Assembly (NCBI GenBank): GCA_017474455.1
Contig: JAFVHP010000037.1
Coordinates: forward strand, 62,001-126,000
Reading direction: 5' to 3'
Source of the DNA: Lachnospiraceae bacterium
Lineage (GTDB): Bacteria; Bacillota; Clostridia; Lachnospirales; Lachnospiraceae
Length of the DNA stretch: 64,000 bases
The notes under the pieces are model-generated. The model searched no databases and had not been told where the DNA came from. It worked only from the letters and a program-made list of their open reading frames with translations. Shown here piece after piece: positions 1 to 64,000 of the stretch. The translations under genes were made by a program, and so were the position numbers. Position 1 is the stretch's first letter. Each line of letters begins with the position of its first letter.

Positions 1-594
1 CGTCGGCAGAAGTCCCTTCGGATGCTGCTTTGCGCAGCTGCATGGCGAAGCTGCGCAGCTGCATGGTCAGGTAGCGCCTCATTTCCATGGAATTGGAAGA
101 AGCAGCGGTCTCGGGATAACAGTCCTTCGGGACTGCGCCGTACTTGTCCACAAGGCTGCGGAACATATCCCACTGTCCTCCGTCGCCGACGGGATCGGCA
201 AGCAGGTGGTTCAGAACGCGCGAACCGGTCTCTTCCTCAAGCGTATCCAGGATATTCTCCAGAAAATAATTGGATTTCTCCAGTTTGTCATAGAAGAAGG
301 GGTAGCTCTGGGAAAGCTCCGTATTGGGAGATTGAGCTTTTTCATCAGGGACAGGCGCATGACGTTCAGGGAAGCGAACATCCAGCAGCGCCCGGATTTC
401 TGCTGGTCGCAGACATCACCGGATTCCACGTCGATGGAAAAAGCGTGCTGGTAGCGTACCGTGGCGTCGTAGGTCAGCGCGCTGTTGTTGATGCCGTTCT
501 TAGTAACGGTATTCATGGCCAGCGCATACCTGGCGTCGCTGTCAAAATTATCAGCATATTTTTTCAGGTCATCGAAGGATATCGAAGGTCTCAT
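1..594 (-). CDS. pepC: Aminopeptidase C / bleomycin hydrolase family (partial, frameshifted)
   Basis: Cytosolic papain-fold (C1-family) aminopeptidase that trims peptides from the N-terminus. About 198 N-terminal residues are present; the gene runs off the left edge. The catalytic cysteine lies in SGRCWMFASLN, preceded by the QQKS oxyanion region. The ATG at 594 is preceded by an AAAGGAG site. The reading frame breaks near 325: after the residues KKLNLP the family sequence (NTELSQSYPFFYDK) continues in another minus-strand frame, and one extra A in the AA run at 324-325 would restore it. Downstream of that point the second frame stays open to base 1 and matches the family. It lies 23 bases behind the flavodiiron gene and is probably cotranscribed. 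The family is clear; whether the break is real or an assembly indel is not. Confidence 0.85.
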
Positions 595-617
595 TTCCTG
601 TTTTGTCTCCTTTCCAT

Positions 618-1811
618 TTACTGTATGGCCGCTTCGGCAAAGGCAAGAAGCGCATCTGTGTCCGCTTCGGAAAGAGCGCCTTTGATCGTGAGCGTATTTT
701 CGGATATCGTGCAGTTCTTCAGTTTTTCGAGTTTTTCCAGTATGAGTTTGCCGCTGGCAGGTGCCCATGAACCGTTCTGGGCTATGGCGAAGTGTCTGTT
801 CTGCACATTCAGTGCGGCCATGTCGTTAATGAAACTTTCGACAGGCGGATAAATGCCCATATTGTAGGTGGGGCAGAAGATCACAACTGTGCCGCAGCGC
901 CAGACTTCCGCGATCAGTTCCGACACATGCGTTTTGGAAGCGTCATAGACAGCGGTATGCCTGCCGGTCTTTTCCTCCAGCATGGCGGCGGCCGCCTGGG
1001 CGGCAGCGGCGGTATGACCGTAAAGGCTTCCGTAAACGACAAGGATGTCGCTGCTTTCCGGCGTGCCGGAAGACCAGGTCTGATATTTATCTATGAAGTA
1101 AGACAGATCCTTCCTCCAGACAGGGCCGTGCAGGGGGAGGAGGCAGGCGATATCGAGTGCGGCTGCCTTCTTCAGTACGGTCTGGACCTGAGGCCCGAAT
1201 TTTCCTACGATGTTCGCATAGTAGCGGCGGGCTTCAGAGAGGAATTCCTTTTCAAAATCATAATCATCGGCGAAGATGCTGCCGGAGAGCGTTCCGAAAG
1301 TACCGAAGGCGTCTGCCGAGAAAAGCGCTTTCGTAACGTCGTCATAGGCCATGATCACTTCGGGCCAGTGCACCATCGGCGCAGTGATGAAAGTCAGGGT
1401 ATGTGTGCCGAGGCTGAGGGTATCCCCTTCACCCACCGTGATCTTTTCCGTTTCGGGAAGTTTAGGGAAAAACTGTGAAAGCAGCTGGAATGTTTTGGCG
1501 GAACCGACGAGCTTAAGGGAAGGCCAGCGGCCAAGGACCGTTTCGATCAGGGCACAGTGGTCCGGTTCCATATGAAGTATGATGAGATAATCCGGCATAG
1601 TACCGTCAAGGCAGCCGGCCAGGTTCTCCAGGTACTGGCCTGAGACGGCCGTGTCGCAGGTATCGAAAATAGCTGTCTTTTCATCTTTTATGACATAGCT
1701 GTTGTATGTGACGCCCTTCGGGATCGGGAAGATGTTCTCAAAACGTTCGGTCCGGCGGTCATTTGCGCCGATCCACCAGGTATCTTTTGCTGCGGGCAGT
1801 ATATTGATCAT
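618..1811 (-). CDS. Flavodiiron protein (A-type flavoprotein, FprA/ROO-like)
   Basis: Cytosolic enzyme of 397 residues that reduces O2 or NO to protect anaerobes. It has an N-terminal metallo-beta-lactamase diiron domain (about 1-245) and a C-terminal flavodoxin domain (about 255-397, FMN loop GSLYGHT near 261-267). The full ligand set is visible with family spacing: H80, E82, D84, H85, H148, D167 and H228. There is no rubredoxin or NADH-reductase extension, so an external electron donor such as rubredoxin or F420H2-like flavin is needed. The AGGAGG site before the ATG at 1811 supports the start. It is the first gene of a minus-strand pair with pepC, divergent from asnB, with its own good promoter (1852-1880). 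Which gas it prefers cannot be told from sequence. Confidence 0.9.
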   Translation of the reverse strand: MINILPAAKDTWWIGANDRRTERFENIFPIPKGVTYNSYVIKDEKTAIFDTCDTAVSGQYLENLAGCLDGTMPDYLIILHMEPDHCALIETVLGRWPSLKLVGSAKTFQLLSQFFPKLPETEKITVGEGDTLSLGTHTLTFITAPMVHWPEVIMAYDDVTKALFSADAFGTFGTLSGSIFADDYDFEKEFLSEARRYYANIVGKFGPQVQTVLKKAAALDIACLLPLHGPVWRKDLSYFIDKYQTWSSGTPESSDILVVYGSLYGHTAAAAQAAAAMLEEKTGRHTAVYDASKTHVSELIAEVWRCGTVVIFCPTYNMGIYPPVESFINDMAALNVQNRHFAIAQNGSWAPASGKLILEKLEKLKNCTISENTLTIKGALSEADTDALLAFAEAAIQ

Positions 1812-1851
1812 ATAAACCTCCTGTTATTTATAAAGCTTGGACCTACTAGCG

Positions 1852-1880
1852 ATTCTATGTGTCCGGCATGTTTTTTTCAA
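1852..1880 (-). promoter_or_regulatory. Sigma-A promoter of the flavodiiron-pepC pair
   Basis: On the minus strand TTGAAA (1880-1875) and TAGAAT (1857-1852) are separated by 17 bases. The -10 box lies about 40 bases from the gene start at 1811. Seen directly; activity is inferred. Confidence 0.6.
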
Positions 1881-1919
1881 GAAGCTGGCCGGCGTTTTTT
1901 GATCCGCTGCCGTATTTTC

Positions 1920-1948
1920 TTGACACCGGTGCCGGGCCGCTGTACACT
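1920..1948 (+). promoter_or_regulatory. Sigma-A promoter of asnB
   Basis: TTGACA (1920-1925), 17-base spacer, TACACT (1943-1948). The predicted start near 1955 is only about 12 bases before the hairpin at 1967, so that hairpin would be transcribed as part of the asnB leader. Confidence 0.65.
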
Positions 1949-1966
1949 ACTGATTCATAAAGGCAA

Positions 1967-2003
1967 AGGCGCCGTGGAGATGTATGCTCCATGGCGCCTT
2001 TTT
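1967..2003 (+). terminator. Terminator-like hairpin in the asnB leader (candidate attenuator)
   Basis: A 13-bp stem (AGGCGCCGTGGAG with CTCCATGGCGCCT, one G-T pair) with loop ATGTATG is followed by TTTTT. No plus-strand gene precedes it, because the upstream flavodiiron gene is divergent; it sits between the asnB promoter and the asnB ribosome binding site. It is therefore better explained as a leader attenuator than as the end of another transcript. A near-copy lies after asnB at 3743. Confidence 0.6.
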
Positions 2004-2035
2004 CTTTGTAAAAATCAGAGAATGGAGGCGGTAAT

Positions 2036-3736
2036 ATGTGTTCGATCATCGGCTATTGCGGAAAAAACGGGAGTTATGAAGAGATCGGGAAGGCTCTGGA
2101 GAAAACGCATTCGCGCGGTCCGGATGCCAGACGGATCATAAATACGGGCAGCGGCTGGCTCGGCTTCAACCGCCTCTCCATTATGGGACTGACAGGGGAG
2201 GGCATGCAGCCGTTCGCATTCGGGAACACACAGACGCTGAAGCCGGAGCAGTGCGGAGAGCACAAACATCAATACAGTATGCCTGACGGGAGCGAGATAC
2301 TGCTGGTCTGCAACGGCGAGATCTACGGGTTCAGGATATTGAAAGAAGAGCTGAAGGAACTCGGATACCGGTTCATCAGTGACTCCGACTGCGAGATACT
2401 GCCGGCTTTATATAAGGAATTCGGTACCGATATGTTCCGCATGCTCGACGCTGAGTTCGCTCTCATTCTCTACGATGCGGAAGATGATACTTTTATTGCG
2501 GCAAGGGACCCGATCGGTATCCGTCCGCTGTATTACGGCACCACCGGCGACGGGACATATGTTTTCGCTTCGGAGCCGAAGAACCTGACGGAGCTGACAG
2601 ACAGGATCATGCCGTTTCCTCCCGGCCACTATTTTAAGAACGGGGAATTCGTCAGGTACAGGGATATGACTTCAGTGGAGAAAATCTGCGATGACAGCCC
2701 GGAGAAAACGTCGGTGAGGATCCATGACCTTCTTATCGACGGCGTAAAGAAGAGACTGGATTCGGATACGCCGGTGGGATTTCTGCTCTCAGGCGGTCTG
2801 GATTCTTCCCTTGTGTGCGGGATCGCGGCCAGACTTACGGACAGGCCGCTGGAGACCTGGGCGATCGGAATGGATATCGATGCGATCGACTTAAAATACG
2901 CGAAAGAGGTAGCGGAATACATCCATTCGAACCATCATGAGGTGATCATATCGGGCCAGGATGTCATCGACGCGCTGGAGAAAGTCATAGAGACCCTGGC
3001 CACATATGACATTACCACGATCAGGGCTTCCGTCGGGATGTACCTGGTGTGCAAAGCTATTCATGAACAGTCCGGCATCAGGGTCCTTCTGACCGGCGAG
3101 ATATCGGATGAGATCTTCGGGTACAAATATACGGATTTTGCGCCGGACGCGGCAGCTTTCCAGCAGGAAGCCGAAAAGAGGATAAGGGAGCTCCATATGT
3201 ATGACGTCCTGCGGGCAGACAGATGCATCAGCGTCAATTCACTGGAGGCCAGGGTGCCGTTCGGTGACCTGCGGTTCGTGGAGTACTGCATGTCGATCGA
3301 CCCGGAGAGGAAACTGAACCGGTACGGTAAGGGGAAATACCTGCTGCGGAAAGCATTTGAAAATGACGCACTTATACCGGATAGCATATTGTGGAGAGAA
3401 AAAGCGGCATTTTCCGACGCGGTCGGGCATTCACTCAAGGATGACCTTGCGCAGTACGCGGAAAGCATGTATACGGACGAGGAATTTGAAGAGGGCGTAA
3501 AGAAATACAGCCATGCCCGGCCCTTCACAAAGGAATCGCTCCTGTACCGTGATATTTTTGAAAAATACTATCCCGACCAGTCCGGTATGGTCACTGACTT
3601 CTGGATGCCGAACAGGGACTGGGAAGGCTGCGACGTGAACGATCCGTCGGCCAGGGTACTGTCGAACTACGGTGACAGCGGAAGTAAAAAAGCACTTGAC
3701 AATAAAAATCATCAGCAGTATCTTTTATTGCATTAA
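2036..3736 (+). CDS. asnB: Asparagine synthase (glutamine-hydrolysing)
   Basis: Makes asparagine from aspartate, ATP and glutamine amide nitrogen. It has 566 residues, close to the E. coli AsnB length. The N-terminal class II glutaminase domain starts with the nucleophile Cys2 (MCSIIGY) and has CNGEIYG at about 92-98; the synthetase domain has the pyrophosphate loop SGGLDSS at 252-258. A GGAGG site precedes the ATG. It opens the nitrogen block and has its own promoter plus an attenuator-like hairpin. The last 20 or so codons also contain a consensus promoter for the next gene (3696-3724), and the C-terminal tail there is lysine, asparagine and glutamine rich. Confidence 0.93.
   Translation: MCSIIGYCGKNGSYEEIGKALEKTHSRGPDARRIINTGSGWLGFNRLSIMGLTGEGMQPFAFGNTQTLKPEQCGEHKHQYSMPDGSEILLVCNGEIYGFRILKEELKELGYRFISDSDCEILPALYKEFGTDMFRMLDAEFALILYDAEDDTFIAARDPIGIRPLYYGTTGDGTYVFASEPKNLTELTDRIMPFPPGHYFKNGEFVRYRDMTSVEKICDDSPEKTSVRIHDLLIDGVKKRLDSDTPVGFLLSGGLDSSLVCGIAARLTDRPLETWAIGMDIDAIDLKYAKEVAEYIHSNHHEVIISGQDVIDALEKVIETLATYDITTIRASVGMYLVCKAIHEQSGIRVLLTGEISDEIFGYKYTDFAPDAAAFQQEAEKRIRELHMYDVLRADRCISVNSLEARVPFGDLRFVEYCMSIDPERKLNRYGKGKYLLRKAFENDALIPDSILWREKAAFSDAVGHSLKDDLAQYAESMYTDEEFEEGVKKYSHARPFTKESLLYRDIFEKYYPDQSGMVTDFWMPNRDWEGCDVNDPSARVLSNYGDSGSKKALDNKNHQQYLLLH
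3696..3724 (+). promoter_or_regulatory. Promoter inside the 3' end of asnB, driving the glnN leader
   Basis: TTGACA (3696-3701), exactly 17 bases, TATCTT (3719-3724). It overlaps the final codons of asnB. The sequence after it (CATTAAGGACAAAGGCG) closely resembles that after the asnB promoter (CATAAAGGCAAAGGCG), so the two promoter-leader units look homologous. Confidence 0.55.
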
Positions 3737-3742
3737 GGACAA

Positions 3743-3777
3743 AGGCGTCCTGGAGATAACCTCCAGGGCGCCTTTTT
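3743..3777 (+). terminator. Hairpin plus TTTTT: asnB terminator and/or glnN leader attenuator
   Basis: A 13-bp stem (AGGCGTCCTGGAG with CTCCAGGGCGCCT) and loop ATAAC are followed by TTTTTGCGCG. It lies 6 bases after the asnB stop, as a normal terminator would, but also about 20 bases after the -10 box of the promoter at 3696. The trailing TTTTTGCGCGT is repeated after the gltB leader hairpin (8171-8181). Confidence 0.7.
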
Positions 3778-3789
3778 GCGCGTAAACTA

Positions 3790-3945
3790 CAAGCCACGCA
3801 GCGTAAAGATCATATGGCTGCGGGCAAGCTTGCTTGTAACCGCAGCCATATGATCTTTACGCTATGCGGCGACAGCCGCGACTGAGCGACGCAAGTCGCG
3901 AAGTGCGGGGCTTGGAACAAGCCAGACGCCACGCAGCGGGGCTTG
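3790..3945 (+). ncRNA. Structured leader RNA of glnN (copy 1 of a two-copy motif)
   Basis: Four helices can be drawn. P1 is CAAGCCACGC (3790-3799) with GCGGGGCTTG (3905-3914). P2 is a perfect 23-bp inverted repeat (3801-3823 with 3840-3862). P3 is GCGGC-GACA-GCCGC (3866-3879). P4 is ACT-GA-GCGAC-GCAA-GTCGC-GA-AGT (3881-3904) with a tandem GA/GA internal loop. The gltB leader folds the same way with compensatory changes. A second copy of GCGGGGCTTG (3936-3945) and a local CAAGCC (3918-3923) give alternative partners for P1. I could not match it to a named RNA family; a cis-regulatory role is inferred from position. Confidence 0.6.
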
Positions 3946-3980
3946 TAACAGATCAGTATTTCATCGAATGGGAGGCCAGT

Positions 3981-6079
3981 ATGAAAAAACAAAACGTTCC
4001 TGAGATCTTCGGTTCCATGGTGTTTGACGACAGAGTCATGAGGTCAAGGCTCTCCGCGGATGTCTATAACTCGCTGAAGAAGACAATGGATGAGAATGCC
4101 GGCCTTGAACTCAGTGTTGCGGACGCCGTTGCTGCAGAGATGAGAGACTGGGCGGTGGAAAACGGGGCGACTCATTTTACCCACTGGTTTCAGCCGCTGA
4201 CCGGCGCCACCGCCGAGAAGCATGACAGTTTTATCACTCCTTCGCCCGACGGCGGAGTGATCATGGAGTTTTCCGGCAAAGAGCTGATCAAGGGCGAACC
4301 GGATGCATCCTCCTTCCCGTCAGGCGGGTTAAGGGCGACCTTTGAAGCCAGAGGCTATACAGCGTGGGACCCCACGTCCTATGCCTTCATCAAGGACCAT
4401 ACCCTCTGCATACCCACGGCGTTCTGTTCCTATTCCGGGGACGCGCTGGATAAGAAAACTCCTCTCTTACGTTCCATGCAGGCTCTCAACAAGCAGGCGA
4501 AGAGGATACTGAAATTATTCGGCAAGGATGTGAAATACGTCAGGACGAGCGTCGGCCCGGAACAGGAATACTTCCTGATCGACAGGCAGATGTTCGAGAA
4601 AAGGCCGGACCTCGTCTATACAGGCCGGACGCTGTTCGGCGCCATGCCTCCCAAGGGGCAGGAACTGGACGACCATTATTTCGGTGTTATCAAACCCAGG
4701 GTCACCGCTTTTATGGAAGACCTGAACAGCGAACTCTGGAAGCTCGGGATTCTCGCCAAGACGGAGCACAACGAAGTTGCCCCCGCCCAGCATGAGCTCG
4801 CCCCGATCTTTTCTACCACGAACGTGGCTACGGACAATAACCAGCTGACGATGGAGATCATGCAGAAAGTGGCCAGGAAGCACGACATGGTCTGCCTGCT
4901 GCATGAAAAACCCTTCGCAGGCGTCAACGGGTCCGGCAAGCACAACAACTGGTCGATGGCTACCGATACCGGCGTGAACCTCCTTTCCCCCGGGGATACG
5001 CCGTTTGAAAATGCCCAGTTCCTGCTCTTCCTGTGTGCGGTCGTGCAGGCAGTGGATGATTACCAGGATCTTCTGAGGCTGTCCGTCGCCACTGCCGGAA
5101 ATGACCACAGGCTCGGCGCGAACGAGGCGCCGCCCGCGATCATTTCAGTATTCCTGGGCGATGAACTGACCGCTGTCCTGGAAGCGATCAAGAACGATAC
5201 GCCGTACCAGGGAACGGAAAAGGTCATCATGAAACTCGGTGTCAGTTCGCTGCCGAGATTCTCCAGGGACAATACGGACAGGAACAGGACCTCGCCGTTT
5301 GCCTTTACCGGCAATAAGTTTGAATTCAGGTCCCTCGGGTCTTCCAACAGCATCGCCTGCTGCAACATCATGCTCAACGCGGCAGTGGCGGAAAGCCTGA
5401 AGCAGTACGCGGATATCCTGGAAGGGGCCGACGACTTCGAAGGAACGCTCCATGACCTGATCAAGGATACTGTAAAGAAGCATGAACGCATCCTGTTCAA
5501 CGGGAACGGGTACGGAGAAGAATGGATAAAGGAAGCAACGCAGGTCAGAGGCCTTTCCAACCTGAAGACGACAGCGGATGCCATGCCGCACCTTCTGGAC
5601 AAAAAGAACATGGACATGTTGATGGCACATAAAGTCTTCACGGAGTCCGAGCTTCATTCCAGGTGTGAGACATGCTCGAGAATTACTGCAAGAGCGTCAA
5701 TATCGAAGGGCATACGATGGTGGAGATGGTCAGGAAGAATTATCTGCCCGCTATCGAAGATTATCTTTACAGTCTGGCCAATGCCGCTTCCCTCATGCGG
5801 TCGGTCAGCCAGAACGTCAAGTGCAATTATGAGATCTCGACGCTGGAACGTCTGTCAGAGCTGACGGACGAGATCCTTGAAAAGGTACAGTGTCTGGAAG
5901 AGGCGCTGGAAGATCTCAAGGGGTACAGTGATGTGATCGCCACATCGCAGGCCGTCCGGGACGATCTGATCCCGAAGATGGAAGACTTAAGGAAATATGT
6001 CGATGAAGCGGAGATGCTGACCAGTGAAAAATACTGGCCGTTCCCGAGCTACGGGAAGCTCCTGTTCAGCGTTTACTGA
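3981..6079 (+). CDS. glnN: Glutamine synthetase type III (apparent frameshift near 5670)
   Basis: Joins ammonium to glutamate using ATP; cytosolic. With one base restored the product is about 699 residues, the expected size for the type III (GlnN) family. The N-terminal GSIII beta-grasp region and the catalytic region are visible (SVGPEQEYFLID, NEVAPAQHELAP, GVNGSGKHNNWS, and GNDHRLGANEAPPA). The chosen start is the ATG at 3981 behind GGGAGG; the longer open frame upstream is leader RNA. The frame breaks between 5667 and 5672 (after LHSRCE); the family C-terminus (MLENYCKSVNIEG onward) continues in the next frame to 6079. It follows an unusual structured leader and precedes the ammonium transporter. 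Confidence 0.9.
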
Positions 6080-6122
6080 TAAAGGGCAGGCACGGCAGTA
6101 AAAACGGTATAGGATATTGACA

Positions 6123-6221
6123 GCTGTATCGGCAGATGAGCCGGTGCAGCCAAAGAAAATAAATACAGGGTCATCCCACAACGATGTGGTTCGTTCACAA
6201 GGCGCGGGATGGCCCTTTTTT
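6123..6221 (+). promoter_or_regulatory. Candidate ANTAR-type antitermination leader before amt
   Basis: Hairpin 1 is an 11-bp stem (6123-6133 with 6140-6150) closing the hexaloop AGATGA. Hairpin 2 is CCAC-AACGAT-GTGG (6176-6189), again a hexaloop. A terminator follows: GGGTCATCCC (6168-6177) with GGGATGGCCC (6206-6215) and six Ts (6216-6221). Hairpin 2 shares bases 6176-6177 with the terminator 5' arm. This is the layout known for ANTAR targets, whose loops carry A at position 1 and G at position 4. Loop 2 fits that; loop 1 has the A but T at position 4. The terminator itself is solid and may simply end the glnN transcript. Confidence 0.45.
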
Positions 6222-6250
6222 ATTAAGAACAGACGGAAGGAGAAAAAGTC

Positions 6251-8023
6251 ATGACAAAAGAGATAATGAAAGTATTGGACGGGGAGATATTTGCCGTATG
6301 GTTCCTCATCGGCGCGGCCTTCGTATTCTGGATGCAGGCAGGTTTTGCCATGTGCGAAGCCGGGTTTACAAGGGCAAAGAACGCCGGCAACATCATCATG
6401 AAGAATCTCATGGATTTCTGTATCGGGACAGTCATGTGGTTCATCTGCGGGGCATCCCTGATGCTGGGGGAGAACATCCTCGGCGGATTTGCCGGCGGCT
6501 TCAGCTTCGATGTGTTTACGAACTACAGGAACTTTGACTACTCTGCTTTTGTTTTCAACCTGGTGTTCTGCGCGACGACGGCGACGATCGTATCCGGATC
6601 CATGGCCGAGAGGACGAAGTTCTCGAGCTACTGCATCTATTCCGCAGTCATCTCGGCCGTCATCTATCCGATCGAAGCGCACTGGACGTGGGGCGGAGGT
6701 TTCCTTTCCCAGTGGGGATTCCATGATTACGCGGGTTCGAACTGCATCCATATGGTCGGCGGCATCTGTGCCTTTATCGGCGCCTGGATGCTGGGACCCA
6801 GGATCGGCAAGTTCGAACGGGACAGAAGAGGAAAAGTCACGAAAGTCAATGCATTTCCCGGCCACAACCTTGTCATAGCCGCTCTTGGCGTATTTATCCT
6901 GTGGCTCGGCTGGTACGGTTTCAACGGCGCGGCAGCTACGGATGTGCCGACCCTCGGCAGCGTCTTTCTTACAACAACGGTAGCGCCAGCGGTAGCCACT
7001 GTGGTCTGCATGATCTTCACCTGGGTCAAATACGGCAAGCCGGATGTTTCCATGTGCCTGAACGCTTCCCTGGCGGGGCTGGTCGCGATAACAGCGCCAT
7101 GCGATGTCGCCGACTGTGCCGGCGCGGCCGTCATCGGGGCGGTCTCAGGGCTGCTGGTCGTCTTCGGCGTATGGTTCAATGACCAGGTCACTCATGTGGA
7201 CGATCCTGTCGGCGCGGTTGCCGTCCACATGATAAACGGGATATGGGGCACCGTCGCGGTCGGGCTGTTCGCGACCGAAAGCGCGCCCGGATTCGCATCT
7301 GCGGGCATCCGTGAGGGACTGTTCTACGGCGGCGGGTTCTGGCAGCTGGGAAGGCAGCTCGGCGGCATGTTCGTGACCGCGGCCTGGACAGTAGTGACGA
7401 TCATCATCGCCTTTTCCGTGATCAGGAAGACAGCCGGACTTCGAGTATCGGAAGAAGAGGAGATCAGCGGCCTCGACGTGACGGAACACGGCCTTCCTTC
7501 CGCTTATGCGGGCTTTTCGATCATGGATATCTCCAACACGATGACCATGAGCGTAAACGAGAACACGAACCTGGGCTCCGATGATTATGCCCTGGCTTCC
7601 GAAGCGGCAAAGAATGCGGCCATCACCGTATCCAACGTCGGCAACGCCGTCATACCGGGGATCGAGACAGGTATTTCCAAGGTCGTCATCATTGCCAAAC
7701 TGGCCAGATACGAGATCTTAAAACGCGCCATGAACGATCTGGGCGTGACCGGCATGACAGTCACACAGGTGATGGGCTGCGGCATACAGAAGGGTGCCGG
7801 CGAAAGGTACCGCGGCGTCGAGATCGACGCGACGCTCCTTCCCAAGGTCAAGGTAGAAGTGGTGGTCAGCGCGATCCCCGTGGACGATGTGATCGATGCG
7901 GCCAAGAAAGCGCTCTATACCGGACATATAGGCGACGGCAAGATCTTTGTCTATCCTGTGAGCCGGGTCGTAAAAGTACGTACGGGCGAGGAAAACTTTG
8001 CCGCGCTGCAGGATGTGGAATAA
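6251..8023 (+). CDS. amt: Ammonium transporter with fused C-terminal P-II domain
   Basis: Membrane ammonium channel of 590 residues, about 150 longer than a plain Amt. The N-terminal 400 or so residues form the Amt core (GFAMCEAGFTR near the start, WTWGGGFLSQWG, DFAGS-like DYAGSNCIHMVGG, WLGWYGFNG). Residues 474-590 are a complete P-II protein: the T-loop KGAGERYRG with the conserved Tyr at 520, the B-loop TGHIGDGKIFV, and the C-terminal VRTGEENF. P-II proteins normally plug Amt channels in response to 2-oxoglutarate, ATP and ADP; here the regulator is covalently attached. A GGAGAAAAAGTC site precedes the ATG at 6251. It is preceded by a terminator-bearing leader and followed by gltB. Confidence 0.92.
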   Translation: MTKEIMKVLDGEIFAVWFLIGAAFVFWMQAGFAMCEAGFTRAKNAGNIIMKNLMDFCIGTVMWFICGASLMLGENILGGFAGGFSFDVFTNYRNFDYSAFVFNLVFCATTATIVSGSMAERTKFSSYCIYSAVISAVIYPIEAHWTWGGGFLSQWGFHDYAGSNCIHMVGGICAFIGAWMLGPRIGKFERDRRGKVTKVNAFPGHNLVIAALGVFILWLGWYGFNGAAATDVPTLGSVFLTTTVAPAVATVVCMIFTWVKYGKPDVSMCLNASLAGLVAITAPCDVADCAGAAVIGAVSGLLVVFGVWFNDQVTHVDDPVGAVAVHMINGIWGTVAVGLFATESAPGFASAGIREGLFYGGGFWQLGRQLGGMFVTAAWTVVTIIIAFSVIRKTAGLRVSEEEEISGLDVTEHGLPSAYAGFSIMDISNTMTMSVNENTNLGSDDYALASEAAKNAAITVSNVGNAVIPGIETGISKVVIIAKLARYEILKRAMNDLGVTGMTVTQVMGCGIQKGAGERYRGVEIDATLLPKVKVEVVVSAIPVDDVIDAAKKALYTGHIGDGKIFVYPVSRVVKVRTGEENFAALQDVE

Positions 8024-8083
8024 ATGCGGGGGATATACTTGATTTATGGGAGCGGCAGTGATAAAAATATATGTAAATTTGAA

Positions 8084-8112
8084 TTGCCAACGGCGGCAGT
8101 AATTCTTAAATA
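8084..8112 (+). promoter_or_regulatory. Promoter of the gltB leader
   Basis: TTGCCA (8084-8089), 17 bases, TAAATA (8107-8112) in an AT-rich stretch after amt. The predicted start near 8119 is about 20 bases before the hairpin at 8140, the same order of elements as at asnB and glnN. Confidence 0.5.
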
Positions 8113-8139
8113 AATATTTCAACATCGGTTCTGGGAGCA

Positions 8140-8175
8140 ACGGCGCTTCGGGTCTTTACCTGAAGCGCCGTTTTT
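8140..8175 (+). terminator. Hairpin plus TTTTT between amt and gltB (terminator or attenuator)
   Basis: A 13-bp stem (ACGGCGCTTCGGG with CCTGAAGCGCCGT, one G-T pair) closes the loop TCTTTA and is followed by TTTTTGCGCGT, as before the glnN leader RNA. It can end the amt transcript, but lies 116 bases beyond the amt stop and just after a promoter. Confidence 0.7.
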
Positions 8176-8190
8176 GCGCGTTAGCAATGA

Positions 8191-8316
8191 GCCACGCGTT
8201 CCAGGAATTGACAGCTTTCTCCGGGACCTTGCTCACGGGAGGAAGCTGTCAAGACCTGGAACATGCGGCGAATGCCGCGACAGTGAGCGTCCAGCGGACG
8301 CGAACTGCAGCGTGGC
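8191..8316 (+). ncRNA. Structured leader RNA of gltB (copy 2 of the motif)
   Basis: The helix order matches the glnN leader. P1 is GCCACGC (8191-8197) with GCGTGGC (8310-8316). P2 is GTTCCAGG and TTGACAGCTT (8198-8217) with AAGCTGTCAA and CCTGGAAC (8243-8262). P3 is GCGGC-GAAT-GCCGC (8265-8278). P4 is CAGT-GA-GCGTCC-AGC-GGACGC-GA-ACTG (8281-8307) with the same tandem GA/GA loop. P2 and the P4 stem differ in sequence from the glnN copy while pairing is kept. Bases 8317-8369 hold more GC-rich sequence and the AGGG site before the gene, with nothing else recognised. Confidence 0.6.
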
Positions 8317-8369
8317 GGTGTAGCCTCGTGGCAGCATGGCGCAGAACACCGGAACCACGGAGGGCATCC

Positions 8370-11300
8370 ATGACAGACCTTAAAGAGATGATCCGCGGAT
8401 CGGGATTGTATGATCCGTCTTTTGAACATGACAACTGCGGGATAGGCGCGATCGCCGACATAAAGGGGAGAAAGAGCCACGGACTCGTCAGCGATGCCCT
8501 TTCGATCGTCGAAAACCTGGAGCACAGGGCCGGAAAGGACGCGTCGGGACAGACCGGGGATGGCGTCGGCATCCTGACGCAGATCCCCCACCGCTTTTTC
8601 GTGAAAAAGCTGGCGGAACAGGGCGTGGAGCTGCCCGGTGAAAGGCAGTACGGCGTCGGCATGTTCTTTTTCCCGCAGAAGGACCTGGACAGGAAGCAGG
8701 CCATGAGCCTGTTTTCGATCATAGTCAGGAAAGCGGGCATGGAGCTTCTGGCCTGGAGAAAGGTCGGATCCGATCCGGATATCCTGGGGCAGCGCGCCAG
8801 GGAATGCATGCCGGACATATACCAGGCCTTTATCGCAAGGCCGGTCGGGATCGAAAAGGATATCGACTTTGAACGGATGCTCTACGTCGTGCGCAGAGAG
8901 TTCGAGAAGAGCAGCGTGGATACCTATATCCCGTCGCTGTCCTGCAGGACCATCGTTTACAAGGGCATGTTCCTTGTGAAGCAGCTGCGTACGTTCTATA
9001 CGGACCTGATGGACGGGGATTATGAATCGGCCATTGCAGTTGTCCATTCCCGTTTTTCCACTAATACCGACCCCAGCTGGATGCGTGCGCATCCCAACCG
9101 CCTGCTGGTCCATAACGGAGAGATAAATACGATCCGCGGCAATGCGGACAAGATGCTGGCCAGGGAGGAGACCATGCATACCGGCCTGTTTACGGACGAC
9201 GATATGACAAAGGTCCTGCCCGTGATCAGCCAGAGCGGTTCGGATTCCGCCATGCTGGACAACACACTGGAATTTCTGATGATGAGCGGCATGGATCTGC
9301 CGCTGGCGGCGATGATCATGATCCCGGAACCCTGGGCGCATAACGAGACGCTTTCACAGGAAGAGAGGGATTTTTACCAGTATTACGCGACAATGATGGA
9401 ACCCTGGGACGGGCCGGCTTCCATCGTGTTCTCGGACGGGGACGTGATGGGAGCGATACTGGACCGGAACGGCCTTCGGCCGTCAAGATATGCCGTTACG
9501 GATGACGGAAGGCTCATCCTTTCATCGGAAGTCGGCGTCCTCCCCCTGGACGAAAGGCACATCGTCAGAAAAGAGCGTCTTCATCCGGGCAAACTTCTCC
9601 TGGCGGATACGCTTAAGGGCAGGATCATCGAGGATGAAGAGATCAAGGAAAAGTATGCGCACGCCAGGCCTTTCGGGGAATGGCTGGACAGCAACCTTAT
9701 CTCGCTTTCGGACCTGAAGATCCCGAACCACAGGATCCCGGCCCTTAAGGGCAGGGAATTAAAACGGCTGCAGAAAGCATTCGGATACACCTGGGAGAAC
9801 TTTCACGACGGTATCCTGAATATGGCCCTCAATGGCACGGAGAGCATAGGCTCGATGGGCGTGGATACGCCGATCGCCGCGCTGTCAAAGACATATCAGC
9901 CCCTTTTCTATTATTTCAAACAGTTATTTGCCCAGGTGACCAATCCCCCGATCGACGCCGAAAGAGAAAAGATCGTCACTTCCAGCACGGTATATGTGGG
10001 CAAGAACGGCAACCTTCTCGGACAGGATCCGGAAAACTGTCATGTGCTCAAGATCAACAACCCTATCCTGACAGATCTGGATCTGTTAAAGATATCCGGA
10101 ATGAAAAGAGACGGGTTCACCGTATCCAGGGTCTCCATTCTCTATTACAAAAGCACCCCGATGGAGCAGGTGATAAGGTCCCTGTTCGTCCAGGTGGACA
10201 GGGCATATAAGGACGGGGCGGATATCCTGATCCTTTCGGACCGGGGCGTGGATGAGAACCATGTGGCCATCCCGTCCCTTCTGGCTGTGGCAGCGGTCCA
10301 CAAACATCTCGTCGATACGAAAAAGTGTACTGCCATGTCCCTCATCCTCGAATCCGGGGAGCCGAGGGAAGTCCATCACTTCGCGGCGCTCCTGGGGTAC
10401 GGCGCCTCAGCCGTAAACCCTTATCTGGCACATGCGTCGATCGCCGAACTTGTAGAGGACGAATTCCTCGACAAGGATTATTACGCGGCGGTCGAAGATT
10501 ATGACAGGGCGATCCTTTCCGGTATCATCAAGATCGCTTCCAAAACGGGCATCTCGACCATACAGTCCTATCAGGGCAGCAAGATATTCGAGGCGCTCGG
10601 CATTTCCGGAGAAGTCATAAACGAATACTTCACAGGCACTGTCAGCCGTGTGGGCGGCATCACACTGGAAGACATCGGCAGGGCTGTCGATGCCCAGCAC
10701 AGCCGGGCTTTCGATCCGCTGGGACTGTATGCCGATCTGGAACTGACCGACCAGGGCAGGCACAAATCCAGAAGCCGGGGCGAGCACCACAGGTATAGTC
10801 CTCAGGTCATCCATATGCTGCAGAAAGCTGTCAGGGACGGCAGTTTTGATGAGTACCTCGTTTATGCAAGGATGGCGGATGCCGAAGATTCCGGATATCT
10901 GCGGAGCCTTCTTGATTTCCGGTACTCGGAGTCGCAGGTCCCGCTGGACGAGGTGGAAAGCGAGGAGGAGATCGTAAAGAGATTCAAGACCGGCGCCATG
11001 TCCTACGGCTCCATTTCCGAAGAAGCGCACGAGACTCTGGCTGTTGCCATGAACCGACTGCACGGCAAGTCCAACAGCGGCGAAGGCGGTGAGAGTGAAG
11101 AAAGACTGCTTTCCGCCGGCACGGACAATGACAGGAGTTCGGCCATCAAACAGGTTGCCAGCGGGAGGTTCGGCGTGACGAGCCGTTATCTTGTCAGCGC
11201 AAAGGAGATACAGATCAAGATGGCCCAGGGGGCAAAGCCCGGCGAGGGCGGCCACCTGCCGGGCAGGAAGGTCTATCCCTGGATCGCTAGGACAAGGCAT

Positions 11301-12926
11301 TCAACGCCCGGCGTAAGCCTGATATCACCTCCACCCCATCATGACATCTATTCGATCGAAGATCTGGCGCAGCTTATATATGACCTCAAAAACGCGAACG
11401 ATTCGGCCAGGATATCCGTGAAACTGGTCTCCGAAGCCGGTGTGGGTACGGTCGCCGCCGGCGTCGCGAAAGCAGGCGCGCAGGTGATCCTTATCTCCGG
11501 TTATGACGGAGGGACCGGGGCTGCGCCGCTCTCATCGATCCATAATGCCGGGCTCCCGTGGGAGCTGGGCGTGGCTGAAACGCACCAGACCCTGATCGCA
11601 AACGGCCTCAGGCAGCAGGTCGTGATCGAGACGGACGGAAAACTGATGAACGGCAGGGACGTAGCCGTCGCGGCGATCCTCGGGGCGGAAGAATTCGGGT
11701 TTGCGACAGCCCCGCTGATCACACTAGGATGTGTGATGATGAGAGCCTGCCAGTCGGACACCTGCCCCATGGGCGTTGCCACGCAGAATCCGGAATTAAG
11801 GAAGAGATTTTCCGGAAAACCGGAATATGTCGAGAACTTTATGCTGTTCACAGCCAGACAGCTCAGGATGATCATGGCAGAACTGGGTGTAAGGAGCATA
11901 AAGGAACTGGTCGGCCGCACTGATCTGCTTAAGGTCAAAGACGGCCTTTCTGAGAAGCAGAAGAAACTGGACCTGTCCGGCATCCTGCTGGATATGTCCG
12001 GATATGCAGGCGAAGGGGCTGTTTTTGATCCTGCGTGCCAATATGACTTCAGACTGCAGGATACGAAAGACGAAAAAGAGCTCCTTTCGTCAAAAGCTGT
12101 CATCAAAGCACTTGAAAAGGGAGAAAAAGCAAGACTTTCTGTACGGCTTGGCAATACGGACCGGACTTTCGGCACCCTTCTCGGCGCGCAGATCACCAGG
12201 CGGTATCCGGAAGGCCTGCCGGAGGATACAGTCACCGTGGACTGCCGCGGCGCCGGGGGACAGAGTTTCGGCGCATTTATCCCCGCCGGGCTGAGCCTGA
12301 TCCTGACCGGTGAGACCAATGACTATTTCGGCAAAGGGCTTTCGGGCGGAAAGCTTGTCGTAAAGGCTCCGGAAGAAGCCGGATACGATCCCGGTGAAAA
12401 TATCATTGCCGGAAATGTGGCGCTCTACGGAGGAACGTCGGGAGAAGCCTTTATAGCCGGTATGGCAGGTGAGAGATTCGCTGTCCGCAACTCCGGCGCA
12501 TCTGCCGTCGTCGAAGGTGTAGGCGAGCACGGATGCGAATATATGACCGGCGGCTGCGTCGTCATACTCGGTACTACCGGCAAGAATTTTGCGGCCGGTA
12601 TGAGCGGAGGCATCGCTTATGTACTGGATGAGGACAGCAGCCTGTACAGGAACCTGAACAGGGAACTGGTCCTGATGGGTCCGGTGGAGCTAAAGAGCGA
12701 TCTGGACGAACTTCACCGCATGATAGAAAAACATGTGCTTTATACCGGCTCAAAGAAAGGGCAGAGGATCCTGGAGGAGTTTGACCGTCATATACCGCAT
12801 TTTAAAAAGATCATCCCCCGGGACTACATGGAGATACGAAGGCTCATTGCCATGAATGAGGAGCGGGGAGCCGGACCGGAAGAGGCCGGTATAGAAGCCT
12901 TCCGGACATTTGTAGGAGGTATGTGA
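8370..12926 (+). CDS. gltB: Glutamate synthase large subunit
   Basis: Converts glutamine and 2-oxoglutarate to two glutamates together with GltD. It has 1518 residues, normal for the family. A short propeptide is expected to be removed to expose the nucleophile Cys23 (EHDNCGIG) of the class II glutaminase domain. The central and FMN domains follow, with the 3Fe-4S cysteine region (MRACQSDTCPMGVATQ) and the C-terminal glycine-rich beta-helix repeats (GGSGGEAF-like segments). The start at 8370 has an AGGG-type site; the open frame runs further upstream but through the structured leader. It overlaps gltD by one base. Confidence 0.95.
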   Translation: MTDLKEMIRGSGLYDPSFEHDNCGIGAIADIKGRKSHGLVSDALSIVENLEHRAGKDASGQTGDGVGILTQIPHRFFVKKLAEQGVELPGERQYGVGMFFFPQKDLDRKQAMSLFSIIVRKAGMELLAWRKVGSDPDILGQRARECMPDIYQAFIARPVGIEKDIDFERMLYVVRREFEKSSVDTYIPSLSCRTIVYKGMFLVKQLRTFYTDLMDGDYESAIAVVHSRFSTNTDPSWMRAHPNRLLVHNGEINTIRGNADKMLAREETMHTGLFTDDDMTKVLPVISQSGSDSAMLDNTLEFLMMSGMDLPLAAMIMIPEPWAHNETLSQEERDFYQYYATMMEPWDGPASIVFSDGDVMGAILDRNGLRPSRYAVTDDGRLILSSEVGVLPLDERHIVRKERLHPGKLLLADTLKGRIIEDEEIKEKYAHARPFGEWLDSNLISLSDLKIPNHRIPALKGRELKRLQKAFGYTWENFHDGILNMALNGTESIGSMGVDTPIAALSKTYQPLFYYFKQLFAQVTNPPIDAEREKIVTSSTVYVGKNGNLLGQDPENCHVLKINNPILTDLDLLKISGMKRDGFTVSRVSILYYKSTPMEQVIRSLFVQVDRAYKDGADILILSDRGVDENHVAIPSLLAVAAVHKHLVDTKKCTAMSLILESGEPREVHHFAALLGYGASAVNPYLAHASIAELVEDEFLDKDYYAAVEDYDRAILSGIIKIASKTGISTIQSYQGSKIFEALGISGEVINEYFTGTVSRVGGITLEDIGRAVDAQHSRAFDPLGLYADLELTDQGRHKSRSRGEHHRYSPQVIHMLQKAVRDGSFDEYLVYARMADAEDSGYLRSLLDFRYSESQVPLDEVESEEEIVKRFKTGAMSYGSISEEAHETLAVAMNRLHGKSNSGEGGESEERLLSAGTDNDRSSAIKQVASGRFGVTSRYLVSAKEIQIKMAQGAKPGEGGHLPGRKVYPWIARTRHSTPGVSLISPPPHHDIYSIEDLAQLIYDLKNANDSARISVKLVSEAGVGTVAAGVAKAGAQVILISGYDGGTGAAPLSSIHNAGLPWELGVAETHQTLIANGLRQQVVIETDGKLMNGRDVAVAAILGAEEFGFATAPLITLGCVMMRACQSDTCPMGVATQNPELRKRFSGKPEYVENFMLFTARQLRMIMAELGVRSIKELVGRTDLLKVKDGLSEKQKKLDLSGILLDMSGYAGEGAVFDPACQYDFRLQDTKDEKELLSSKAVIKALEKGEKARLSVRLGNTDRTFGTLLGAQITRRYPEGLPEDTVTVDCRGAGGQSFGAFIPAGLSLILTGETNDYFGKGLSGGKLVVKAPEEAGYDPGENIIAGNVALYGGTSGEAFIAGMAGERFAVRNSGASAVVEGVGEHGCEYMTGGCVVILGTTGKNFAAGMSGGIAYVLDEDSSLYRNLNRELVLMGPVELKSDLDELHRMIEKHVLYTGSKKGQRILEEFDRHIPHFKKIIPRDYMEIRRLIAMNEERGAGPEEAGIEAFRTFVGGM

Positions 12927-14410
12927 TGGGCAAAACGACAGGATTTCTGGAATACGCAAGGAAAGACGGGCCTGTCCGGAATGAGGAGGACAGGGTCAGG
13001 GATTTCAATGAGTTTCACGAAGAACTGCCGGAAAAGGAAAGACGCCTGCAGGCAGCCAGGTGCATGGACTGCGGTGTCCCGTTCTGCCAGGCAGGAACCA
13101 TGATCGCAGGCATGATGACCGGCTGTCCTCTGCACAATTCCATTCCCGAAGTGAACGATCTTGTATATCACGGAAGGCTGGACAGGGCTTATGACAGGCT
13201 CTCCATGACCCACAGTTTTCCGGAGTTTACGTCCAGAGTCTGCCCGGCATTGTGCGAACACGCCTGCACCTGCGGTCTGAACGATGAACCGGTATCCACC
13301 AAGGAAAACGAAAAGTCTGTGATCGAGTACGCTTTTTCACACGGCCTGGTAAAGGAAGAGACCCCGCCGGTAAGGACAGGGAAGAAAGTCGCGGTCGTCG
13401 GAAGCGGGCCCGCAGGCCTTGCTGCGGCGCAGCTTTTGAACAGGAGAGGGCATGAAGTCACGGTCTACGAAAGAAGCGACCGTCCCGGCGGGCTTCTGCG
13501 CTACGGTATCCCGAATATGAAGCTGGACAAATCGCTGATCGACAGGCGCATCAGGCTGATGGAGGAAGCCGAGATCAGGTTTATCTGCGGTGCGGACGTC
13601 GGAAGGGATATCCCGGCGCAGAAACTGAAGGAAGAATATGACAGCGTCATCCTCTGCTGCGGCGCCTCGCAGCCCAGGGATATAAACGTGCCCGGAAGGG
13701 ATGCGGACGGGATCTGGTTTGCCGTCGGCTTTCTCGGCATGGTGACGAAGGAACTGCTGGATACCGGCAGTACGGAGAATGCCGGGAAACTGGTCAGGGA
13801 CAGGGATGTTATCGTCATCGGGGGCGGAGATACGGGCAATGACTGTGTCGCGACGTGCATACGTCTTGGGGCAAAAAGCATGACCCAGCTCGAGATGATG
13901 CCCGAACCGGCAAAGAAGAGGGCGGCCTCCAATCCGTGGCCTGAATGGCCGAGAGTCCTCAAGGTAGATTACGGACAGGAAGAAGCCATATGGAAATTCG
14001 GCAGTGATCCCAGGATCTATCAGACGACGGTACAGTCGTTTATCAAAAACGATAAGGGAGAACTGGACGGGGCTGTCCTGGTCTCCCTGAAGCCGGAAAA
14101 AGACAAAAAGACCGGCAGGACGAACATGGTGCCCGTTGAGGGTTCGGAGCGGACAGTGCCGGCTTCCCTGGTGCTGATCGCGGCCGGCTTCACGGGCAGC
14201 GAACGTTATATCTCCGAGAGTTTCGGAGTGGAGACGGACGAAAGAAACAATGTCAGGACAGGCCCCGGCAGTTTTGCCACCGGTATGGCAGGTATCTTTA
14301 CCGCCGGCGACATGCATTCCGGACAGTCCCTGGTGGTCCGCGCGATCGCGGAAGGCAGGGGCGCGGCCAGGGAAGCGGATGAAGCGCTGATGGGGTATAC
14401 GAATCTGTAA
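12926..14410 (+). CDS. gltD: Glutamate synthase small subunit
   Basis: NAD(P)H-dependent electron-feeding subunit of glutamate synthase, 494 residues. N-terminal cysteines for Fe-S clusters are present (RCMDCGVPFCQAG, then CPALCEHACTCGL). An FAD site (VVGSGPAGLAAAQLL) and an NAD(P) site (VIGGGDTGNDCVATCIRLG) follow, and GIFTAGDMHSGQSLVVRA lies near the C-terminus. The start chosen is the ATG at 12926, overlapping the gltB stop as TGATG and 7 bases after AGGAGG at 12914; an in-frame GTG three bases earlier is less likely. Cotranscription with gltB is near certain. Confidence 0.95.
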   Translation: MGKTTGFLEYARKDGPVRNEEDRVRDFNEFHEELPEKERRLQAARCMDCGVPFCQAGTMIAGMMTGCPLHNSIPEVNDLVYHGRLDRAYDRLSMTHSFPEFTSRVCPALCEHACTCGLNDEPVSTKENEKSVIEYAFSHGLVKEETPPVRTGKKVAVVGSGPAGLAAAQLLNRRGHEVTVYERSDRPGGLLRYGIPNMKLDKSLIDRRIRLMEEAEIRFICGADVGRDIPAQKLKEEYDSVILCCGASQPRDINVPGRDADGIWFAVGFLGMVTKELLDTGSTENAGKLVRDRDVIVIGGGDTGNDCVATCIRLGAKSMTQLEMMPEPAKKRAASNPWPEWPRVLKVDYGQEEAIWKFGSDPRIYQTTVQSFIKNDKGELDGAVLVSLKPEKDKKTGRTNMVPVEGSERTVPASLVLIAAGFTGSERYISESFGVETDERNNVRTGPGSFATGMAGIFTAGDMHSGQSLVVRAIAEGRGAAREADEALMGYTNL

Positions 14411-14443
14411 ATGCGCCCGCGTTTACAGTATCAGGAGGCTGAT

Positions 14444-17308
<2,865 letters not shown>

Positions 17309-17312
<4 letters not shown>

Positions 17313-18385
17313 GACCTGACAGGAAGCTGATCCTTGAAGACGGCAGCGAATTCTACGGGAGCGGCTTCGGAGCCGGAACGGACGCTGTCTGCGAGGCTGT
17401 CTTCAATACATCGATGACGGGATACCAGGAGATCCTCTCGGATCCGTCCTATACGGACCAGGCTGTCGTTATGTCCTATCCCCTGATCGGCAATTACGGA
17501 GTGACGAACGAAGATTTCGAGAGCCGTTTTATCGCGCCGTCAGCCCTGATCGTCAGGGATATTAACGAAAATCCTTCCAATTTCAGGTCGACGCGGACCC
17601 TGAACGAACTTCTTCTGGACAACGGCATTCCCGGGCTGAGCGGCGTGGACACCCGGAAGCTTGTCAGAAGCATCCGGGATCTTGGGACAAGGCGGGCGCT
17701 TATTACGGATGCGGGCATGTCGACGGAGGAAGGACTCGGGTTGATCGCCGCCGCGCCTGTGAAAAAGGACGCGGTCAAAAGGTGCAGCTGTGTCAGAAAG
17801 TGGTACAGCCGCACATCCAATCCGAGGTTCAACGTGGTCGCCATCGACTGCGGAATGAAGAGCAATATCGTGCGGATGCTCAACGCGTACAAGTGCAACG
17901 TTACGATCGTTCCCTATGATACCGGCGCAGATGAGATCCTTTCCTTCTCGCCGGACGGTGTTTTTGTTTCTAACGGCCCCGGGGATCCCGCCGATGTGCA
18001 GGAAACGGTCAGAACGCTGAAAGAACTGCACGGCAGAGTACCAATGTTCGGGATCTGCCTCGGGCACCAGCTGATCGCGCTTGCCCTTGGCGCACAGACG
18101 TATAAGCTGAAATTCGGCCACAGGGGCGGTAACCACCCGGTGAAGGATATTCTCACCGGCAAGATCGAGATCACCAGCCAGAACCACAGTTACGCAGTCA
18201 GCGGGGACTCCCTTGCCGGGACCGGACTCAGGATATCGCACATCAACGTCCTGGACGGCACCATAGAAGGCCTGTACAGCGAAGAAGACAGGATCTTTTC
18301 CGTGCAGTATCATCCGGAAAGCGCGCCGGGACCGTGCGACAGTATGTATCTGTTCGAACGGTTCACCGGGATGATGAAGAACTGA
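17309..18385 (+). CDS. carA: Carbamoyl-phosphate synthase small (glutaminase) subunit
   Basis: Supplies ammonia from glutamine to CarB for carbamoyl phosphate (pyrimidines and arginine). It has 358 residues. The N-terminal CPSase_sm domain ([20 protein letters not shown]) and the class I amidotransferase domain with nucleophile Cys in MFGICLGHQ and the [11 protein letters not shown] region are present. The ATG overlaps the pyrG stop by four bases (ATGA), indicating translational coupling, and carB follows 15 bases later. Confidence 0.95.
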
Positions 18386-18400
18386 GCCGGAGAAAGAAGA

Positions 18401-21400
18401 ATGCCAAAGAGAACAGACATCAGAAAAGTACTTGTTATCGGTTCGGGACCGATCGTGATCGGACAGGCCGCTGAGTTCGATTATGCAGGGACCCAGGCGT
18501 GCCTTGCCCTGAAGGAGGAAGGCTATGAAGTGGTCCTGCTGAATTCCAATCCGGCAACTATCATGACGGACCATTCTATCGCGGACAAAGTCTATATGGA
18601 GCCTCTGACGCTGGAATACGCGGCCAGGATCTGCAGATACGAGCGGCCGGATGCCATCGTGCCCGGACTGGGAGGGCAGACGGGTCTGAACCTGTCCCTT
18701 CAGCTGTATGACAGGGGTATCCTGGATGAGTGCGGGATAGAACTGCTGGGGACAGGCGCGGAAAGTATCCGGCAGGCAGAGGACAGGGAGAAGTTCAAGG
18801 AGCTCTGCGAGTCACTGGGTGAACCGGTCGTCCCTTCCGTCATAACGGCCTCCGTTGAAGAAGGCCTTCTGGCGGCAGAAAAGATCGGTTACCCGGTCAT
18901 ATTGAGGCCGGCCTTTACGCTGGGCGGGACAGGCGGCGGCTTTGCCGGCAATGAAGAAGAAATGCGGGAAAGGATGGAGCATGCCCTTGCCCTCTCACCG
19001 GTCTCCCAGGTCCTTGTCGAGAAAAGCATCAAGGGCTTCAAGGAGATCGAATTTGAAGTTATGCGCGACAGTAACGATACTGCCATTTGCGTCTGCAGCA
19101 TGGAGAACATGGACCCTGTGGGGATACATACCGGCGATTCCATCGTCGTCGCACCTAGCCAGACGCTGACGAACAGGGAATACCAGATGCTGCGGAGCAG
19201 CGCGCTCAGGATCATCAGAGCCCTTAAAGTCAGGGGCGGCTGCAATGTCCAGTTTGCCCTGGATCCCGAATCCTTTGATTATTACGTGATCGAAGTAAAT
19301 CCCAGGGTCTCCAGATCTTCCGCGCTGGCCTCCAAAGCCAGCGGCTATCCCATCGCCAGGGTATCGGCCAAGATCGCCGTCGGCATGGATCTCGACGAGA
19401 TCATGCTGGCCAATACACCGGCCTGTTTTGAGCCGGCGCTGGATTATGTCGTGACCAAGATGCCCCGATTCCCCTTCGACAAGTTTAAGGACGCCTCCAA
19501 TGTCCTGACGACGCAGATGAAAGCGACCGGGGAGACCATGAGCATCGGCAGGACGATGGAGGAGAGCCTCCTGAAGGCGATCCGTTCACTGGAAGACGGC
19601 AAGAACCATATCCATCTTGAAAAGTTTGATGTCCGTTCCCTTTCGGATAAGGAAGGGACACAGGGCAGGGAGGAAGCGGTCGAAAAGCTGCTCAAGTATA
19701 TCGAAGAGGGGACCGATGACCGGATCTATGCGATATCGGAACTTTTATGGCTGGGCGCGGATCCGCATGCCGTCTATCACCGGACAAAAATCGACATGTT
19801 CTTCCTGGACAGTATCAAAAGGATCGTGGAATTCGAGAAAAAGATCGAAAAGACAGGCGGCGCGATAGATGATCAGCTCCTGTACGAAGCCAAACGAATG
19901 GGCTTTTCCGATTCCTATATCGCTGAACTGACAGGAAGAAGCGAGGATGAAATATGGAAGATACGCAGGGAGTACAGAATAAGCCCGGTCTATAAAATGA
20001 TCGATACCTGCGCCAGCGAATTCGAAAGCTATGTCCCTTATTTTTATTCTACTTATGAAGAAGAAAACGAATCCGTGGTCTCAGACAGGAAAAAGATCCT
20101 GGTCCTGGGATCGGGACCGATCCGGATCGGACAGGGTGTAGAGTTCGACTATTCCACGGTCCATGCCGTCAAAACGATCCGGGACCTGGGATATGAGGCT
20201 ATCGTAGTCAACAATAACCCGGAAACTGTTTCCACAGATTATACGACGGCCGACAAGCTGTATTTTGAGCCGCTGACGCCGGAAGACATATGCAATATCG
20301 TCGATCTGGAACAGCCGGACGGTGTGATCGTTTCCCTGGGCGGGCAGACAGCTGTGAATCTGGCGGCCCCGCTTAAGGAAAGAGGCGTCAGGATACTGGG
20401 GACAGGTCCTGAATCGATCTTCATGGCGGAAGACAGGGATGCTTTTGAAAAGGTCGTCAACGAGCTCGGGATCCTGCATCCTGCCGGTGCTGCCGTGACC
20501 AGTATACCGGAAGGTATACGGGCGGCAGGTGAAACAGGGTATCCGGTGCTGGTGCGGCCGAGTTTCGTTCTCGGAGGCCGGGCGATGGAGATCGTCGCAA
20601 ATGAGGAAATGCTCGTCCGGTATTTAAGGAACGCATTTGAGGCCGGTGCAGGAAGGCCGGTCCTTGTCGACAGATATGTAGCCGGCAAAGAAGTGGAAGT
20701 GGATGCAGTCTGCGACAAAGAGGAAGTCTTTCTGCCCGGTATCATGGAACTGGTAGAACGCACAGGCGTCCACTCCGGCGACAGTACCAGTGTCTATCCG
20801 CCCTATTCCCTGTCCGGAAAGGTAATGGAGACGATCAGGGAGTATACGGAAAAACTCGGCAAGGGTCTGGGCATCGCCGGCCTGTTCAATATCCAGTTCA
20901 TCGTGGATGCCCATGAGAACGTCTATGTTATAGAAGTCAATCCGAGAGCTTCGAGAAGCGTCCCTTTTCTGTCCAAATCCTCCGGTATACCGCTCGTGGA
21001 CATTGCCGCGAAGGCCATACTCGGCATCAGCCTGAAAGAACAGGGATACAGTACCAGTCTGAAAACGGAGAGAGGATTCTGGTATGTGAAGGCACCGGCT
21101 TTTTCTTTTGAAAAGCTGAGCGGTATGGATGCCTATCTTTCACCGGAAATGAAATCCACCGGGGAGGCCATCGGGTATGACAGGAGCCTTAAAAGGGCAT
21201 TTTACAAGGCACTGCAGGCGTCCGGCGTCAGGATGAAACAGTACGGGACGGTCATCGTCACACTGGCGGACGAGGACAAGGAAGAAGCGTTCCCTCTCGT
21301 CAGGCGGTTCTACGAACTGGGATTCAATATAGAGGCGACCGCGGGTACCGGAAAGTTCCTGAAGGAAAGGGGCATACGGACTCGGATCCGCGGGAAACTC

Positions 21401-21619
21401 AGCGAAGGCAGCGATGAGATATTAAGATCGATACATTCGGGCTATGTCAGTTATATAATCAATACCAGGGCGATCCTGTCAGGCATACATTACCAGGATG
21501 GTGTCGAGATCAGGAAATGTGCCATCATGAACGGAGTGACCATGTTCACTTCCCTGGACACGGTAAGGATCCTTCTGGATGTCCTGGAGGACATTACCCC
21601 CGGGATCTCGGTCATATGA
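18401..21619 (+). CDS. carB: Carbamoyl-phosphate synthase large subunit
   Basis: 1072 residues with two homologous ATP-grasp halves: KVLVIGSGPIVIGQAAEFDY near the N-terminus and KILVLGSGPIRIGQGVEFDY starting the second half. Both halves keep the PD/VIEVNPR(V/A)SRS signature. The C-terminal MGS-like allosteric domain is intact. It uses ammonia channelled from CarA, bicarbonate and two ATP. Its placement after pyrG-carA rather than in a pyr or arg operon groups it by glutamine use. No frame problem seen. Confidence 0.95.
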   Translation: MPKRTDIRKVLVIGSGPIVIGQAAEFDYAGTQACLALKEEGYEVVLLNSNPATIMTDHSIADKVYMEPLTLEYAARICRYERPDAIVPGLGGQTGLNLSLQLYDRGILDECGIELLGTGAESIRQAEDREKFKELCESLGEPVVPSVITASVEEGLLAAEKIGYPVILRPAFTLGGTGGGFAGNEEEMRERMEHALALSPVSQVLVEKSIKGFKEIEFEVMRDSNDTAICVCSMENMDPVGIHTGDSIVVAPSQTLTNREYQMLRSSALRIIRALKVRGGCNVQFALDPESFDYYVIEVNPRVSRSSALASKASGYPIARVSAKIAVGMDLDEIMLANTPACFEPALDYVVTKMPRFPFDKFKDASNVLTTQMKATGETMSIGRTMEESLLKAIRSLEDGKNHIHLEKFDVRSLSDKEGTQGREEAVEKLLKYIEEGTDDRIYAISELLWLGADPHAVYHRTKIDMFFLDSIKRIVEFEKKIEKTGGAIDDQLLYEAKRMGFSDSYIAELTGRSEDEIWKIRREYRISPVYKMIDTCASEFESYVPYFYSTYEEENESVVSDRKKILVLGSGPIRIGQGVEFDYSTVHAVKTIRDLGYEAIVVNNNPETVSTDYTTADKLYFEPLTPEDICNIVDLEQPDGVIVSLGGQTAVNLAAPLKERGVRILGTGPESIFMAEDRDAFEKVVNELGILHPAGAAVTSIPEGIRAAGETGYPVLVRPSFVLGGRAMEIVANEEMLVRYLRNAFEAGAGRPVLVDRYVAGKEVEVDAVCDKEEVFLPGIMELVERTGVHSGDSTSVYPPYSLSGKVMETIREYTEKLGKGLGIAGLFNIQFIVDAHENVYVIEVNPRASRSVPFLSKSSGIPLVDIAAKAILGISLKEQGYSTSLKTERGFWYVKAPAFSFEKLSGMDAYLSPEMKSTGEAIGYDRSLKRAFYKALQASGVRMKQYGTVIVTLADEDKEEAFPLVRRFYELGFNIEATAGTGKFLKERGIRTRIRGKLSEGSDEILRSIHSGYVSYIINTRAILSGIHYQDGVEIRKCAIMNGVTMFTSLDTVRILLDVLEDITPGISVI

Positions 21620-21675
21620 CCGCTTCGGGATAAACATAAGGACTGCGGACAGCTGAATAAGGAGAAACAGGGCAT

Positions 21676-22851
21676 ATGAGCTATACGATCGATGAAGTGA
21701 TGAAGTATATCGAGGATGAAGACGCGAAGTTTATCAGACTGGCGTTCCGGGATGCGTTCGGCGTACAGAAGAATATCTCCGTACGGCCCGGGGAAGTCAT
21801 GAAGGCTTTTGAGAACGGCGCCCGGATCAACGCGTCGGATATCGCAGGGTTTGAGGACTGCCCGTATCCGGCGCTGTATCTGAAACCGGATCCGTCAACG
21901 CTGGCCGTGCTGCCCTGGAGGCCCGACACCGGCAAGGTGCTCCGTATGTTCTGTGATGTACGGACGCCGGACGGCAGTGAATACGCTTCCGACACCAGGG
22001 TCATCCTGAAAAAAGCTTCCGAAAAGGCAAAAGAGGCCGGCATTGAATTCAGGTTCGGTTCGGAAACAGAATTCTATCTTTTCCTGAAAGATGAGGAAGG
22101 CCGCCCTACAAAGATACCGTACGACAGTGCGGGGTATCTGGATGTGGCACCGTTGGACAGGTGTGAAAACGTCAGGCGTGAGATCAGCCTGACGATCGAA
22201 CGGATGGGCCTTACTCCGGAAAGATCGTATCATGAGCGTGGGCCGGGACAGAACGAGATCGATTTCCACTACGCGAGGCCTCTGAAGGCGGCCGACCAGA
22301 TGACGACCTTCAGGATGGCTGCCAGTACGGTCGCCGACCGCTACGGACTTATCTGTGATTTTTCGCCGCAGCCGCTGCCAGACCACCCCGGGAACGGATA
22401 CCATATCAACATTTATGCGTCGGACCGGGACGGTGAGGACGTTGTGAAGTACGCAGCGGCCGGTATCCTGAACAGGATCAGGGATATTACTCTGTTCCTG
22501 AACCCGACGGACGCTTCCTATTCAAGACTCGGCAGCCCTGCCGTGCCTGACCGGGTGAACTGGTCGGCGACAGATGAGTCGGAACTGCTCTATGTGGAGA
22601 CGTACAGCGGCAGGACACGTGCTGAGCTGCGTTCCCCCGACGCGTCCGGAAACCCCTACCTGATCTATTCCCTGCTCATGATGGCCGGGCTCGAGGGTAT
22701 CAGGCAAAAGGCCGTGCTGCCGGAGCAGGCGGGCGAAAGCGGCGCCCCCCTGCCTTCTTCCAGAAAGGAAGCCGGTGAGATCGCATGCCGCAGTGAATTT
22801 GTCAAAGCGTATGTCCCTGAGGGGATCATCAGGAAATACATCAACGGATAA
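21676..22851 (+). CDS. Glutamine-synthetase-like protein (short, ammonium-site residues altered)
   Basis: 391 residues, about 50 to 80 shorter than type I glutamine synthetase. Metal and glutamate site elements are kept: GSETEFYLF, GPGQNEIDF, GNGYHINIY and AELRSPDASGNPYL. Two elements tied to ammonium binding in classical enzymes are not: the FDGSS-type loop reads INASDIAGF, with Asn where the ammonium-binding Asp is expected, and the PGYEAP flap with its catalytic Glu is replaced by GSPAVPD. It may ligate glutamate to another amine, or act as a sensor. It sits 21 bases upstream of the ANTAR regulator and is probably cotranscribed. Family assignment is firm, function is not. Confidence 0.75.
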   Translation: MSYTIDEVMKYIEDEDAKFIRLAFRDAFGVQKNISVRPGEVMKAFENGARINASDIAGFEDCPYPALYLKPDPSTLAVLPWRPDTGKVLRMFCDVRTPDGSEYASDTRVILKKASEKAKEAGIEFRFGSETEFYLFLKDEEGRPTKIPYDSAGYLDVAPLDRCENVRREISLTIERMGLTPERSYHERGPGQNEIDFHYARPLKAADQMTTFRMAASTVADRYGLICDFSPQPLPDHPGNGYHINIYASDRDGEDVVKYAAAGILNRIRDITLFLNPTDASYSRLGSPAVPDRVNWSATDESELLYVETYSGRTRAELRSPDASGNPYLIYSLLMMAGLEGIRQKAVLPEQAGESGAPLPSSRKEAGEIACRSEFVKAYVPEGIIRKYING

Positions 22852-22872
22852 TGTGCAGACAGGAGCTGGTTT

Positions 22873-23460
22873 ATGCCGGACAGAAAAGACATCTCTCACT
22901 CCATACTGATCGTATCCGGGTCTGAACAGTTCGACAGCGCGGTCAAAAAGGCGCTTCCGGCAGGCAGCGCCGCCGCTGTCGATGTCAGAAGGAGCGAAGC
23001 CCTGGCCAGAAGGGGCGTCCTGGACAGGTTCTACGATATCGTGGTGATCAACGCGCCTCTTCCTGACGGGATGGGTATCGATCTCGCGATGGATATCGCG
23101 GAGAACGGCAGGGTTTCGGTCTGTCTTGTCACCCCGCAGGAGATCTATGACCAGGTGCTGGATCATGTAACGGATTACGGGATACTGGTCCTATCAAAAT
23201 CTTTCCCGCCGGAGCGTCTGAGCCATGCGCTCCGTTTCCTTATCGCATCCCGGGACAGAATGTCTGCCCTGGAAGCAGAGATCGAATCGGTCAAGGACAG
23301 GATGGAAGAACAGCGCCTGATCAGCAAGGCGAAATTTCTCCTGATCGAAAAGAAGCATATGACGGAAGATGAAGCGCACCGCTATATAGGCCGCCAGGCT
23401 ATGAACAGCGGCATGTCAAGGAAAAAGATCGCTGAACAGCTGCTGGAGGATCTGGAGTAG
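22873..23460 (+). CDS. ANTAR-domain RNA-binding regulator with degenerate receiver
   Basis: 195 residues. Residues 1-125 resemble a response-regulator receiver, but the phosphoacceptor position is Asn60 (DIVVINAPLPDG) and the acidic pair is missing (ILIVSGSEQ); the conserved Lys is present at 109. Residues about 135-192 form the three-helix ANTAR domain (ISKAKFLLIEKKHMTEDEAH, then RQAMNSGMSRKKIAEQLL). ANTAR proteins bind paired hexaloop RNA hairpins and prevent termination. With no phosphorylatable Asp, activation is probably by protein contact or ligand. AGGAG precedes the ATG. The likely targets are the leaders in this same block, notably amt. Confidence 0.88.
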   Translation: MPDRKDISHSILIVSGSEQFDSAVKKALPAGSAAAVDVRRSEALARRGVLDRFYDIVVINAPLPDGMGIDLAMDIAENGRVSVCLVTPQEIYDQVLDHVTDYGILVLSKSFPPERLSHALRFLIASRDRMSALEAEIESVKDRMEEQRLISKAKFLLIEKKHMTEDEAHRYIGRQAMNSGMSRKKIAEQLLEDLE

Positions 23461-23474
23461 GGAAGCCCACAGCC

Positions 23475-23502
23475 TTGTCTGTGCCGTTTATCATGATATA
23501 AT
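23475..23502 (+). promoter_or_regulatory. Promoter before nudC
   Basis: TTGTCT (23475-23480), 16 bases, TATAAT (23497-23502). It lies just after the ANTAR gene and again just upstream of a terminator-like hairpin. Confidence 0.45.
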
Positions 23503-23514
23503 GTACAGGAAAGA

Positions 23515-23557
23515 ACAGTCGCCTTTGTTTTAAGAATACTTAAAGGGCGGCTGTTTT
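23515..23557 (+). terminator. Terminator after the ANTAR gene / nudC leader hairpin
   Basis: ACAGTCGCCTTT (23515-23526) pairs with AAAGGGCGGCTGT (23542-23554) with one bulge and a wobble, followed by TTTT. It ends the nitrogen block transcript; because a TATAAT lies 13 bases upstream it would also be in the nudC leader. Confidence 0.65.
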
Positions 23558-23610
23558 GTTGAAGACCGGGCTCCGGGAAGACAAAAGCCTTGAACAGGCA
23601 GGAGACAGCC

Positions 23611-24498
23611 ATGATCCAGGATATATTACCTGACATTTACCATAACGAATTTGATCCGGACGCAGGCATGCCGGATCCCTCCGATACGGTCCTTATGTAC
23701 CGCGGCCGTTCTGTCCTCTGCAGGATGGACGATGCGGGCGGGCCCGTTTTCCCGACAGCCCTTGAGGTCCGGGAACACGCGGATCCCGGCACGGGCAGGT
23801 ACACATATCTGTTTTCGATCACCATACGGTCCGGAGAAGGCCCTGAACGGGTCAGGAGATATTTCCTTTATACCCCGGATGAGGAAACGGAGGACCTTCT
23901 CCCCGGTTACGGTTTTGAGAACCTGCGGATACTCAGGAACCCCGGCTCCAAGCGGGATTGCTTTGCGGCGGAGACGGGCTATCACCTCGCGCTCTGGTAT
24001 ACGAATAACCGTTTCTGCGGACGCTGCGCCGCCCGTATGATGCCTTCAAAGACCGAAAGAGCGATGGTATGCCCTGCCTGCGGCAATACTGTCTATCCCA
24101 GGATATCCCCCGCCGTTATCGTGGGCGTGACCAGAGGGGATAAACTGCTGATGAGCAGGTACGCCGGCAGGGAGTTTGCGGATTTCGCGCTGATCGCGGG
24201 ATTCTGCGAGATCGGCGAGACCGTGGAAGAGACCGTTCAGAGAGAAGTGATGGAAGAAGTCGGTCTTAAGGTCTCCAACATCCGGTATTACAAAAGCCAG
24301 CCGTGGGGGTTTGACGGCGGCCTGCTCATGGGGTTTTACTGCGATGCCGACGGTCAGGATGAAATAAAAGTGGATGAGGACGAACTGTCGGAAGCCGCCT
24401 TCTATGACAGGAAGAGCATCACCGGCCAGAGAGTAAAGGACATCTCCCTGACTTCGGAGATGATGCTCTGCTTCCGTGACGGAAAGGAGCCGAAATAA
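23611..24498 (+). CDS. nudC: NAD+ diphosphatase / NADH pyrophosphatase (Nudix)
   Basis: Hydrolyses NAD(H) to NMN(H) and AMP; family members can also remove NAD caps from RNA. It has 295 residues. An N-terminal domain is followed by a zinc ribbon (FCGRC and CPAC), the Nudix box GFCEIGETVEETVQREVMEE and the NudC-type SQPW motif (SQPWGF). The ATG at 23611 follows AGGAGA; a TTG seven codons earlier is open but unlikely. It abuts the next gene, with the stop directly followed by ATG. Confidence 0.9.
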   Translation: MIQDILPDIYHNEFDPDAGMPDPSDTVLMYRGRSVLCRMDDAGGPVFPTALEVREHADPGTGRYTYLFSITIRSGEGPERVRRYFLYTPDEETEDLLPGYGFENLRILRNPGSKRDCFAAETGYHLALWYTNNRFCGRCAARMMPSKTERAMVCPACGNTVYPRISPAVIVGVTRGDKLLMSRYAGREFADFALIAGFCEIGETVEETVQREVMEEVGLKVSNIRYYKSQPWGFDGGLLMGFYCDADGQDEIKVDEDELSEAAFYDRKSITGQRVKDISLTSEMMLCFRDGKEPK

Positions 24499-25098
24499 AT
24501 GGCGCACCATATCTTCTGTATCATGGGAAAGAGCGGTTCGGGCAAAGATTCGATATACCGTGTCCTCATTCAGGATGAAAGCCTTGGCCTTAACACGGTC
24601 GTGACCTATACCACAAGGCCCAGGCGCGAGAAAGAACAGGATGGCAGGGAATATCATTTCTGCACCGATGAAGCCTACGCGGATCATCTGGCCAAAGGGA
24701 GGATCATTGAAGAAAGGGCTTATGATACCTGCTACGGGATATGGCGCTATTTTACGCTGGACGACGGGCAGATCGATCCCGGCGCCGGAGATTACCTGAT
24801 CATCGGCACGCCGGAATCCTTTGCTTCGTTCTGCCGTTATTACGGAAGGGACAGAGTCGTGCCGCTGTATATCGAGGTGGAGGACGGGGTACGGCTCTCG
24901 CGTGCCCTGGTCAGGGAAAAGAAGCAGGCGAAGCCTGCCTATGATGAAATGTGCAGGCGCTTTCTGGCGGACCGGGACGACTTTTCGGAAGATAAGCTGA
25001 GGGCGGCCGGCATAAACAGAAGGTTCGACAACAGCACCGACGTCAGGGAAACCTGTATCAATGAGATAAAGAGTTATATACGGGAGTTTACGGACTGA
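24499..25098 (+). CDS. Guanylate-kinase-like protein
   Basis: 199 residues. P-loop GKSGSGKDS near residue 10, the GMP-binding region TYTTRPRR with E-x-DGREYHF, and an Arg-rich lid. This matches the guanylate kinase fold, so GMP to GDP phosphorylation is the likely role. Some lid and late residues differ from typical Gmk, so another nucleoside monophosphate is possible. It directly follows nudC and directly precedes holB, the slot filled by thymidylate kinase (tmk) in many Firmicutes. AAGGAG inside the end of nudC serves as its ribosome site. Confidence 0.75.
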   Translation: MAHHIFCIMGKSGSGKDSIYRVLIQDESLGLNTVVTYTTRPRREKEQDGREYHFCTDEAYADHLAKGRIIEERAYDTCYGIWRYFTLDDGQIDPGAGDYLIIGTPESFASFCRYYGRDRVVPLYIEVEDGVRLSRALVREKKQAKPAYDEMCRRFLADRDDFSEDKLRAAGINRRFDNSTDVRETCINEIKSYIREFTD

Positions 25099-26130
25099 AT
25101 GGCACAGGCGGGATTTGGAAAGTTTTCGGATATCAGCGGCCAGGATGCGATCACGGCGCATCTCAGGAACGCTCTTTCCACAGGGACGCTGTCCCACGCA
25201 TACCTTATCTCCGGCGAAGACGTTTCCGATACCATGGAGATCGCGAATGCGCTGGCCAGCGTACTTGTCTGCGAGGACAGGCAGGAGGGATATGAACCCT
25301 GCGGGAAGTGTACCGGATGCGTACAGGCCGCGGCCGGCGACCATCCGGATATCAGGGTGCTCGTGCCGCAGAAGACGACTTCGACCGGTGTGGACGATAT
25401 CAGGGCTCTGACGGCTGACCTGCAGCTCGTTCCCTACAGGGCTTCTTTCAGGATATTTATCATTCCGGATGCCGAAAAGCTTACGCCGCAGGCGCAGAAT
25501 GCCGTTTTAAAGACACTGGAGGAGCCTCCGGAATATGCCGTACTGCTGCTTTTATGCAGAAACACGACGGGATTTCTGCCGACGCTGCTGTCCAGGTGCG
25601 TCTGTCTTCAGCTGAAACCGGTACCGGACGAGGAGATAGGAAAGAAGATAGCTGCCGCGGCGGGCGCCATGCCTGCCTATCCCGAACTTCTGTATGCCTG
25701 CGCGGCGGGAAGCTGCGGCAAAGCCCTGCGGCTCATAACGGAAGAAGATTTTGACGGATATGCCGGCGCAGCGCTGGAGCTGCTTATGGGGCTTAAGGAA
25801 AAGGACGCCGGCGAGATCGTCAGGTTCTGCCAGGATACGGCGGAGAACGGCAGGGCAGAACTGTTCCTGTTTATCATGCACGCCTTCATCCGGGACCTGC
25901 TGGTCCAAAAGGCGGCAGGAAGCGGCACAAACTTGATTTTGACGGGAAACATACAGTATATTAGTAAGACGGCCGGCGAACTGTCGTTCGCGGTACTGGG
26001 CCGCATGGAGAAAACAGCAGTGACAGCCCAGAGAAGGCTCATGCAGAAAGGCAGTCCCCAGCTTATCCTGGAGGCCGCGCTCTTGACTCTTCGTGAAGAG
26101 ATGAATGGAGAAATATATGACAGACAGTGA
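25099..26130 (+). CDS. holB: DNA polymerase III delta' subunit
   Basis: Clamp-loader component, 343 residues, cytosolic. AAA+ fold with opening FGKFSDISGQDAITAHLRNAL, HAYLISGEDVSDTMEIANAL (the P-loop is degenerate, usual for delta'), the zinc cysteines CGKCTGC, then VDDIRAL, PDAEKLTPQAQNAVLKTLEE and a loading-type SRC segment (LLSRCVCLQL). The ATG directly follows the upstream stop. It overlaps ricT. Position in the holB-ricT-trmN6-rsmI order confirms it. Confidence 0.9.
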   Translation: MAQAGFGKFSDISGQDAITAHLRNALSTGTLSHAYLISGEDVSDTMEIANALASVLVCEDRQEGYEPCGKCTGCVQAAAGDHPDIRVLVPQKTTSTGVDDIRALTADLQLVPYRASFRIFIIPDAEKLTPQAQNAVLKTLEEPPEYAVLLLLCRNTTGFLPTLLSRCVCLQLKPVPDEEIGKKIAAAAGAMPAYPELLYACAAGSCGKALRLITEEDFDGYAGAALELLMGLKEKDAGEIVRFCQDTAENGRAELFLFIMHAFIRDLLVQKAAGSGTNLILTGNIQYISKTAGELSFAVLGRMEKTAVTAQRRLMQKGSPQLILEAALLTLREEMNGEIYDRQ

Positions 26131-27811
26131 CAGGACATACATGTTCATGGAAGATACGGAAGAGACCGGACCGGCGGAGGGATCTTTCGCTGCCGCTGAG
26201 GACGATATCATAGCCCTGGCCGAAGCAGCTGCCGAGGAACAGGAAGAAGAGCTCCCGGATGTGTTTGCCGGCAGTGCGCCGCAGCTGTCCGAAGGACCTG
26301 TAGCAGCGGAGGAGCTGCCGGATACTGACGCAGATGATGAGGCGGAAGATACAGAGAGCGAAGACGGCTCCGTCGACGGCGTGATCGAAGACGATGAAGA
26401 GGATCCTTCCCATCTGATCGATGCCGGACAGGATGATGCGGCAGCAGGCACAGTCCCTGCTTCCGGCAACATGATCGGCGTCCGGTTCCGCATTACCGGC
26501 AGGATCTATTACTTTGATGCCGGTGAATTCGACGTGCACAGGGGCGACCACGTGATCGTGGAGACGGTAAGAGGCATGGAATACGGCTATGTCGTTGCCG
26601 ACCCGGCCATGCTTGCGTCCAAGAGATCCCCCAAACCGCTGAAAACGATCCTCAGGATCGCTACCGACGCTGACGCCGAGCAGGCAAAGGCCAACAGGGT
26701 CAGGGAAAGGGAAGCGCTCCGGATCTGCCAGCCCAGGATCCGCGAACACGGCCTTGAGATGAAGCTGATCGACGCGGAATATACATTTGACAACAGCAAG
26801 CTCCTGTTCTACTTTACCGCGGACGGCAGAGTGGATTTCAGGGAGCTGGTCAAGGATCTGGCAACGATCTTCCGCATGAGGATCGAACTGAGGCAGATCG
26901 GCGTAAGGGACGAGACACAGATCCTCGGCGGATACGGCATCTGCGGCAGAGTCCTCTGCTGCCATTCCTTCCTCTCGGATTTCGCGCCGGTATCCATCAA
27001 GATGGCAAAAGAGCAGTCCCTGTCCCTGAACCAGACCAAGATCTCCGGTGTCTGCGGCAGGCTTATGTGCTGTCTCAAGAATGAAGAAGAGACATATGAA
27101 GAACTAAAGCGTTCCCTTCCGGGCGTCGGGGACGAAGTGGAAGGTAACGACGGGCTTGTCGGTGAAGTATCCAGCGTCAACGTCCTGCGCCAGACCATAA
27201 AGATCCTCGTGGAAGTAGATGACGAAAAGGAACTCCACGAATACGGCGAAGGCGAGTGGACCCTGATCAGGAAGAGAAGGAGAGGCCAGGCCAGACATCC
27301 TAAGAAGGAACAGGAGAAGCAGCAGCCCGCACCAAAGAACGAGAATAAACAGGAAAGCGCCGGGGCAGAAACGGAAAACCGCCCCGAAAAGCGTGAACGG
27401 TCAAGGTTAAAAGCTGCCCTTCTGAAGGAAAACATAGAGCCGGTTCCCGAAGAAAAGTCAGGGGACCAGTCGGAGCCCGGCAACGGAAGACGCAGGTCCA
27501 AAGACCGCAAGAACAGGCAGGGTGAAGCCCAGAACAACGATAACGGCGGTAACGGTGGTAACGGTGAAAGACGTTCCGGCAGAAACGGGAACGGCGGCAG
27601 GAACAGGAAACGGCCAAACGCCGCACCGGCAGCGGAGAATACGGCACCGGCTGACGGCGGGCAGGCACAGGCCGCCCCGGAGGGCGATGCCGGCGGTGAC
27701 GGAAGCGGTGAAAACCAGGGCAGACGCCGCCAAGGCCATTTCAACAGAAGAAGGCGCGGCGGCACGCGGCGCGGGAACGGCCAGGGAAATGACGCCGGAA
27801 CAGAAAGCTGA
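26117..27811 (+). CDS. ricT: PSP1-domain protein RicT (YaaT) with long N- and C-terminal extensions
   Basis: RicT works with RicA and RicF in Bacillus to steer RNase Y and carry Fe-S clusters. The core (about residues 115-385) holds the PSP1 signature and conserved cysteines GICGRVLCCHSF and GVCGRLMCCLKNE. The protein has about 564 residues, roughly twice the usual length. An acidic N-terminus of about 115 residues is rich in Glu, Asp and Ala. The C-terminal tail of about 170 is Arg, Lys, Asn and Gly rich with runs such as NNDNGGNGGNG, and ends RRRRGGTRRGNGQGND. The charge pattern suggests RNA or membrane contact. GGAG 8 bases upstream favours the ATG at 26117 over 26105. It overlaps holB and trmN6. 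Confidence 0.85.
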   Translation: MTDSDRTYMFMEDTEETGPAEGSFAAAEDDIIALAEAAAEEQEEELPDVFAGSAPQLSEGPVAAEELPDTDADDEAEDTESEDGSVDGVIEDDEEDPSHLIDAGQDDAAAGTVPASGNMIGVRFRITGRIYYFDAGEFDVHRGDHVIVETVRGMEYGYVVADPAMLASKRSPKPLKTILRIATDADAEQAKANRVREREALRICQPRIREHGLEMKLIDAEYTFDNSKLLFYFTADGRVDFRELVKDLATIFRMRIELRQIGVRDETQILGGYGICGRVLCCHSFLSDFAPVSIKMAKEQSLSLNQTKISGVCGRLMCCLKNEEETYEELKRSLPGVGDEVEGNDGLVGEVSSVNVLRQTIKILVEVDDEKELHEYGEGEWTLIRKRRRGQARHPKKEQEKQQPAPKNENKQESAGAETENRPEKRERSRLKAALLKENIEPVPEEKSGDQSEPGNGRRRSKDRKNRQGEAQNNDNGGNGGNGERRSGRNGNGGRNRKRPNAAPAAENTAPADGGQAQAAPEGDAGGDGSGENQGRRRQGHFNRRRRGGTRRGNGQGNDAGTES

Positions 27812-28547
27812 AGCGCTTTTGCCCGGGGAGAGGCTCGATGATCTCCAGCGCGGCGGATTATATATCATCCAGGACCCGGCTCTGTTCTGCTTCGGAATGG
27901 ACGCCGTACTGCTGTCTGATTTCGCGGCGTGCCGTGAAGGAGACAGGGTACTGGATCTTTGCAGCGGGAACGGTATCATCCCGCTGCTTCTGTATGCAAG
28001 ATACCCCGGGATAACGGTCACCGGTCTCGAACTCAATGAAAAGAGCACCTCTCTCGCATCGCGGAGCTTCCGGCTGAACAGCCTGGAAGATAAGCTCAGC
28101 ATGGTCACGGGTGATGTCAGGGAAGCGTCCCGGCTGTTCGGGCACGCTTCTTTTCATGTCGTGACCGCCAATCCGCCGTATATGAAGGCGGCGGGCGGCC
28201 TGAAGAACCCGGACAGCGCGAAGGCAATGGCCAGGCATGAGACCGCCTGCAGTTTTGACGACGTATGCGCGGCGGCGGCTCACTGCTTAAAGAGCAGCGG
28301 CAGATTTTACCTGGTACACCGGCCCTCACGCCTGCCGGAACTGATCGTTGCCATGAAAGAGCACCATCTGGAACCGAAGCGTATGCGGATGGTCCATCCC
28401 TGTGCCGATAAGGCAGCCAACCTTGTCCTGATCGAAGCGGTCAAGGGCGGCGGGGAGGAATTAAAGCTCCTTCCCCCTTTGATCGTTTATAAAGAAGACG
28501 GCAGTTATACAGACGAAATATACAGGATCTACGGAGCTGAATCATAA
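27789..28547 (+). CDS. trmN6: tRNA1(Val) A37 N6-methyltransferase
   Basis: SAM-dependent methyltransferase of 252 residues that methylates an adenosine in tRNA. Motif I is VLDLCSGNGIIPLLL, and the N6-adenine catalytic motif is NPPY (VTANPPYMKAAGG). The ATG at 27789 lies inside the end of ricT, overlapping it by 23 bases; the open frame extends further upstream only as a shadow of ricT. YabA, usually between ricT and this gene in Bacillus, is absent. One base separates it from rsmI. Confidence 0.85.
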   Translation: MTPEQKAEALLPGERLDDLQRGGLYIIQDPALFCFGMDAVLLSDFAACREGDRVLDLCSGNGIIPLLLYARYPGITVTGLELNEKSTSLASRSFRLNSLEDKLSMVTGDVREASRLFGHASFHVVTANPPYMKAAGGLKNPDSAKAMARHETACSFDDVCAAAAHCLKSSGRFYLVHRPSRLPELIVAMKEHHLEPKRMRMVHPCADKAANLVLIEAVKGGGEELKLLPPLIVYKEDGSYTDEIYRIYGAES

Positions 28548-28548
28548 A

Positions 28549-29415
28549 ATGAGCGGAACTCTTTATCTGTGCGCCACCCCCATAGGAAACCTGGAAGATA
28601 TCACGGCGAGGGTCTTAAGGACCCTGAAGGAGGCCGATCTGATCGCCGCGGAAGATACGCGGCACACCCGGGCGCTCCTTACCCATTTTGATATCCATAC
28701 ACCGATGACGAGCTATCATGAGCACAACCAGGCTGAAAAAACGGACCTGCTGGTCGGAAAACTCCTTACCGGAACGAATATAGCCCTGGTCACCGATGCC
28801 GGCACGCCGGCCATATCGGATCCCGGAGAAGTGCTCGCAAGAAGATGCCTCGAGGAAGGAATACGCGTAGAATCCCTCCCGGGAGCCTGTGCGCTGATCA
28901 CGGGACTGACCATGTCCGGCATGAGCGCCAGGAGATTCGTGTTCGAAGGTTTCCTTCCGAGGGAAAAGAAGGAGCGCGAAGCCGTCCTTTCCTCGCTGGT
29001 TTCCGAAAAAAGGACGGTCATCCTTTATGAAGCGCCGCACAGACTTAGCCGGACGCTGAAGTATCTGTATGATGCCCTGGGCGACAGGAATACGGTTCTC
29101 TGCCGCGAGCTGACCAAGATACATGAGGAAGCAGTACGGATCAGACTCTCACAGGCGGAAGAGTACTTCGCGGACAAAGAACCCAGGGGAGAATACGTGC
29201 TGGTGATCGAAGGCGCGGACCAGGACAGTGCCGCGGGCAGTGCCCGGCAGACAGCAGGTGCCGCGGATCTTTGCGGCATGGATATCCGGAGCCATGTGGC
29301 TTTTTACGAGGCGCAGGGAATGGACAGAAAAGCGGCAATGAAGGCAGCTGCCGCGGACAGGGGAATCTCCAGGCGGGATGTCTACAATGCCCTTCTTGAG
29401 AAGGAAAACAACTGA
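28549..29415 (+). CDS. rsmI: 16S rRNA C1402 2'-O-methyltransferase
   Basis: Tetrapyrrole-methylase-fold RNA methyltransferase, 288 residues. N-terminal LYLCATPIGNLEDITARVL, then AAEDTRHTRALL, VTDAGTPAISDPGE and ALITGLTMSG are all diagnostic. The C-terminal extension is normal for the family. It closes the nudC-rsmI gene string. No clear terminator was seen in the 123 bases before pckA. Confidence 0.92.
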   Translation: MSGTLYLCATPIGNLEDITARVLRTLKEADLIAAEDTRHTRALLTHFDIHTPMTSYHEHNQAEKTDLLVGKLLTGTNIALVTDAGTPAISDPGEVLARRCLEEGIRVESLPGACALITGLTMSGMSARRFVFEGFLPREKKEREAVLSSLVSEKRTVILYEAPHRLSRTLKYLYDALGDRNTVLCRELTKIHEEAVRIRLSQAEEYFADKEPRGEYVLVIEGADQDSAAGSARQTAGAADLCGMDIRSHVAFYEAQGMDRKAAMKAAAADRGISRRDVYNALLEKENN

Positions 29416-29538
29416 TTTAATGAAAGCAAGACAGTTGATTTTTGACCCCTTATGTGATAAAAGAAGTTGGAACATTTAATCAGGGTAATCGTTGTTAACC
29501 ATAAATCACGTGTATAGAAAGAAAGAGGTAGTCGCAAC

Positions 29539-31152
29539 ATGGCAGAACTTAATCTGGAAAAGTATGGCATCACCGGCGTGACGGAGATCGTTCACAATCC
29601 TTCCTACGAAGTACTCTTTGAAGAGGAAATGAAGCCCGGACTTGAAGGCTTCGAAAAGGGCCAGCTCACTGAGCTCGATGCAGTCAACGTTATGACCGGC
29701 GTTTATACCGGCCGCTCCCCCAAGGATAAATACATCGTTATGGATGAGAATTCCAAGGACACCGTATGGTGGACGACAGAAGGCTATCCGAACGACAACC
29801 ACCCCATGAGCGAAGAGACCTGGGCATATGTCAAGGATCTCGCGAAGAAGCAGCTTTCCGGCAAGAGACTGTTCGTCGTCGATACATTCTGCGGCGCGAA
29901 CAAAGATACCCGCATGGGCGTCCGTTTCATCATGGAAGTTGCCTGGCAGGCACATTTCGTAAAGAACATGTTCATCGTCCCCACAGACGAGGAGCTGGCT
30001 GTTTACGAACCTGATTTCGTCGTTTACTGCGCAGCGAAAGCCAGCGTAGAGAATTACAAGGAACTCGGCCTTAACTCCGACACCTGCGTCGCTTTCAATA
30101 TCACCAGCCGTGAACAGGTCATCCTGAACACATGGTACGGCGGCGAGATGAAGAAGGGCCTGTTCTCCATGATGAACTATTACCTTCCTCTGAAGGGCAT
30201 CGCTTCCATGCACTGCTCTGCCAACACAGATATGGAAGGCAAGAACACAGCCATCTTCTTCGGCCTTTCCGGCACCGGCAAGACCACCCTTTCCACAGAT
30301 CCCAAGAGACTGCTCATCGGCGATGACGAGCACGGTTGGGACGACAACGGCGTATTCAACTTCGAAGGCGGCTGCTACGCTAAGGTCATCAACCTCGACA
30401 AGGATTCCGAGCCCGATATCTACAACGCCATCAGGCGCAATGCCCTGCTTGAGAACGTTACCGTAGACGAGAACGGCAAGATAGATTTCGCTGACAAGAG
30501 CGTTACCGAGAACACACGCGTTTCCTATCCGATCGAGCACATTGAGAATATCGTAAAGAAGGTCAACCCTGTTTCCTCCGGTCCGGATGCACAGAGTGTC
30601 ATCTTCCTTTCCGCTGACGCTTTCGGCGTACTGCCTCCTGTCTCCATCCTTACACCCGAGCAGACACAGTACTACTTCCTCAGCGGTTTCACAGCAAAGC
30701 TTGCAGGAACAGAGCGCGGCATCACTGAACCCACTCCTACATTCTCCGCATGCTTCGGCCAGGCTTTCCTTGAGCTGCATCCCACAAAGTACGGCGAAGA
30801 GCTTGTCAAGAAGATGCAGAAGGCCGGCGCAAAGGCTTATCTTGTCAACACAGGCTGGAACGGCACAGGCAAGCGTATCTCCATCAAGGATACCCGCGGC
30901 ATCATCGACGCTATCCTGAACGGCGAAGTCAACAAGGCAGAGACCAAGCAGATCCCGATCTTCGATTTCGAAGTTCCCACTGCTCTTCCGGGTGTTGATC
31001 CCGCTATCCTCGATCCCCGCGACACATATGCCGACGCAGCTGAATGGGATGAGAAGGCAAAGGATCTGGCCGGCAGGTTCATCAAGAACTTCAAGAAGTA
31101 TGAGACAAACGAAGCCGGCAAGGCTCTCGTAGCAGCAGGCCCCCAGCTGTAA
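29539..31152 (+). CDS. pckA: Phosphoenolpyruvate carboxykinase (ATP)
   Basis: Interconverts oxaloacetate and PEP with ATP/ADP; in fermentative anaerobes often run toward oxaloacetate. It has 537 residues. The kinase-1a loop [11 protein letters not shown], the metal site [11 protein letters not shown] and the adenine-side [17 protein letters not shown] are intact. GAAAGAGG precedes the ATG. The 123-base upstream region is AT-rich, with a possible TTGATT-17-TAAAAG promoter near 29432-29460. It ends at a strong terminator. Codon choice looks more biased than in its neighbours, as expected of a highly expressed enzyme. Confidence 0.95.
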
Positions 31153-31225
31153 TTACCCGACCTGATGTTCGGTTATGACCTTCATGGTCATTGCTGACCG
31201 GTGCAGGACCTGAAATGGTATGCTG

Positions 31226-31277
31226 CTGCCGCAGACGGAAAGGATCAGATGATCCAAACCGTCTGCGGCAGTTTTTT
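31226..31277 (+). terminator. pckA terminator
   Basis: CTGCCGCAGACGG (31226-31238) pairs with CCGTCTGCGGCAG (31259-31271), a perfect 13-bp stem with an inner GGATC/GATCC stem, followed by TTTTTT. Confidence 0.9.
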
Positions 31278-31310
31278 GTTTTACCGGCGGTGCTTTGCAC
31301 ATAAACAGGC

Positions 31311-31339
31311 TTGAAAACAGACACTTAAGCTTCTATAAT
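31311..31339 (+). promoter_or_regulatory. livK promoter
   Basis: TTGAAA (31311-31316), exactly 17 bases, TATAAT (31334-31339). A leader of about 100 AT-rich bases follows before the AGGAGGAG site of livK. Confidence 0.75.
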
Positions 31340-31449
31340 GCAGTATTAAGTTTTTGTTATGCATAATTATTCAGCAATGTGGGACCGGAATCCACGGAGC
31401 AGGATATGCATAATAAAAGAACAAATACATAATTACGAGGAGGAGAATT

Positions 31450-32697
31450 ATGAAGAATCACGGCTTAGTCAAAAAAGTGCTTGCTGCTCTTATGGCTGTA
31501 TCCATGATGGCTGCACTCACAGCCTGCGGCGGCTCAGGCTCTTCAGGATCAGCAGACAGCGCTGAGGCGGCTCCTGCAGCGGAAGCTTCCGCGGAAGCAG
31601 CGGGCGGCGTTATCAAGATCGGTGGATCAGGCCCTCTGACCGGCGGCGCTGCCGTGTACGGCACAGCGGTCAAGGACGCGGCAGAGCTTGCTGTTGCTGA
31701 GATCAACGCGAAGGGCGGCCAGCAGTTTGAGCTCCGTTTCGAAGATGACGCGCACGATGCCGAAAAGGCAGTTACCGCTTATGGCGCGTTAAAGGACTGG
31801 GGCATGCAGATCTCTCTCTGCACCGTTACCTCTTCACCCGGCGCGGCAGCAGCTCCGCTCTATGATGAGGACAACATTTTTGCCATCACCCCTTCGGGCT
31901 CATCTCTGGCAGTCATCTACCAGGATGCTGATAACGCGGCAAATCCTTACGGCAACATTTTCCAGATGTGCTTTACAGACCCCAACCAGGGCGTAGCGAG
32001 TGCCGATTATCTGGCAGCGCATCCGGATCTTGGCTCCAAGGTCGCTGTTATCTACAAGAACGACGACAACTACTCCAGCGGCGTTTTCAACAAGTTCAAG
32101 GCAGAATCCGAGGTCAAAGGCCTTGAGATCGTTTATGACGGGACATTTGATGATTCCAACGCTTCCGATTTCTCTGTACAGCTGACAAAGGCACAGGCTG
32201 CGGGCGCCGATATCCTGTTCCTGCCTATCTATTACGAACCCGCTTCCCTGATCCTTACCCAGGCTAACCAGATGGGCTATGCGCCTACCGTCTTCGGTAT
32301 CGACGGCATGGACGGCATCCTGACTCTGGAAGGTTTCGACACTTCCCTCGCGGAAGGCGTTTACCTGCTGACACCTTTCTCAGCGGACGCTACCGACGAC
32401 CTTACAAAGAACTTTGTTGAGAATTACAAGGCAAAGAAGGACGGTGAGATCCCGAACCAGTTCGCGGCGGATGCTTATGACTGCATCTATGCAATTGCCC
32501 AGGCCGTTGAGGCTGCAGGCATTACCGCTGATATGAGCGCTTCCGAGATCTGCGACAAGCTCGTAGGACAGTTCACATCCATGACCTTTAACGGCCTCAC
32601 AGGCCAGAACGTCACATGGTCAGAGACCGGTGAAGTTTCCAAGTCCCCCAAGGCTGTTGTCATTCAGGGCGGCGTCTATGTAGGTGTTGAGGACTGA
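31450..32697 (+). CDS. livK: Branched-chain amino acid ABC transporter, substrate-binding lipoprotein
   Basis: 415 residues. A lipoprotein signal peptide ends at LTAC with lipid-modified Cys26, followed by a Gly/Ser/Ala/Glu linker. The type I periplasmic-binding fold starts at IKIGGSGPLTGGAAVYG. It is surface-anchored and delivers substrate to LivHM. It is first in the liv cluster, separated from livH by a terminator that would keep the binding protein in excess. Specificity within branched-chain or related amino acids is not resolvable here. Confidence 0.9.
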   Translation: MKNHGLVKKVLAALMAVSMMAALTACGGSGSSGSADSAEAAPAAEASAEAAGGVIKIGGSGPLTGGAAVYGTAVKDAAELAVAEINAKGGQQFELRFEDDAHDAEKAVTAYGALKDWGMQISLCTVTSSPGAAAAPLYDEDNIFAITPSGSSLAVIYQDADNAANPYGNIFQMCFTDPNQGVASADYLAAHPDLGSKVAVIYKNDDNYSSGVFNKFKAESEVKGLEIVYDGTFDDSNASDFSVQLTKAQAAGADILFLPIYYEPASLILTQANQMGYAPTVFGIDGMDGILTLEGFDTSLAEGVYLLTPFSADATDDLTKNFVENYKAKKDGEIPNQFAADAYDCIYAIAQAVEAAGITADMSASEICDKLVGQFTSMTFNGLTGQNVTWSETGEVSKSPKAVVIQGGVYVGVED

Positions 32698-32744
32698 CCG
32701 CGGATCTGCGTCAGGACTGCATTTCATTCAATAACGGACCAACA

Positions 32745-32779
32745 GGGGCTCCGCGGCGTAAGGCTGCGGAGCCTTCTTT
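32745..32779 (+). terminator. Terminator between livK and livH
   Basis: GGCTCCGC (32747-32754) pairs with GCGGAGCC (32766-32773), followed by TTCTTT. Partial read-through plus the promoter at 32789 would set the livK to livHMGF ratio. Confidence 0.75.
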
Positions 32780-32788
32780 GTCATAGTA

Positions 32789-32817
32789 CGGACAGATGCC
32801 GGCTCTAGTGATATAAT
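32789..32817 (+). promoter_or_regulatory. Extended -10 promoter for livHMGF
   Basis: TGATATAAT gives a TGn-extended TATAAT (32812-32817), with a weak -35 CGGACA (32789-32794) at 17 bases. Confidence 0.5.
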
Positions 32818-32888
32818 AAAAAACCATAGTGATTTGCAGATCAGCCGCGGCTGACCGGAAATACATCTTTTGAGGGGATCATAAAACA

Positions 32889-33764
32889 ATGGAATTCTTA
32901 TCGTACCTGATCAACGGACTGGGGCTGGGCAGTGTCTACGCCATCATCGCCCTGGGCTACACCATGGTGTACGGCATTGCCAAAATGCTGAACTTTGCCC
33001 ATGGGGACGTCATTATGATCGGCGCATACGTGGCGTTCTTCGCGCTGACCAATTTCGGGCTGCCGCTCATACCGGCAGTGCTGCTCTCCGTCATTGTCTG
33101 TACAGTGCTGGGCGTCACGATCGAAAGGCTCGCCTATAAGCCGCTCCGGCAGGCATCCAGTCTCTCGGTACTGATCACGGCGATCGGTGTCAGCTATTTC
33201 CTGCAGAACGGGGCACAGCTCCTTTGGTCGTCGGCGACAAAAGTGTTCCCAGCGGTGATATCCAACGGGTCGCTGAATATCGGGAGCCTGCAGATATCCT
33301 ATCTGACGCTGATCACGATCTGTGTCTGCATTCTGGTCATGGCGGCGCTGACGCTGTTCATCAACAGGACATCGACCGGGCGCGCGATGCGGGCCTGTTC
33401 TGAAGACAAGGGCGCCGCGGCGCTGATGGGCATCAATGTCAATTTTATTATTTCCGTTACATTTGCGATCGGTTCGGGACTGGCGGCCATCGCGTCCGTG
33501 CTGCTCTGCTCGACCTATCCTTCCGTATTTCCTACGCTGGGCGCCATGCCCGGCATCAAAGCGTTTACGGCCGCGGTCTTCGGCGGGATCGGATCCATCC
33601 CCGGGGCTTTCCTGGGAGGCCTCCTGCTCGGTGTGATCGAGATCCTGGCAAAAGCGTATATTTCTACCCAGCTGTCCGATGCGATCGTTTTTGCGGTACT
33701 GATCGTCGTACTGCTGATCAAGCCTACCGGGCTCCTTGGCAGGAAGCTAAGTGAGAAGGTTTAA
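32889..33764 (+). CDS. livH: Branched-chain amino acid ABC transporter permease
   Basis: 291 residues of mostly hydrophobic helices. Opening LINGLGLGSVYAIIALGYTMVYGI and the later GIGSIPGAFLGGLLLGVIE segment are typical of LivH. It is an inner-membrane partner of LivM. GAGGGG precedes the ATG. It lies 10 bases before livM. Confidence 0.93.
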   Translation: MEFLSYLINGLGLGSVYAIIALGYTMVYGIAKMLNFAHGDVIMIGAYVAFFALTNFGLPLIPAVLLSVIVCTVLGVTIERLAYKPLRQASSLSVLITAIGVSYFLQNGAQLLWSSATKVFPAVISNGSLNIGSLQISYLTLITICVCILVMAALTLFINRTSTGRAMRACSEDKGAAALMGINVNFIISVTFAIGSGLAAIASVLLCSTYPSVFPTLGAMPGIKAFTAAVFGGIGSIPGAFLGGLLLGVIEILAKAYISTQLSDAIVFAVLIVVLLIKPTGLLGRKLSEKV

Positions 33765-33774
33765 GGAGGGGAGC

Positions 33775-34854
33775 ATGAAGAATAAAAAACAGCTGTTTAT
33801 CTTTGACCCCGCCTACCGCGGAAGGACGGCGTCCTTCACCCTGGTGATCGCAGCCTATGTGATCCTGCAGGCCTTAAGATCCAGCGGGAATCTTTCCAGC
33901 CTTTTCGCGTCGCTGCTCGTACCGGTAACGTGTTATATCGTCGCGGCGATCGGGCTGAACCTCAATGTAAGTGTATCCGGGGAACTGAACCTCGGCCAGG
34001 CCGGTTTTATGAGCGTGGGCGCCTTTACGGCGGTCTGCGTTTCGGGAAGGCTTGTCGCGGCTGTCTCCGCGGGCATACCCAGGCTGATCATCTCGATCCT
34101 GTGCGGAGCGGTCATCGCCGCGCTGTTCGGGTTTGCCATCGGCGTGCCGGTCTTAAAGCTGCAGGGCGATTACCTGGCGATCGTGACGCTGGCCTTCGGC
34201 CAGATCATCAAGAGCCTGATCACGAATATGTATCTTGGCTTTGATGAAAACGGTTTCCAGTTCAGCTTTGTGGAAAACAAGTGCAGCCTTGCCCCCGGCG
34301 GCAAGATGCTGCTGAACGGGCCGATGGGCGCGACCGGCACGCAGAGGATCGCGAACTTTACGGCCGGGACCGTGCTGATCATCATCGCGCTCATCATCGT
34401 CTACAACCTGATATACAGCAAGAGCGGGCGCGCGATCATGGCCTGCAGGGACAACCGGATCGCCGCGGAGCTGACCGGTATCCATATCGCCAATACCAAG
34501 ATGCTCTCGTTCGTGGTCTCCGCGGGGCTTGCCGGCGCCGCAGGCGCGCTCTACGGACTGAATTATTCTACGCTGGTGCCGAATAAATTCGATTTCAATA
34601 CATCGATCCTGATCCTTGTATATGTAGTCCTCGGCGGACTGGGCAATATGACGGGTACGATCATTTCCACCATCGTCCTGGTCCTTCTTCCCGAACTGCT
34701 GCGTTCCCTGCAGGATTACCGTATGCTCATTTATGCCATCGTACTGATCCTGATCATGCTGATCACGAATAACGAGAAAGTGAAGACGATGACCAAAAGC
34801 CTGCGCAGCAGGTTTGCCGCGGGACGCGGGGCAGACAAGAAGGAGGCGGCGTAA
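33775..34854 (+). CDS. livM: Branched-chain amino acid ABC transporter permease
   Basis: 359 residues from the ATG at 33775, which follows AAGGAGGGG; an earlier ATG-like start inside livH lacks a site. Family features include LNLNVSVSGELNLGQAGFMSVGA and KLQGDYLAIVTLAFGQI, plus the late GGLGNMTG segment. Multi-pass membrane protein. The C-terminus is basic. Confidence 0.93.
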   Translation: MKNKKQLFIFDPAYRGRTASFTLVIAAYVILQALRSSGNLSSLFASLLVPVTCYIVAAIGLNLNVSVSGELNLGQAGFMSVGAFTAVCVSGRLVAAVSAGIPRLIISILCGAVIAALFGFAIGVPVLKLQGDYLAIVTLAFGQIIKSLITNMYLGFDENGFQFSFVENKCSLAPGGKMLLNGPMGATGTQRIANFTAGTVLIIIALIIVYNLIYSKSGRAIMACRDNRIAAELTGIHIANTKMLSFVVSAGLAGAAGALYGLNYSTLVPNKFDFNTSILILVYVVLGGLGNMTGTIISTIVLVLLPELLRSLQDYRMLIYAIVLILIMLITNNEKVKTMTKSLRSRFAAGRGADKKEAA

Positions 34855-34855
34855 A

Positions 34856-35626
34856 ATGGCGGACAGGAAAGTGATCCTTGATATACAGGGCCTCGGCATT
34901 GATTTCGGAGGCCTGACCGCGGTCAACGATCTGAACATGCAGGTCTATGAAGGCGAGATCGCCGGCCTTATCGGGCCGAACGGCGCAGGCAAGACAACGG
35001 TCTTCAATATGCTGACAAAAGTCTACCAGCCTACCAGGGGGAAGATCTTCTTTGACGGCATGGACCTGGAGAAAAAGAACGTCGTTGACACGACCAAAGC
35101 CGGTATTGCCAGGACTTTCCAGAATATCAGGCTGTTTTCCGGGCTTTCCGTCCTCGACAACGTCCTGACGGGCTATCATAACGCGATCACCTATTCGCCG
35201 GTGGAAGCTGTGCTCCGCCTGCATTCCTACCGCAGGCAGGAGAGGGAAGCGCGGGAGAAAGCGCTGGAGCTCCTCGATATAATGGAACTGAAAGACGATG
35301 CGGAAGTTATCGCGGGCAATCTCCCGTACGGCGCCCAGAGGCGCCTTGAGATCGCCCGTGCACTGGCGACCGGGCCGAAGCTCCTGCTTCTGGATGAGCC
35401 CGCAGCCGGTATGAATCCGCAGGAGACCGAGGAGCTGATGAAGATGATCCGCTTTATCAGGGATCACTTTGAGATCTCCGTTCTTCTGATCGAACATGAT
35501 ATGAAGCTGGTCATGGGCATCTGCGAAAGGATCACCGTCCTGAACTACGGCATGATGCTTTCACAGGGCACGCCGGAACAGATCCAGGCTGATCCGGCGG
35601 TCATCAAGGCCTATCTGGGCGACTGA
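34856..35626 (+). CDS. livG: Branched-chain amino acid ABC transporter ATPase
   Basis: 256 residues. Walker A GPNGAGKTT, the family segment GIARTFQNIRLF, the signature region PYGAQRRLEIARAL (YG-A-Q in place of LSGGQ, common in LivG) and Walker B LLLLDEPAAGMNP. The start at 34856 follows GGAGG and the livM stop. It energises LivHM with LivF. Confidence 0.93.
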   Translation: MADRKVILDIQGLGIDFGGLTAVNDLNMQVYEGEIAGLIGPNGAGKTTVFNMLTKVYQPTRGKIFFDGMDLEKKNVVDTTKAGIARTFQNIRLFSGLSVLDNVLTGYHNAITYSPVEAVLRLHSYRRQEREAREKALELLDIMELKDDAEVIAGNLPYGAQRRLEIARALATGPKLLLLDEPAAGMNPQETEELMKMIRFIRDHFEISVLLIEHDMKLVMGICERITVLNYGMMLSQGTPEQIQADPAVIKAYLGD

Positions 35627-35641
35627 CAGGGAGGAAGGCAC

Positions 35642-36346
35642 ATGCTGAAAGTAGAGAATCTGAAAGTACAGTACGGCATGATCGAAGCCATCAAGGGCAT
35701 CTCCTTTGAGGTCGGCGATGGTGAGATCGTTACGCTGATCGGCGCCAACGGCGCGGGAAAGACCACTACGATGCACGCGATCTCCGGACTGGTAAAGCCC
35801 GCGTCAGGCTCCATTACGCTGGACGGGAAGGAACTGACCAGGACGGCTCCGCATAAGATCGTGGAGATGGGCCTCGCGCAGGTCCCCGAAGGAAGGCGTG
35901 TTTTTGCGCAGCAGACGGTGGAAGAAAATCTGGCGCTCGGTGCCTATACAAGGAAGGACAAGGACGCGGTGGCCAGGGACCTGGAAGAAGTCTACACGCT
36001 TTTCCCCAGGCTGAAGGAGAGGAGCGCACAGACGGCAGGGACTCTTTCGGGGGGAGAACAGCAGATGCTGGCCATGGGAAGGGCGCTGATGGCGAAACCT
36101 TCCATCGTGCTGATGGATGAGCCTTCCATGGGACTTTCTCCGCTCCTCGTATCCGAGATCTTCAGGATCATTGAGGAGATCAATGAAAAGGGCACAACTG
36201 TCCTCCTCGTGGAGCAGAACGCGAAGAGGGCGCTTGCCATAGCTGACAGGGCATATGTCCTGGAGACCGGTGTGATCACACTTGCCGGTACAGGGGAAGA
36301 ACTTGCAAACGATGAAAGGGTAAGAAAAGCTTATCTCGGGGGGTAA
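35642..36346 (+). CDS. livF: Branched-chain amino acid ABC transporter ATPase
   Basis: 234 residues. Walker A GANGAGKTT, signature TLSGGEQQMLAMGRAL, Walker B IVLMDEPSMGLSP and VEQNAKRAL are as in LivF. GGGAGGAAGGC precedes the ATG. Five bases separate it from the CBS-ACT gene. Confidence 0.93.
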   Translation: MLKVENLKVQYGMIEAIKGISFEVGDGEIVTLIGANGAGKTTTMHAISGLVKPASGSITLDGKELTRTAPHKIVEMGLAQVPEGRRVFAQQTVEENLALGAYTRKDKDAVARDLEEVYTLFPRLKERSAQTAGTLSGGEQQMLAMGRALMAKPSIVLMDEPSMGLSPLLVSEIFRIIEEINEKGTTVLLVEQNAKRALAIADRAYVLETGVITLAGTGEELANDERVRKAYLGG

Positions 36347-36350
36347 AACA

Positions 36351-37046
36351 ATGTATGTAAAGGATCATATGACAAAAGAACCGCTGACGATCACCAGGGA
36401 TACCGTGATCTCAAAAGCCCTGGAGATCATGCGGAAAAACGATTTCCACAGACTTCCCGTCGTGGATGAAAACGGTAAGATCGTCGGCCTTGTGACCGGC
36501 GGGCTCGTGGAGGAAGAGAGCGGTTCCAGGAGCACTTCACTGTCGATCTATGAGCTGAATTACCTTCTGTCCAAGACAGCGGTAGAGAGCATCATGATCA
36601 AAAATGTATTAACGATCACGCAGGACGTTATCCTGGAAGAGGCGGCACAGGTCATGATCGATAACGACATCTCGTGCCTGCCGGTCGTTGACGAAAGCCA
36701 GAAGGTGATCGGGATCATAACCGAAAAGGATATTTTCCAGGCGTTCAACGACGTGTTGGGATACCGTCACCAGGGTACCCGTTTCGTGATCAGCTGCGAG
36801 GACAGGCCGGGTTATTTCATCGGGATCGCGCAGCTTTTCGCGCAGAATGATGCCAATCTGGAGTCCATAGCGCTGTATCACACCGAAGCGCGCGGGACAG
36901 AAGTCGTCGTAAAAGCGACCGGGGAGATTGAGACCGGCAAGATGACGCGCATACTGGTGAGGGCAGGTTACAATGTGACCGACGTCGTACAGACGACCCG
37001 GCAGGGCGGGACGCTTCGTTTCTCGGTGCCGAAGTTTGTTGACTGA
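36351..37046 (+). CDS. CBS-pair and ACT domain protein
   Basis: 231 residues: two CBS repeats (about 1-62 and 75-135; DHMTKEPLTI, HRLPVVDENG, CLPVVDESQK) followed by an ACT domain (about 140-215, RPGYFIGIAQLFAQNDANLES). This resembles AcuB-type sensors. CBS pairs bind adenine nucleotides and ACT domains bind amino acids. Its position as last gene of the liv operon makes it a plausible intracellular sensor of the imported amino acid. No enzymatic domain is present. Function inferred only. Confidence 0.8.
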   Translation: MYVKDHMTKEPLTITRDTVISKALEIMRKNDFHRLPVVDENGKIVGLVTGGLVEEESGSRSTSLSIYELNYLLSKTAVESIMIKNVLTITQDVILEEAAQVMIDNDISCLPVVDESQKVIGIITEKDIFQAFNDVLGYRHQGTRFVISCEDRPGYFIGIAQLFAQNDANLESIALYHTEARGTEVVVKATGEIETGKMTRILVRAGYNVTDVVQTTRQGGTLRFSVPKFVD

Positions 37047-37067
37047 TAGCAGCAGGTTATAATGCGG

Positions 37068-37093
37068 AAGGCCCTGTTCAACAGGGCCTTTTT
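37068..37093 (+). terminator. Terminator of the liv operon
   Basis: AAGGCCCTGT (37068-37077) and ACAGGGCCTT (37081-37090) form a 10-bp stem followed by TTTTT. A TATAAT (37058-37063) lies five bases upstream, the same promoter-then-hairpin order seen elsewhere in the window. Confidence 0.85.
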
Positions 37094-37169
37094 GATTGTG
37101 ACGGCATTGTCCGGATGATAAAATGGAAAAAGAGTTTTGAGGTACGGTATATCTTACAAGGAGGGTAAA

Positions 37170-37666
37170 ATGGCAAAAACGTTGGAAGAACGGAAGAAGA
37201 TCATCGAAGGCATTTTCAATTCGCACGTTCATTTCGGCGCCAGCGGTGCGGTCGTTGAAGGCACCGTGAAGAACCGTGAAGTGGCAGGCGTCGTTACCGG
37301 ATGGGGATTCCAGCTGGCGAACTTAAGCTACCGCGGCGTATGGCTGTCGACCATCGAAGGCCTGACCGTCAGGATCGACGGGGAAGAAGTGCCGCACGAT
37401 CATATGATGATCGAGCTGAAAGGGATCAAGTATCCTCTTTCCGTCGTGGGAGATCACAGCGAGGTGTCTGGGACGCAAAGGCTGTATGCAGCGTCGTAGT
37501 ATATTCCATCGGCGGCCTTTCGGAAGGGACGCACAGGCTGGAGGTCGAAGTGCTTAAGAGGGGTGACTTCGGTCATTCCTACGGCGAAGGCGTACAGGGC
37601 TATGAAGAGGCCAGGGAATTCCATACCCCCGAGTCTTACAGCTCTGACATAGAGTTTACGATCTGA
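37170..37666 (+). CDS. C-glycoside deglycosidase beta-subunit-like protein (DUF6379/CGDB; apparent frameshift near 37462)
   Basis: About 165 residues when one base is restored. The first frame covers FNSHVHFGASGAVVEG to VVGDHSE and stops at 37497-37499; the second resumes GVWDAKAVCSVVVYSIGG and runs to 37666. An extra G in GAGGTG (37461-37466) would join them as SEGVWDAK. The features LSYRGVWLSTIEGLTVRIDG and the paired beta-strand pattern match DUF6379, known as the beta subunit of C-glycoside deglycosidases such as DgpB, CarB and DfgB. AAGGAGGG precedes the ATG. The gene directly after it encodes the matching alpha-type subunit, which supports the call. Substrate unknown. Confidence 0.7.
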
Positions 37667-37685
37667 ACGGAAAGGAGAGAAAACA

Positions 37686-38702
37686 ATGGCTGACAGATTA
37701 CTTCACAGCATTACCCTGTATGGCTTCGGCGACAGATATGTCCACGGGACAGATACCCTCGATGATATTTTCAGAAGGGCAAAGGACTGCAACGGCGACG
37801 GTATCGAGATCGTTGCGCCGCAGATGGTGGAGGGCCATCCCAATCCGGATAAGGAATGGATGAAATACTTCAAGGATTCCTGCGAAAAGTACGAACTGGT
37901 TCCGGTCTGCTACAGCGTCTATATCGATTCCGGCAAGCATAAGGGCCGTTTCCTGACGGAAGAAGAGCGTCTCACCGAGACCATCAATGAGATGGAAGTC
38001 GCGAAAGAACTCGGCTTCAAAGTCGTCCGAAGCCAGGACGCGCTGCTCCCGACGACCATGGAAAAACTCCTTCCCTTCGCGGAAGCCCTGGACCTTCACC
38101 TTGCGATCGAGATGCACGGTCCTTACTGCCCTACATCCCCTATCTTCATGGAATATGAAGACCTGTTCAACAGGGCTGATTCCGAACATCTCGGCGTCGT
38201 TATGGACTTCTCGGCATTTACTTCCGGCGCGCCCGCGACAGTCCTCAACAGATTCCCTGACGACTGCTGCAACAAGCCCCTGATCCACGAGATCCGCAAA
38301 CTGTATGAAAAGACCGAGATCCCGGAGGAAGAACTTATTCAGAAGCTGTATGCCGAAGGCGGCGATGAAGTTGATGAGATGATCATCCGCAAAGAGATCT
38401 TCTCCATCCCGAAGGATTCCAAGTTCGGCGCGATCTACTGGCGTACGCATCCGGATTATGAAGGATTCCGCAGGCTTCTGAAGTGGTCGAAGTACATGCA
38501 CGGCAAATTCATGTATGTCGATGACGACCTGGTATCGGAAGGCACGGACTTCCCCGGCTTCGTCAAGATCATGAAGGAAGAAAACTACAAGGGCTTTATA
38601 GCCTCCGAATACGAAGGAAACCGTTTCCTTCCCGGCGAGAGCGACGATGTGCAGATCAAGAAGCATATCCGCATGCTGGACAAGCTCTGGGCAGAAGCAT
38701 AA
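37686..38702 (+). CDS. C-glycoside deglycosidase alpha-subunit-like TIM-barrel protein
   Basis: 338 residues of the sugar phosphate isomerase/epimerase (AP-endonuclease-2-like) superfamily. Candidate metal ligands are E142 (AIEMHGP), D174 (VVMDFSAF), H272 (YMHGKFMYV) and E308 (IASEYEGNRF). In characterised C-glycoside deglycosidases the alpha subunit is such a barrel with a divalent metal and acts on 3-oxo-glycosides in complex with the small beta subunit; that pairing is reproduced here with a 19-base gap. A plain isomerase role remains possible. The usual partner oxidoreductase that makes the 3-oxo sugar is not found nearby. AAAGGAGAG precedes the ATG. Confidence 0.7.
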   Translation: MADRLLHSITLYGFGDRYVHGTDTLDDIFRRAKDCNGDGIEIVAPQMVEGHPNPDKEWMKYFKDSCEKYELVPVCYSVYIDSGKHKGRFLTEEERLTETINEMEVAKELGFKVVRSQDALLPTTMEKLLPFAEALDLHLAIEMHGPYCPTSPIFMEYEDLFNRADSEHLGVVMDFSAFTSGAPATVLNRFPDDCCNKPLIHEIRKLYEKTEIPEEELIQKLYAEGGDEVDEMIIRKEIFSIPKDSKFGAIYWRTHPDYEGFRRLLKWSKYMHGKFMYVDDDLVSEGTDFPGFVKIMKEENYKGFIASEYEGNRFLPGESDDVQIKKHIRMLDKLWAEA

Positions 38703-38719
38703 AACAGCCTGAAATAATG

Positions 38720-38757
38720 ACGCCGGGCCGCCGCTATCTGGTGACCCGGCGTTTTTT
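38720..38757 (+). terminator. Terminator after the deglycosidase pair
   Basis: ACGCCGGG (38720-38727) pairs with CCCGGCGT (38745-38752), followed by TTTTTT. A TATAAT at 38762-38767 right after it may start the next transcript. Confidence 0.85.
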
Positions 38758-38834
38758 CATGTATAATAAATTCTGTGTGTGCATGTACGGACGGTGCATG
38801 CTTGTTGAAAAAATGCTTGAGGAGGAACAGGGGT

Positions 38835-39755
38835 ATGAAGCTTGGGTTTGTCAGTGCCATCCTTGATCAGTGGAATTATGAGGAAATGATGGATGTCGCA
38901 CATGAAATGGGCTTCCAGTGCGTGGAAGTAGCCTGCTGGCCGCAGGGCAAGGCAGAACGCCGTTATGCAGGCGTTTCCCATATCGATGCCGAGAGAGTGC
39001 TGGAAGATGACGAATACGCACAGCACATCCTGGATTACGCAAAAAAGAGCGGTGTCGAGATCTCATCGCTCGCATTTTATCCGAATACGCTGGATGCGGA
39101 TCCGGAGAAAAGACAGGCCAATGTCGATCATTTGATCGCGCTGATAAAAGCGAGCGCGAAGCTTGGTGTCGGCATGGTCACCACCTTCATTGGCCGCGAC
39201 CAGACGAAGACTGTGGAAGAGAACCTTGAGATCGTGAAGGAAGTATGGCCGCCGATCATCAGATGCGCGGAAGAGAACAATGTGAAGATCGGCATCGAGA
39301 ACTGCCCGATGCTGTTCGGCACGGACCAGTGGCCCGGCGGGCAGAACCTGTTCACCACGCCCGCGAACTGGAGAAAGATCTTCGAGATCCTGGACAGCGA
39401 CAATCTTGGCATCAATTACGATCCTTCCCATTTCGTATGGCAGATGATCGATTATATCAAGCCCATCTACGAGTTCAAGGACAAGATCTTCCATGTCCAT
39501 TATAAAGATATCAAAGTATACAAAGACCGCCTGAACAACGTAGGCATTATGGGATATCCGCTGGACTTCATGTCCCCGAAGCTTCCCGGACTAGGCGACG
39601 TGGACTGGGGCAAGTATGTAAGCGCGCTTACGGATATCGGCTATGACGGCTGTACATGCATTGAGATCGAAGACAAGGCGTTCGAAGGAAGTAAGGAAAA
39701 AGTCCTTGATTCCTTAAGACTTTCCAAACGTTACATGGAGCAGTTTGTTATCTAA
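38835..39755 (+). CDS. Sugar phosphate isomerase/epimerase family protein
   Basis: 306 residues, TIM barrel of the AP_endonuc_2 family. Metal-site segments are IGIENCPM, INYDPSHFVWQ, FHVHYKDIKVY and CIEIEDKAF. Family members epimerise or isomerise keto sugars, including 3-keto-glycosides. It is not the deglycosidase alpha subunit but a paralogue at low identity. The ATG at 38835 follows GGAGGAAC; longer open sequence upstream lacks a site. It is followed by a ThuA-like gene, fitting keto-sugar chemistry. Confidence 0.75.
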   Translation: MKLGFVSAILDQWNYEEMMDVAHEMGFQCVEVACWPQGKAERRYAGVSHIDAERVLEDDEYAQHILDYAKKSGVEISSLAFYPNTLDADPEKRQANVDHLIALIKASAKLGVGMVTTFIGRDQTKTVEENLEIVKEVWPPIIRCAEENNVKIGIENCPMLFGTDQWPGGQNLFTTPANWRKIFEILDSDNLGINYDPSHFVWQMIDYIKPIYEFKDKIFHVHYKDIKVYKDRLNNVGIMGYPLDFMSPKLPGLGDVDWGKYVSALTDIGYDGCTCIEIEDKAFEGSKEKVLDSLRLSKRYMEQFVI

Positions 39756-39843
39756 GGCTGCGATCCGCGGCGGACTGCGTAAGCAGGCCGGTTTGGCGAA
39801 TGGAGAGCGGCCGCGAATCGTTGCATAAAGAAGGACCGGCAGG

Positions 39844-40677
39844 ATGAACAGTACAGAAAAGATCCGTGTTACTTTCTGGTATGAATATACACAGGAAGCG
39901 GGATATCTTCGGAGGGACAGGGTCGCTCCTGATATTTCCGACGAGGATTTCGAAAATTTTGATAAGAGCATCAGGGAACGGTCCGCAAGGATCCATGAAG
40001 TCTATCCGGAAGGACAGATGGAAGCCCTGGCCGGATATCTCAGGAAGACAGATGCATTTGAAGTCAGGACAGCTACTCTTTACGACGAAGGATACGGACT
40101 GACGGATGAGATCCTGGACAATACAGACGTGCTGATCTACTGGGGGCATGTTTCCCATAACATCGTCCCTGATGAGGCGGTCCTGAGGATCCAGAAGCGC
40201 ATCTGGATGGGCATGGGCTTTATATGCCTTCATTCAGGACACCACTCAAAGGCGTTCACAAGGATAGTCGGCGGTTCCGGAACGCTCCACTGGCGGGAAG
40301 ACGAATTCTGCAGGATATGGACGCTTGCGCCCACGCATCCGATCGCACAGGGCATTCCGGCCAGTTTTGACCTGGAAGAAGAGGAGATGTACTGCGAGCC
40401 GTTCGATGTTCCCAAACCGGATGACCTTGTCTTTGCCAGCTGGTACCGCAGCGGTGAACTGTTCCGCTCGGGCATGACCTGGACGAGGGGGTACGGAAAG
40501 ATCTTTTATTTCCAGCCCGGACATGAGACCAGCCCCTCGTATAAGAACGAGTACGTATTGAAGATCATCAGGAATGCCGTCTTCTGGGCAAGGCCTCTCA
40601 TGTGGAGGCAGGATCTTAACTGTACGCAGGATATCGTGAGCGCGGAAGAGCGCTCCGCAGGTACAGACGGCAACTGA
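39844..40677 (+). CDS. ThuA-like domain protein (trehalose utilisation family)
   Basis: 277 residues. ThuA-type features include VLIYWGHVSHN, GMGFICLHSGHHSKAF, LHWREDEFCRIW, EEEMYCEPFDVP and FYFQPGHE. ThuA-family proteins have a glutaminase-like flavodoxin fold and occur with keto-disaccharide breakdown in other bacteria (ThuA/ThuB of rhizobia). The exact reaction is not established for most members. No signal peptide, so cytosolic. It lies 88 bases after the isomerase gene. Confidence 0.75.
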   Translation: MNSTEKIRVTFWYEYTQEAGYLRRDRVAPDISDEDFENFDKSIRERSARIHEVYPEGQMEALAGYLRKTDAFEVRTATLYDEGYGLTDEILDNTDVLIYWGHVSHNIVPDEAVLRIQKRIWMGMGFICLHSGHHSKAFTRIVGGSGTLHWREDEFCRIWTLAPTHPIAQGIPASFDLEEEEMYCEPFDVPKPDDLVFASWYRSGELFRSGMTWTRGYGKIFYFQPGHETSPSYKNEYVLKIIRNAVFWARPLMWRQDLNCTQDIVSAEERSAGTDGN

Positions 40678-40737
40678 AACAGGTATTAAAAAGAAACAGT
40701 GCAATAAATCAACCAACAGTAAACGAAGGAGAACATG

Positions 40738-41676
40738 ATGAAAAAGTATGGATTTGGTGTGGACATCGGCGGAACAACTGTAAAGATCGGTCTGTTCGAG
40801 ACGACCGGAACGATTCTTGACAAATGGGAGATCAAGACCAATACGGAGAACGGCGGCGCAGCCATCCTTCCTGATGTTGTTGCTTCGATCAATGCCAAAA
40901 TGCAGGAAAAGGGCATTTCAGAAGAAGACGTACAGGGCATCGGCGTAGGCGTTCCCGGACCTGTCCGTTCTGACGGCACTGTCCTTCGCTGCGTAAACCT
41001 CGGCTGGGGCATCGTCAATGTTGTTGAAGAGATGAAGAAGCTTACTTCCATCCCTGCCAAAGTCGGCAACGACGCGAACGTAGCCGCTCTCGGCGAGATG
41101 TGGCAGGGCGGCGGCCGCGGCCACAGCAATGTGATCATGGTCACGCTTGGCACCGGCGTAGGCGCAGGCGTTATCATCGATGGAAAGATGGTGGCAGGCG
41201 CGCACGGCGCAGGCGGTGAATTCGGACATGTCACCGTCAACGAAGAGGAAACGGATGTCTGCGGCTGCGGCAAGAAGGGCTGCCTGGAGCAGTATACTTC
41301 CGCCAACGGCATCACCCGTGTCACAAAGAGGCGCCTTGCCAATGACAGCAAGCCCACAAAGCTTCGTGACCTTGCGGAAATTTCATCCAAGGAGATCTTT
41401 GACCTGGCCAAAGAAGGCGATGAATTCGCAATGGAGCAGGTCGAAGAACTCGGATATACCCTCGGCAAGGCTCTTGCCGGCGCATGCTGCATAGCCGATC
41501 CCGAGATCGTCGTTATCGGCGGCGGCGTTTCCAAGGCAGGCCAGATCCTGATCGACGTCGTTCAGAAGAACTTTAAGAAGTATTGCTTCCACGCGTGCTC
41601 CGAGACAGAGTTCGCCCTTGCTTCCCTCGGAAACGATGCCGGTATGTACGGCTGTGTCCAGATGATCCTGGAATGA
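40738..41676 (+). CDS. ROK-family sugar kinase (glucokinase-like)
   Basis: 312 residues. ATP motif DIGGTTVKIGLF, LGTGVGAGVI, HGAGGEFGH with the zinc motif CGCGKKGCLEQY, all as in bacterial glucokinases. It should phosphorylate glucose or a related hexose released in the cytosol. AAGGAG ends 6 bases before the ATG at 40738; an ATG three bases earlier is too close. No helix-turn-helix, so it is a kinase rather than a ROK repressor. It fits the downstream step of the glycoside pathway. Confidence 0.88.
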   Translation: MKKYGFGVDIGGTTVKIGLFETTGTILDKWEIKTNTENGGAAILPDVVASINAKMQEKGISEEDVQGIGVGVPGPVRSDGTVLRCVNLGWGIVNVVEEMKKLTSIPAKVGNDANVAALGEMWQGGGRGHSNVIMVTLGTGVGAGVIIDGKMVAGAHGAGGEFGHVTVNEEETDVCGCGKKGCLEQYTSANGITRVTKRRLANDSKPTKLRDLAEISSKEIFDLAKEGDEFAMEQVEELGYTLGKALAGACCIADPEIVVIGGGVSKAGQILIDVVQKNFKKYCFHACSETEFALASLGNDAGMYGCVQMILE

Positions 41677-41711
41677 TCCGCGGCACCGGTATCTGAGTAA
41701 ATAAAACCGTT

Positions 41712-41750
41712 AACGGCTCTCTTTAGCAGGATGCACGAAGAGAGCCGTTT
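41712..41750 (+). terminator. Terminator after the ROK kinase
   Basis: AACGGCTCTCTT (41712-41723) pairs perfectly with AAGAGAGCCGTT (41738-41749). The T run is short (TTTC), so termination strength is uncertain. Confidence 0.65.
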
Positions 41751-41765
41751 CACAAAACAGATCGC

Positions 41766-43208
41766 ATGATGAAACAGGACAGACAGAGTTATGAATGCAG
41801 CATCAGGCTCCACACAGAAACGAAATACAGGATCTTTACCAGGGATAAGGATTTTTACAAGTCGCTGATCCTTCTGGCGATTCCGATCTCCCTGCAGAAC
41901 CTCATCACATTTGCGGTCAACTTTGCCGATAATGTCATGATCGGGTCATTGGGAGACCACGCCGTATCGGGCGTATATATCTGCTCGCAGTTCCAGTCGG
42001 TGCTGCAGATGCTGATCGGCGGCGTGGAAGGTACGCTTCTTATCCTGTCGGCACAGTACTGGGGCAAAAGGGACAAGCAGAGCATAAAGTATATTTCCTC
42101 GATCGGCATGCGCTTCGGGCTCGGGGTAGGTTTTGTGATGATGGCCTTCGGCTCGCTTTTCCCGTCGCAGATCATGTCCCTCTTTACAGCTGACGCGGGC
42201 GTTATTGCGGAAGGAGCGGTATATCTGAGGATCATCGCGTTTACTTACCTGCTTTTCCCGGTCTCGCAGATCCTGACGGCATCCATGCGGGCGGTGGAAA
42301 CGCCGAAAGTAGGGCTTTATATTTCCATTATTGCCCTGTTCCTGAACATTTCCCTGAACTATATCTTCATCTTCGGTAAGCTGGGACTGCCTGCGATGGG
42401 CGTAAAAGGCGCGGCGATCGCCACGCTCCTGTCCAGGATCGTGGAAATGAGCTTTGCCGTCATTTATGTCCTCAAAGTAGATAAAAAACTGCAGCTGAAG
42501 CCTTCCGATTACTTAAAGATCAACAGGACGCTGCTCAGGGACTATGTGAAATACGGCATTCCTGTCTGCGGAGGAAGCGTTGTCTGGTCCATCAATATGC
42601 TGGCGCAGGCCAAGATCATGGGCTATTACGATGCCAGCGTCATCGCGGCAGTATCCATCACCGGCATGCTCAACAGCCTGGTCTTTATGTGGACGCTGGG
42701 CCTCTCCAACGCGGTCGGCATCATCACCGGCAAGACAGTAGGCGCAGGGGAATACGAGAAGATGAAGCAGTATGCCATTACCGTGCAGGTGATCTTCGCC
42801 CTGATCGGGCTGGCCTCCGGAGGGATCGTCATGCTGGCCTGCGAACCGTTCATTTCCCTGTACAATGTCAGTAACGAGGCGATGGCCTATACGCGGCAGC
42901 TGGCTTCCGTGCTTGCCATTACAGTCATGGGCCAGTGTTATCAGGCCCCGTGCCTGGGCGGGCTGGTCAAGTCGGGCGGCGACGTGTCGTTCGTCTTCAA
43001 GAACGATACGATCTTCGTTTTCCTTGTCGTCATACCGTCAGCCCTTATAGCTCAGCGTGTCTTCCACGCGGCGCCGTGGGTAGTCTTCGCCTGTTTGAAG
43101 AGCGACCAGGTCCTGAAGTGCTTCGTGGCCCTGCCTAAGATCAACAGCTTCAACTGGATGAAGAACCTGACAAGGAACCAGGAAGAAATAGCCGCCGGGA
43201 AAGCATGA
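41766..43208 (+). CDS. MATE family efflux transporter
   Basis: 480 residues with about 12 membrane helices in two halves. MATE features include the first-half LQNLITFAVNFADNVMIGSLG and ILSAQYWGKRD. It is closely related in sequence to the MATE at 46533 (shared FYKS opening and VNxADN motif). The ribosome site before the ATG at 41766 is poor and the start is uncertain. It lies between the sugar kinase and the LplB-type permease, so export of a small molecule tied to the glycoside block is possible. Confidence 0.88.
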   Translation: MMKQDRQSYECSIRLHTETKYRIFTRDKDFYKSLILLAIPISLQNLITFAVNFADNVMIGSLGDHAVSGVYICSQFQSVLQMLIGGVEGTLLILSAQYWGKRDKQSIKYISSIGMRFGLGVGFVMMAFGSLFPSQIMSLFTADAGVIAEGAVYLRIIAFTYLLFPVSQILTASMRAVETPKVGLYISIIALFLNISLNYIFIFGKLGLPAMGVKGAAIATLLSRIVEMSFAVIYVLKVDKKLQLKPSDYLKINRTLLRDYVKYGIPVCGGSVVWSINMLAQAKIMGYYDASVIAAVSITGMLNSLVFMWTLGLSNAVGIITGKTVGAGEYEKMKQYAITVQVIFALIGLASGGIVMLACEPFISLYNVSNEAMAYTRQLASVLAITVMGQCYQAPCLGGLVKSGGDVSFVFKNDTIFVFLVVIPSALIAQRVFHAAPWVVFACLKSDQVLKCFVALPKINSFNWMKNLTRNQEEIAAGKA

Positions 43209-43238
43209 TATATCCCGGCACATACTTGGGAAACAAAA

Positions 43239-43898
43239 ATGAGATTCATTGAATTAAAAGGCGACACCTGGCAGAAAAAGCTTATCTATTTCAAAGATTA
43301 TTATCTGGGATGGACGCTCCTTATCATCGGGGCGGTGATCCTGGGGCTGTATTTCCTGTATTCCACTGTGATCGCGCATAAAGATATCGTCCTGTCGGTG
43401 GTGATATCCACGCCGGCTCCGGTCGATACGCTGCGTATGACGGAAGATCTCAATGGGATCATCGAGCTCGGAGAGAAAGAGACTGCCGACTGTATGCAGA
43501 TCAGTCCGCAGAAGAGCGCCGGTGCGGCCAAGATGGCGATCCTCACCAGGTTCGGCGCGGGCGATATCGATATATTCATTGCCGAAAGGGAAGACCTCAC
43601 AGGTTACGCGCAGACCGGATTCATGGAGGATCTTTCCGAATGCCTTCCGAAGAATGTCTATGATCGGCTGGAAAAAGAAGGCGCGCTGATGACGGCGCAG
43701 ATCATAGAATATGACCAGTCGACTTTCGAGGAGATAAGCAGAGGGGAGGAGCGTCCATACGCGATCGAAATGAAAGCACTGCCGTATCTGGCGGAATATA
43801 TTGGCATGATGGAAGATCCGGTCCTGGGGATCGCGGCTTCTCCGGATGAACCGGAAGAGGAGCTGGCGGCACTTTCATTCTTCATGGACGGGAAATAA
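43239..43898 (+). CDS. Hypothetical single-pass membrane protein
   Basis: 219 residues. One strong membrane helix at about 24-46 (LGWTLLIIGAVILGLYFLYS) after a short basic N-terminus, then a soluble domain of about 170 residues on the outer side. The soluble part has TRFGAGDIDIFIAERED, a pattern recalling the cleft of extracellular solute-binding proteins, but no family is recognised. Position just before LplB/LplC permeases suggests an accessory or anchored binding role. No lipobox. Function unknown. Confidence 0.65.
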   Translation: MRFIELKGDTWQKKLIYFKDYYLGWTLLIIGAVILGLYFLYSTVIAHKDIVLSVVISTPAPVDTLRMTEDLNGIIELGEKETADCMQISPQKSAGAAKMAILTRFGAGDIDIFIAEREDLTGYAQTGFMEDLSECLPKNVYDRLEKEGALMTAQIIEYDQSTFEEISRGEERPYAIEMKALPYLAEYIGMMEDPVLGIAASPDEPEEELAALSFFMDGK

Positions 43899-43907
43899 TA
43901 GAAATTT

Positions 43908-43952
43908 AATAATACTGCATAAAAGATTTTATAATTTTTGTGCAGTATTATT
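43908..43952 (+). terminator. Perfect 12-bp inverted repeat, probable terminator
   Basis: AATAATACTGCA (43908-43919) pairs with TGCAGTATTATT (43941-43952) around an AT-rich loop. It lies just after the hypothetical gene. The T run is weak, so a DNA-binding site is an alternative. The rest of 43953-44119 is AT-rich with no confident promoter, ending in GGGGGGA before the next gene. Confidence 0.5.
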
Positions 43953-44119
43953 GCTTTGCGGATTTTGCGAACTGAAAAATTAGTCAGAATTCGATATCTG
44001 TATAGATTTTCTTCGTCAAAAGTATTAAACTAGGTTTACCAGTTATCACTGTGCTTTTCTGACTGCAGGGAAGGACGCGGCCGGGGGAGCATAAATCTTA
44101 TACTAAGGGGGGACTCCAT

Positions 44120-45496
44120 ATGAACGAGATAGACAAGCACGTGAATGCCAAAGACATTCATCGTGAGAATCCTATCTTCCAGTGGCTGCTTCTTCTCAGC
44201 GGCATTCTTACCATCGTTGCGATGGCATTGCCGTTCGGCAGCTACACCCAGAACAAGGCAAAGGTAAGCGTTACCGGTTTCCAGCTCCTTACGGGGACCA
44301 CGATCGAAAACGGCAAGAAGACTTTTGCGGTCGCGCCGAATTTCTTCATTATCCTTGGCCTTATCGCATCAATAGCTCTCATTGTTCTCTGCCTTGCATT
44401 CTACAGGAAGTGGAAACCGAGACCGGCAGGCGTCGCAGCCCTGCTGCTTGGATTCGTCCGCCTGTTCGTCGGCATCGTCCTTATTATCACGATGACGACC
44501 GCGATCATTGCAGACGGCAAAAAGCCTAAGATGAGCTATGGTACCTATATCTACCTGTTTACTGCCATACTGACGATCATCTTTGCCTATGCGATGCTGT
44601 ATCAGAACAAAGCAGTCAGCGTACTGGACTTCATGGTAATGCCCGGCCTGATCTATGTCCTGATCAACAACTACATCCCCATGGTAGGTATCAGCTTCGC
44701 GTTCAAGAAGATCGACTACAGTATCGGTGTATGGCGTTCCGGCTGGGTAGGACTGAGCAACTTCAAATTCCTGTTCCAGTCCTCCGACTCGTATACCATT
44801 ACCAAGAACACCTTGCTCTACAACCTGGTGTTCATTATCCTCGGCAATATCCTTGGTATGATAGTCGGTATCTGCTTAAGTGAGATCTTCTCCAAGAAGC
44901 TGCAGAAACTGTATCAGACGACCATCCTTCTGCCGCAGCTGATCTCCTGGGTTATCGTTGCTTACATCGCTTACGGTTTCCTTTCAAATGAAGCCGGCTG
45001 GATCAACAAGACAGTCCTTGGCGCCGGCAATGAGATCAACTTCTACGGGACAACGAAGTACTGGCCGTTCATCCTGGTATTCTTCCACCTGTGGAAGGGC
45101 CTCGGCTACAACTCGATCATTTATCTGTCAGCCATCGTCGGTATCGACAGGAACCTCTATGAAGCGGCCAGCATCGACGGCTGCAGCAAGTGGGGTTCCA
45201 TCCGACACATTACACTGCCGCTCTTAAAGTCGACAGTCATCACACTCGTAACACTGTCTGTAGGACGTATCTTCTATTCAGACTTCGGTCTGTTCTATCA
45301 GGTACCCATGAACTCCGGTTCGCTGTATTCGGTAACTGATACGATCGATACATACGTCTACCGTGCATTGATGCAGCTGAACAACATTTCGATGGCATCG
45401 GCTGCCAGTGCTTACCAGGCTATCATCGGCTTCGTTCTCGTTCTGATCTTTAACCTTATCGTTAACAAGGTCAGTAAAGAGAATGCATTGTTCTAA
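44120..45496 (+). CDS. LplB-type carbohydrate ABC permease with extra N-terminal membrane domain
   Basis: 458 residues, about 150 longer than usual. Residues about 18-165 form an added domain of roughly four helices (LLLSGILTIVAMALPFGSYT near its start). The ordinary permease part begins near 170 (LDFMVMPGLIYVLINNYIPM) and has the ATPase-contacting EAA loop EAASIDGCSKWGSIRHITLP. It pairs with the permease at 45516. No ATPase gene is nearby, so a shared MsmX-like ATPase is expected. Substrate probably an oligosaccharide or glycoside. The start has a GGGGGGA site. Confidence 0.85.
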   Translation: MNEIDKHVNAKDIHRENPIFQWLLLLSGILTIVAMALPFGSYTQNKAKVSVTGFQLLTGTTIENGKKTFAVAPNFFIILGLIASIALIVLCLAFYRKWKPRPAGVAALLLGFVRLFVGIVLIITMTTAIIADGKKPKMSYGTYIYLFTAILTIIFAYAMLYQNKAVSVLDFMVMPGLIYVLINNYIPMVGISFAFKKIDYSIGVWRSGWVGLSNFKFLFQSSDSYTITKNTLLYNLVFIILGNILGMIVGICLSEIFSKKLQKLYQTTILLPQLISWVIVAYIAYGFLSNEAGWINKTVLGAGNEINFYGTTKYWPFILVFFHLWKGLGYNSIIYLSAIVGIDRNLYEAASIDGCSKWGSIRHITLPLLKSTVITLVTLSVGRIFYSDFGLFYQVPMNSGSLYSVTDTIDTYVYRALMQLNNISMASAASAYQAIIGFVLVLIFNLIVNKVSKENALF

Positions 45497-45515
45497 GAAA
45501 GGAGCGTGATCTTTA

Positions 45516-46424
45516 ATGGATGATAGAACAGTAAAAGGCGCTAGTGATCATGCTTTTCAGGTACTGATCATTATCATACTTACAGCCCTTATGCTGGCAG
45601 CGGTACTTCCGTTCCTCCTGCTGATCTCCTCCTCGTTCTCGGATGAGGCCGCGCTGATGCAGCAAGGTTACGGATTCCTGCCCCGCAATTTCTCCACATA
45701 TGCTTATAAGTATCTGTTTGTTACGAACCGTGCAAAGATCTTTAAGGCATACGGAATTACATTCGCCAACACTATCGTTGGTACAACACTTGCTCTTGCA
45801 GTCGCCCCCCTGCTTGCATGGCCGCTTTCAAGAGCAGACTTCCCCCGTGCAAGAGCACTGACATTCGTGATCTTCTTCACGATGCTGTTCAACGGTGGTA
45901 TGGTCGCACAGTACATCATGTGGACGAGTATCTTCCACATCCGCAATACATGGTTCGCGTACCTGTTCCCGAACATGGTCTTCAACGGATTCTACATCAT
46001 CCTGTATAAGACCAACTTCGCCAGCAATATCCACCCGGCGCTGGTCGAAGCGGCAAGACTGGACGGGGCCGGAGAGTTCTATATTTACAGAAAGATCGTC
46101 CTTCCGCTCTCCCTTCCCATCATTGCCACGATCGGCCTGATGACCGGTATCAACTACTGGAACGACTGGAACAACGGCTTGTACTACATCAACGATACTT
46201 CCCTGTACAGCTTACAGGTGTTCCTGAACAACATGATGCAGAACATGAGAGCGCTGGTCTCCATGTCTTCAGGTGTAGGTGCTGACCTCGGTATCGGCGA
46301 CCTGCCTTCGATCTCCATCAGAATGGCTATCGCGGTTATCGGTACGATCCCGATCCTGGTACTGTATCCTTTCTTCCAGAAGGCATTCATTGCCGGTATC
46401 GCACTCGGTGGTGTTAAGGAGTAA
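45516..46424 (+). CDS. LplC/YtcP-type carbohydrate ABC permease
   Basis: 302 residues, six helices. N-terminal hydrophobic helix then SSSFSDEAALMQQGYGFLPRNFS, EAA loop EAARLDGAGEFYIYRKIVLP and GINYWNDWNNGLYYIND. This is the second permease of a CUT1-type importer with the gene before it (19-base gap; AAAGGAG upstream). A binding protein is not adjacent; the candidate is at 53897. Confidence 0.9.
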   Translation: MDDRTVKGASDHAFQVLIIIILTALMLAAVLPFLLLISSSFSDEAALMQQGYGFLPRNFSTYAYKYLFVTNRAKIFKAYGITFANTIVGTTLALAVAPLLAWPLSRADFPRARALTFVIFFTMLFNGGMVAQYIMWTSIFHIRNTWFAYLFPNMVFNGFYIILYKTNFASNIHPALVEAARLDGAGEFYIYRKIVLPLSLPIIATIGLMTGINYWNDWNNGLYYINDTSLYSLQVFLNNMMQNMRALVSMSSGVGADLGIGDLPSISIRMAIAVIGTIPILVLYPFFQKAFIAGIALGGVKE

Positions 46425-46462
46425 TACCCGGGTCTTTCGGTACATTGAGTAATTGAATTTCG

Positions 46463-46517
46463 GATCTCCTGTTTCGAAGCAGGCCGCAGGGCAGAAGCTG
46501 AGAGACAGGAGATCTTT
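46463..46517 (+). terminator. Hairpin between LplC gene and MATE gene
   Basis: GATCTCCTGT (46463-46472) pairs with ACAGGAGATC (46505-46514), followed by TTTAATTG. The AGGAG in the 3' arm is close to the next start but too far (about 20 bases) to be its main site. Weak terminator or attenuator. Confidence 0.45.
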
Positions 46518-46532
46518 AATTGAGGAACGTTT

Positions 46533-47903
46533 ATGGCTAAGGCTGCTAAAGTAGGACTCGTAAAGGACAGGAGTTTTTATAAAAGTTTCTTTTCGATGCT
46601 GGTGGTCCTTGTACTGCAGAATGTTATCACGATCAGCGTCAACCTTGCGGACAACATAATGCTGGGGGCTTATGCGGAGGTATCCCTTTCCGGCGTAGCC
46701 GCGGTCAACCAGGTACAGTTCGTTTTCCAGCAGATCCTGACCGGGATCGGGGAAGGCGCGATCATTATCGGTACGCAGTATTTCGGGAAGCGCCAGATGG
46801 AGCCGGTCAAAAGAGTCGGCGCGATCGCGATGCGCTTTGCCCTTGCGGTCGCCGTCATCCTGTTCATAGTCGTGTCATTGATACCTGAAAGAATAGTCGG
46901 GATCTTTACGACTGACGCAGCGATCATCGCACAGGGCGTCGAATATATCCGGATCATCCGGTTTACGTATATCATGTTTGCCGTTACGCAGATACTGCTG
47001 GCTATACTGCGCAGTACCGGGGTGGTAAAGATCGCCCTTGCACTGTCCGTTTCAACGCTGATCGTGAACTGCTGCATCAACTATACGCTGATCTACGGGC
47101 ATTTCGGAGCCCCGCGCCTCGGCGTTACGGGTGCCGCGATCGGAACGCTGACGGCCAGGGCGATCGAGCTGATCATTCTCCTGGTGTTTATTGTGTTCAA
47201 AGAAAAGAACCTTCATCTGCGGCTAAAAGATGTCGTCATCCGGGACAGATCGCTGACAGGGACGTATTTCAAAGTTACGATCCCGGTCCTTATCGTGAGT
47301 TCGTTGTGGGGGCTCAATAATGCAACACAGAACGCGATCCTCGGCCACATGACAGCCCGCGCGATAGCGGCCAATTCCGTCGCCTCCACCATGTTCATGC
47401 TGGTCAAATCCATGGCGATCGGAGCGGCGGCCACAGCATCCTTCTTCATCGGCAAAACGATCGGCGAAGGCGATATGGATAAACTTAAGAGCATTGCCAA
47501 AACACTGCAGGTACTCTTCGTCTGTATCGGTATCTTCTCAGGTATAGTGCTTTTCCTGATCAGGATCCCGATTCTGTCCCTGTACAAACTGGAGCCGGAG
47601 ACCAGGGTGATGGCCAACCGGTTCCTGATGGTATTGTCCGTCACGGTGGCGACAATGTCCTACCAGATGCCTACAAATTCGGGTATTATAAAAGGTGGCG
47701 GCGACACCAGATATATGATGATCATGGACCTTGTCAGTATCTGGGGGATAGTGATCCCGCTGTCATTTATCATGGCGTTCGTGGTCAAGGCATCGCCGCT
47801 GGTCGTGGTGTGCTGCCTGAATGCCGACCAGGTATTCAAGTGTGTACCTGCGTTTATTAAATGCAATTATGGTCATTGGGCAAAGAAACTGACAAAGGCG
47901 TAG
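46533..47903 (+). CDS. MATE family efflux transporter
   Basis: 456 residues, about 12 helices. LQNVITISVNLADNIMLGAYAE and EGAIIIGTQYFGKRQ match the family and resemble the MATE at 41766, so the two flank the LplB/LplC genes as paralogues. GAGG before the ATG. Expected to use a cation gradient. Substrate unknown. Confidence 0.88.
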   Translation: MAKAAKVGLVKDRSFYKSFFSMLVVLVLQNVITISVNLADNIMLGAYAEVSLSGVAAVNQVQFVFQQILTGIGEGAIIIGTQYFGKRQMEPVKRVGAIAMRFALAVAVILFIVVSLIPERIVGIFTTDAAIIAQGVEYIRIIRFTYIMFAVTQILLAILRSTGVVKIALALSVSTLIVNCCINYTLIYGHFGAPRLGVTGAAIGTLTARAIELIILLVFIVFKEKNLHLRLKDVVIRDRSLTGTYFKVTIPVLIVSSLWGLNNATQNAILGHMTARAIAANSVASTMFMLVKSMAIGAAATASFFIGKTIGEGDMDKLKSIAKTLQVLFVCIGIFSGIVLFLIRIPILSLYKLEPETRVMANRFLMVLSVTVATMSYQMPTNSGIIKGGGDTRYMMIMDLVSIWGIVIPLSFIMAFVVKASPLVVVCCLNADQVFKCVPAFIKCNYGHWAKKLTKA

Positions 47904-47928
47904 TTCAAACCGCCGGTGGAGAAAAGAT

Positions 47929-48630
47929 ATGCATTTTTTCAGATATGATAATCCGATAGGGCAGCTCCTTACCAAGTTCTGCAACATTATATTCCTTACC
48001 ATGCTTTGGTATATCTTCTGTTTGCCGGTCGTGACGATCGGTACGGCCACTGCCGCATTTTATTACACTGTGCAGAAGAACATCAAGAACGACCGGGGAT
48101 ATGTCCTTTCGGACTACTGGTCATCGTTCAAGGAGAACTTTAAGCAGGGAACGATCATAACGGTGCTGCTCCTTGCTGCCGAATTCGTTTTCCTCTCGGA
48201 TTATGCCATTCTGAAGAATTTCCAGACAGCAGGCTACCGCTTCGGCAACGCATATGTGGCCATCGTGATCATTATGGTGGTCCTGTTCATTTATGCGCTG
48301 TGGAACTGTATCTATATTTCAAGGTTCAGCAATACACTCAAGAACGTGATGAAGAACAGCTTCATACTGATGTTCAGGCATCTGGGCTGCACTCTGTATA
48401 TCGCGTTCATGATCGTGTTTGCGTATTTTGCCAGTGTGACGATCCCCGTCACCGCGTTTATCATGCCGGCCGTTGCGGCCTGGCTGATCAGTTTCCCGGT
48501 CGAGAACGTCTTCAGGCGCTATCTGCCGAAGGAAGAGGACGAGAGCCCGGCCGACCCGGATCACTGGGTCGTTCCTGAAACGGATACGGGTACGGCGGAA
48601 GAAGACGTGAAGCAGGAGACGGAGCAATGA
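47929..48630 (+). CDS. YesL-like (DUF624) membrane protein
   Basis: 233 residues, about five helices, acidic tail of 30 residues. [22 protein letters not shown] and the SFKENFKQ segment are typical of YesL/DUF624 proteins, which accompany LplB/LplC-type sugar importers. Role unknown. GGAG precedes the ATG. Its stop overlaps the udp start as ATGA. Confidence 0.8.
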
Positions 48631-49409
48631 TCGACTACACGGAAGGCTCAGGGAAACAATATCATATCGGCGTCGGTCCCGGGGATGTCGGCGAATACGT
48701 CCTTATGCCGGGAGACCCGAAAAGGTGCGCGGCGATCGCGTCCCGTTTCGAGAACGCCGAACTGGTGGGTGACAACCGGGAATTTACGACATACAGCGGT
48801 TTCCTGGACGGTGTCAAAGTAAGTGTCACTTCCACGGGGATAGGCGGACCTTCAGCCGCTATCGCCATGGAGGAATTGTACAGATGCGGCGCGAAGACCT
48901 TCATCAGGGTCGGTACCTGCGGAGGGATGCAGCCGGAAGTAAAGGGCGGAGACCTGGTCATTGCGACCGGCGCGGTCAGGATGGAGGGTACCAGCAAGGA
49001 ATACGCGCCGATAGAATTTCCGGCGGTGGCGGACCTTACGGTCACGAACGCCCTGTGCGAGGCGGCGTCGAGACTAGGACAGGTCTATCATGCAGGCATT
49101 GTGGAATGCAAGGATTCTTTCTACGGCCAGCATGAACCGGAAAACAAGCCTGTCGGGTATGAACTCCTGAATAAATGGGATGCATGGATACGGTGCGGCG
49201 TACTGGCATCGGAAATGGAGTCGGCCGCCATGTTCGTAGTCGGGAGCGTGCTTGGCGTCCGTGTGGGTACGGTACTGCTTACGATCGCGAACCAGGAACG
49301 GGCGAAAGCGGGACTTCCCAATAACCAGGTACATGAGACCGGCCGAACGATCACCTGTGCCGTAACTGCACTGAAGATACTGATCGAAAAAGACAAAGCC
49401 GGCCGCTGA
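48627..49409 (+). CDS. udp: Uridine phosphorylase
   Basis: 260 residues. Splits uridine to uracil and ribose-1-phosphate. Family features: [51 protein letters not shown] and the specificity region [13 protein letters not shown]. Start overlaps the yesL-like stop. First of a nucleoside salvage set with cdd, deoC and deoB. A purine-type specificity cannot be fully excluded. Confidence 0.88.
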
Positions 49410-49438
49410 ACATGGGGCTGGCGTAACGGAGATCCGCC

Positions 49439-49900
49439 ATGAAGACTGCGCCGGAGAAGAATATAATACGGGAACTGTGCGGTAAAGCGCTGGAAGCGAG
49501 GCATATGGCCTATGCGCCTTATTCCGGTTTCCTCGTGGGCGCAGCCCTGCTTGCGGCAGGCGGGGATAATGGCGCGGAAGGAAACATATATACCGGGTGC
49601 AATATCGAAAATGCCGCCTATGGGCCTTCCAACTGTGCTGAACGGACAGCCTTCTTTAAAGCCGTCAGCGAAGGCGAGGCAGAGTTTATCGCCATCGCGA
49701 TAGCCGGCGGGGCAAAAGATGCCCCGGAGCTGGAGGACTGCCCGCCCTGCGGCGTATGCAGGCAGGTGATGCGGGAATTCTGCAGGGATGATTTCAGGAT
49801 CTACCTTGTCAGAAACTTAGAAGAATGCAAAGAATACACGCTGTCGGAACTGCTTCCGGAGAGTTTCGGCCCGGACATGCTTAAACGTTCAAAAACCTGA
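49439..49900 (+). CDS. cdd: Cytidine deaminase
   Basis: 153 residues. Zinc and catalytic residues in NCAERTAFF (His replaced by Cys, as in tetrameric enzymes) and PPCGVCRQ. Opening AYAPYSGFLVGAALL and TGCNIENAAYG are diagnostic. Deaminates cytidine and deoxycytidine to uridines for Udp. Spaced 29 bases after udp. Confidence 0.93.
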   Translation: MKTAPEKNIIRELCGKALEARHMAYAPYSGFLVGAALLAAGGDNGAEGNIYTGCNIENAAYGPSNCAERTAFFKAVSEGEAEFIAIAIAGGAKDAPELEDCPPCGVCRQVMREFCRDDFRIYLVRNLEECKEYTLSELLPESFGPDMLKRSKT

Positions 49901-49927
49901 GATAGACCGGAAAGGAGTTATGTGAAG

Positions 49928-50608
49928 ATGCTCGATCCGAAATTGTTTGACCACACGCTGCTCAAGGCTGACGCGACAAGAGAACAGATCATCAGGCTAT
50001 GTGAGGAAGCCAGGGAATACGGATTTGCCTCTGTCTGCGTGAATTCGTTCTATACCGCGCTGGCAGCCGAGGAACTGGCCGGCACGGATGTCAAAGTATG
50101 CACCGTGGTCGGGTTCCCCCTCGGCCAGATGAGCACGGCAGCCAAGGCATTTGAAGCCTCCAGGGCCATAAAGGACGGGGCAGACGAGATCGATATGGTG
50201 ATCAATATAGGCGCCCTGAAAGACTCTCTCGAGATCTCTGTGCTGGAGGATATCCGTGAAGTGAAGAAAGTCTGCGGCAGCAGGGTATTGAAGGTGATCA
50301 TCGAGACGTGCCTTCTTACAGAGGACGAGAAGGTCCTGGCCTGCAGGCTGGCTAAAGAAGCCGGCGCTGATTTTGTCAAGACATCCACCGGGTTCTCCAC
50401 CGGCGGAGCAAAAGTGGAAGACGTAGCCCTGATGCGGAGCACGGTGGGTGATGATATGGGCGTGAAAGCGAGCGGCGGTATTCATGACGCGAAGACGGCG
50501 GCCGCGCTGATCGAAGCCGGGGCGAACAGGCTCGGCACCAGCGCCACGCTGGCTATTATGAACGACAGGGACTTCTCGGTCAGGTACGCGGAGGCTGATA
50601 ATAAGTGA
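49928..50608 (+). CDS. deoC: Deoxyribose-phosphate aldolase
   Basis: 226 residues. Splits deoxyribose-5-phosphate to glyceraldehyde-3-phosphate and acetaldehyde. [11 protein letters not shown] at the N-terminus, [25 protein letters not shown] and the Schiff-base lysine in [13 protein letters not shown]. The start is probably the ATG at 49928, 10 bases after AAAGGAG; a GTG at 49922 is also in frame. It overlaps deoB by GTGA. Confidence 0.93.
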
Positions 50609-51873
50609 ATAAGTACAACAGAGTCTTTGTGGTCGTCCTGGATTCGCTGGGAGTCGGCGCCATGCCCGACGCGGCGGCCTTTGGAGATACAGGAGCGGAT
50701 ACCTTCGGGCATATCGTCTCGGCGGCCGGACCGCTGGATATCCCGAATCTCGAAAAACTCGGCCTTTATGACCTGTACCGGGAACTGCACGGCACCGGGA
50801 CCTGCGGGATCAGTCATTTCCCCGACAGGAAAACGGACCGCAAACCTGCCGGGAGATATACTTATCTTTCCGAAGCCAGCAACGGCAAGGACACCATGAC
50901 CGGGCACTGGGAAATGATGGGGATCCTGACGACGAAACCGTTTATAACCTTTACGGAGCATGGTTTCCCCAAGGAACTGATCGACGAACTGGAAAAACGC
51001 TGCGGGCGCCGCATCGTCGGCAACAAAAGCGCCAGCGGTACAGAGATCCTGGAAGAGCTCGGTGAGGAAGAGATCAATAACGGTGCCCTGATCGTATATA
51101 CCTCAGCGGATTCCGTTCTGCAGATCTGCGGGAATGAAGAGACCATGGGACTGGATACCCTGTATCATTACTGTGAGATCGCCAGGGAACTGACCATGAA
51201 GGACGAGTGGCGCGTCGGCAGGGTCATAGCCAGGCCTTATACCGGCCTTAAAAAAGGTGAGTTCAAACGCACGGCCAACCGGCATGATTACGCGCTGCCC
51301 CCGACGGGACGCACAGTGCTCGATGCCATGAAAGACGCGGGACTGGATGTGATCGGCATAGGCAAGATCCATGATATCTTCTGCGGACAGGGAATAACCG
51401 AAAGCTTTCATTCGGACAGCTCCGTCCATGGAATGGAGCAGACGATCGATGTGTGCGGCAGGGAATTCAAAGGCCTCTGTTTTACGAACCTTGTGGATTT
51501 CGATGCGCTGTGGGGACACAGGCGCGATCCGGGCGGATATGCCCGGGAGATCGAGAGGTTTGATGAAAAACTCGGGATATTGCTGGAATGGCTCAGGGAT
51601 GACGATCTCCTGATCCTTACAGCCGACCACGGCAATGACCCGACGTATACCGGGACTGACCATACCAGGGAATATGTACCGTTCATCGCGTATTCAAAAC
51701 GGCTGGACAAAGGCGGAAGCCTCAGGGATATGCTGAAGTCTGCTCGGGGGTCCGCGGCCGCTGCACAGGATCTGTTTGCCTCATTCGGAATGATCGGCGC
51801 GACGATCGCGGAGAATTTCGGGCTCGCCATGCCGGAGGGATCAGTCGGCAGGCCGGCGGACGATCTGTTATAA
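50605..51873 (+). CDS. deoB: Phosphopentomutase
   Basis: 422 residues; GTG start overlapping the deoC stop. Interconverts (deoxy)ribose-1- and 5-phosphates, linking Udp to DeoC and the pentose phosphate pathway. Alkaline-phosphatase-fold metal sites: [24 protein letters not shown], and [18 protein letters not shown]. No frame problem. Ends the salvage set. Confidence 0.92.
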
Positions 51874-51938
51874 TCATCTTTGATAAGACGATTGCTTATA
51901 TGGAAACCGGGAAACGCAACATCTGAGGAGGAAAAACA

Positions 51939-52229
51939 ATGTTAAAGGTATTCGCGAAAATGCTTGTAAAAGAAGGCTGTGTCGAAGAGTTCAAAGCGAC
52001 GGCAAAAGAACTGATCGCCAAATCACAGGCTGAAGAAGGAAATATCTATTACACACTGAACGAAAGCACGGCAGACCCGAGAGTACTTGCCTTTGTGGAG
52101 TGCTGGAAGAGTAAGGAAGCCCTTGAGATTCATGAGAAGACAGAGCATTTCACGACCATCCAGCCGAAGCTGGGCGCCCTCTGCGAACAGAGCTTCCCTG
52201 CCGAACTTCTGAATGAAGTGGAATACTGA
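51939..52229 (+). CDS. Antibiotic biosynthesis monooxygenase-family protein (YgiN-like)
   Basis: 96 residues, dimeric alpha-beta-barrel type. KVFAKMLVKEGCVEEFKA, EEGNIYYTLNES and VECWKSKEALEIHEKTEHF fit the ABM/quinol monooxygenase family. AGGAGG is just upstream. Members act on quinols or similar aromatics or have unknown roles. It sits alone between deoB and a strong terminator. An aromatic aglycone link to the glycoside block is speculation. Confidence 0.75.
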   Translation: MLKVFAKMLVKEGCVEEFKATAKELIAKSQAEEGNIYYTLNESTADPRVLAFVECWKSKEALEIHEKTEHFTTIQPKLGALCEQSFPAELLNEVEY

Positions 52230-52277
52230 TCCCGGGACTTTGCAATAACCAGGAAGATCTGCATAAGATCCTGAAAG

Positions 52278-52322
52278 ACAGCATGGATCCTGCACCGGAC
52301 AGCAGGGATCCATGCTGTTTTT
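52278..52322 (+). terminator. Terminator after the monooxygenase gene
   Basis: ACAGCATGGATCC (52278-52290) pairs perfectly with GGATCCATGCTGT (52306-52318), followed by TTTTT. Confidence 0.9.
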
Positions 52323-52360
52323 ACCGCTGGAAAAATTTTGGGATATTCTGCAATATACAG

Positions 52361-52391
52361 TTGACCCTGTTACAGTAACAGGGTTTAGCAT
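52361..52391 (+). promoter_or_regulatory. MerR-family-type promoter/operator before the MFS gene
   Basis: -35 TTGACC (52361-52366), a 19-base spacer, -10 TAGCAT (52386-52391). The spacer holds the dyad CCCTGTTAC-A-GTAACAGGG (52365-52383). An overlong spacer with a centred dyad is the hallmark of MerR-family activated promoters, which drive drug efflux pumps. A separate TATAAT lies at 52397-52402. No MerR gene is within the window. Confidence 0.6.
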
Positions 52392-52432
52392 AAATATATA
52401 ATGAGTTGATATGTGGCGCAGGAGCCGGAAAT

Positions 52433-53692
52433 ATGCAGACAAAACTGTTGAATAAACAATACATTCTGATCATGCTGGTGAACGCCTGTTCCTGGATGAG
52501 TTATTACATCGTCACCACTATCCTGACCAGTTATATGGAGTTTCTTTCCATCGCGCTGTCGATCGCAGGCGTAGCAGGCGGCATTTTTGCATTCACCTCC
52601 ATGTTCACGCGTCCGGTCACAGGTATCGTGACGGATTCATTCAACCGCAAATGGATATTTGCGGGCTGCATCACCCTGATGTTCGCATCACTCTTCCTGT
52701 ATACGGTGCATCCCACAGCTGCCTTCATCCTGATCTTCAGAGGACTGCAGGGTGTGGCGTTCGGCTTCCAGTCGACGGCTTCCATGGCCCTTGTGGCAGA
52801 GAGCGCGCCGAGGGGGCGTACAGGGGAAGCCATCAGCTACTACGGCATCATTACCGTGGCAGGTATGGCGCTGGGCCCCATAGCGGCGATCAGGATCAGC
52901 AATGCTTTCGGCTATCCCGTATGCATGTGGGTCGGCACGATCTTCCTTGCCGCCGCTGCCGGGATCGCATACTTCTTCCCGTATAAAAGCAGGAGCGTCA
53001 CCCGGATGGAAAGGGAGGAAGCCGCTGCCGTCCTCAAAGAAGCCGCCGAGCAGAAAAAGAGAACCTGCGTGCCCGAGGCCCCGGAACAGAAGAAGAACAA
53101 AGCTCTCTCCGTGGTCCGCAGATTCATAGAGCCGGGACTTCTGGACCTGACCATGATGCATTTCCCGATATCTATGATGAACGGTGTTATCAGCGCCTTC
53201 CTGGTGATCTTCGGCCAGTCCAGGGGGCTGATGGATATCAGTCTTTATTTTACGGTCAACGCGGTACTGGTCATCGTCCTGCGTATACTGTTCGCGAAAA
53301 AGGTCGATAAACTCTCGATCGCCCAGAGTTATGTACCTTCCTTTATAGCCGCTGCGGCCGCCCTTATCCTGATCGCGTTTTCGGATAAGCTGTGGATGCT
53401 GGTGCTCTCAGCGGCGCTGCGTTCCGTGACGCAGGTTCTGGAAAACACGACGGCACAGACCACGATGCTAAAGAGCGTTGCGCCTGAACGGCAGGGCGCC
53501 GCCACCTGCACTTACTATATCGGCGGGGACGGAGGCCAGGCCATCGGCCCGATGATCGGCGGCCTGATCGTAAGCGCGGCGGGATACAGTACGATGTGGA
53601 TCGTCTTCGCCGTTATTATTGCTGCCGATATGGTGTGGTTCCTTTTCAGTAAATGGAGAAAACTTGCGCCGGGCGAGACATACCACTTTTAA
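52433..53692 (+). CDS. MFS transporter (probable drug/small-molecule efflux)
   Basis: 419 residues, about 12 helices in two halves separated by a charged loop near residue 190-230. GIVTDSFNRKWIF matches the MFS loop 2-3 motif, and QGVAFGFQSTASMALVAESAPRGRTGEA is typical of the drug-transporter type. The ATG at 52433 follows AGGAG; open sequence upstream lacks a start. Control by a MerR-type activator is suggested by its promoter, as for the Bacillus pump Bmr. Substrate unknown. Confidence 0.85.
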   Translation: MQTKLLNKQYILIMLVNACSWMSYYIVTTILTSYMEFLSIALSIAGVAGGIFAFTSMFTRPVTGIVTDSFNRKWIFAGCITLMFASLFLYTVHPTAAFILIFRGLQGVAFGFQSTASMALVAESAPRGRTGEAISYYGIITVAGMALGPIAAIRISNAFGYPVCMWVGTIFLAAAAGIAYFFPYKSRSVTRMEREEAAAVLKEAAEQKKRTCVPEAPEQKKNKALSVVRRFIEPGLLDLTMMHFPISMMNGVISAFLVIFGQSRGLMDISLYFTVNAVLVIVLRILFAKKVDKLSIAQSYVPSFIAAAAALILIAFSDKLWMLVLSAALRSVTQVLENTTAQTTMLKSVAPERQGAATCTYYIGGDGGQAIGPMIGGLIVSAAGYSTMWIVFAVIIAADMVWFLFSKWRKLAPGETYHF

Positions 53693-53747
53693 GAGAAACA
53701 TACGGTTTGTGAATGATCGACAGGTTTTCGGATTTGAGATTATTATT

Positions 53748-53776
53748 TTTTCATAAAAATCAGTTCAGAGTATAAT
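53748..53776 (+). promoter_or_regulatory. Promoter of the solute-binding protein gene
   Basis: TTTTCA (53748-53753), 17 bases, TATAAT (53771-53776). The next 120 bases are AT-rich leader ending at GGGAGGA before the gene. Confidence 0.5.
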
Positions 53777-53896
53777 ATTAGCCTGATTTTTTATGGATAG
53801 GCATAAATATCAGGTGTTAAAATATTATAAACCGCACATGGAATAGGCCGTGTGCAGACGCAATTACTTACTTAATGAATCGGGAGGATTTTCAGA

Positions 53897-55534
53897 ATGA
53901 GTATTAAGAAAGTATTGGCTGTTCTCCTCGCATCAGGCATGGTCCTCGGATCACTTGCAGCCTGTGATGCAGGCAGTGCAGCACCCGCAGCGGAAGCAGT
54001 TCAGGAAGCAGTTGAAGAGCAGGCAGAAGAAGTTGCTGAAGCAGCGGAAGCACAGGTTGAGGAAGTTGCCGAAGCAGCTGAAGAGCAGGTTGAAGAAGTT
54101 GCTGAAGCAGTAGAAGAAGCCGCCGGCGCGTGGGACGGCGATGTTGATGAGATCAACGTTCTCCTTCTGGACGTTCTCGGATCTTCCGAAAACGGCAAGG
54201 AAGAAGTAGAAGCAGCGATCAACGAGATCACAGAAGCTACAGTAGGCGTACATGCAAACATCCGTTATGCAGGCATGGCTGACTATACAAACAACCTTGG
54301 CCTTGCGCTTGCTTCCGGCGAGCAGCTTGACCTTGTCAATGTTGTTCCCATGTCAGCAGGCAGTTTCCTTACACTGTTCGCAAACGGACAGCTGATGGAC
54401 ATCACAGAGTATCTTGAAGAGGACGGCCAGGACATCCTTGAGATGATGGGCGATTACATCTATGCCGATTCCAAGGACGGCAAGATCTACGGCGTTCCCT
54501 GCTGGAGAAACTATGTCGCGGGCACATACCTCATCATGAGGGAAGACATCCTCAATGATCTTGGCATGTATGACTTCGCAAAAGACATGGGCACATGGTC
54601 GGAAGTTGAAGAACTTTTCACAAAGGTTAAAGATGAAGCGAACATTTCCCCTCTGGGAACCTCCATCTATGTAACCGGCACGATCTTCGGCGACGAGAAC
54701 ATTGCCGATTATGTCGGATTTGATAACCTCGGCGACGCTTATGCAGTCCTGTTCGCAGATGACAACGGCCAGATCTCCAGCCTTCTTGAGAACGAAGCTT
54801 ATCTTGCTCAGATGGCAAGGATGCATGACTGGTATGAGAAAGACCTCGTTTACAAAGACCTCATGACAACTGACGATCATACAGATACGATCATGAAGTC
54901 CGGCGTTATCTTCTCATCCGTACAGGTCTCCGAACTTGGCGTTGAAGCTGCCAAGAAAGAAGCTACCGGTTATGACGTAATGTGCAAAGAGATCGGTCTT
55001 GCTCCTCTTGGATCAACACCCGGACAGAGGATCGGCTGTGCAGTTCCCGTTACATCACAGGAACCCGAAGCTGCGATCCGCTGGCTGAATGCTGTTATGG
55101 CCAGCCCCGAGCTTTCCAACCTCCTTGCATGGGGTATCGAAGGCCGCGACTATGTAGTTGAGGACGGCGTTGCGAAGTATCCTGAAGGCATGGATACCGG
55201 CAGTGTTTATCACATCCCGGATTACATGGGACCCAACTACTTCAATATCCTTCCCTGGGACGGCACATCTGCTGATTTCCGTCAGGTCGCGGAAGATTAT
55301 CTGAAGTCTGCGGAGATCTCCCCTTACATGGGCTTTGCTGCTGACCAGAGCGAACTGACCAACATCGTTACCGGCATCAGCTCCGCATTCGAAGAATTCA
55401 ACGACCAGATCCGTTACGGCTTTGGCGATGAGTCCACGATCGAAGCTTACAAGGCTAAGCTGGATGCAGCCGGACTTGCTGATTATCTTGGAGCATTCCA
55501 GGCACAGGTCGATGCATGGATGGCATCCAAATAA
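53897..55534 (+). CDS. Extracellular solute-binding lipoprotein (LplA/CUT1 type) with 11-residue repeats
   Basis: 545 residues. Signal peptide with lipobox LAAC (Cys23). Residues 32-75 are four near-perfect 11-residue repeats (for example AEEVAEAAEAQ, VEEVAEAAEEQ), an acidic helical stalk. The binding domain starts near 85 (INVLLLDVLGSSENGKEEVE) and has GVPCWRNYVAGTYLIMRED as in family 1 sugar-binding proteins. It is the likely partner of the LplB/LplC permeases 7.5 kb upstream, but no permease is adjacent. Codons are biased as in an abundant protein. Own promoter and terminator. Confidence 0.85.
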   Translation: MSIKKVLAVLLASGMVLGSLAACDAGSAAPAAEAVQEAVEEQAEEVAEAAEAQVEEVAEAAEEQVEEVAEAVEEAAGAWDGDVDEINVLLLDVLGSSENGKEEVEAAINEITEATVGVHANIRYAGMADYTNNLGLALASGEQLDLVNVVPMSAGSFLTLFANGQLMDITEYLEEDGQDILEMMGDYIYADSKDGKIYGVPCWRNYVAGTYLIMREDILNDLGMYDFAKDMGTWSEVEELFTKVKDEANISPLGTSIYVTGTIFGDENIADYVGFDNLGDAYAVLFADDNGQISSLLENEAYLAQMARMHDWYEKDLVYKDLMTTDDHTDTIMKSGVIFSSVQVSELGVEAAKKEATGYDVMCKEIGLAPLGSTPGQRIGCAVPVTSQEPEAAIRWLNAVMASPELSNLLAWGIEGRDYVVEDGVAKYPEGMDTGSVYHIPDYMGPNYFNILPWDGTSADFRQVAEDYLKSAEISPYMGFAADQSELTNIVTGISSAFEEFNDQIRYGFGDESTIEAYKAKLDAAGLADYLGAFQAQVDAWMASK

Positions 55535-55608
55535 TTAACTGACTGATAAAACAGGTTAGATTTGCCTATTCATACACAGACTGTTCCTATTGACAGTTCT
55601 GTATCCAG

Positions 55609-55641
55609 GATGCTTCCGGGTCAAACCGGAAGCATCTTTTT
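55609..55641 (+). terminator. Terminator of the solute-binding protein gene
   Basis: GATGCTTCCGG (55609-55619) pairs perfectly with CCGGAAGCATC (55626-55636), followed by TTTTT. Confidence 0.9.
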
Positions 55642-55665
55642 CAGACGGTGAAAGGAGCGATGATA

Positions 55666-57057
55666 ATGATAAAACGATCCGGAAGCGGCAAAATGGATAT
55701 GACACAGGGGAACATCGTAAAACAGGTCCTTTTGTTTTCGGTACCGCTCCTTATCGGCAACCTCCTGCAGGAACTGTACAATATCGTCGATTCGATCGTA
55801 GTCGGCAATTTTGTCAGTACGAACGCTCTGGCTGCCGTCGGCTCTTCAGGTGTCCTGATCCGTCTCATCGTCGGCCTTTTTGTGGGGATCTCGACCGGTT
55901 CCAGCGTAGTCATCGCCCAGTATTACGGTGCAAAAGACCGGGAAAAACTGGAAAAAGCCGTACATACTGCCATGGCGGTGACACTGATCGGCGGCATCGC
56001 CCTCATCGTGCTGGGACTGATCTTTACCAGGCCGCTCCTTATCGCGATGAATACACCTGAAGAAGTGCTGCCGGACGCGGTCACATATCTTCGCATCTTC
56101 TTTACCGGCTCCGTATTTGCCGCCATGTACAACATGGGCTCGGGGATCTTAAGAGGCGTCGGCGATTCGAAAAGACCCCTGTATTACCTGTGCGCGTCCA
56201 CAGTGACCAACATTATCGGCGACCTGGTGCTGGTGGCCTGGTTCAGGATGGGCGTCGTAGGCGTTGCACTGGCCACGATCGCATCACAGGCTGTTTCGGC
56301 GGTACTGGTGCTGCGTGCCATGGTCAGAACGGATGAGATCTATAAGGTCACGCTCTCCAAAGTGCGCATCCATGGAGAGAGTATGAAAAAGATCCTGCTC
56401 TACGGCATCCCGAGCGGGATACAGGGCATCATCGTATCCGTTTCCAACGTCCTGGTGCAGACGACGATCAACGGATTCGGGGCCAGTGCGGTGGCAGGCT
56501 ACAGCGCGTACCTGAAGATCGACGGGATCCTGTCCATGGCGATCATGAGTTTCGGCATGGCGGCCATGACCTTCACAGGCCAGAATTACGGTGCCGGCAA
56601 ATATGACAGGGTGAAGGAAGGCGTAAAGAAGACGATCCTTGTCGGCGAAGTTTATACAGCGGCAGCTGTAACGCTTATGCTGCTGTTCGGCAGATATCTG
56701 TTAAGGATGTTTACGCAGGACGAGGAGGTGATCGGGTACGGCGTCACTATGATGCACATCATAGTCGCCGGATACTTCGGCCTCGCCATCGCCCAGATAC
56801 TGGCCGGAATCTTCCGCGGTGCGGGAAAATCCATGACATCCATGCTGTTCCTGGTCGGCAACTTCGTCGGCGTCCGCCTGCTCTGGGTCATGATCATCGG
56901 ACATTGGAAGAATACGTTTGAGACTGTAATCTGCGGCTATCCGATCTCCTGGATCACAGCTGCCGTTATGATGCTCATCTATCTGTGGAAAGGTCCGTGG
57001 CTGGAACGCAGAGATATGCCTGCAGGCGAACCTGCCGGAGCGGCGGAAAAAGACTGA
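55666..57057 (+). CDS. MATE family efflux transporter
   Basis: 463 residues, about 12 helices; QELYNIVDSIVVGNFVSTNALAA is the usual MATE start and STGSSVVIAQYYGAKDRE follows. More distant from the two MATEs upstream, closer to the DinF/NorM-like group. AAAGGAG ends 8 bases before the ATG at 55666; ATG 55660 is too close. Followed by araR. Confidence 0.88.
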   Translation: MIKRSGSGKMDMTQGNIVKQVLLFSVPLLIGNLLQELYNIVDSIVVGNFVSTNALAAVGSSGVLIRLIVGLFVGISTGSSVVIAQYYGAKDREKLEKAVHTAMAVTLIGGIALIVLGLIFTRPLLIAMNTPEEVLPDAVTYLRIFFTGSVFAAMYNMGSGILRGVGDSKRPLYYLCASTVTNIIGDLVLVAWFRMGVVGVALATIASQAVSAVLVLRAMVRTDEIYKVTLSKVRIHGESMKKILLYGIPSGIQGIIVSVSNVLVQTTINGFGASAVAGYSAYLKIDGILSMAIMSFGMAAMTFTGQNYGAGKYDRVKEGVKKTILVGEVYTAAAVTLMLLFGRYLLRMFTQDEEVIGYGVTMMHIIVAGYFGLAIAQILAGIFRGAGKSMTSMLFLVGNFVGVRLLWVMIIGHWKNTFETVICGYPISWITAAVMMLIYLWKGPWLERRDMPAGEPAGAAEKD

Positions 57058-57125
57058 CAAAATACATATTCCGGTGATAGAATACAAATATCAGATACAA
57101 CTTCGGGTTATGTATTTAAATTAGC
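57058..57125 (+). promoter_or_regulatory. AT-rich repeats upstream of araR, candidate AraR sites
   Basis: Elements AAAATACATATT (57058-57069), GAATACAAATATC (57080-57092) and TTATGTATTTAAATT (57109-57123) share a TACAAA/TTTGTA-like half-site with the known AraR operator type (ATTTGTAC dyads). The same element recurs in the araR-GH43 gap. No confident -35/-10 pair was assigned. Confidence 0.4.
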
Positions 57126-57135
57126 AGGTTTATTC

Positions 57136-58239
57136 ATGGCATATCTGTATATAGAGATCGCAGATAAGATCAGGAAAGAGATCACAGAAGGCAATTACGC
57201 GGCGGATACACTGCTTCCTACAGAATATCAGCTGATGGAAAAATACGGCATCAGCCGGCAGACGGTCAGGAACGCGCTGAGTGTGCTCAAGGGTGAAGGC
57301 GTTCTTTATCAGATCCACGGCAGCGGGACCTATGTGAAGAAGCAGATCCAGGAAGAAACGCCGGAAGAAAGCCCGCAGGCCAAAAAAGATGATCCTGCCC
57401 CGGTACGGACGGCAGGCAGGAACCGGAAGGTCATCGGTGTCCTCTGTACATATATCAGCAATTATATCTTTCCGTCCATCATAAGGGGTATCGAAAGGCG
57501 GCTCAGCGCCGCAGAGGCGGACCTGAGGCTGGCTTCGACGGAAAACCGCGTCGATCTGGAAAGGCAGCTTCTTCTTCGCTTTCTGGATGAGCCGGTGGAC
57601 GGCCTGATCGTGGAAGGGACCAAGACTACCCTTCCCAGTCCCAATATCGATCTGTATATGAAACTAAAAGAATTGGGGACGAAACTGGTCTTTATCCATT
57701 CCTGCTATCCGGAACTGTCGGATGAAGTCCTGGTCGGCATGGATGATACGGCCGGCGGCCGCATGGCAGTCAACGAACTGATTCAGGCAGGATGCAGGTC
57801 TCTCGCGGGTATCTTCAAGAACGACGACATCCAGGGAATCCGCAGATACGCGGGTTTTACGGAAGGGGTCAGGGACGGCGGCCTGCTGTTTGACGACAGG
57901 AAGATCAAATGGTTCAATACCGAGGAATCGGCGGCCGGTATCTGGAAAGATGCCGATGCACTGGGAAGCTTTTTGGATAAGGTGACCGGTGTCGTCTGTT
58001 ACAATGATTCGGCGGCCATAGACCTGACGGAATCCATGAGAAGGTTCGGTATATCGCGGAAACTGGGCATCGTCAGTTTTGACAGGAGCCCGTATTCCTC
58101 ATTCATGAGCGGGATGATCTGCCTCGTACATCCGCAGGAAAAACTGGGAATGGCTGCGGCTGATAAGATACTGTCCCTGATCGAGGGAAACGAAGAGGCG
58201 TCCGAGATCATGCAATGGACGGTGGACAGGATCGTATAA
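57136..58239 (+). CDS. araR: AraR-type transcriptional repressor (GntR HTH plus LacI-type sensor domain)
   Basis: 367 residues. N-terminal winged helix-turn-helix of the GntR type (PTEYQLMEKYGISRQTVRNA, then GSGTYV), a linker, then a periplasmic-binding-protein-like effector domain (KVIGVLCTYISNYIFPSIIRG; GVVCYNDSAA; LGIVSFDRSPYS). This architecture is that of Bacillus AraR, released by L-arabinose. It stands at the head of the arabinose genes, with similar AT-rich sites on both sides, suggesting autoregulation. Confidence 0.88.
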   Translation: MAYLYIEIADKIRKEITEGNYAADTLLPTEYQLMEKYGISRQTVRNALSVLKGEGVLYQIHGSGTYVKKQIQEETPEESPQAKKDDPAPVRTAGRNRKVIGVLCTYISNYIFPSIIRGIERRLSAAEADLRLASTENRVDLERQLLLRFLDEPVDGLIVEGTKTTLPSPNIDLYMKLKELGTKLVFIHSCYPELSDEVLVGMDDTAGGRMAVNELIQAGCRSLAGIFKNDDIQGIRRYAGFTEGVRDGGLLFDDRKIKWFNTEESAAGIWKDADALGSFLDKVTGVVCYNDSAAIDLTESMRRFGISRKLGIVSFDRSPYSSFMSGMICLVHPQEKLGMAAADKILSLIEGNEEASEIMQWTVDRIV

Positions 58240-58395
58240 ATACAAATCTAAAGAAAGCTGACAGAAAGTAAATACAAAAATGTCATTCTGACCATAGAAA
58301 TACACAAAAAGTGAACAGGATAATCGGGAATAGCAACGAAATTTGTTTTTAAACAGACCGAGTCGTTGCTATTTTTGTATTTAAAACAGTATAAT
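58240..58395 (+). promoter_or_regulatory. Promoter and candidate AraR operators of the arabinose operon
   Basis: TTGCTA (58366-58371), 18 bases, TATAAT (58390-58395). The spacer holds TTTTTGTATTTAAAAC, a TTTGTA-type half-site where a bound repressor would block polymerase. Upstream lie ATAAATACAAATC (58238-58250), TAAATACAAAAAT (58269-58281) and GAAATACACAAAAA (58298-58311). Repression by AraR is inferred. The leader from 58396 to the GAAAGGAAATG site before 58460 shows nothing further. Confidence 0.5.
58329..58376 (+). terminator. araR terminator
   Basis: AATAGCAACGA (58329-58339) pairs perfectly with TCGTTGCTATT (58363-58373), followed by TTTG. The 3' arm merges with the next promoter. Confidence 0.75.
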
Positions 58396-58459
58396 TATTG
58401 ATGTAGTTGAAAATGTTGCGGGTTCACTGTGTTCAGTAGTGTAGAAAGGAAATGATTTT

Positions 58460-60064
58460 ATGGGCAATAAGATCAAGAATCCTATCATAGCAGGCTTTTA
58501 TCCTGATCCCAGTATCTGCAGGGTCGGAGACGATTATTATCTTGCATGCTCAAGTTTTGAGATGGATCCCGGTATCCCGGTGTTCCACAGCAAAGATCTG
58601 GCCAACTGGGAACTGATCGGAAACGCGGTAAGCGGCAGGAACGGTTTTAAAGCCCCCAAGAATACGATGGTAGGCGGGATCATGGCCCCTACGATCCGTT
58701 TCTTCAACGGGAAATTCTATATTATCGACTCTAACGCCGGCGGCGGGGGAAACTTCATCATTACCGCACAGGATCCGGCCGGACCCTGGAGCGAGCCTTA
58801 TTATATGGACGATGTGCCCGGGATCGATGCTTCCCTGTTCTTCGATGATGACGGGAGCGCCTATATCGTCGGGACCGGAACAGTCTGGGAGAACGAAGGC
58901 GGTAAGATGGAACGCGGCATCTGGGTCGCGCCTTTTGACGCTGTGAATTTCAAAGTGACCGGCGAACCCTTCTGCCTGTTCAACACGGCGCTCCGTGCCG
59001 CGGCAAGCCCCGAGGCGCCGCATCTGTATCACATCGGCGAATACTATTATCTGATCATCGCGGAAGGCGGGACGGAATTCTTCCATGCCGTGACGACGGC
59101 CAGGGGAAAGAGCCTGCACGAATTCTTTGAAGGGTTTGAGGGAAATCCAGTTCTTACGCACCGCCACATGGGAAGGACCGCAAAGATCACAAATGTCGGA
59201 CATGCCGATCTTGTACAGCTGCCAGACGATTCCTGGTACGCGGTATTCCTTGCTTCCAGACCGGTAGAGCATAAATACAAGACCATCGGCCGTGAGACAT
59301 TCATATGCCCGGTCATCTGGGAAGACGGCTGGCCGGTCTTTTCTCCAGAAACAGGCAAAGTCGAGGATGAATATGACGCGCCGGCATGCCTGCCCTGGAC
59401 ACCGTTTGAAAAACCTGCGGCCAGGGATGATTTCGATGAGCAGGAACTCTCGCCTTACCTCGTCCAGTGGGGCACGCCGGATAAGGATTTCTGGCGTATA
59501 GAAGACGGAAACCTCCGTATCCGCTGCGTTGCGGAAAAGATAGATACGGAACCAGTACCGTTTACCATGATGGACGGGAGCGAAGATAAGTTCGCACCTT
59601 TTATCAGCAGGCGCATGACTGCTTTTGATGCGGAAGTCAGCTGCAAAATGGACTTTGTGCCTGCAGGAGATGAAAGTGCAGGGCTTGCCCTCACCCAGGC
59701 GATCAACAACAACCTTCTGCTGGAAAAGGTCTCTGCGGAAGGCAAGAGCGTCGTCCGGTTCGTCCTTGTGAAAACAGAATACAACTGTCCGCCTTATATT
59801 CCCGGATTTAAGAGCCATACGGAGCGGAAAGTGATCGGGGAGGCTGCAGCGGAAGGAGCAGTGACGGAACTTGGCCTGAAAGTCGAGGGGACCTTGGTCA
59901 CGGCTTATGCCGACGGCGTAAAGATCGGCGAAACAGACATGGGGGCACTGTTCCCTGATGCAAAATCCGGCGGTATGGTCGGTACGATGATCGGGATGTT
60001 CGCTTCCGGAAACGGGTCGGATTCAGAAAATGAAGCAGCCTTTGACTGGTTCGAGATGAAGTGA
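58460..60064 (+). CDS. Glycoside hydrolase family 43 (arabinofuranosidase/xylosidase)
   Basis: 534 residues, no signal peptide, so it acts on imported oligosaccharides. Five-blade beta-propeller with catalytic triad D16 (FYPDPS), D123 (PGIDAS) and E185 (SPEAPHLY), then a C-terminal beta-sandwich domain (about 330-534). Its place in an arabinose operon favours alpha-L-arabinofuranosidase activity, though GH43 enzymes of this two-domain type are often beta-xylosidases or bifunctional. Confidence 0.9.
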   Translation: MGNKIKNPIIAGFYPDPSICRVGDDYYLACSSFEMDPGIPVFHSKDLANWELIGNAVSGRNGFKAPKNTMVGGIMAPTIRFFNGKFYIIDSNAGGGGNFIITAQDPAGPWSEPYYMDDVPGIDASLFFDDDGSAYIVGTGTVWENEGGKMERGIWVAPFDAVNFKVTGEPFCLFNTALRAAASPEAPHLYHIGEYYYLIIAEGGTEFFHAVTTARGKSLHEFFEGFEGNPVLTHRHMGRTAKITNVGHADLVQLPDDSWYAVFLASRPVEHKYKTIGRETFICPVIWEDGWPVFSPETGKVEDEYDAPACLPWTPFEKPAARDDFDEQELSPYLVQWGTPDKDFWRIEDGNLRIRCVAEKIDTEPVPFTMMDGSEDKFAPFISRRMTAFDAEVSCKMDFVPAGDESAGLALTQAINNNLLLEKVSAEGKSVVRFVLVKTEYNCPPYIPGFKSHTERKVIGEAAAEGAVTELGLKVEGTLVTAYADGVKIGETDMGALFPDAKSGGMVGTMIGMFASGNGSDSENEAAFDWFEMK

Positions 60065-60081
60065 TATTGGAGGAACTGTAT

Positions 60082-61545
60082 ATGAAACATGAATTCTGGT
60101 TCGTAGTCGGCACTCAGTACCTGTACGGTACAGACGTGCTGGAGATCGTGAAGACAAGAGCGCAGGAAATGGCGGAGAAGCTGTCCGCGGTCCTGCCGTA
60201 CCCGCTGGTCTTCAAGACGCTGGTAAAGACAAATGAAGAAGCGACGGACATAGTCCGGGAAGCGAATTACCATAAGGAGTGCGCCGGCATCGTTACATGG
60301 TGCCACACGTTCAGCCCTTCCAAGATGTGGATCAACGGTTTTGCTTCGCTGCAGAAACCCTACTGCCATCTGGCTACGCAGTACAATAAAGAGATCCCGG
60401 ACGAAGAGATCGACATGGATTTCATGAATCTGAACCAGGCCGCCCACGGCGACAGGGAACATGGATTCATCGCGGCCAGGCTCAGGATGCCCAGGAAGAT
60501 CATCGCGGGCCACTGGGAAGATGAAAAAGTCAGGGAACGCCTCGGACGCTGGATGCGGACTGCCGTCGGCGTCAGCGTTTCGAAGGAAATGAAAGTCATG
60601 CGCTTCGGCGATAATATGCGCGAAGTCGCGGTCACGGAAGGCGATAAGGTCGAAGTGCAGAAGAAGCTCGGCTGGCAGGTCAATACATGGGCCGTCGGCG
60701 ACCTGGTCAAAGTCTTCAACGCCGTAACGGAAGAAGAGATCGACGAGCTTGTGGCAGAGTATGAAAGGCTGTACGACATCGCGACGGATAACACAGCTTC
60801 CATCCGGTACCAGGCGAAGGAAGAGATCGCGATCAGGAAGATGCTGGACGCGGAAGGCTGCCGCGCGTTTACGGACACTTTCCAGGATCTGTACGGATTA
60901 AAACAACTGCCCGGTCTGGCCACGCAGCACCTGATGTCCCTGGGCTACGGTTTCGGCGGCGAAGGCGACTGGAAAGTCAGCGCCATGATGGCCGTAATGA
61001 AGACAATGGGTGAGAACGGCTGCGGTGCGTCGGCATTCATGGAAGATTATACCTACCACTTCACCGGTGACGACGGTTATTCCCTCGGCGCCCATATGCT
61101 GGAGGTCTGCCCTTCATTGGCTGCCGGAAGGCCCAGGATCGAGACACACCATCTTGGCATCGGCATGAACGAAGACGACCCTGCAAGGATCGTGTTCGAA
61201 GGAAAAGAAGGACCCGCGATCGTAGTCTCCCTGATCGATATGGGCGGAAGGCTCAGACTGATCGTGCAGGATATCGAGGCAGTGAAGCCGATCCTGCCGA
61301 TGCCCAATCTTCCTGTTGCCAGGGTCATGTGGAAAGCGAAACCGTCGCTGACTGTCGGCGTTGAATGCTGGATCACAGCCGGAGGCGCCCATCATACCGT
61401 CTTAAGTTATGATGTCACGGCGGAAATGATGAAGGACTTTGCCGAAATGATGGATATCGAATATGTCCATATCGGTGAGGATACGACACAGGAGAAACTG
61501 GAAGAAGAACTGATGATCAAGGATATCATCTGGAAGCTGAGGTGA
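60082..61545 (+). CDS. araA: L-arabinose isomerase
   Basis: 487 residues. Converts L-arabinose to L-ribulose; Mn-dependent. FWFVVGTQYLYGTDVLE opening, CAGIVTWCHTFSPSKMW, EGDWKVSAMMAVMK, EDYTYHF and LEVCPSLAAGRPRIETH match AraA. The ATG at 60082 follows GGAGGAA; the frame is open 7 codons upstream. Next gene starts 7 bases later. Confidence 0.95.
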   Translation: MKHEFWFVVGTQYLYGTDVLEIVKTRAQEMAEKLSAVLPYPLVFKTLVKTNEEATDIVREANYHKECAGIVTWCHTFSPSKMWINGFASLQKPYCHLATQYNKEIPDEEIDMDFMNLNQAAHGDREHGFIAARLRMPRKIIAGHWEDEKVRERLGRWMRTAVGVSVSKEMKVMRFGDNMREVAVTEGDKVEVQKKLGWQVNTWAVGDLVKVFNAVTEEEIDELVAEYERLYDIATDNTASIRYQAKEEIAIRKMLDAEGCRAFTDTFQDLYGLKQLPGLATQHLMSLGYGFGGEGDWKVSAMMAVMKTMGENGCGASAFMEDYTYHFTGDDGYSLGAHMLEVCPSLAAGRPRIETHHLGIGMNEDDPARIVFEGKEGPAIVVSLIDMGGRLRLIVQDIEAVKPILPMPNLPVARVMWKAKPSLTVGVECWITAGGAHHTVLSYDVTAEMMKDFAEMMDIEYVHIGEDTTQEKLEEELMIKDIIWKLR

Positions 61546-61552
61546 ATACGGT

Positions 61553-63121
61553 ATGAGTACTGAAATAAATATGATCCTTCCGGAGCCGGAAGACTGTGTT
61601 TTAGGCATTGAACTCGGTTCCACCAATATCAAGGCTGTCCTGATCGATGAAAACCATATTCCGGTAGCGTCCGGCAGCCATGGATGGGAAAACAGGCTGG
61701 AAAACGGCATCTGGACCTATTCCATGGAGGATATCCATACTGGCATACAGGACTGCTTCGCGGATCTTGTCAGGAATTACGGGAAACCGATAAACAAAGT
61801 CAGGGCAATGGGCGTCAGCGCCATGATGCACGGCTATCTGCCTTTTGACAAAGACGGAAATCTTCTGACAGCGTTCCGAACCTGGCGCAACACGATGACC
61901 GGAGAGGCGGCAGGAAAGCTGACGGAACTTTTCGGCTTCAATATCCCGCAGCGCTGGAGCATCGCGCACCTTTACCAGGCCTATCTGAACGGTGAGGAGC
62001 ATGTCGGGAACATCGCATTCCTAACGACACTGGCAGGCTATATCCACTGGAAACTGACCGGTGTGAAGGCTGTCGGCGTGGGAGAAGCCTCCGGAATGTT
62101 CCCGATCGATGAGAAGACCTGCGATTACAACAGCACCATGCTTGAACAGTATAAAGAACTGACCGGTACGGACCTTCGCGCCATCCTTCCGAAAGTGCTT
62201 TCCGCCGGGGAAGAAGCGGGAAGGCTGACTGCTGAAGGCGCATTGTTCCTGGATCCTTCGGGCGTGCTGGAAGCGGGCGTACCGCTTGCACCCTGCGAAG
62301 GCGATGCGGGGACCGGCATGACGGCTACCAATGCGGTCAGGACGGCGACGGGCAACGTGTCTGCCGGGACCAGCGACTTCATCATGATCGTTACGGATAA
62401 ACTCCCGGAAGTCCGCCGCGAGATCGATATGGTCACGACGCCGGACGGCAAGCCCGTCGCCATGGTCCACTGCAACAACTGCACCAGCGATATCAACGCC
62501 TGGGCTTCCCTTTTCGATGAATTCTGCTCGATGATGGGCTTTGCTGCGGATAAAGGAGAGATCTTTACCAGGCTGTTTACAAAAGCACTGGAGGCGGATC
62601 CGGACTGCGGCGGCCTTGTCAGCTGCAACTATTATTCGGGCGAGGATGTGACCGGGTTTACGGAAGGACGCCCCGTATTCATGCGCATGCAGAACGCGGA
62701 CTTCTCCCTGGCCAATTTCATGCGTATGCACCTGAGTTCGGCACTGGTCTCCCTGAAGATCGGCCTGGATATCCTGCACGGGGCCGGAGAGATCAGACTG
62801 GACAAGCTCTGCGGCCACGGCGGTTTCTTTAAAACGCCGAAGGTAGGGCAGGTGATCCTGTCCGCAGCCGCAAAGGCTCCGGTCACTGTCATGGAGACAG
62901 CCGGGGAAGGCGGTCCCTACGGGATGGCGCTCCTTGCTTCTTACATGGTAGACAGAAAGGAAGGGGAGAGCCTGGCGGATTATCTGGACAACAGGGTGTT
63001 CGCGGATACGAAATGCGTTACACTGATGGCGGAACAGGCTGATATCGACGGCTTTGAAGCCTATACGGAACGTTTCAGGAAGTTCCTTGCGGTGGAAAAA
63101 GCAGCTGTGGAGGTGCTATGA
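61553..63121 (+). CDS. FGGY-family carbohydrate kinase (probable L-ribulokinase)
   Basis: 522 residues. Two-domain FGGY kinase: N-terminal phosphate region GIELGSTNIKAVLID, SAMMHGYLPFD, then GTGMTATNAVRTATGNVSAGTS and the C-terminal GEGGPYGMALLASYM. Between araA and araD it should phosphorylate L-ribulose, although its sequence is of the xylulokinase-like branch rather than classical AraB. Overlaps nothing; araD starts 2 bases after its stop. Confidence 0.85.
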   Translation: MSTEINMILPEPEDCVLGIELGSTNIKAVLIDENHIPVASGSHGWENRLENGIWTYSMEDIHTGIQDCFADLVRNYGKPINKVRAMGVSAMMHGYLPFDKDGNLLTAFRTWRNTMTGEAAGKLTELFGFNIPQRWSIAHLYQAYLNGEEHVGNIAFLTTLAGYIHWKLTGVKAVGVGEASGMFPIDEKTCDYNSTMLEQYKELTGTDLRAILPKVLSAGEEAGRLTAEGALFLDPSGVLEAGVPLAPCEGDAGTGMTATNAVRTATGNVSAGTSDFIMIVTDKLPEVRREIDMVTTPDGKPVAMVHCNNCTSDINAWASLFDEFCSMMGFAADKGEIFTRLFTKALEADPDCGGLVSCNYYSGEDVTGFTEGRPVFMRMQNADFSLANFMRMHLSSALVSLKIGLDILHGAGEIRLDKLCGHGGFFKTPKVGQVILSAAAKAPVTVMETAGEGGPYGMALLASYMVDRKEGESLADYLDNRVFADTKCVTLMAEQADIDGFEAYTERFRKFLAVEKAAVEVL

Positions 63122-63122
63122 T

Positions 63123-63842
63123 ATGTGTGCGGATGTCGATTACAGGATCTGGGAACTGAAAAAGAAAGTCTATGAAGCCAATATGCTGCTGCCGAAGTAT
63201 TCGCTGGTGACGCTGACCTGGGGCAACGTATCGGGAATAGACAGGGAAAGCGGGCTGATGGTCATCAAGCCCTCCGGCGTCCCCTATGATAAGCTTACAC
63301 CGGCCAATATGTGCGTCGTCGATATCGCGGACGGTTCAGTAAGGGACGAAGGCTTCCGCCCTTCCAGCGATACGCTGACCCATGTGGAGCTTTACAGGGC
63401 GTACAGTGATATCGGCGGGGTAGTGCATACGCATTCGGCCTACGCGACTGCCTGGGCACAGGCCTGCCGGGGGATACCGTGCTACGGTACGACCCATGCC
63501 GACCATTTCTACGGTGAGATCCCGTGCATCCGGCCTCTTACACAGGAAGAACTGGACGAAGGATACGAGATGAATACCGGTAAGGTGATCATTTCGGAAT
63601 TCGAAAGAATGGGGATCGATCCAGAAGCCGTGCCGGGATGCCTGTGCAGCTGCCACGGTCCGTTCTGCTGGGGAAATGATCCCGAAGATGCCGTCAACTG
63701 CGCTGTAATTACCGAAGAATGCGCGAAGATGGCGTTCATGACGGAAGTGATCAATAATAAAGCCGAAGTCATCCCGCAGAGGATCATGGACAAGCATTAT
63801 TACAGGAAGCATGGCGAAGGCGCTTATTACGGCCAGAATTAA
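63123..63842 (+). CDS. araD: L-ribulose-5-phosphate 4-epimerase
   Basis: 239 residues. Class II aldolase fold, zinc-dependent. TLTWGNVSGID, IKPSGVPYD, VHTHSAYATAWAQACRGIPC and THADHFYGEIPC give the zinc His residues. Converts L-ribulose-5-phosphate to D-xylulose-5-phosphate. The ATG at 63123 follows GGAGG in the end of the kinase gene; open sequence upstream is a shadow of that gene. Confidence 0.94.
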   Translation: MCADVDYRIWELKKKVYEANMLLPKYSLVTLTWGNVSGIDRESGLMVIKPSGVPYDKLTPANMCVVDIADGSVRDEGFRPSSDTLTHVELYRAYSDIGGVVHTHSAYATAWAQACRGIPCYGTTHADHFYGEIPCIRPLTQEELDEGYEMNTGKVIISEFERMGIDPEAVPGCLCSCHGPFCWGNDPEDAVNCAVITEECAKMAFMTEVINNKAEVIPQRIMDKHYYRKHGEGAYYGQN

Positions 63843-63899
63843 CGGCCGGAGTTAACTGCGGTAACTATTGTTTAGACGGTGAAAGGCACCGGTGAGGAT

Positions 63900-64000
63900 A
63901 TGACAGAAAAAGAACTTAAAATTAATGCCGCAAAGGCAAGGATCCTTCTGGTCGATGCTGTCCACAGGGCCCGTTCCGGACATCCGGGCGGTTCCTTAAG
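63900..64000 (+). CDS. Transketolase, N-terminal part (partial)
   Basis: 33 codons visible before the right edge, starting MTEKELKINAAKARILLVDA and reaching HRARSGHPGGSL, the thiamine-diphosphate transketolase opening with its active-site His. GGTGAGG precedes the ATG. Whether it is a full-length or split transketolase cannot be seen. It would take the xylulose-5-phosphate made by the ara genes. Confidence 0.8.
   Translation, partial: MTEKELKINAAKARILLVDAVHRARSGHPGGSL

Follow-up and report, generated by a model that had tools for sequence, protein, structure and literature searches.

Two nitrogen-gene leaders and their elements

The window, by which we mean the whole 64,000 nt stretch of Lachnospiraceae DNA that was analysed, carries on its forward strand glnN (type III glutamine synthetase; 3981-5864, from ORFs) and gltB (glutamate synthase large subunit; 8370-12926, from its ORF and homologues), both named as in an earlier note on this DNA. 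Towards the 3′ end of glnN the reading frame appears to be interrupted, and over the first 350 aa four sister species are 90-93% identical. A predicted glnN promoter at 3696-3724 (TTGACA 3696-3701, 17 nt, TATCTT 3719-3724) is supported by a similar promoter-attenuator layout in sister species. It is followed at 3736-3777 by an attenuator in which an ANTAR-type hairpin (3736-3751; AGGAC-AAAGGC-GTCCT, loop A1/G4) overlaps a terminator (3741-3775, T-run 3773-3777). The gltB leader contains a first ANTAR-type hairpin at 8083-8100 (ATTGCC-AACGGC-GGCAGT) and, at 8134-8175, a second (8134-8149; GGAGC-AACGGC-GCTTC) overlapping a terminator (8139-8172, T-run 8171-8175). These hairpins were identified by hexaloop scan and folding, and the glnN leader has no evident first ANTAR hairpin.

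Three further forward-strand features are relevant to nitrogen control. The leader at 1920-2004, upstream of a gene that we take to be asnB-like, served as an internal control, as it has a promoter and a GGC-AAAGGC-GCC attenuator/terminator and lacks the element described below. An ORF at 21676-22851 encodes a second glutamine synthetase, presumably glnA-type, and the ORF at 22873-23460 encodes an ANTAR-domain regulator (PF03861, 1.2e-15, at G000:C19:85290-85445), the sole PF03861 match found in the genome. The A1/G4 hexaloops overlapping terminators, together with an ANTAR protein in the genome, agree with the A1/G4 rule for ANTAR targets in the available text of PMC3369931. As in the attenuators described there, A1/G4 hexaloop hairpins precede the nitrogen-gene terminators at 3736-3777 and 8083-8175; the element studied here is a neighbour of these attenuators, and separate from them. 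The ANTAR protein encoded at 22873-23460 likely reads the attenuators at glnN and gltB.

The elements lie at 3790-3914 (copy 1) and 8191-8316 (copy 2), where a conserved RNA fold with helices in the order P1-P2-P3-P4 had previously been proposed, and both were confirmed. Folded alone, each forms the same four-way junction in which P1 closes P2, P3 and P4, with minimum free energies of -84.7 and -82.0 kcal/mol, respectively. In copy 1, P1 is 3790-3795/3909-3914 plus 3797-3799/3905-3907, P2 is 3800-3863, P3 is 3866-3870/3875-3879 and P4 is 3881-3904, with GA/GA at 3884-3885/3900-3901. The corresponding helices of copy 2 are 8191-8197/8310-8316 (P1), 8198-8262 (P2), 8265-8269/8274-8278 (P3) and 8281-8307 (P4, GA/GA at 8285-8286/8302-8303). 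Compared with dinucleotide shuffles, the leaders 3780-3990 and 8180-8390 had z scores of -10.3 and -7.3, and in neither case were any of 200 shuffles as good. P2 is paired in both copies despite unrelated sequences, P3 is GCGGC-GACA-GCCGC in copy 1 vs GCGGC-GAAT-GCCGC in copy 2, and P4 changes from ACT[GA]GCGAC..GTCGC[GA]AGT to CAGT[GA]GCGTCC..GGACGC[GA]ACTG. Allowing up to 3 mismatches, the core pattern matched the window four times (twice exactly), and four or more matches were obtained in 1/100 shuffles.

Directly downstream of copy 1, the segment 3917-3948 (forward strand; CAAGCC..CCACGCAGCG..GGGGCTTG) repeats the two ends of copy 1 without its middle. As a similar remnant is found at glnN in another genome (G016) and relatives also carry tandem copies, this segment is probably a shrunken second copy of the element.

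R1 is a dispersed, multi-copy, intergenic repeat

A covariance model of the element, R1, describes a family of approximately 130 nt in the Lachnospiraceae; it scores copy 1 at 70.3 bits (E 5.8e-13) and copy 2 at 100.1 bits (E 6.3e-20). The model search suggested in the earlier note recovered R1 in 61/146 genomes of relatives, comprising 42/62 genomes of the same genus, 16 others of the same family and three of the same order. The count of two copies held for the genome itself, where they precede glnN and gltB, but not for the family, as relatives carry up to 19 copies per genome and the range within one genus is 0-19. In a class-wide draw, R1 was found in 20/391 genomes, 13 of those 20 in Lachnospiraceae. 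It should be noted that these counts are lower bounds, since the model missed a tandem pair at gltB in genome G058, and that searches over more than 40 genomes used stricter filters. An exact-pattern scan of contigs gave, among the matches listed, mostly other phyla, which we read as chance.

Genomic context was analysed for 77 of the 115 R1 matches; the weaker ones, many of them antisense to a listed copy, were omitted. No copy overlapped a gene by >60 nt, and three (L184, L190, L240) overlapped a gene end by 21-46 nt. A simple gene finder called both neighbours for 70 copies, the downstream gene being in sense orientation for 54 and antisense for 16. This sense bias could mean function, and counts against a mobile reading. 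Scanning 40 of the 49 sense genes within 700 nt downstream assigned a family to 34; trp and thi genes were represented, as well as ribosomal and sugar genes, and none of the 34 was a transposase. R1 is therefore a dispersed, multi-copy, intergenic, non-coding repeat, and the earlier suspicion of a repeat found at random sites was borne out as far as dispersal over many sites, beside unrelated gene classes, is concerned.

About half of the examined copies are located directly behind an intrinsic terminator: one was found upstream of 38/77, its T-run starting 15-22 nt before P1, and 39/77 had none by the scoring used. The frequency at random positions was 328/7524 (4.4%), a control that includes coding DNA; the 3′ sides of the same copies, which serve as the intergenic control, gave 7/77 (antisense) and 3/77 (sense). 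The upstream terminators include both 3′-end terminators and leader attenuators of the T-box, TPP and ANTAR types. T-boxes lie upstream of L014, L016, L024, L027, L028 and L172 (E 2e-9 to 3e-17, all below the Rfam gathering score), and a TPP leader above the gathering score lies upstream of L168.

Orthologous sites differ in the presence of the element. Among the glnN leaders, it is present in the genome under study (G000) and G012, reduced to a deletion remnant in G016, and absent in G058 and G005; among the gltB leaders, it is present in G000, represented by a divergent tandem pair in G058, and absent in G005, G012 and G016. The remnant and the tandem pair were recognized by eye, and the second G058 copy, as cut, folded differently. 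Within genomes, copies resemble one another: for 30/60 copies the nearest non-orthologous copy was in the same genome (permutation mean 8.7, maximum 21, 5000 permutations), and near-identical pairs sit in unrelated flanks (L198/L199, 93%; L208/L210, 90%), with homology in close pairs spanning approximately GCGCG-P1 to P1′. R1 thus shows what is expected of a mobile repeat, namely many intergenic copies, presence and absence at orthologous sites, and near-identical copies in unrelated flanks.

Covariation and pair chemistry

The claim of compensatory change with helices kept was upheld across the family. In an alignment of 25 copies (window copy 2 together with 24 loci, from 31 candidates; L004, L011, L062, L114, L133 and window copy 1 were left out), the 46-pair structure was 90.3% paired and 30 pairs varied on both sides. 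The covariation score was 0.422, vs 0.153 for shuffled alignments and at most 0.082 with partners slid, supporting R1 as a conserved fold with compensatory change. P3 is invariant in this alignment by construction, as copies were gathered with a P3 pattern; one divergent copy shows a compensatory change of P3 to GCGC-GCCA-GCGC.

Compensatory change in P2 could also arise by template switching, in which one arm of the hairpin is copied from the other; this would be a DNA process rather than selection on RNA. In 16 close pairs of copies, 27 double Watson-Crick changes, 14 of them transversion-type, were observed vs 11 single changes in which a G·U pair was gained or lost, as template switching would produce. 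However, a total of 51 changes on one side only, leaving or restoring a Watson-Crick pair, were counted in the same 16 pairs (17 G·A, 11 G·U, 8 A·C, 4 C·T and 11 other), the four closest pairs show single changes only, and in many copies P2 carries fixed G·A interruptions, which arm copying would remove, such that we regard this origin as possible but doubtful. The ratio of 51 single-side to 27 double changes also counts against a mobile reading.

Pair composition was counted over the top 66 of the 115 R1 rows. G·U (35 cells) was no commoner than A·C (34), whereas G·A (194) far exceeded C·T (10), and these G·A mismatches occur on one strand only. G·U accounted for 1.4% of minimum-free-energy pairs in R1, vs 13% in T-boxes, 11% in tRNA and 8.6% in the upstream terminators, and the + strand folded better in 63/66 copies. 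The strand-specific G·A pairs disfavour a pure DNA palindrome model, and the missing G·U pairs a pure RNA model. The strand-specific G·A pairs and the CUUG apical loop also fit a folded RNA.

An RNA that acts generally behind terminators (for example in processing, stability or anti-readthrough), kept in sense orientation and secondarily spread, would account for the sense bias, the G·A pairs, the better-folding + strand and a UGAG/CGAA motif in common with the Rfam family RF01699. We nevertheless consider it unlikely, given that G·U is almost absent and equal to A·C, that copy number varies from 0 to 19 in one genus, and that the glnN site is found empty in some genomes and with a remnant in another.

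Relation to known families

No Rfam family matched the window at gathering scores, yet two R1 members matched RF01699 (Clostridiales-1 RNA) above its cut-off of 48 bits (L003, 51.7 bits; L013, 52.7 bits). The idea that the fold might be an RNA already described therefore applies to those members and not to the window copies: RF01699 gave no match over 3700-8400 even at E <= 10, and no copy was found in the genome under study. Among 45 sources scanned (including a few duplicates), the only other match was L163, at 31.7 bits, below cut-off; conversely, R1 weakly matched one RF01699 copy (L304, 22.5 bits, E 0.0016). Both families share a closing P1, a long P2 with a GCUUGC apical loop, GA/GA-interrupted helices, the UGAG/CGAA motif, multiple copies in the same genomes (up to 18 RF01699 candidates scored per genome) and a scarcity of G·U (2.3% in 15 of 20 RF01699 copies). 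Both window copies show the P1, long P2 and GA/GA loop, with the GCUUGC apical loop in copy 1 only (CCUUGC in copy 2) and no GA interruption in P2 of copy 1. Unlike R1, RF01699 has a 166 nt model, a long P3 and a different P4, and no T-run directly precedes the 20 copies viewed (L315 was out of register; L310 has a terminator further up). That R1 is simply a divergent form of this sRNA is accordingly rather improbable, and RF01699 is the probable sister family of R1. In the available text of Weinberg et al. 2010 (PMC2864571), Clostridiales-1 is rated probably RNA and probably not cis-regulatory.

Pneumococcal BOX elements are likewise small, interspersed, structured repeats that are co-transcribed with genes, one of them in a composite leader with two T-boxes (PMC3049150); they differ from R1 in sequence and in their modular A-B-C build, and the available text of that paper gives no terminator position rule. 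REP/REPIN sequences are also intergenic palindromic repeats spread within genomes, but at 20-40 bp (available text of PMC3733652) have no four-way junction. RAYT-like proteins, defined as open frames of at least 200 aa with a weak Y1_Tnp match and picked by eye, were commoner in genomes with canonical R1 (best E < 1e-20) than in others (22/30 vs 4/32, p 1.6e-6), both classes having been fixed with the data in view; when any R1 match was accepted, the figures were 23/42 vs 3/20 (p 0.005). A pyrG tree covering 47 genomes served as a weak control, on which the independent pairs gave four for, none against and three ties. Single linkage placed 37/40 of the proteins in one loose cluster, with several subgroups by eye and three outliers (G019 twice, G057). 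No R1 match at E <= 10 was present at 20 RAYT-like loci of 2.4-4.3 kb each; this, the copies lacking a terminator, and the absence of a named transposase and of a demonstrated target-site duplication count against a mobile reading.

Other candidates were rejected. The glnA and Downstream-peptide glutamine riboswitches are families on nitrogen genes; Rfam matched neither of them anywhere in the window, and relaxing the threshold to E <= 10 over 3700-8400 gave no match to them either. A group II intron-like origin, which the terminator target and a GUGYG-like 5′ end had brought to mind, was dropped as no intron domains were seen by eye, and retrons and integron attC sites, as we understand them, were dropped on helix order.

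The earlier note had proposed a sensor of glutamine, ammonium or 2-oxoglutarate, or a protein-binding cis-regulator, linked to ammonium-assimilation genes; this fits the position of both copies in the 5′ UTRs of glnN and gltB, their sense orientation and their strong, covarying fold, but is very improbable, as none of the 34 named downstream genes near other copies encodes GS or GOGAT, several sister leaders lack the element, control is better explained by the ANTAR-type attenuators, and among 60 loci, made up of the top 30 from each of the gltB and glnN searches, R1 matched at E <= 1e-3 only the two window genes and one glnN of the 58 loci in other genomes (a further match, L257, was weak, E 0.049). 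The nitrogen link is more likely explained by the attenuators ahead of the element; sister species retain the promoter-proximal attenuator at glnN and gltB and the element is missing in several.

We therefore favour, with reasonable confidence, the interpretation of R1 as a dispersed family of four-way-junction repeats and a candidate mobile element, often located behind terminators. R1 would spread by inserting behind terminator hairpins. Helices almost without G·U, and G·A mismatches confined to one strand, suggest that it probably moves as single-stranded DNA, one strand being folded, and the similarity of copies within genomes points to a mobile element of this kind. At glnN and gltB, R1 would be a passenger, transcribed only on attenuator read-through, and may have a passive effect on the mRNA; nitrogen control would rest with the attenuators and the ANTAR protein. 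More tentatively, and with the balance still against it, R1 and possibly the Clostridiales-1 'sRNA' could form a class of mobile elements that travel as one folded DNA strand, held together by Watson-Crick pairs and sheared G·A pairs, target the tails of intrinsic terminators and are thereby repeatedly carried into leaders of the riboswitch, T-box and ANTAR kinds.

New riboswitches are usually argued for from covariation and a position before a key gene, and here this evidence led to a repeat. If the proposed class is real, some covarying 'RNAs' found by comparative genomics are DNA-level structures recognizable by missing G·U pairs. The case offers a cheap way to tell RNA-level from DNA-level structure, namely the proportion of G·U pairs and the strand on which mismatches fall. 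The terminator-tail position rule could explain how repeats enter regulatory leaders, and the case suggests a fresh look at RF01699, a family listed in Rfam as an sRNA.

Fold, distribution and relatives of the repeat

The glnN leader (3790-3914) and the gltB leader (8191-8316) adopt a common architecture in which helix P1 encloses a junction of a long P2, a P3 of five pairs and a P4 interrupted by a tandem GA/GA loop. Shuffled sequences folded far worse, and the coordinates, joints and pairings proposed for both leaders in an earlier note proved correct. The compensatory change with conserved fold that it described was borne out in an alignment of 25 copies, where 30 of 46 pairs varied on both sides and the covariation score was 0.422, against 0.153 when shuffled and 0.038-0.082 with partners slid.

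A P3-region pattern (one mismatch allowed) was present in 38 of the 146 related genomes; 35 of these are from the same genus, and many of the 38 held several copies. The covariance model of the family (R1), which recovers its own training copies by construction, detected copies in 61 of the 146 relatives: 42 of 62 same-genus genomes (own genome included), 16 from other genera of the family and three from other families. Across the class, R1 was found in 20 of 391 sampled genomes, 13 of which belong to this family. The search of the window's own genome returned two copies plus one chance-level match (E 0.23).

No Rfam family matched the window. R1 shares with Clostridiales-1 (RF01699) a P1, a long P2 with a GCUUGC loop and GA-split helices, features that the window copies show in part; the RF01699 model scored two R1 members from outside the window above its cut-off, and the R1 model matched one RF01699 copy weakly. 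R1 is probably a sister family of Clostridiales-1 and not a member. The published comparisons are Clostridiales-1 RNA (PMC2864571) and pneumococcal BOX elements (PMC3049150); searches of a limited collection of papers for Clostridiales-1 and comparable repeats listed no study of R1. The Clostridiales-1 'sRNA' (L303-L322) is likewise dispersed, high-copy and almost devoid of G·U pairs in these genomes. A few copies (L304, L305, L322) have TA on both flanks, which would suit a mobile element; most copies lack it.

Genomic setting, spread and pairing of the copies

Genomic context was analysed for 77 copies, retained from 115 R1 matches in 72 sources. None overlapped a called gene by more than 60 nt, and three overlapped a gene end by 21-46 nt. 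Neighbouring genes were sense-sense in 39 cases, divergent in 15, convergent in nine, antisense in seven and undetermined in seven. Downstream genes were diverse (trpE, trpD, aroB, carA, ileS, thiE, rpsB, rimP, aldolase, sugar and cell-wall genes), several names being our interpretation of family matches. The nitrogen-sensing role suggested earlier was not supported. Of 49 downstream genes, 40 were scanned and 34 of these could be assigned a family; neither glutamine synthetase nor glutamate synthase was among them.

A hairpin with a T-run preceded 38 of the 77 copies, the T-run starting 15-22 nt ahead of P1; by this score 39 copies had no upstream terminator. The control values were 4.4% at random positions and, on the 3' side, 7/77 antisense and 3/77 sense. 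T-box leaders precede L014, L016, L024, L027, L028 and L172 (E 2e-9 to 3e-17, all under the Rfam gathering score), and a TPP riboswitch, above its gathering score, precedes L168. In two distant relatives (L062, L114) the element starts 11-15 nt past the stop codon of a gene that we take, from its last residues, to be tuf. Tandem or decayed second copies lie at most about 40 nt from the main element at L182, L191, L197, L203, L216, L219 and L241. Several copies in three genomes (L192, L217, L235 and L194) carry a further repeat of approximately TTGCGTCCCGACCGAATCCACAACAGTTCGAAAAACTG directly on their 3' side.

Orthologous leaders were compared by eye. At glnN, the element is present in the window's genome (G000) and G012, reduced to its ends in G016, and absent from G058 and G005; the attenuator upstream is kept in all five. 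At gltB, there is one copy in G000, a divergent tandem pair in G058, and none in G005, G012 or G016. The G058 pair escapes the R1 model; its first copy has the same fold with P3 compensatorily changed, and the second, as excised for folding, does not fold alike.

With positional orthologues excluded, 30 of 60 copies had their closest match elsewhere in their own genome, where 5000 permutations gave a mean of 8.7 and a maximum of 21. Between G037 and G028, the trpD copies are 63% identical (flanking genes, 82%); within G037, the trpD and phenylacetate-CoA-ligase copies are 90% identical. Other orthologous pairs are closer than these trpD copies, up to 100% (L218/L230).

Among the paired positions of 66 copies there are 194 G·A/A·G mismatches and 10 C·T, and therefore the fold is carried by one strand. 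G·U (35) and A·C (34) were equally rare. The G·U share of predicted pairs was 1.4% in R1 and 2.3% in Clostridiales-1 copies. Higher shares were obtained for six T-boxes (13%), eight tRNAs (11%), one TPP riboswitch (7%), the upstream terminators (8.6%) and shuffled copies (12.7%). Sixteen close pairs showed 27 double Watson-Crick changes versus 11 single changes with G·U; single-side changes of every type totalled 51. On this indirect evidence, element pairing looks to be maintained at the DNA level.

RAYT-like Y1 proteins are candidate partner enzymes. They occurred in 22 of 30 strong-R1 genomes versus 4 of 32 others (p 1.6e-6), and short Y1 proteins were not linked to R1 (18/30 vs 16/32, p 0.46). 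When 47 genomes were placed on a pyrG tree, phylogenetically independent pairs gave four for, none against and three ties. No R1 lay beside the 20 RAYT-like genes searched. The whole genome of G061 held 38 Y1 transposase matches, mostly an IS200-like burst, and no R1 match.

ANTAR-type attenuators and nitrogen genes

Window terminators overlap short hairpins at 3736-3751 and 8134-8149, and another hairpin lies at 8083-8100; the hexaloops are AAAGGC or AACGGC. All three loops follow the A1/G4 rule known for ANTAR targets; this class is associated with nitrogen genes (PMC3369931). A hexaloop scan of the window found four further hairpins, bringing the totals to six on the + strand and one on the - strand, versus about one per strand in shuffles. 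A looser scan for a hexaloop hairpin before a T-run, its counts including the own genome's leaders, found 21 of 30 glnN leaders, 6 of 30 gltB leaders and 142 of 3000 random windows; the gltB frequency is only modestly above chance.

The asnB-like leader carries the same kind of attenuator without the element. The genome's one ANTAR protein match (22873-23460) lies immediately downstream of a second glutamine synthetase gene. The window groups the attenuators of the asnB-like (1920-2004), glnN (3736-3777) and gltB (8083-8175) leaders, a putative small ANTAR-type regulon, together with this synthetase and regulator (21676-23460).

The glnN frame apparently shifts near its 3' end (5600-6079), its C-terminal part seemingly resumed in an ORF at 5672-6079; an assembly error or a real frameshift is possible. 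pyrG (15667-16710) also ends early, with 347 aa from the first start (open frame 392) and at least 540 in most relatives listed, possibly another frameshift in the assembly.

The ammonium transporter leader (6165-6225, loop AACGAT) possibly belongs with the asnB-like, glnN and gltB leaders to this ANTAR-type attenuator regulon.
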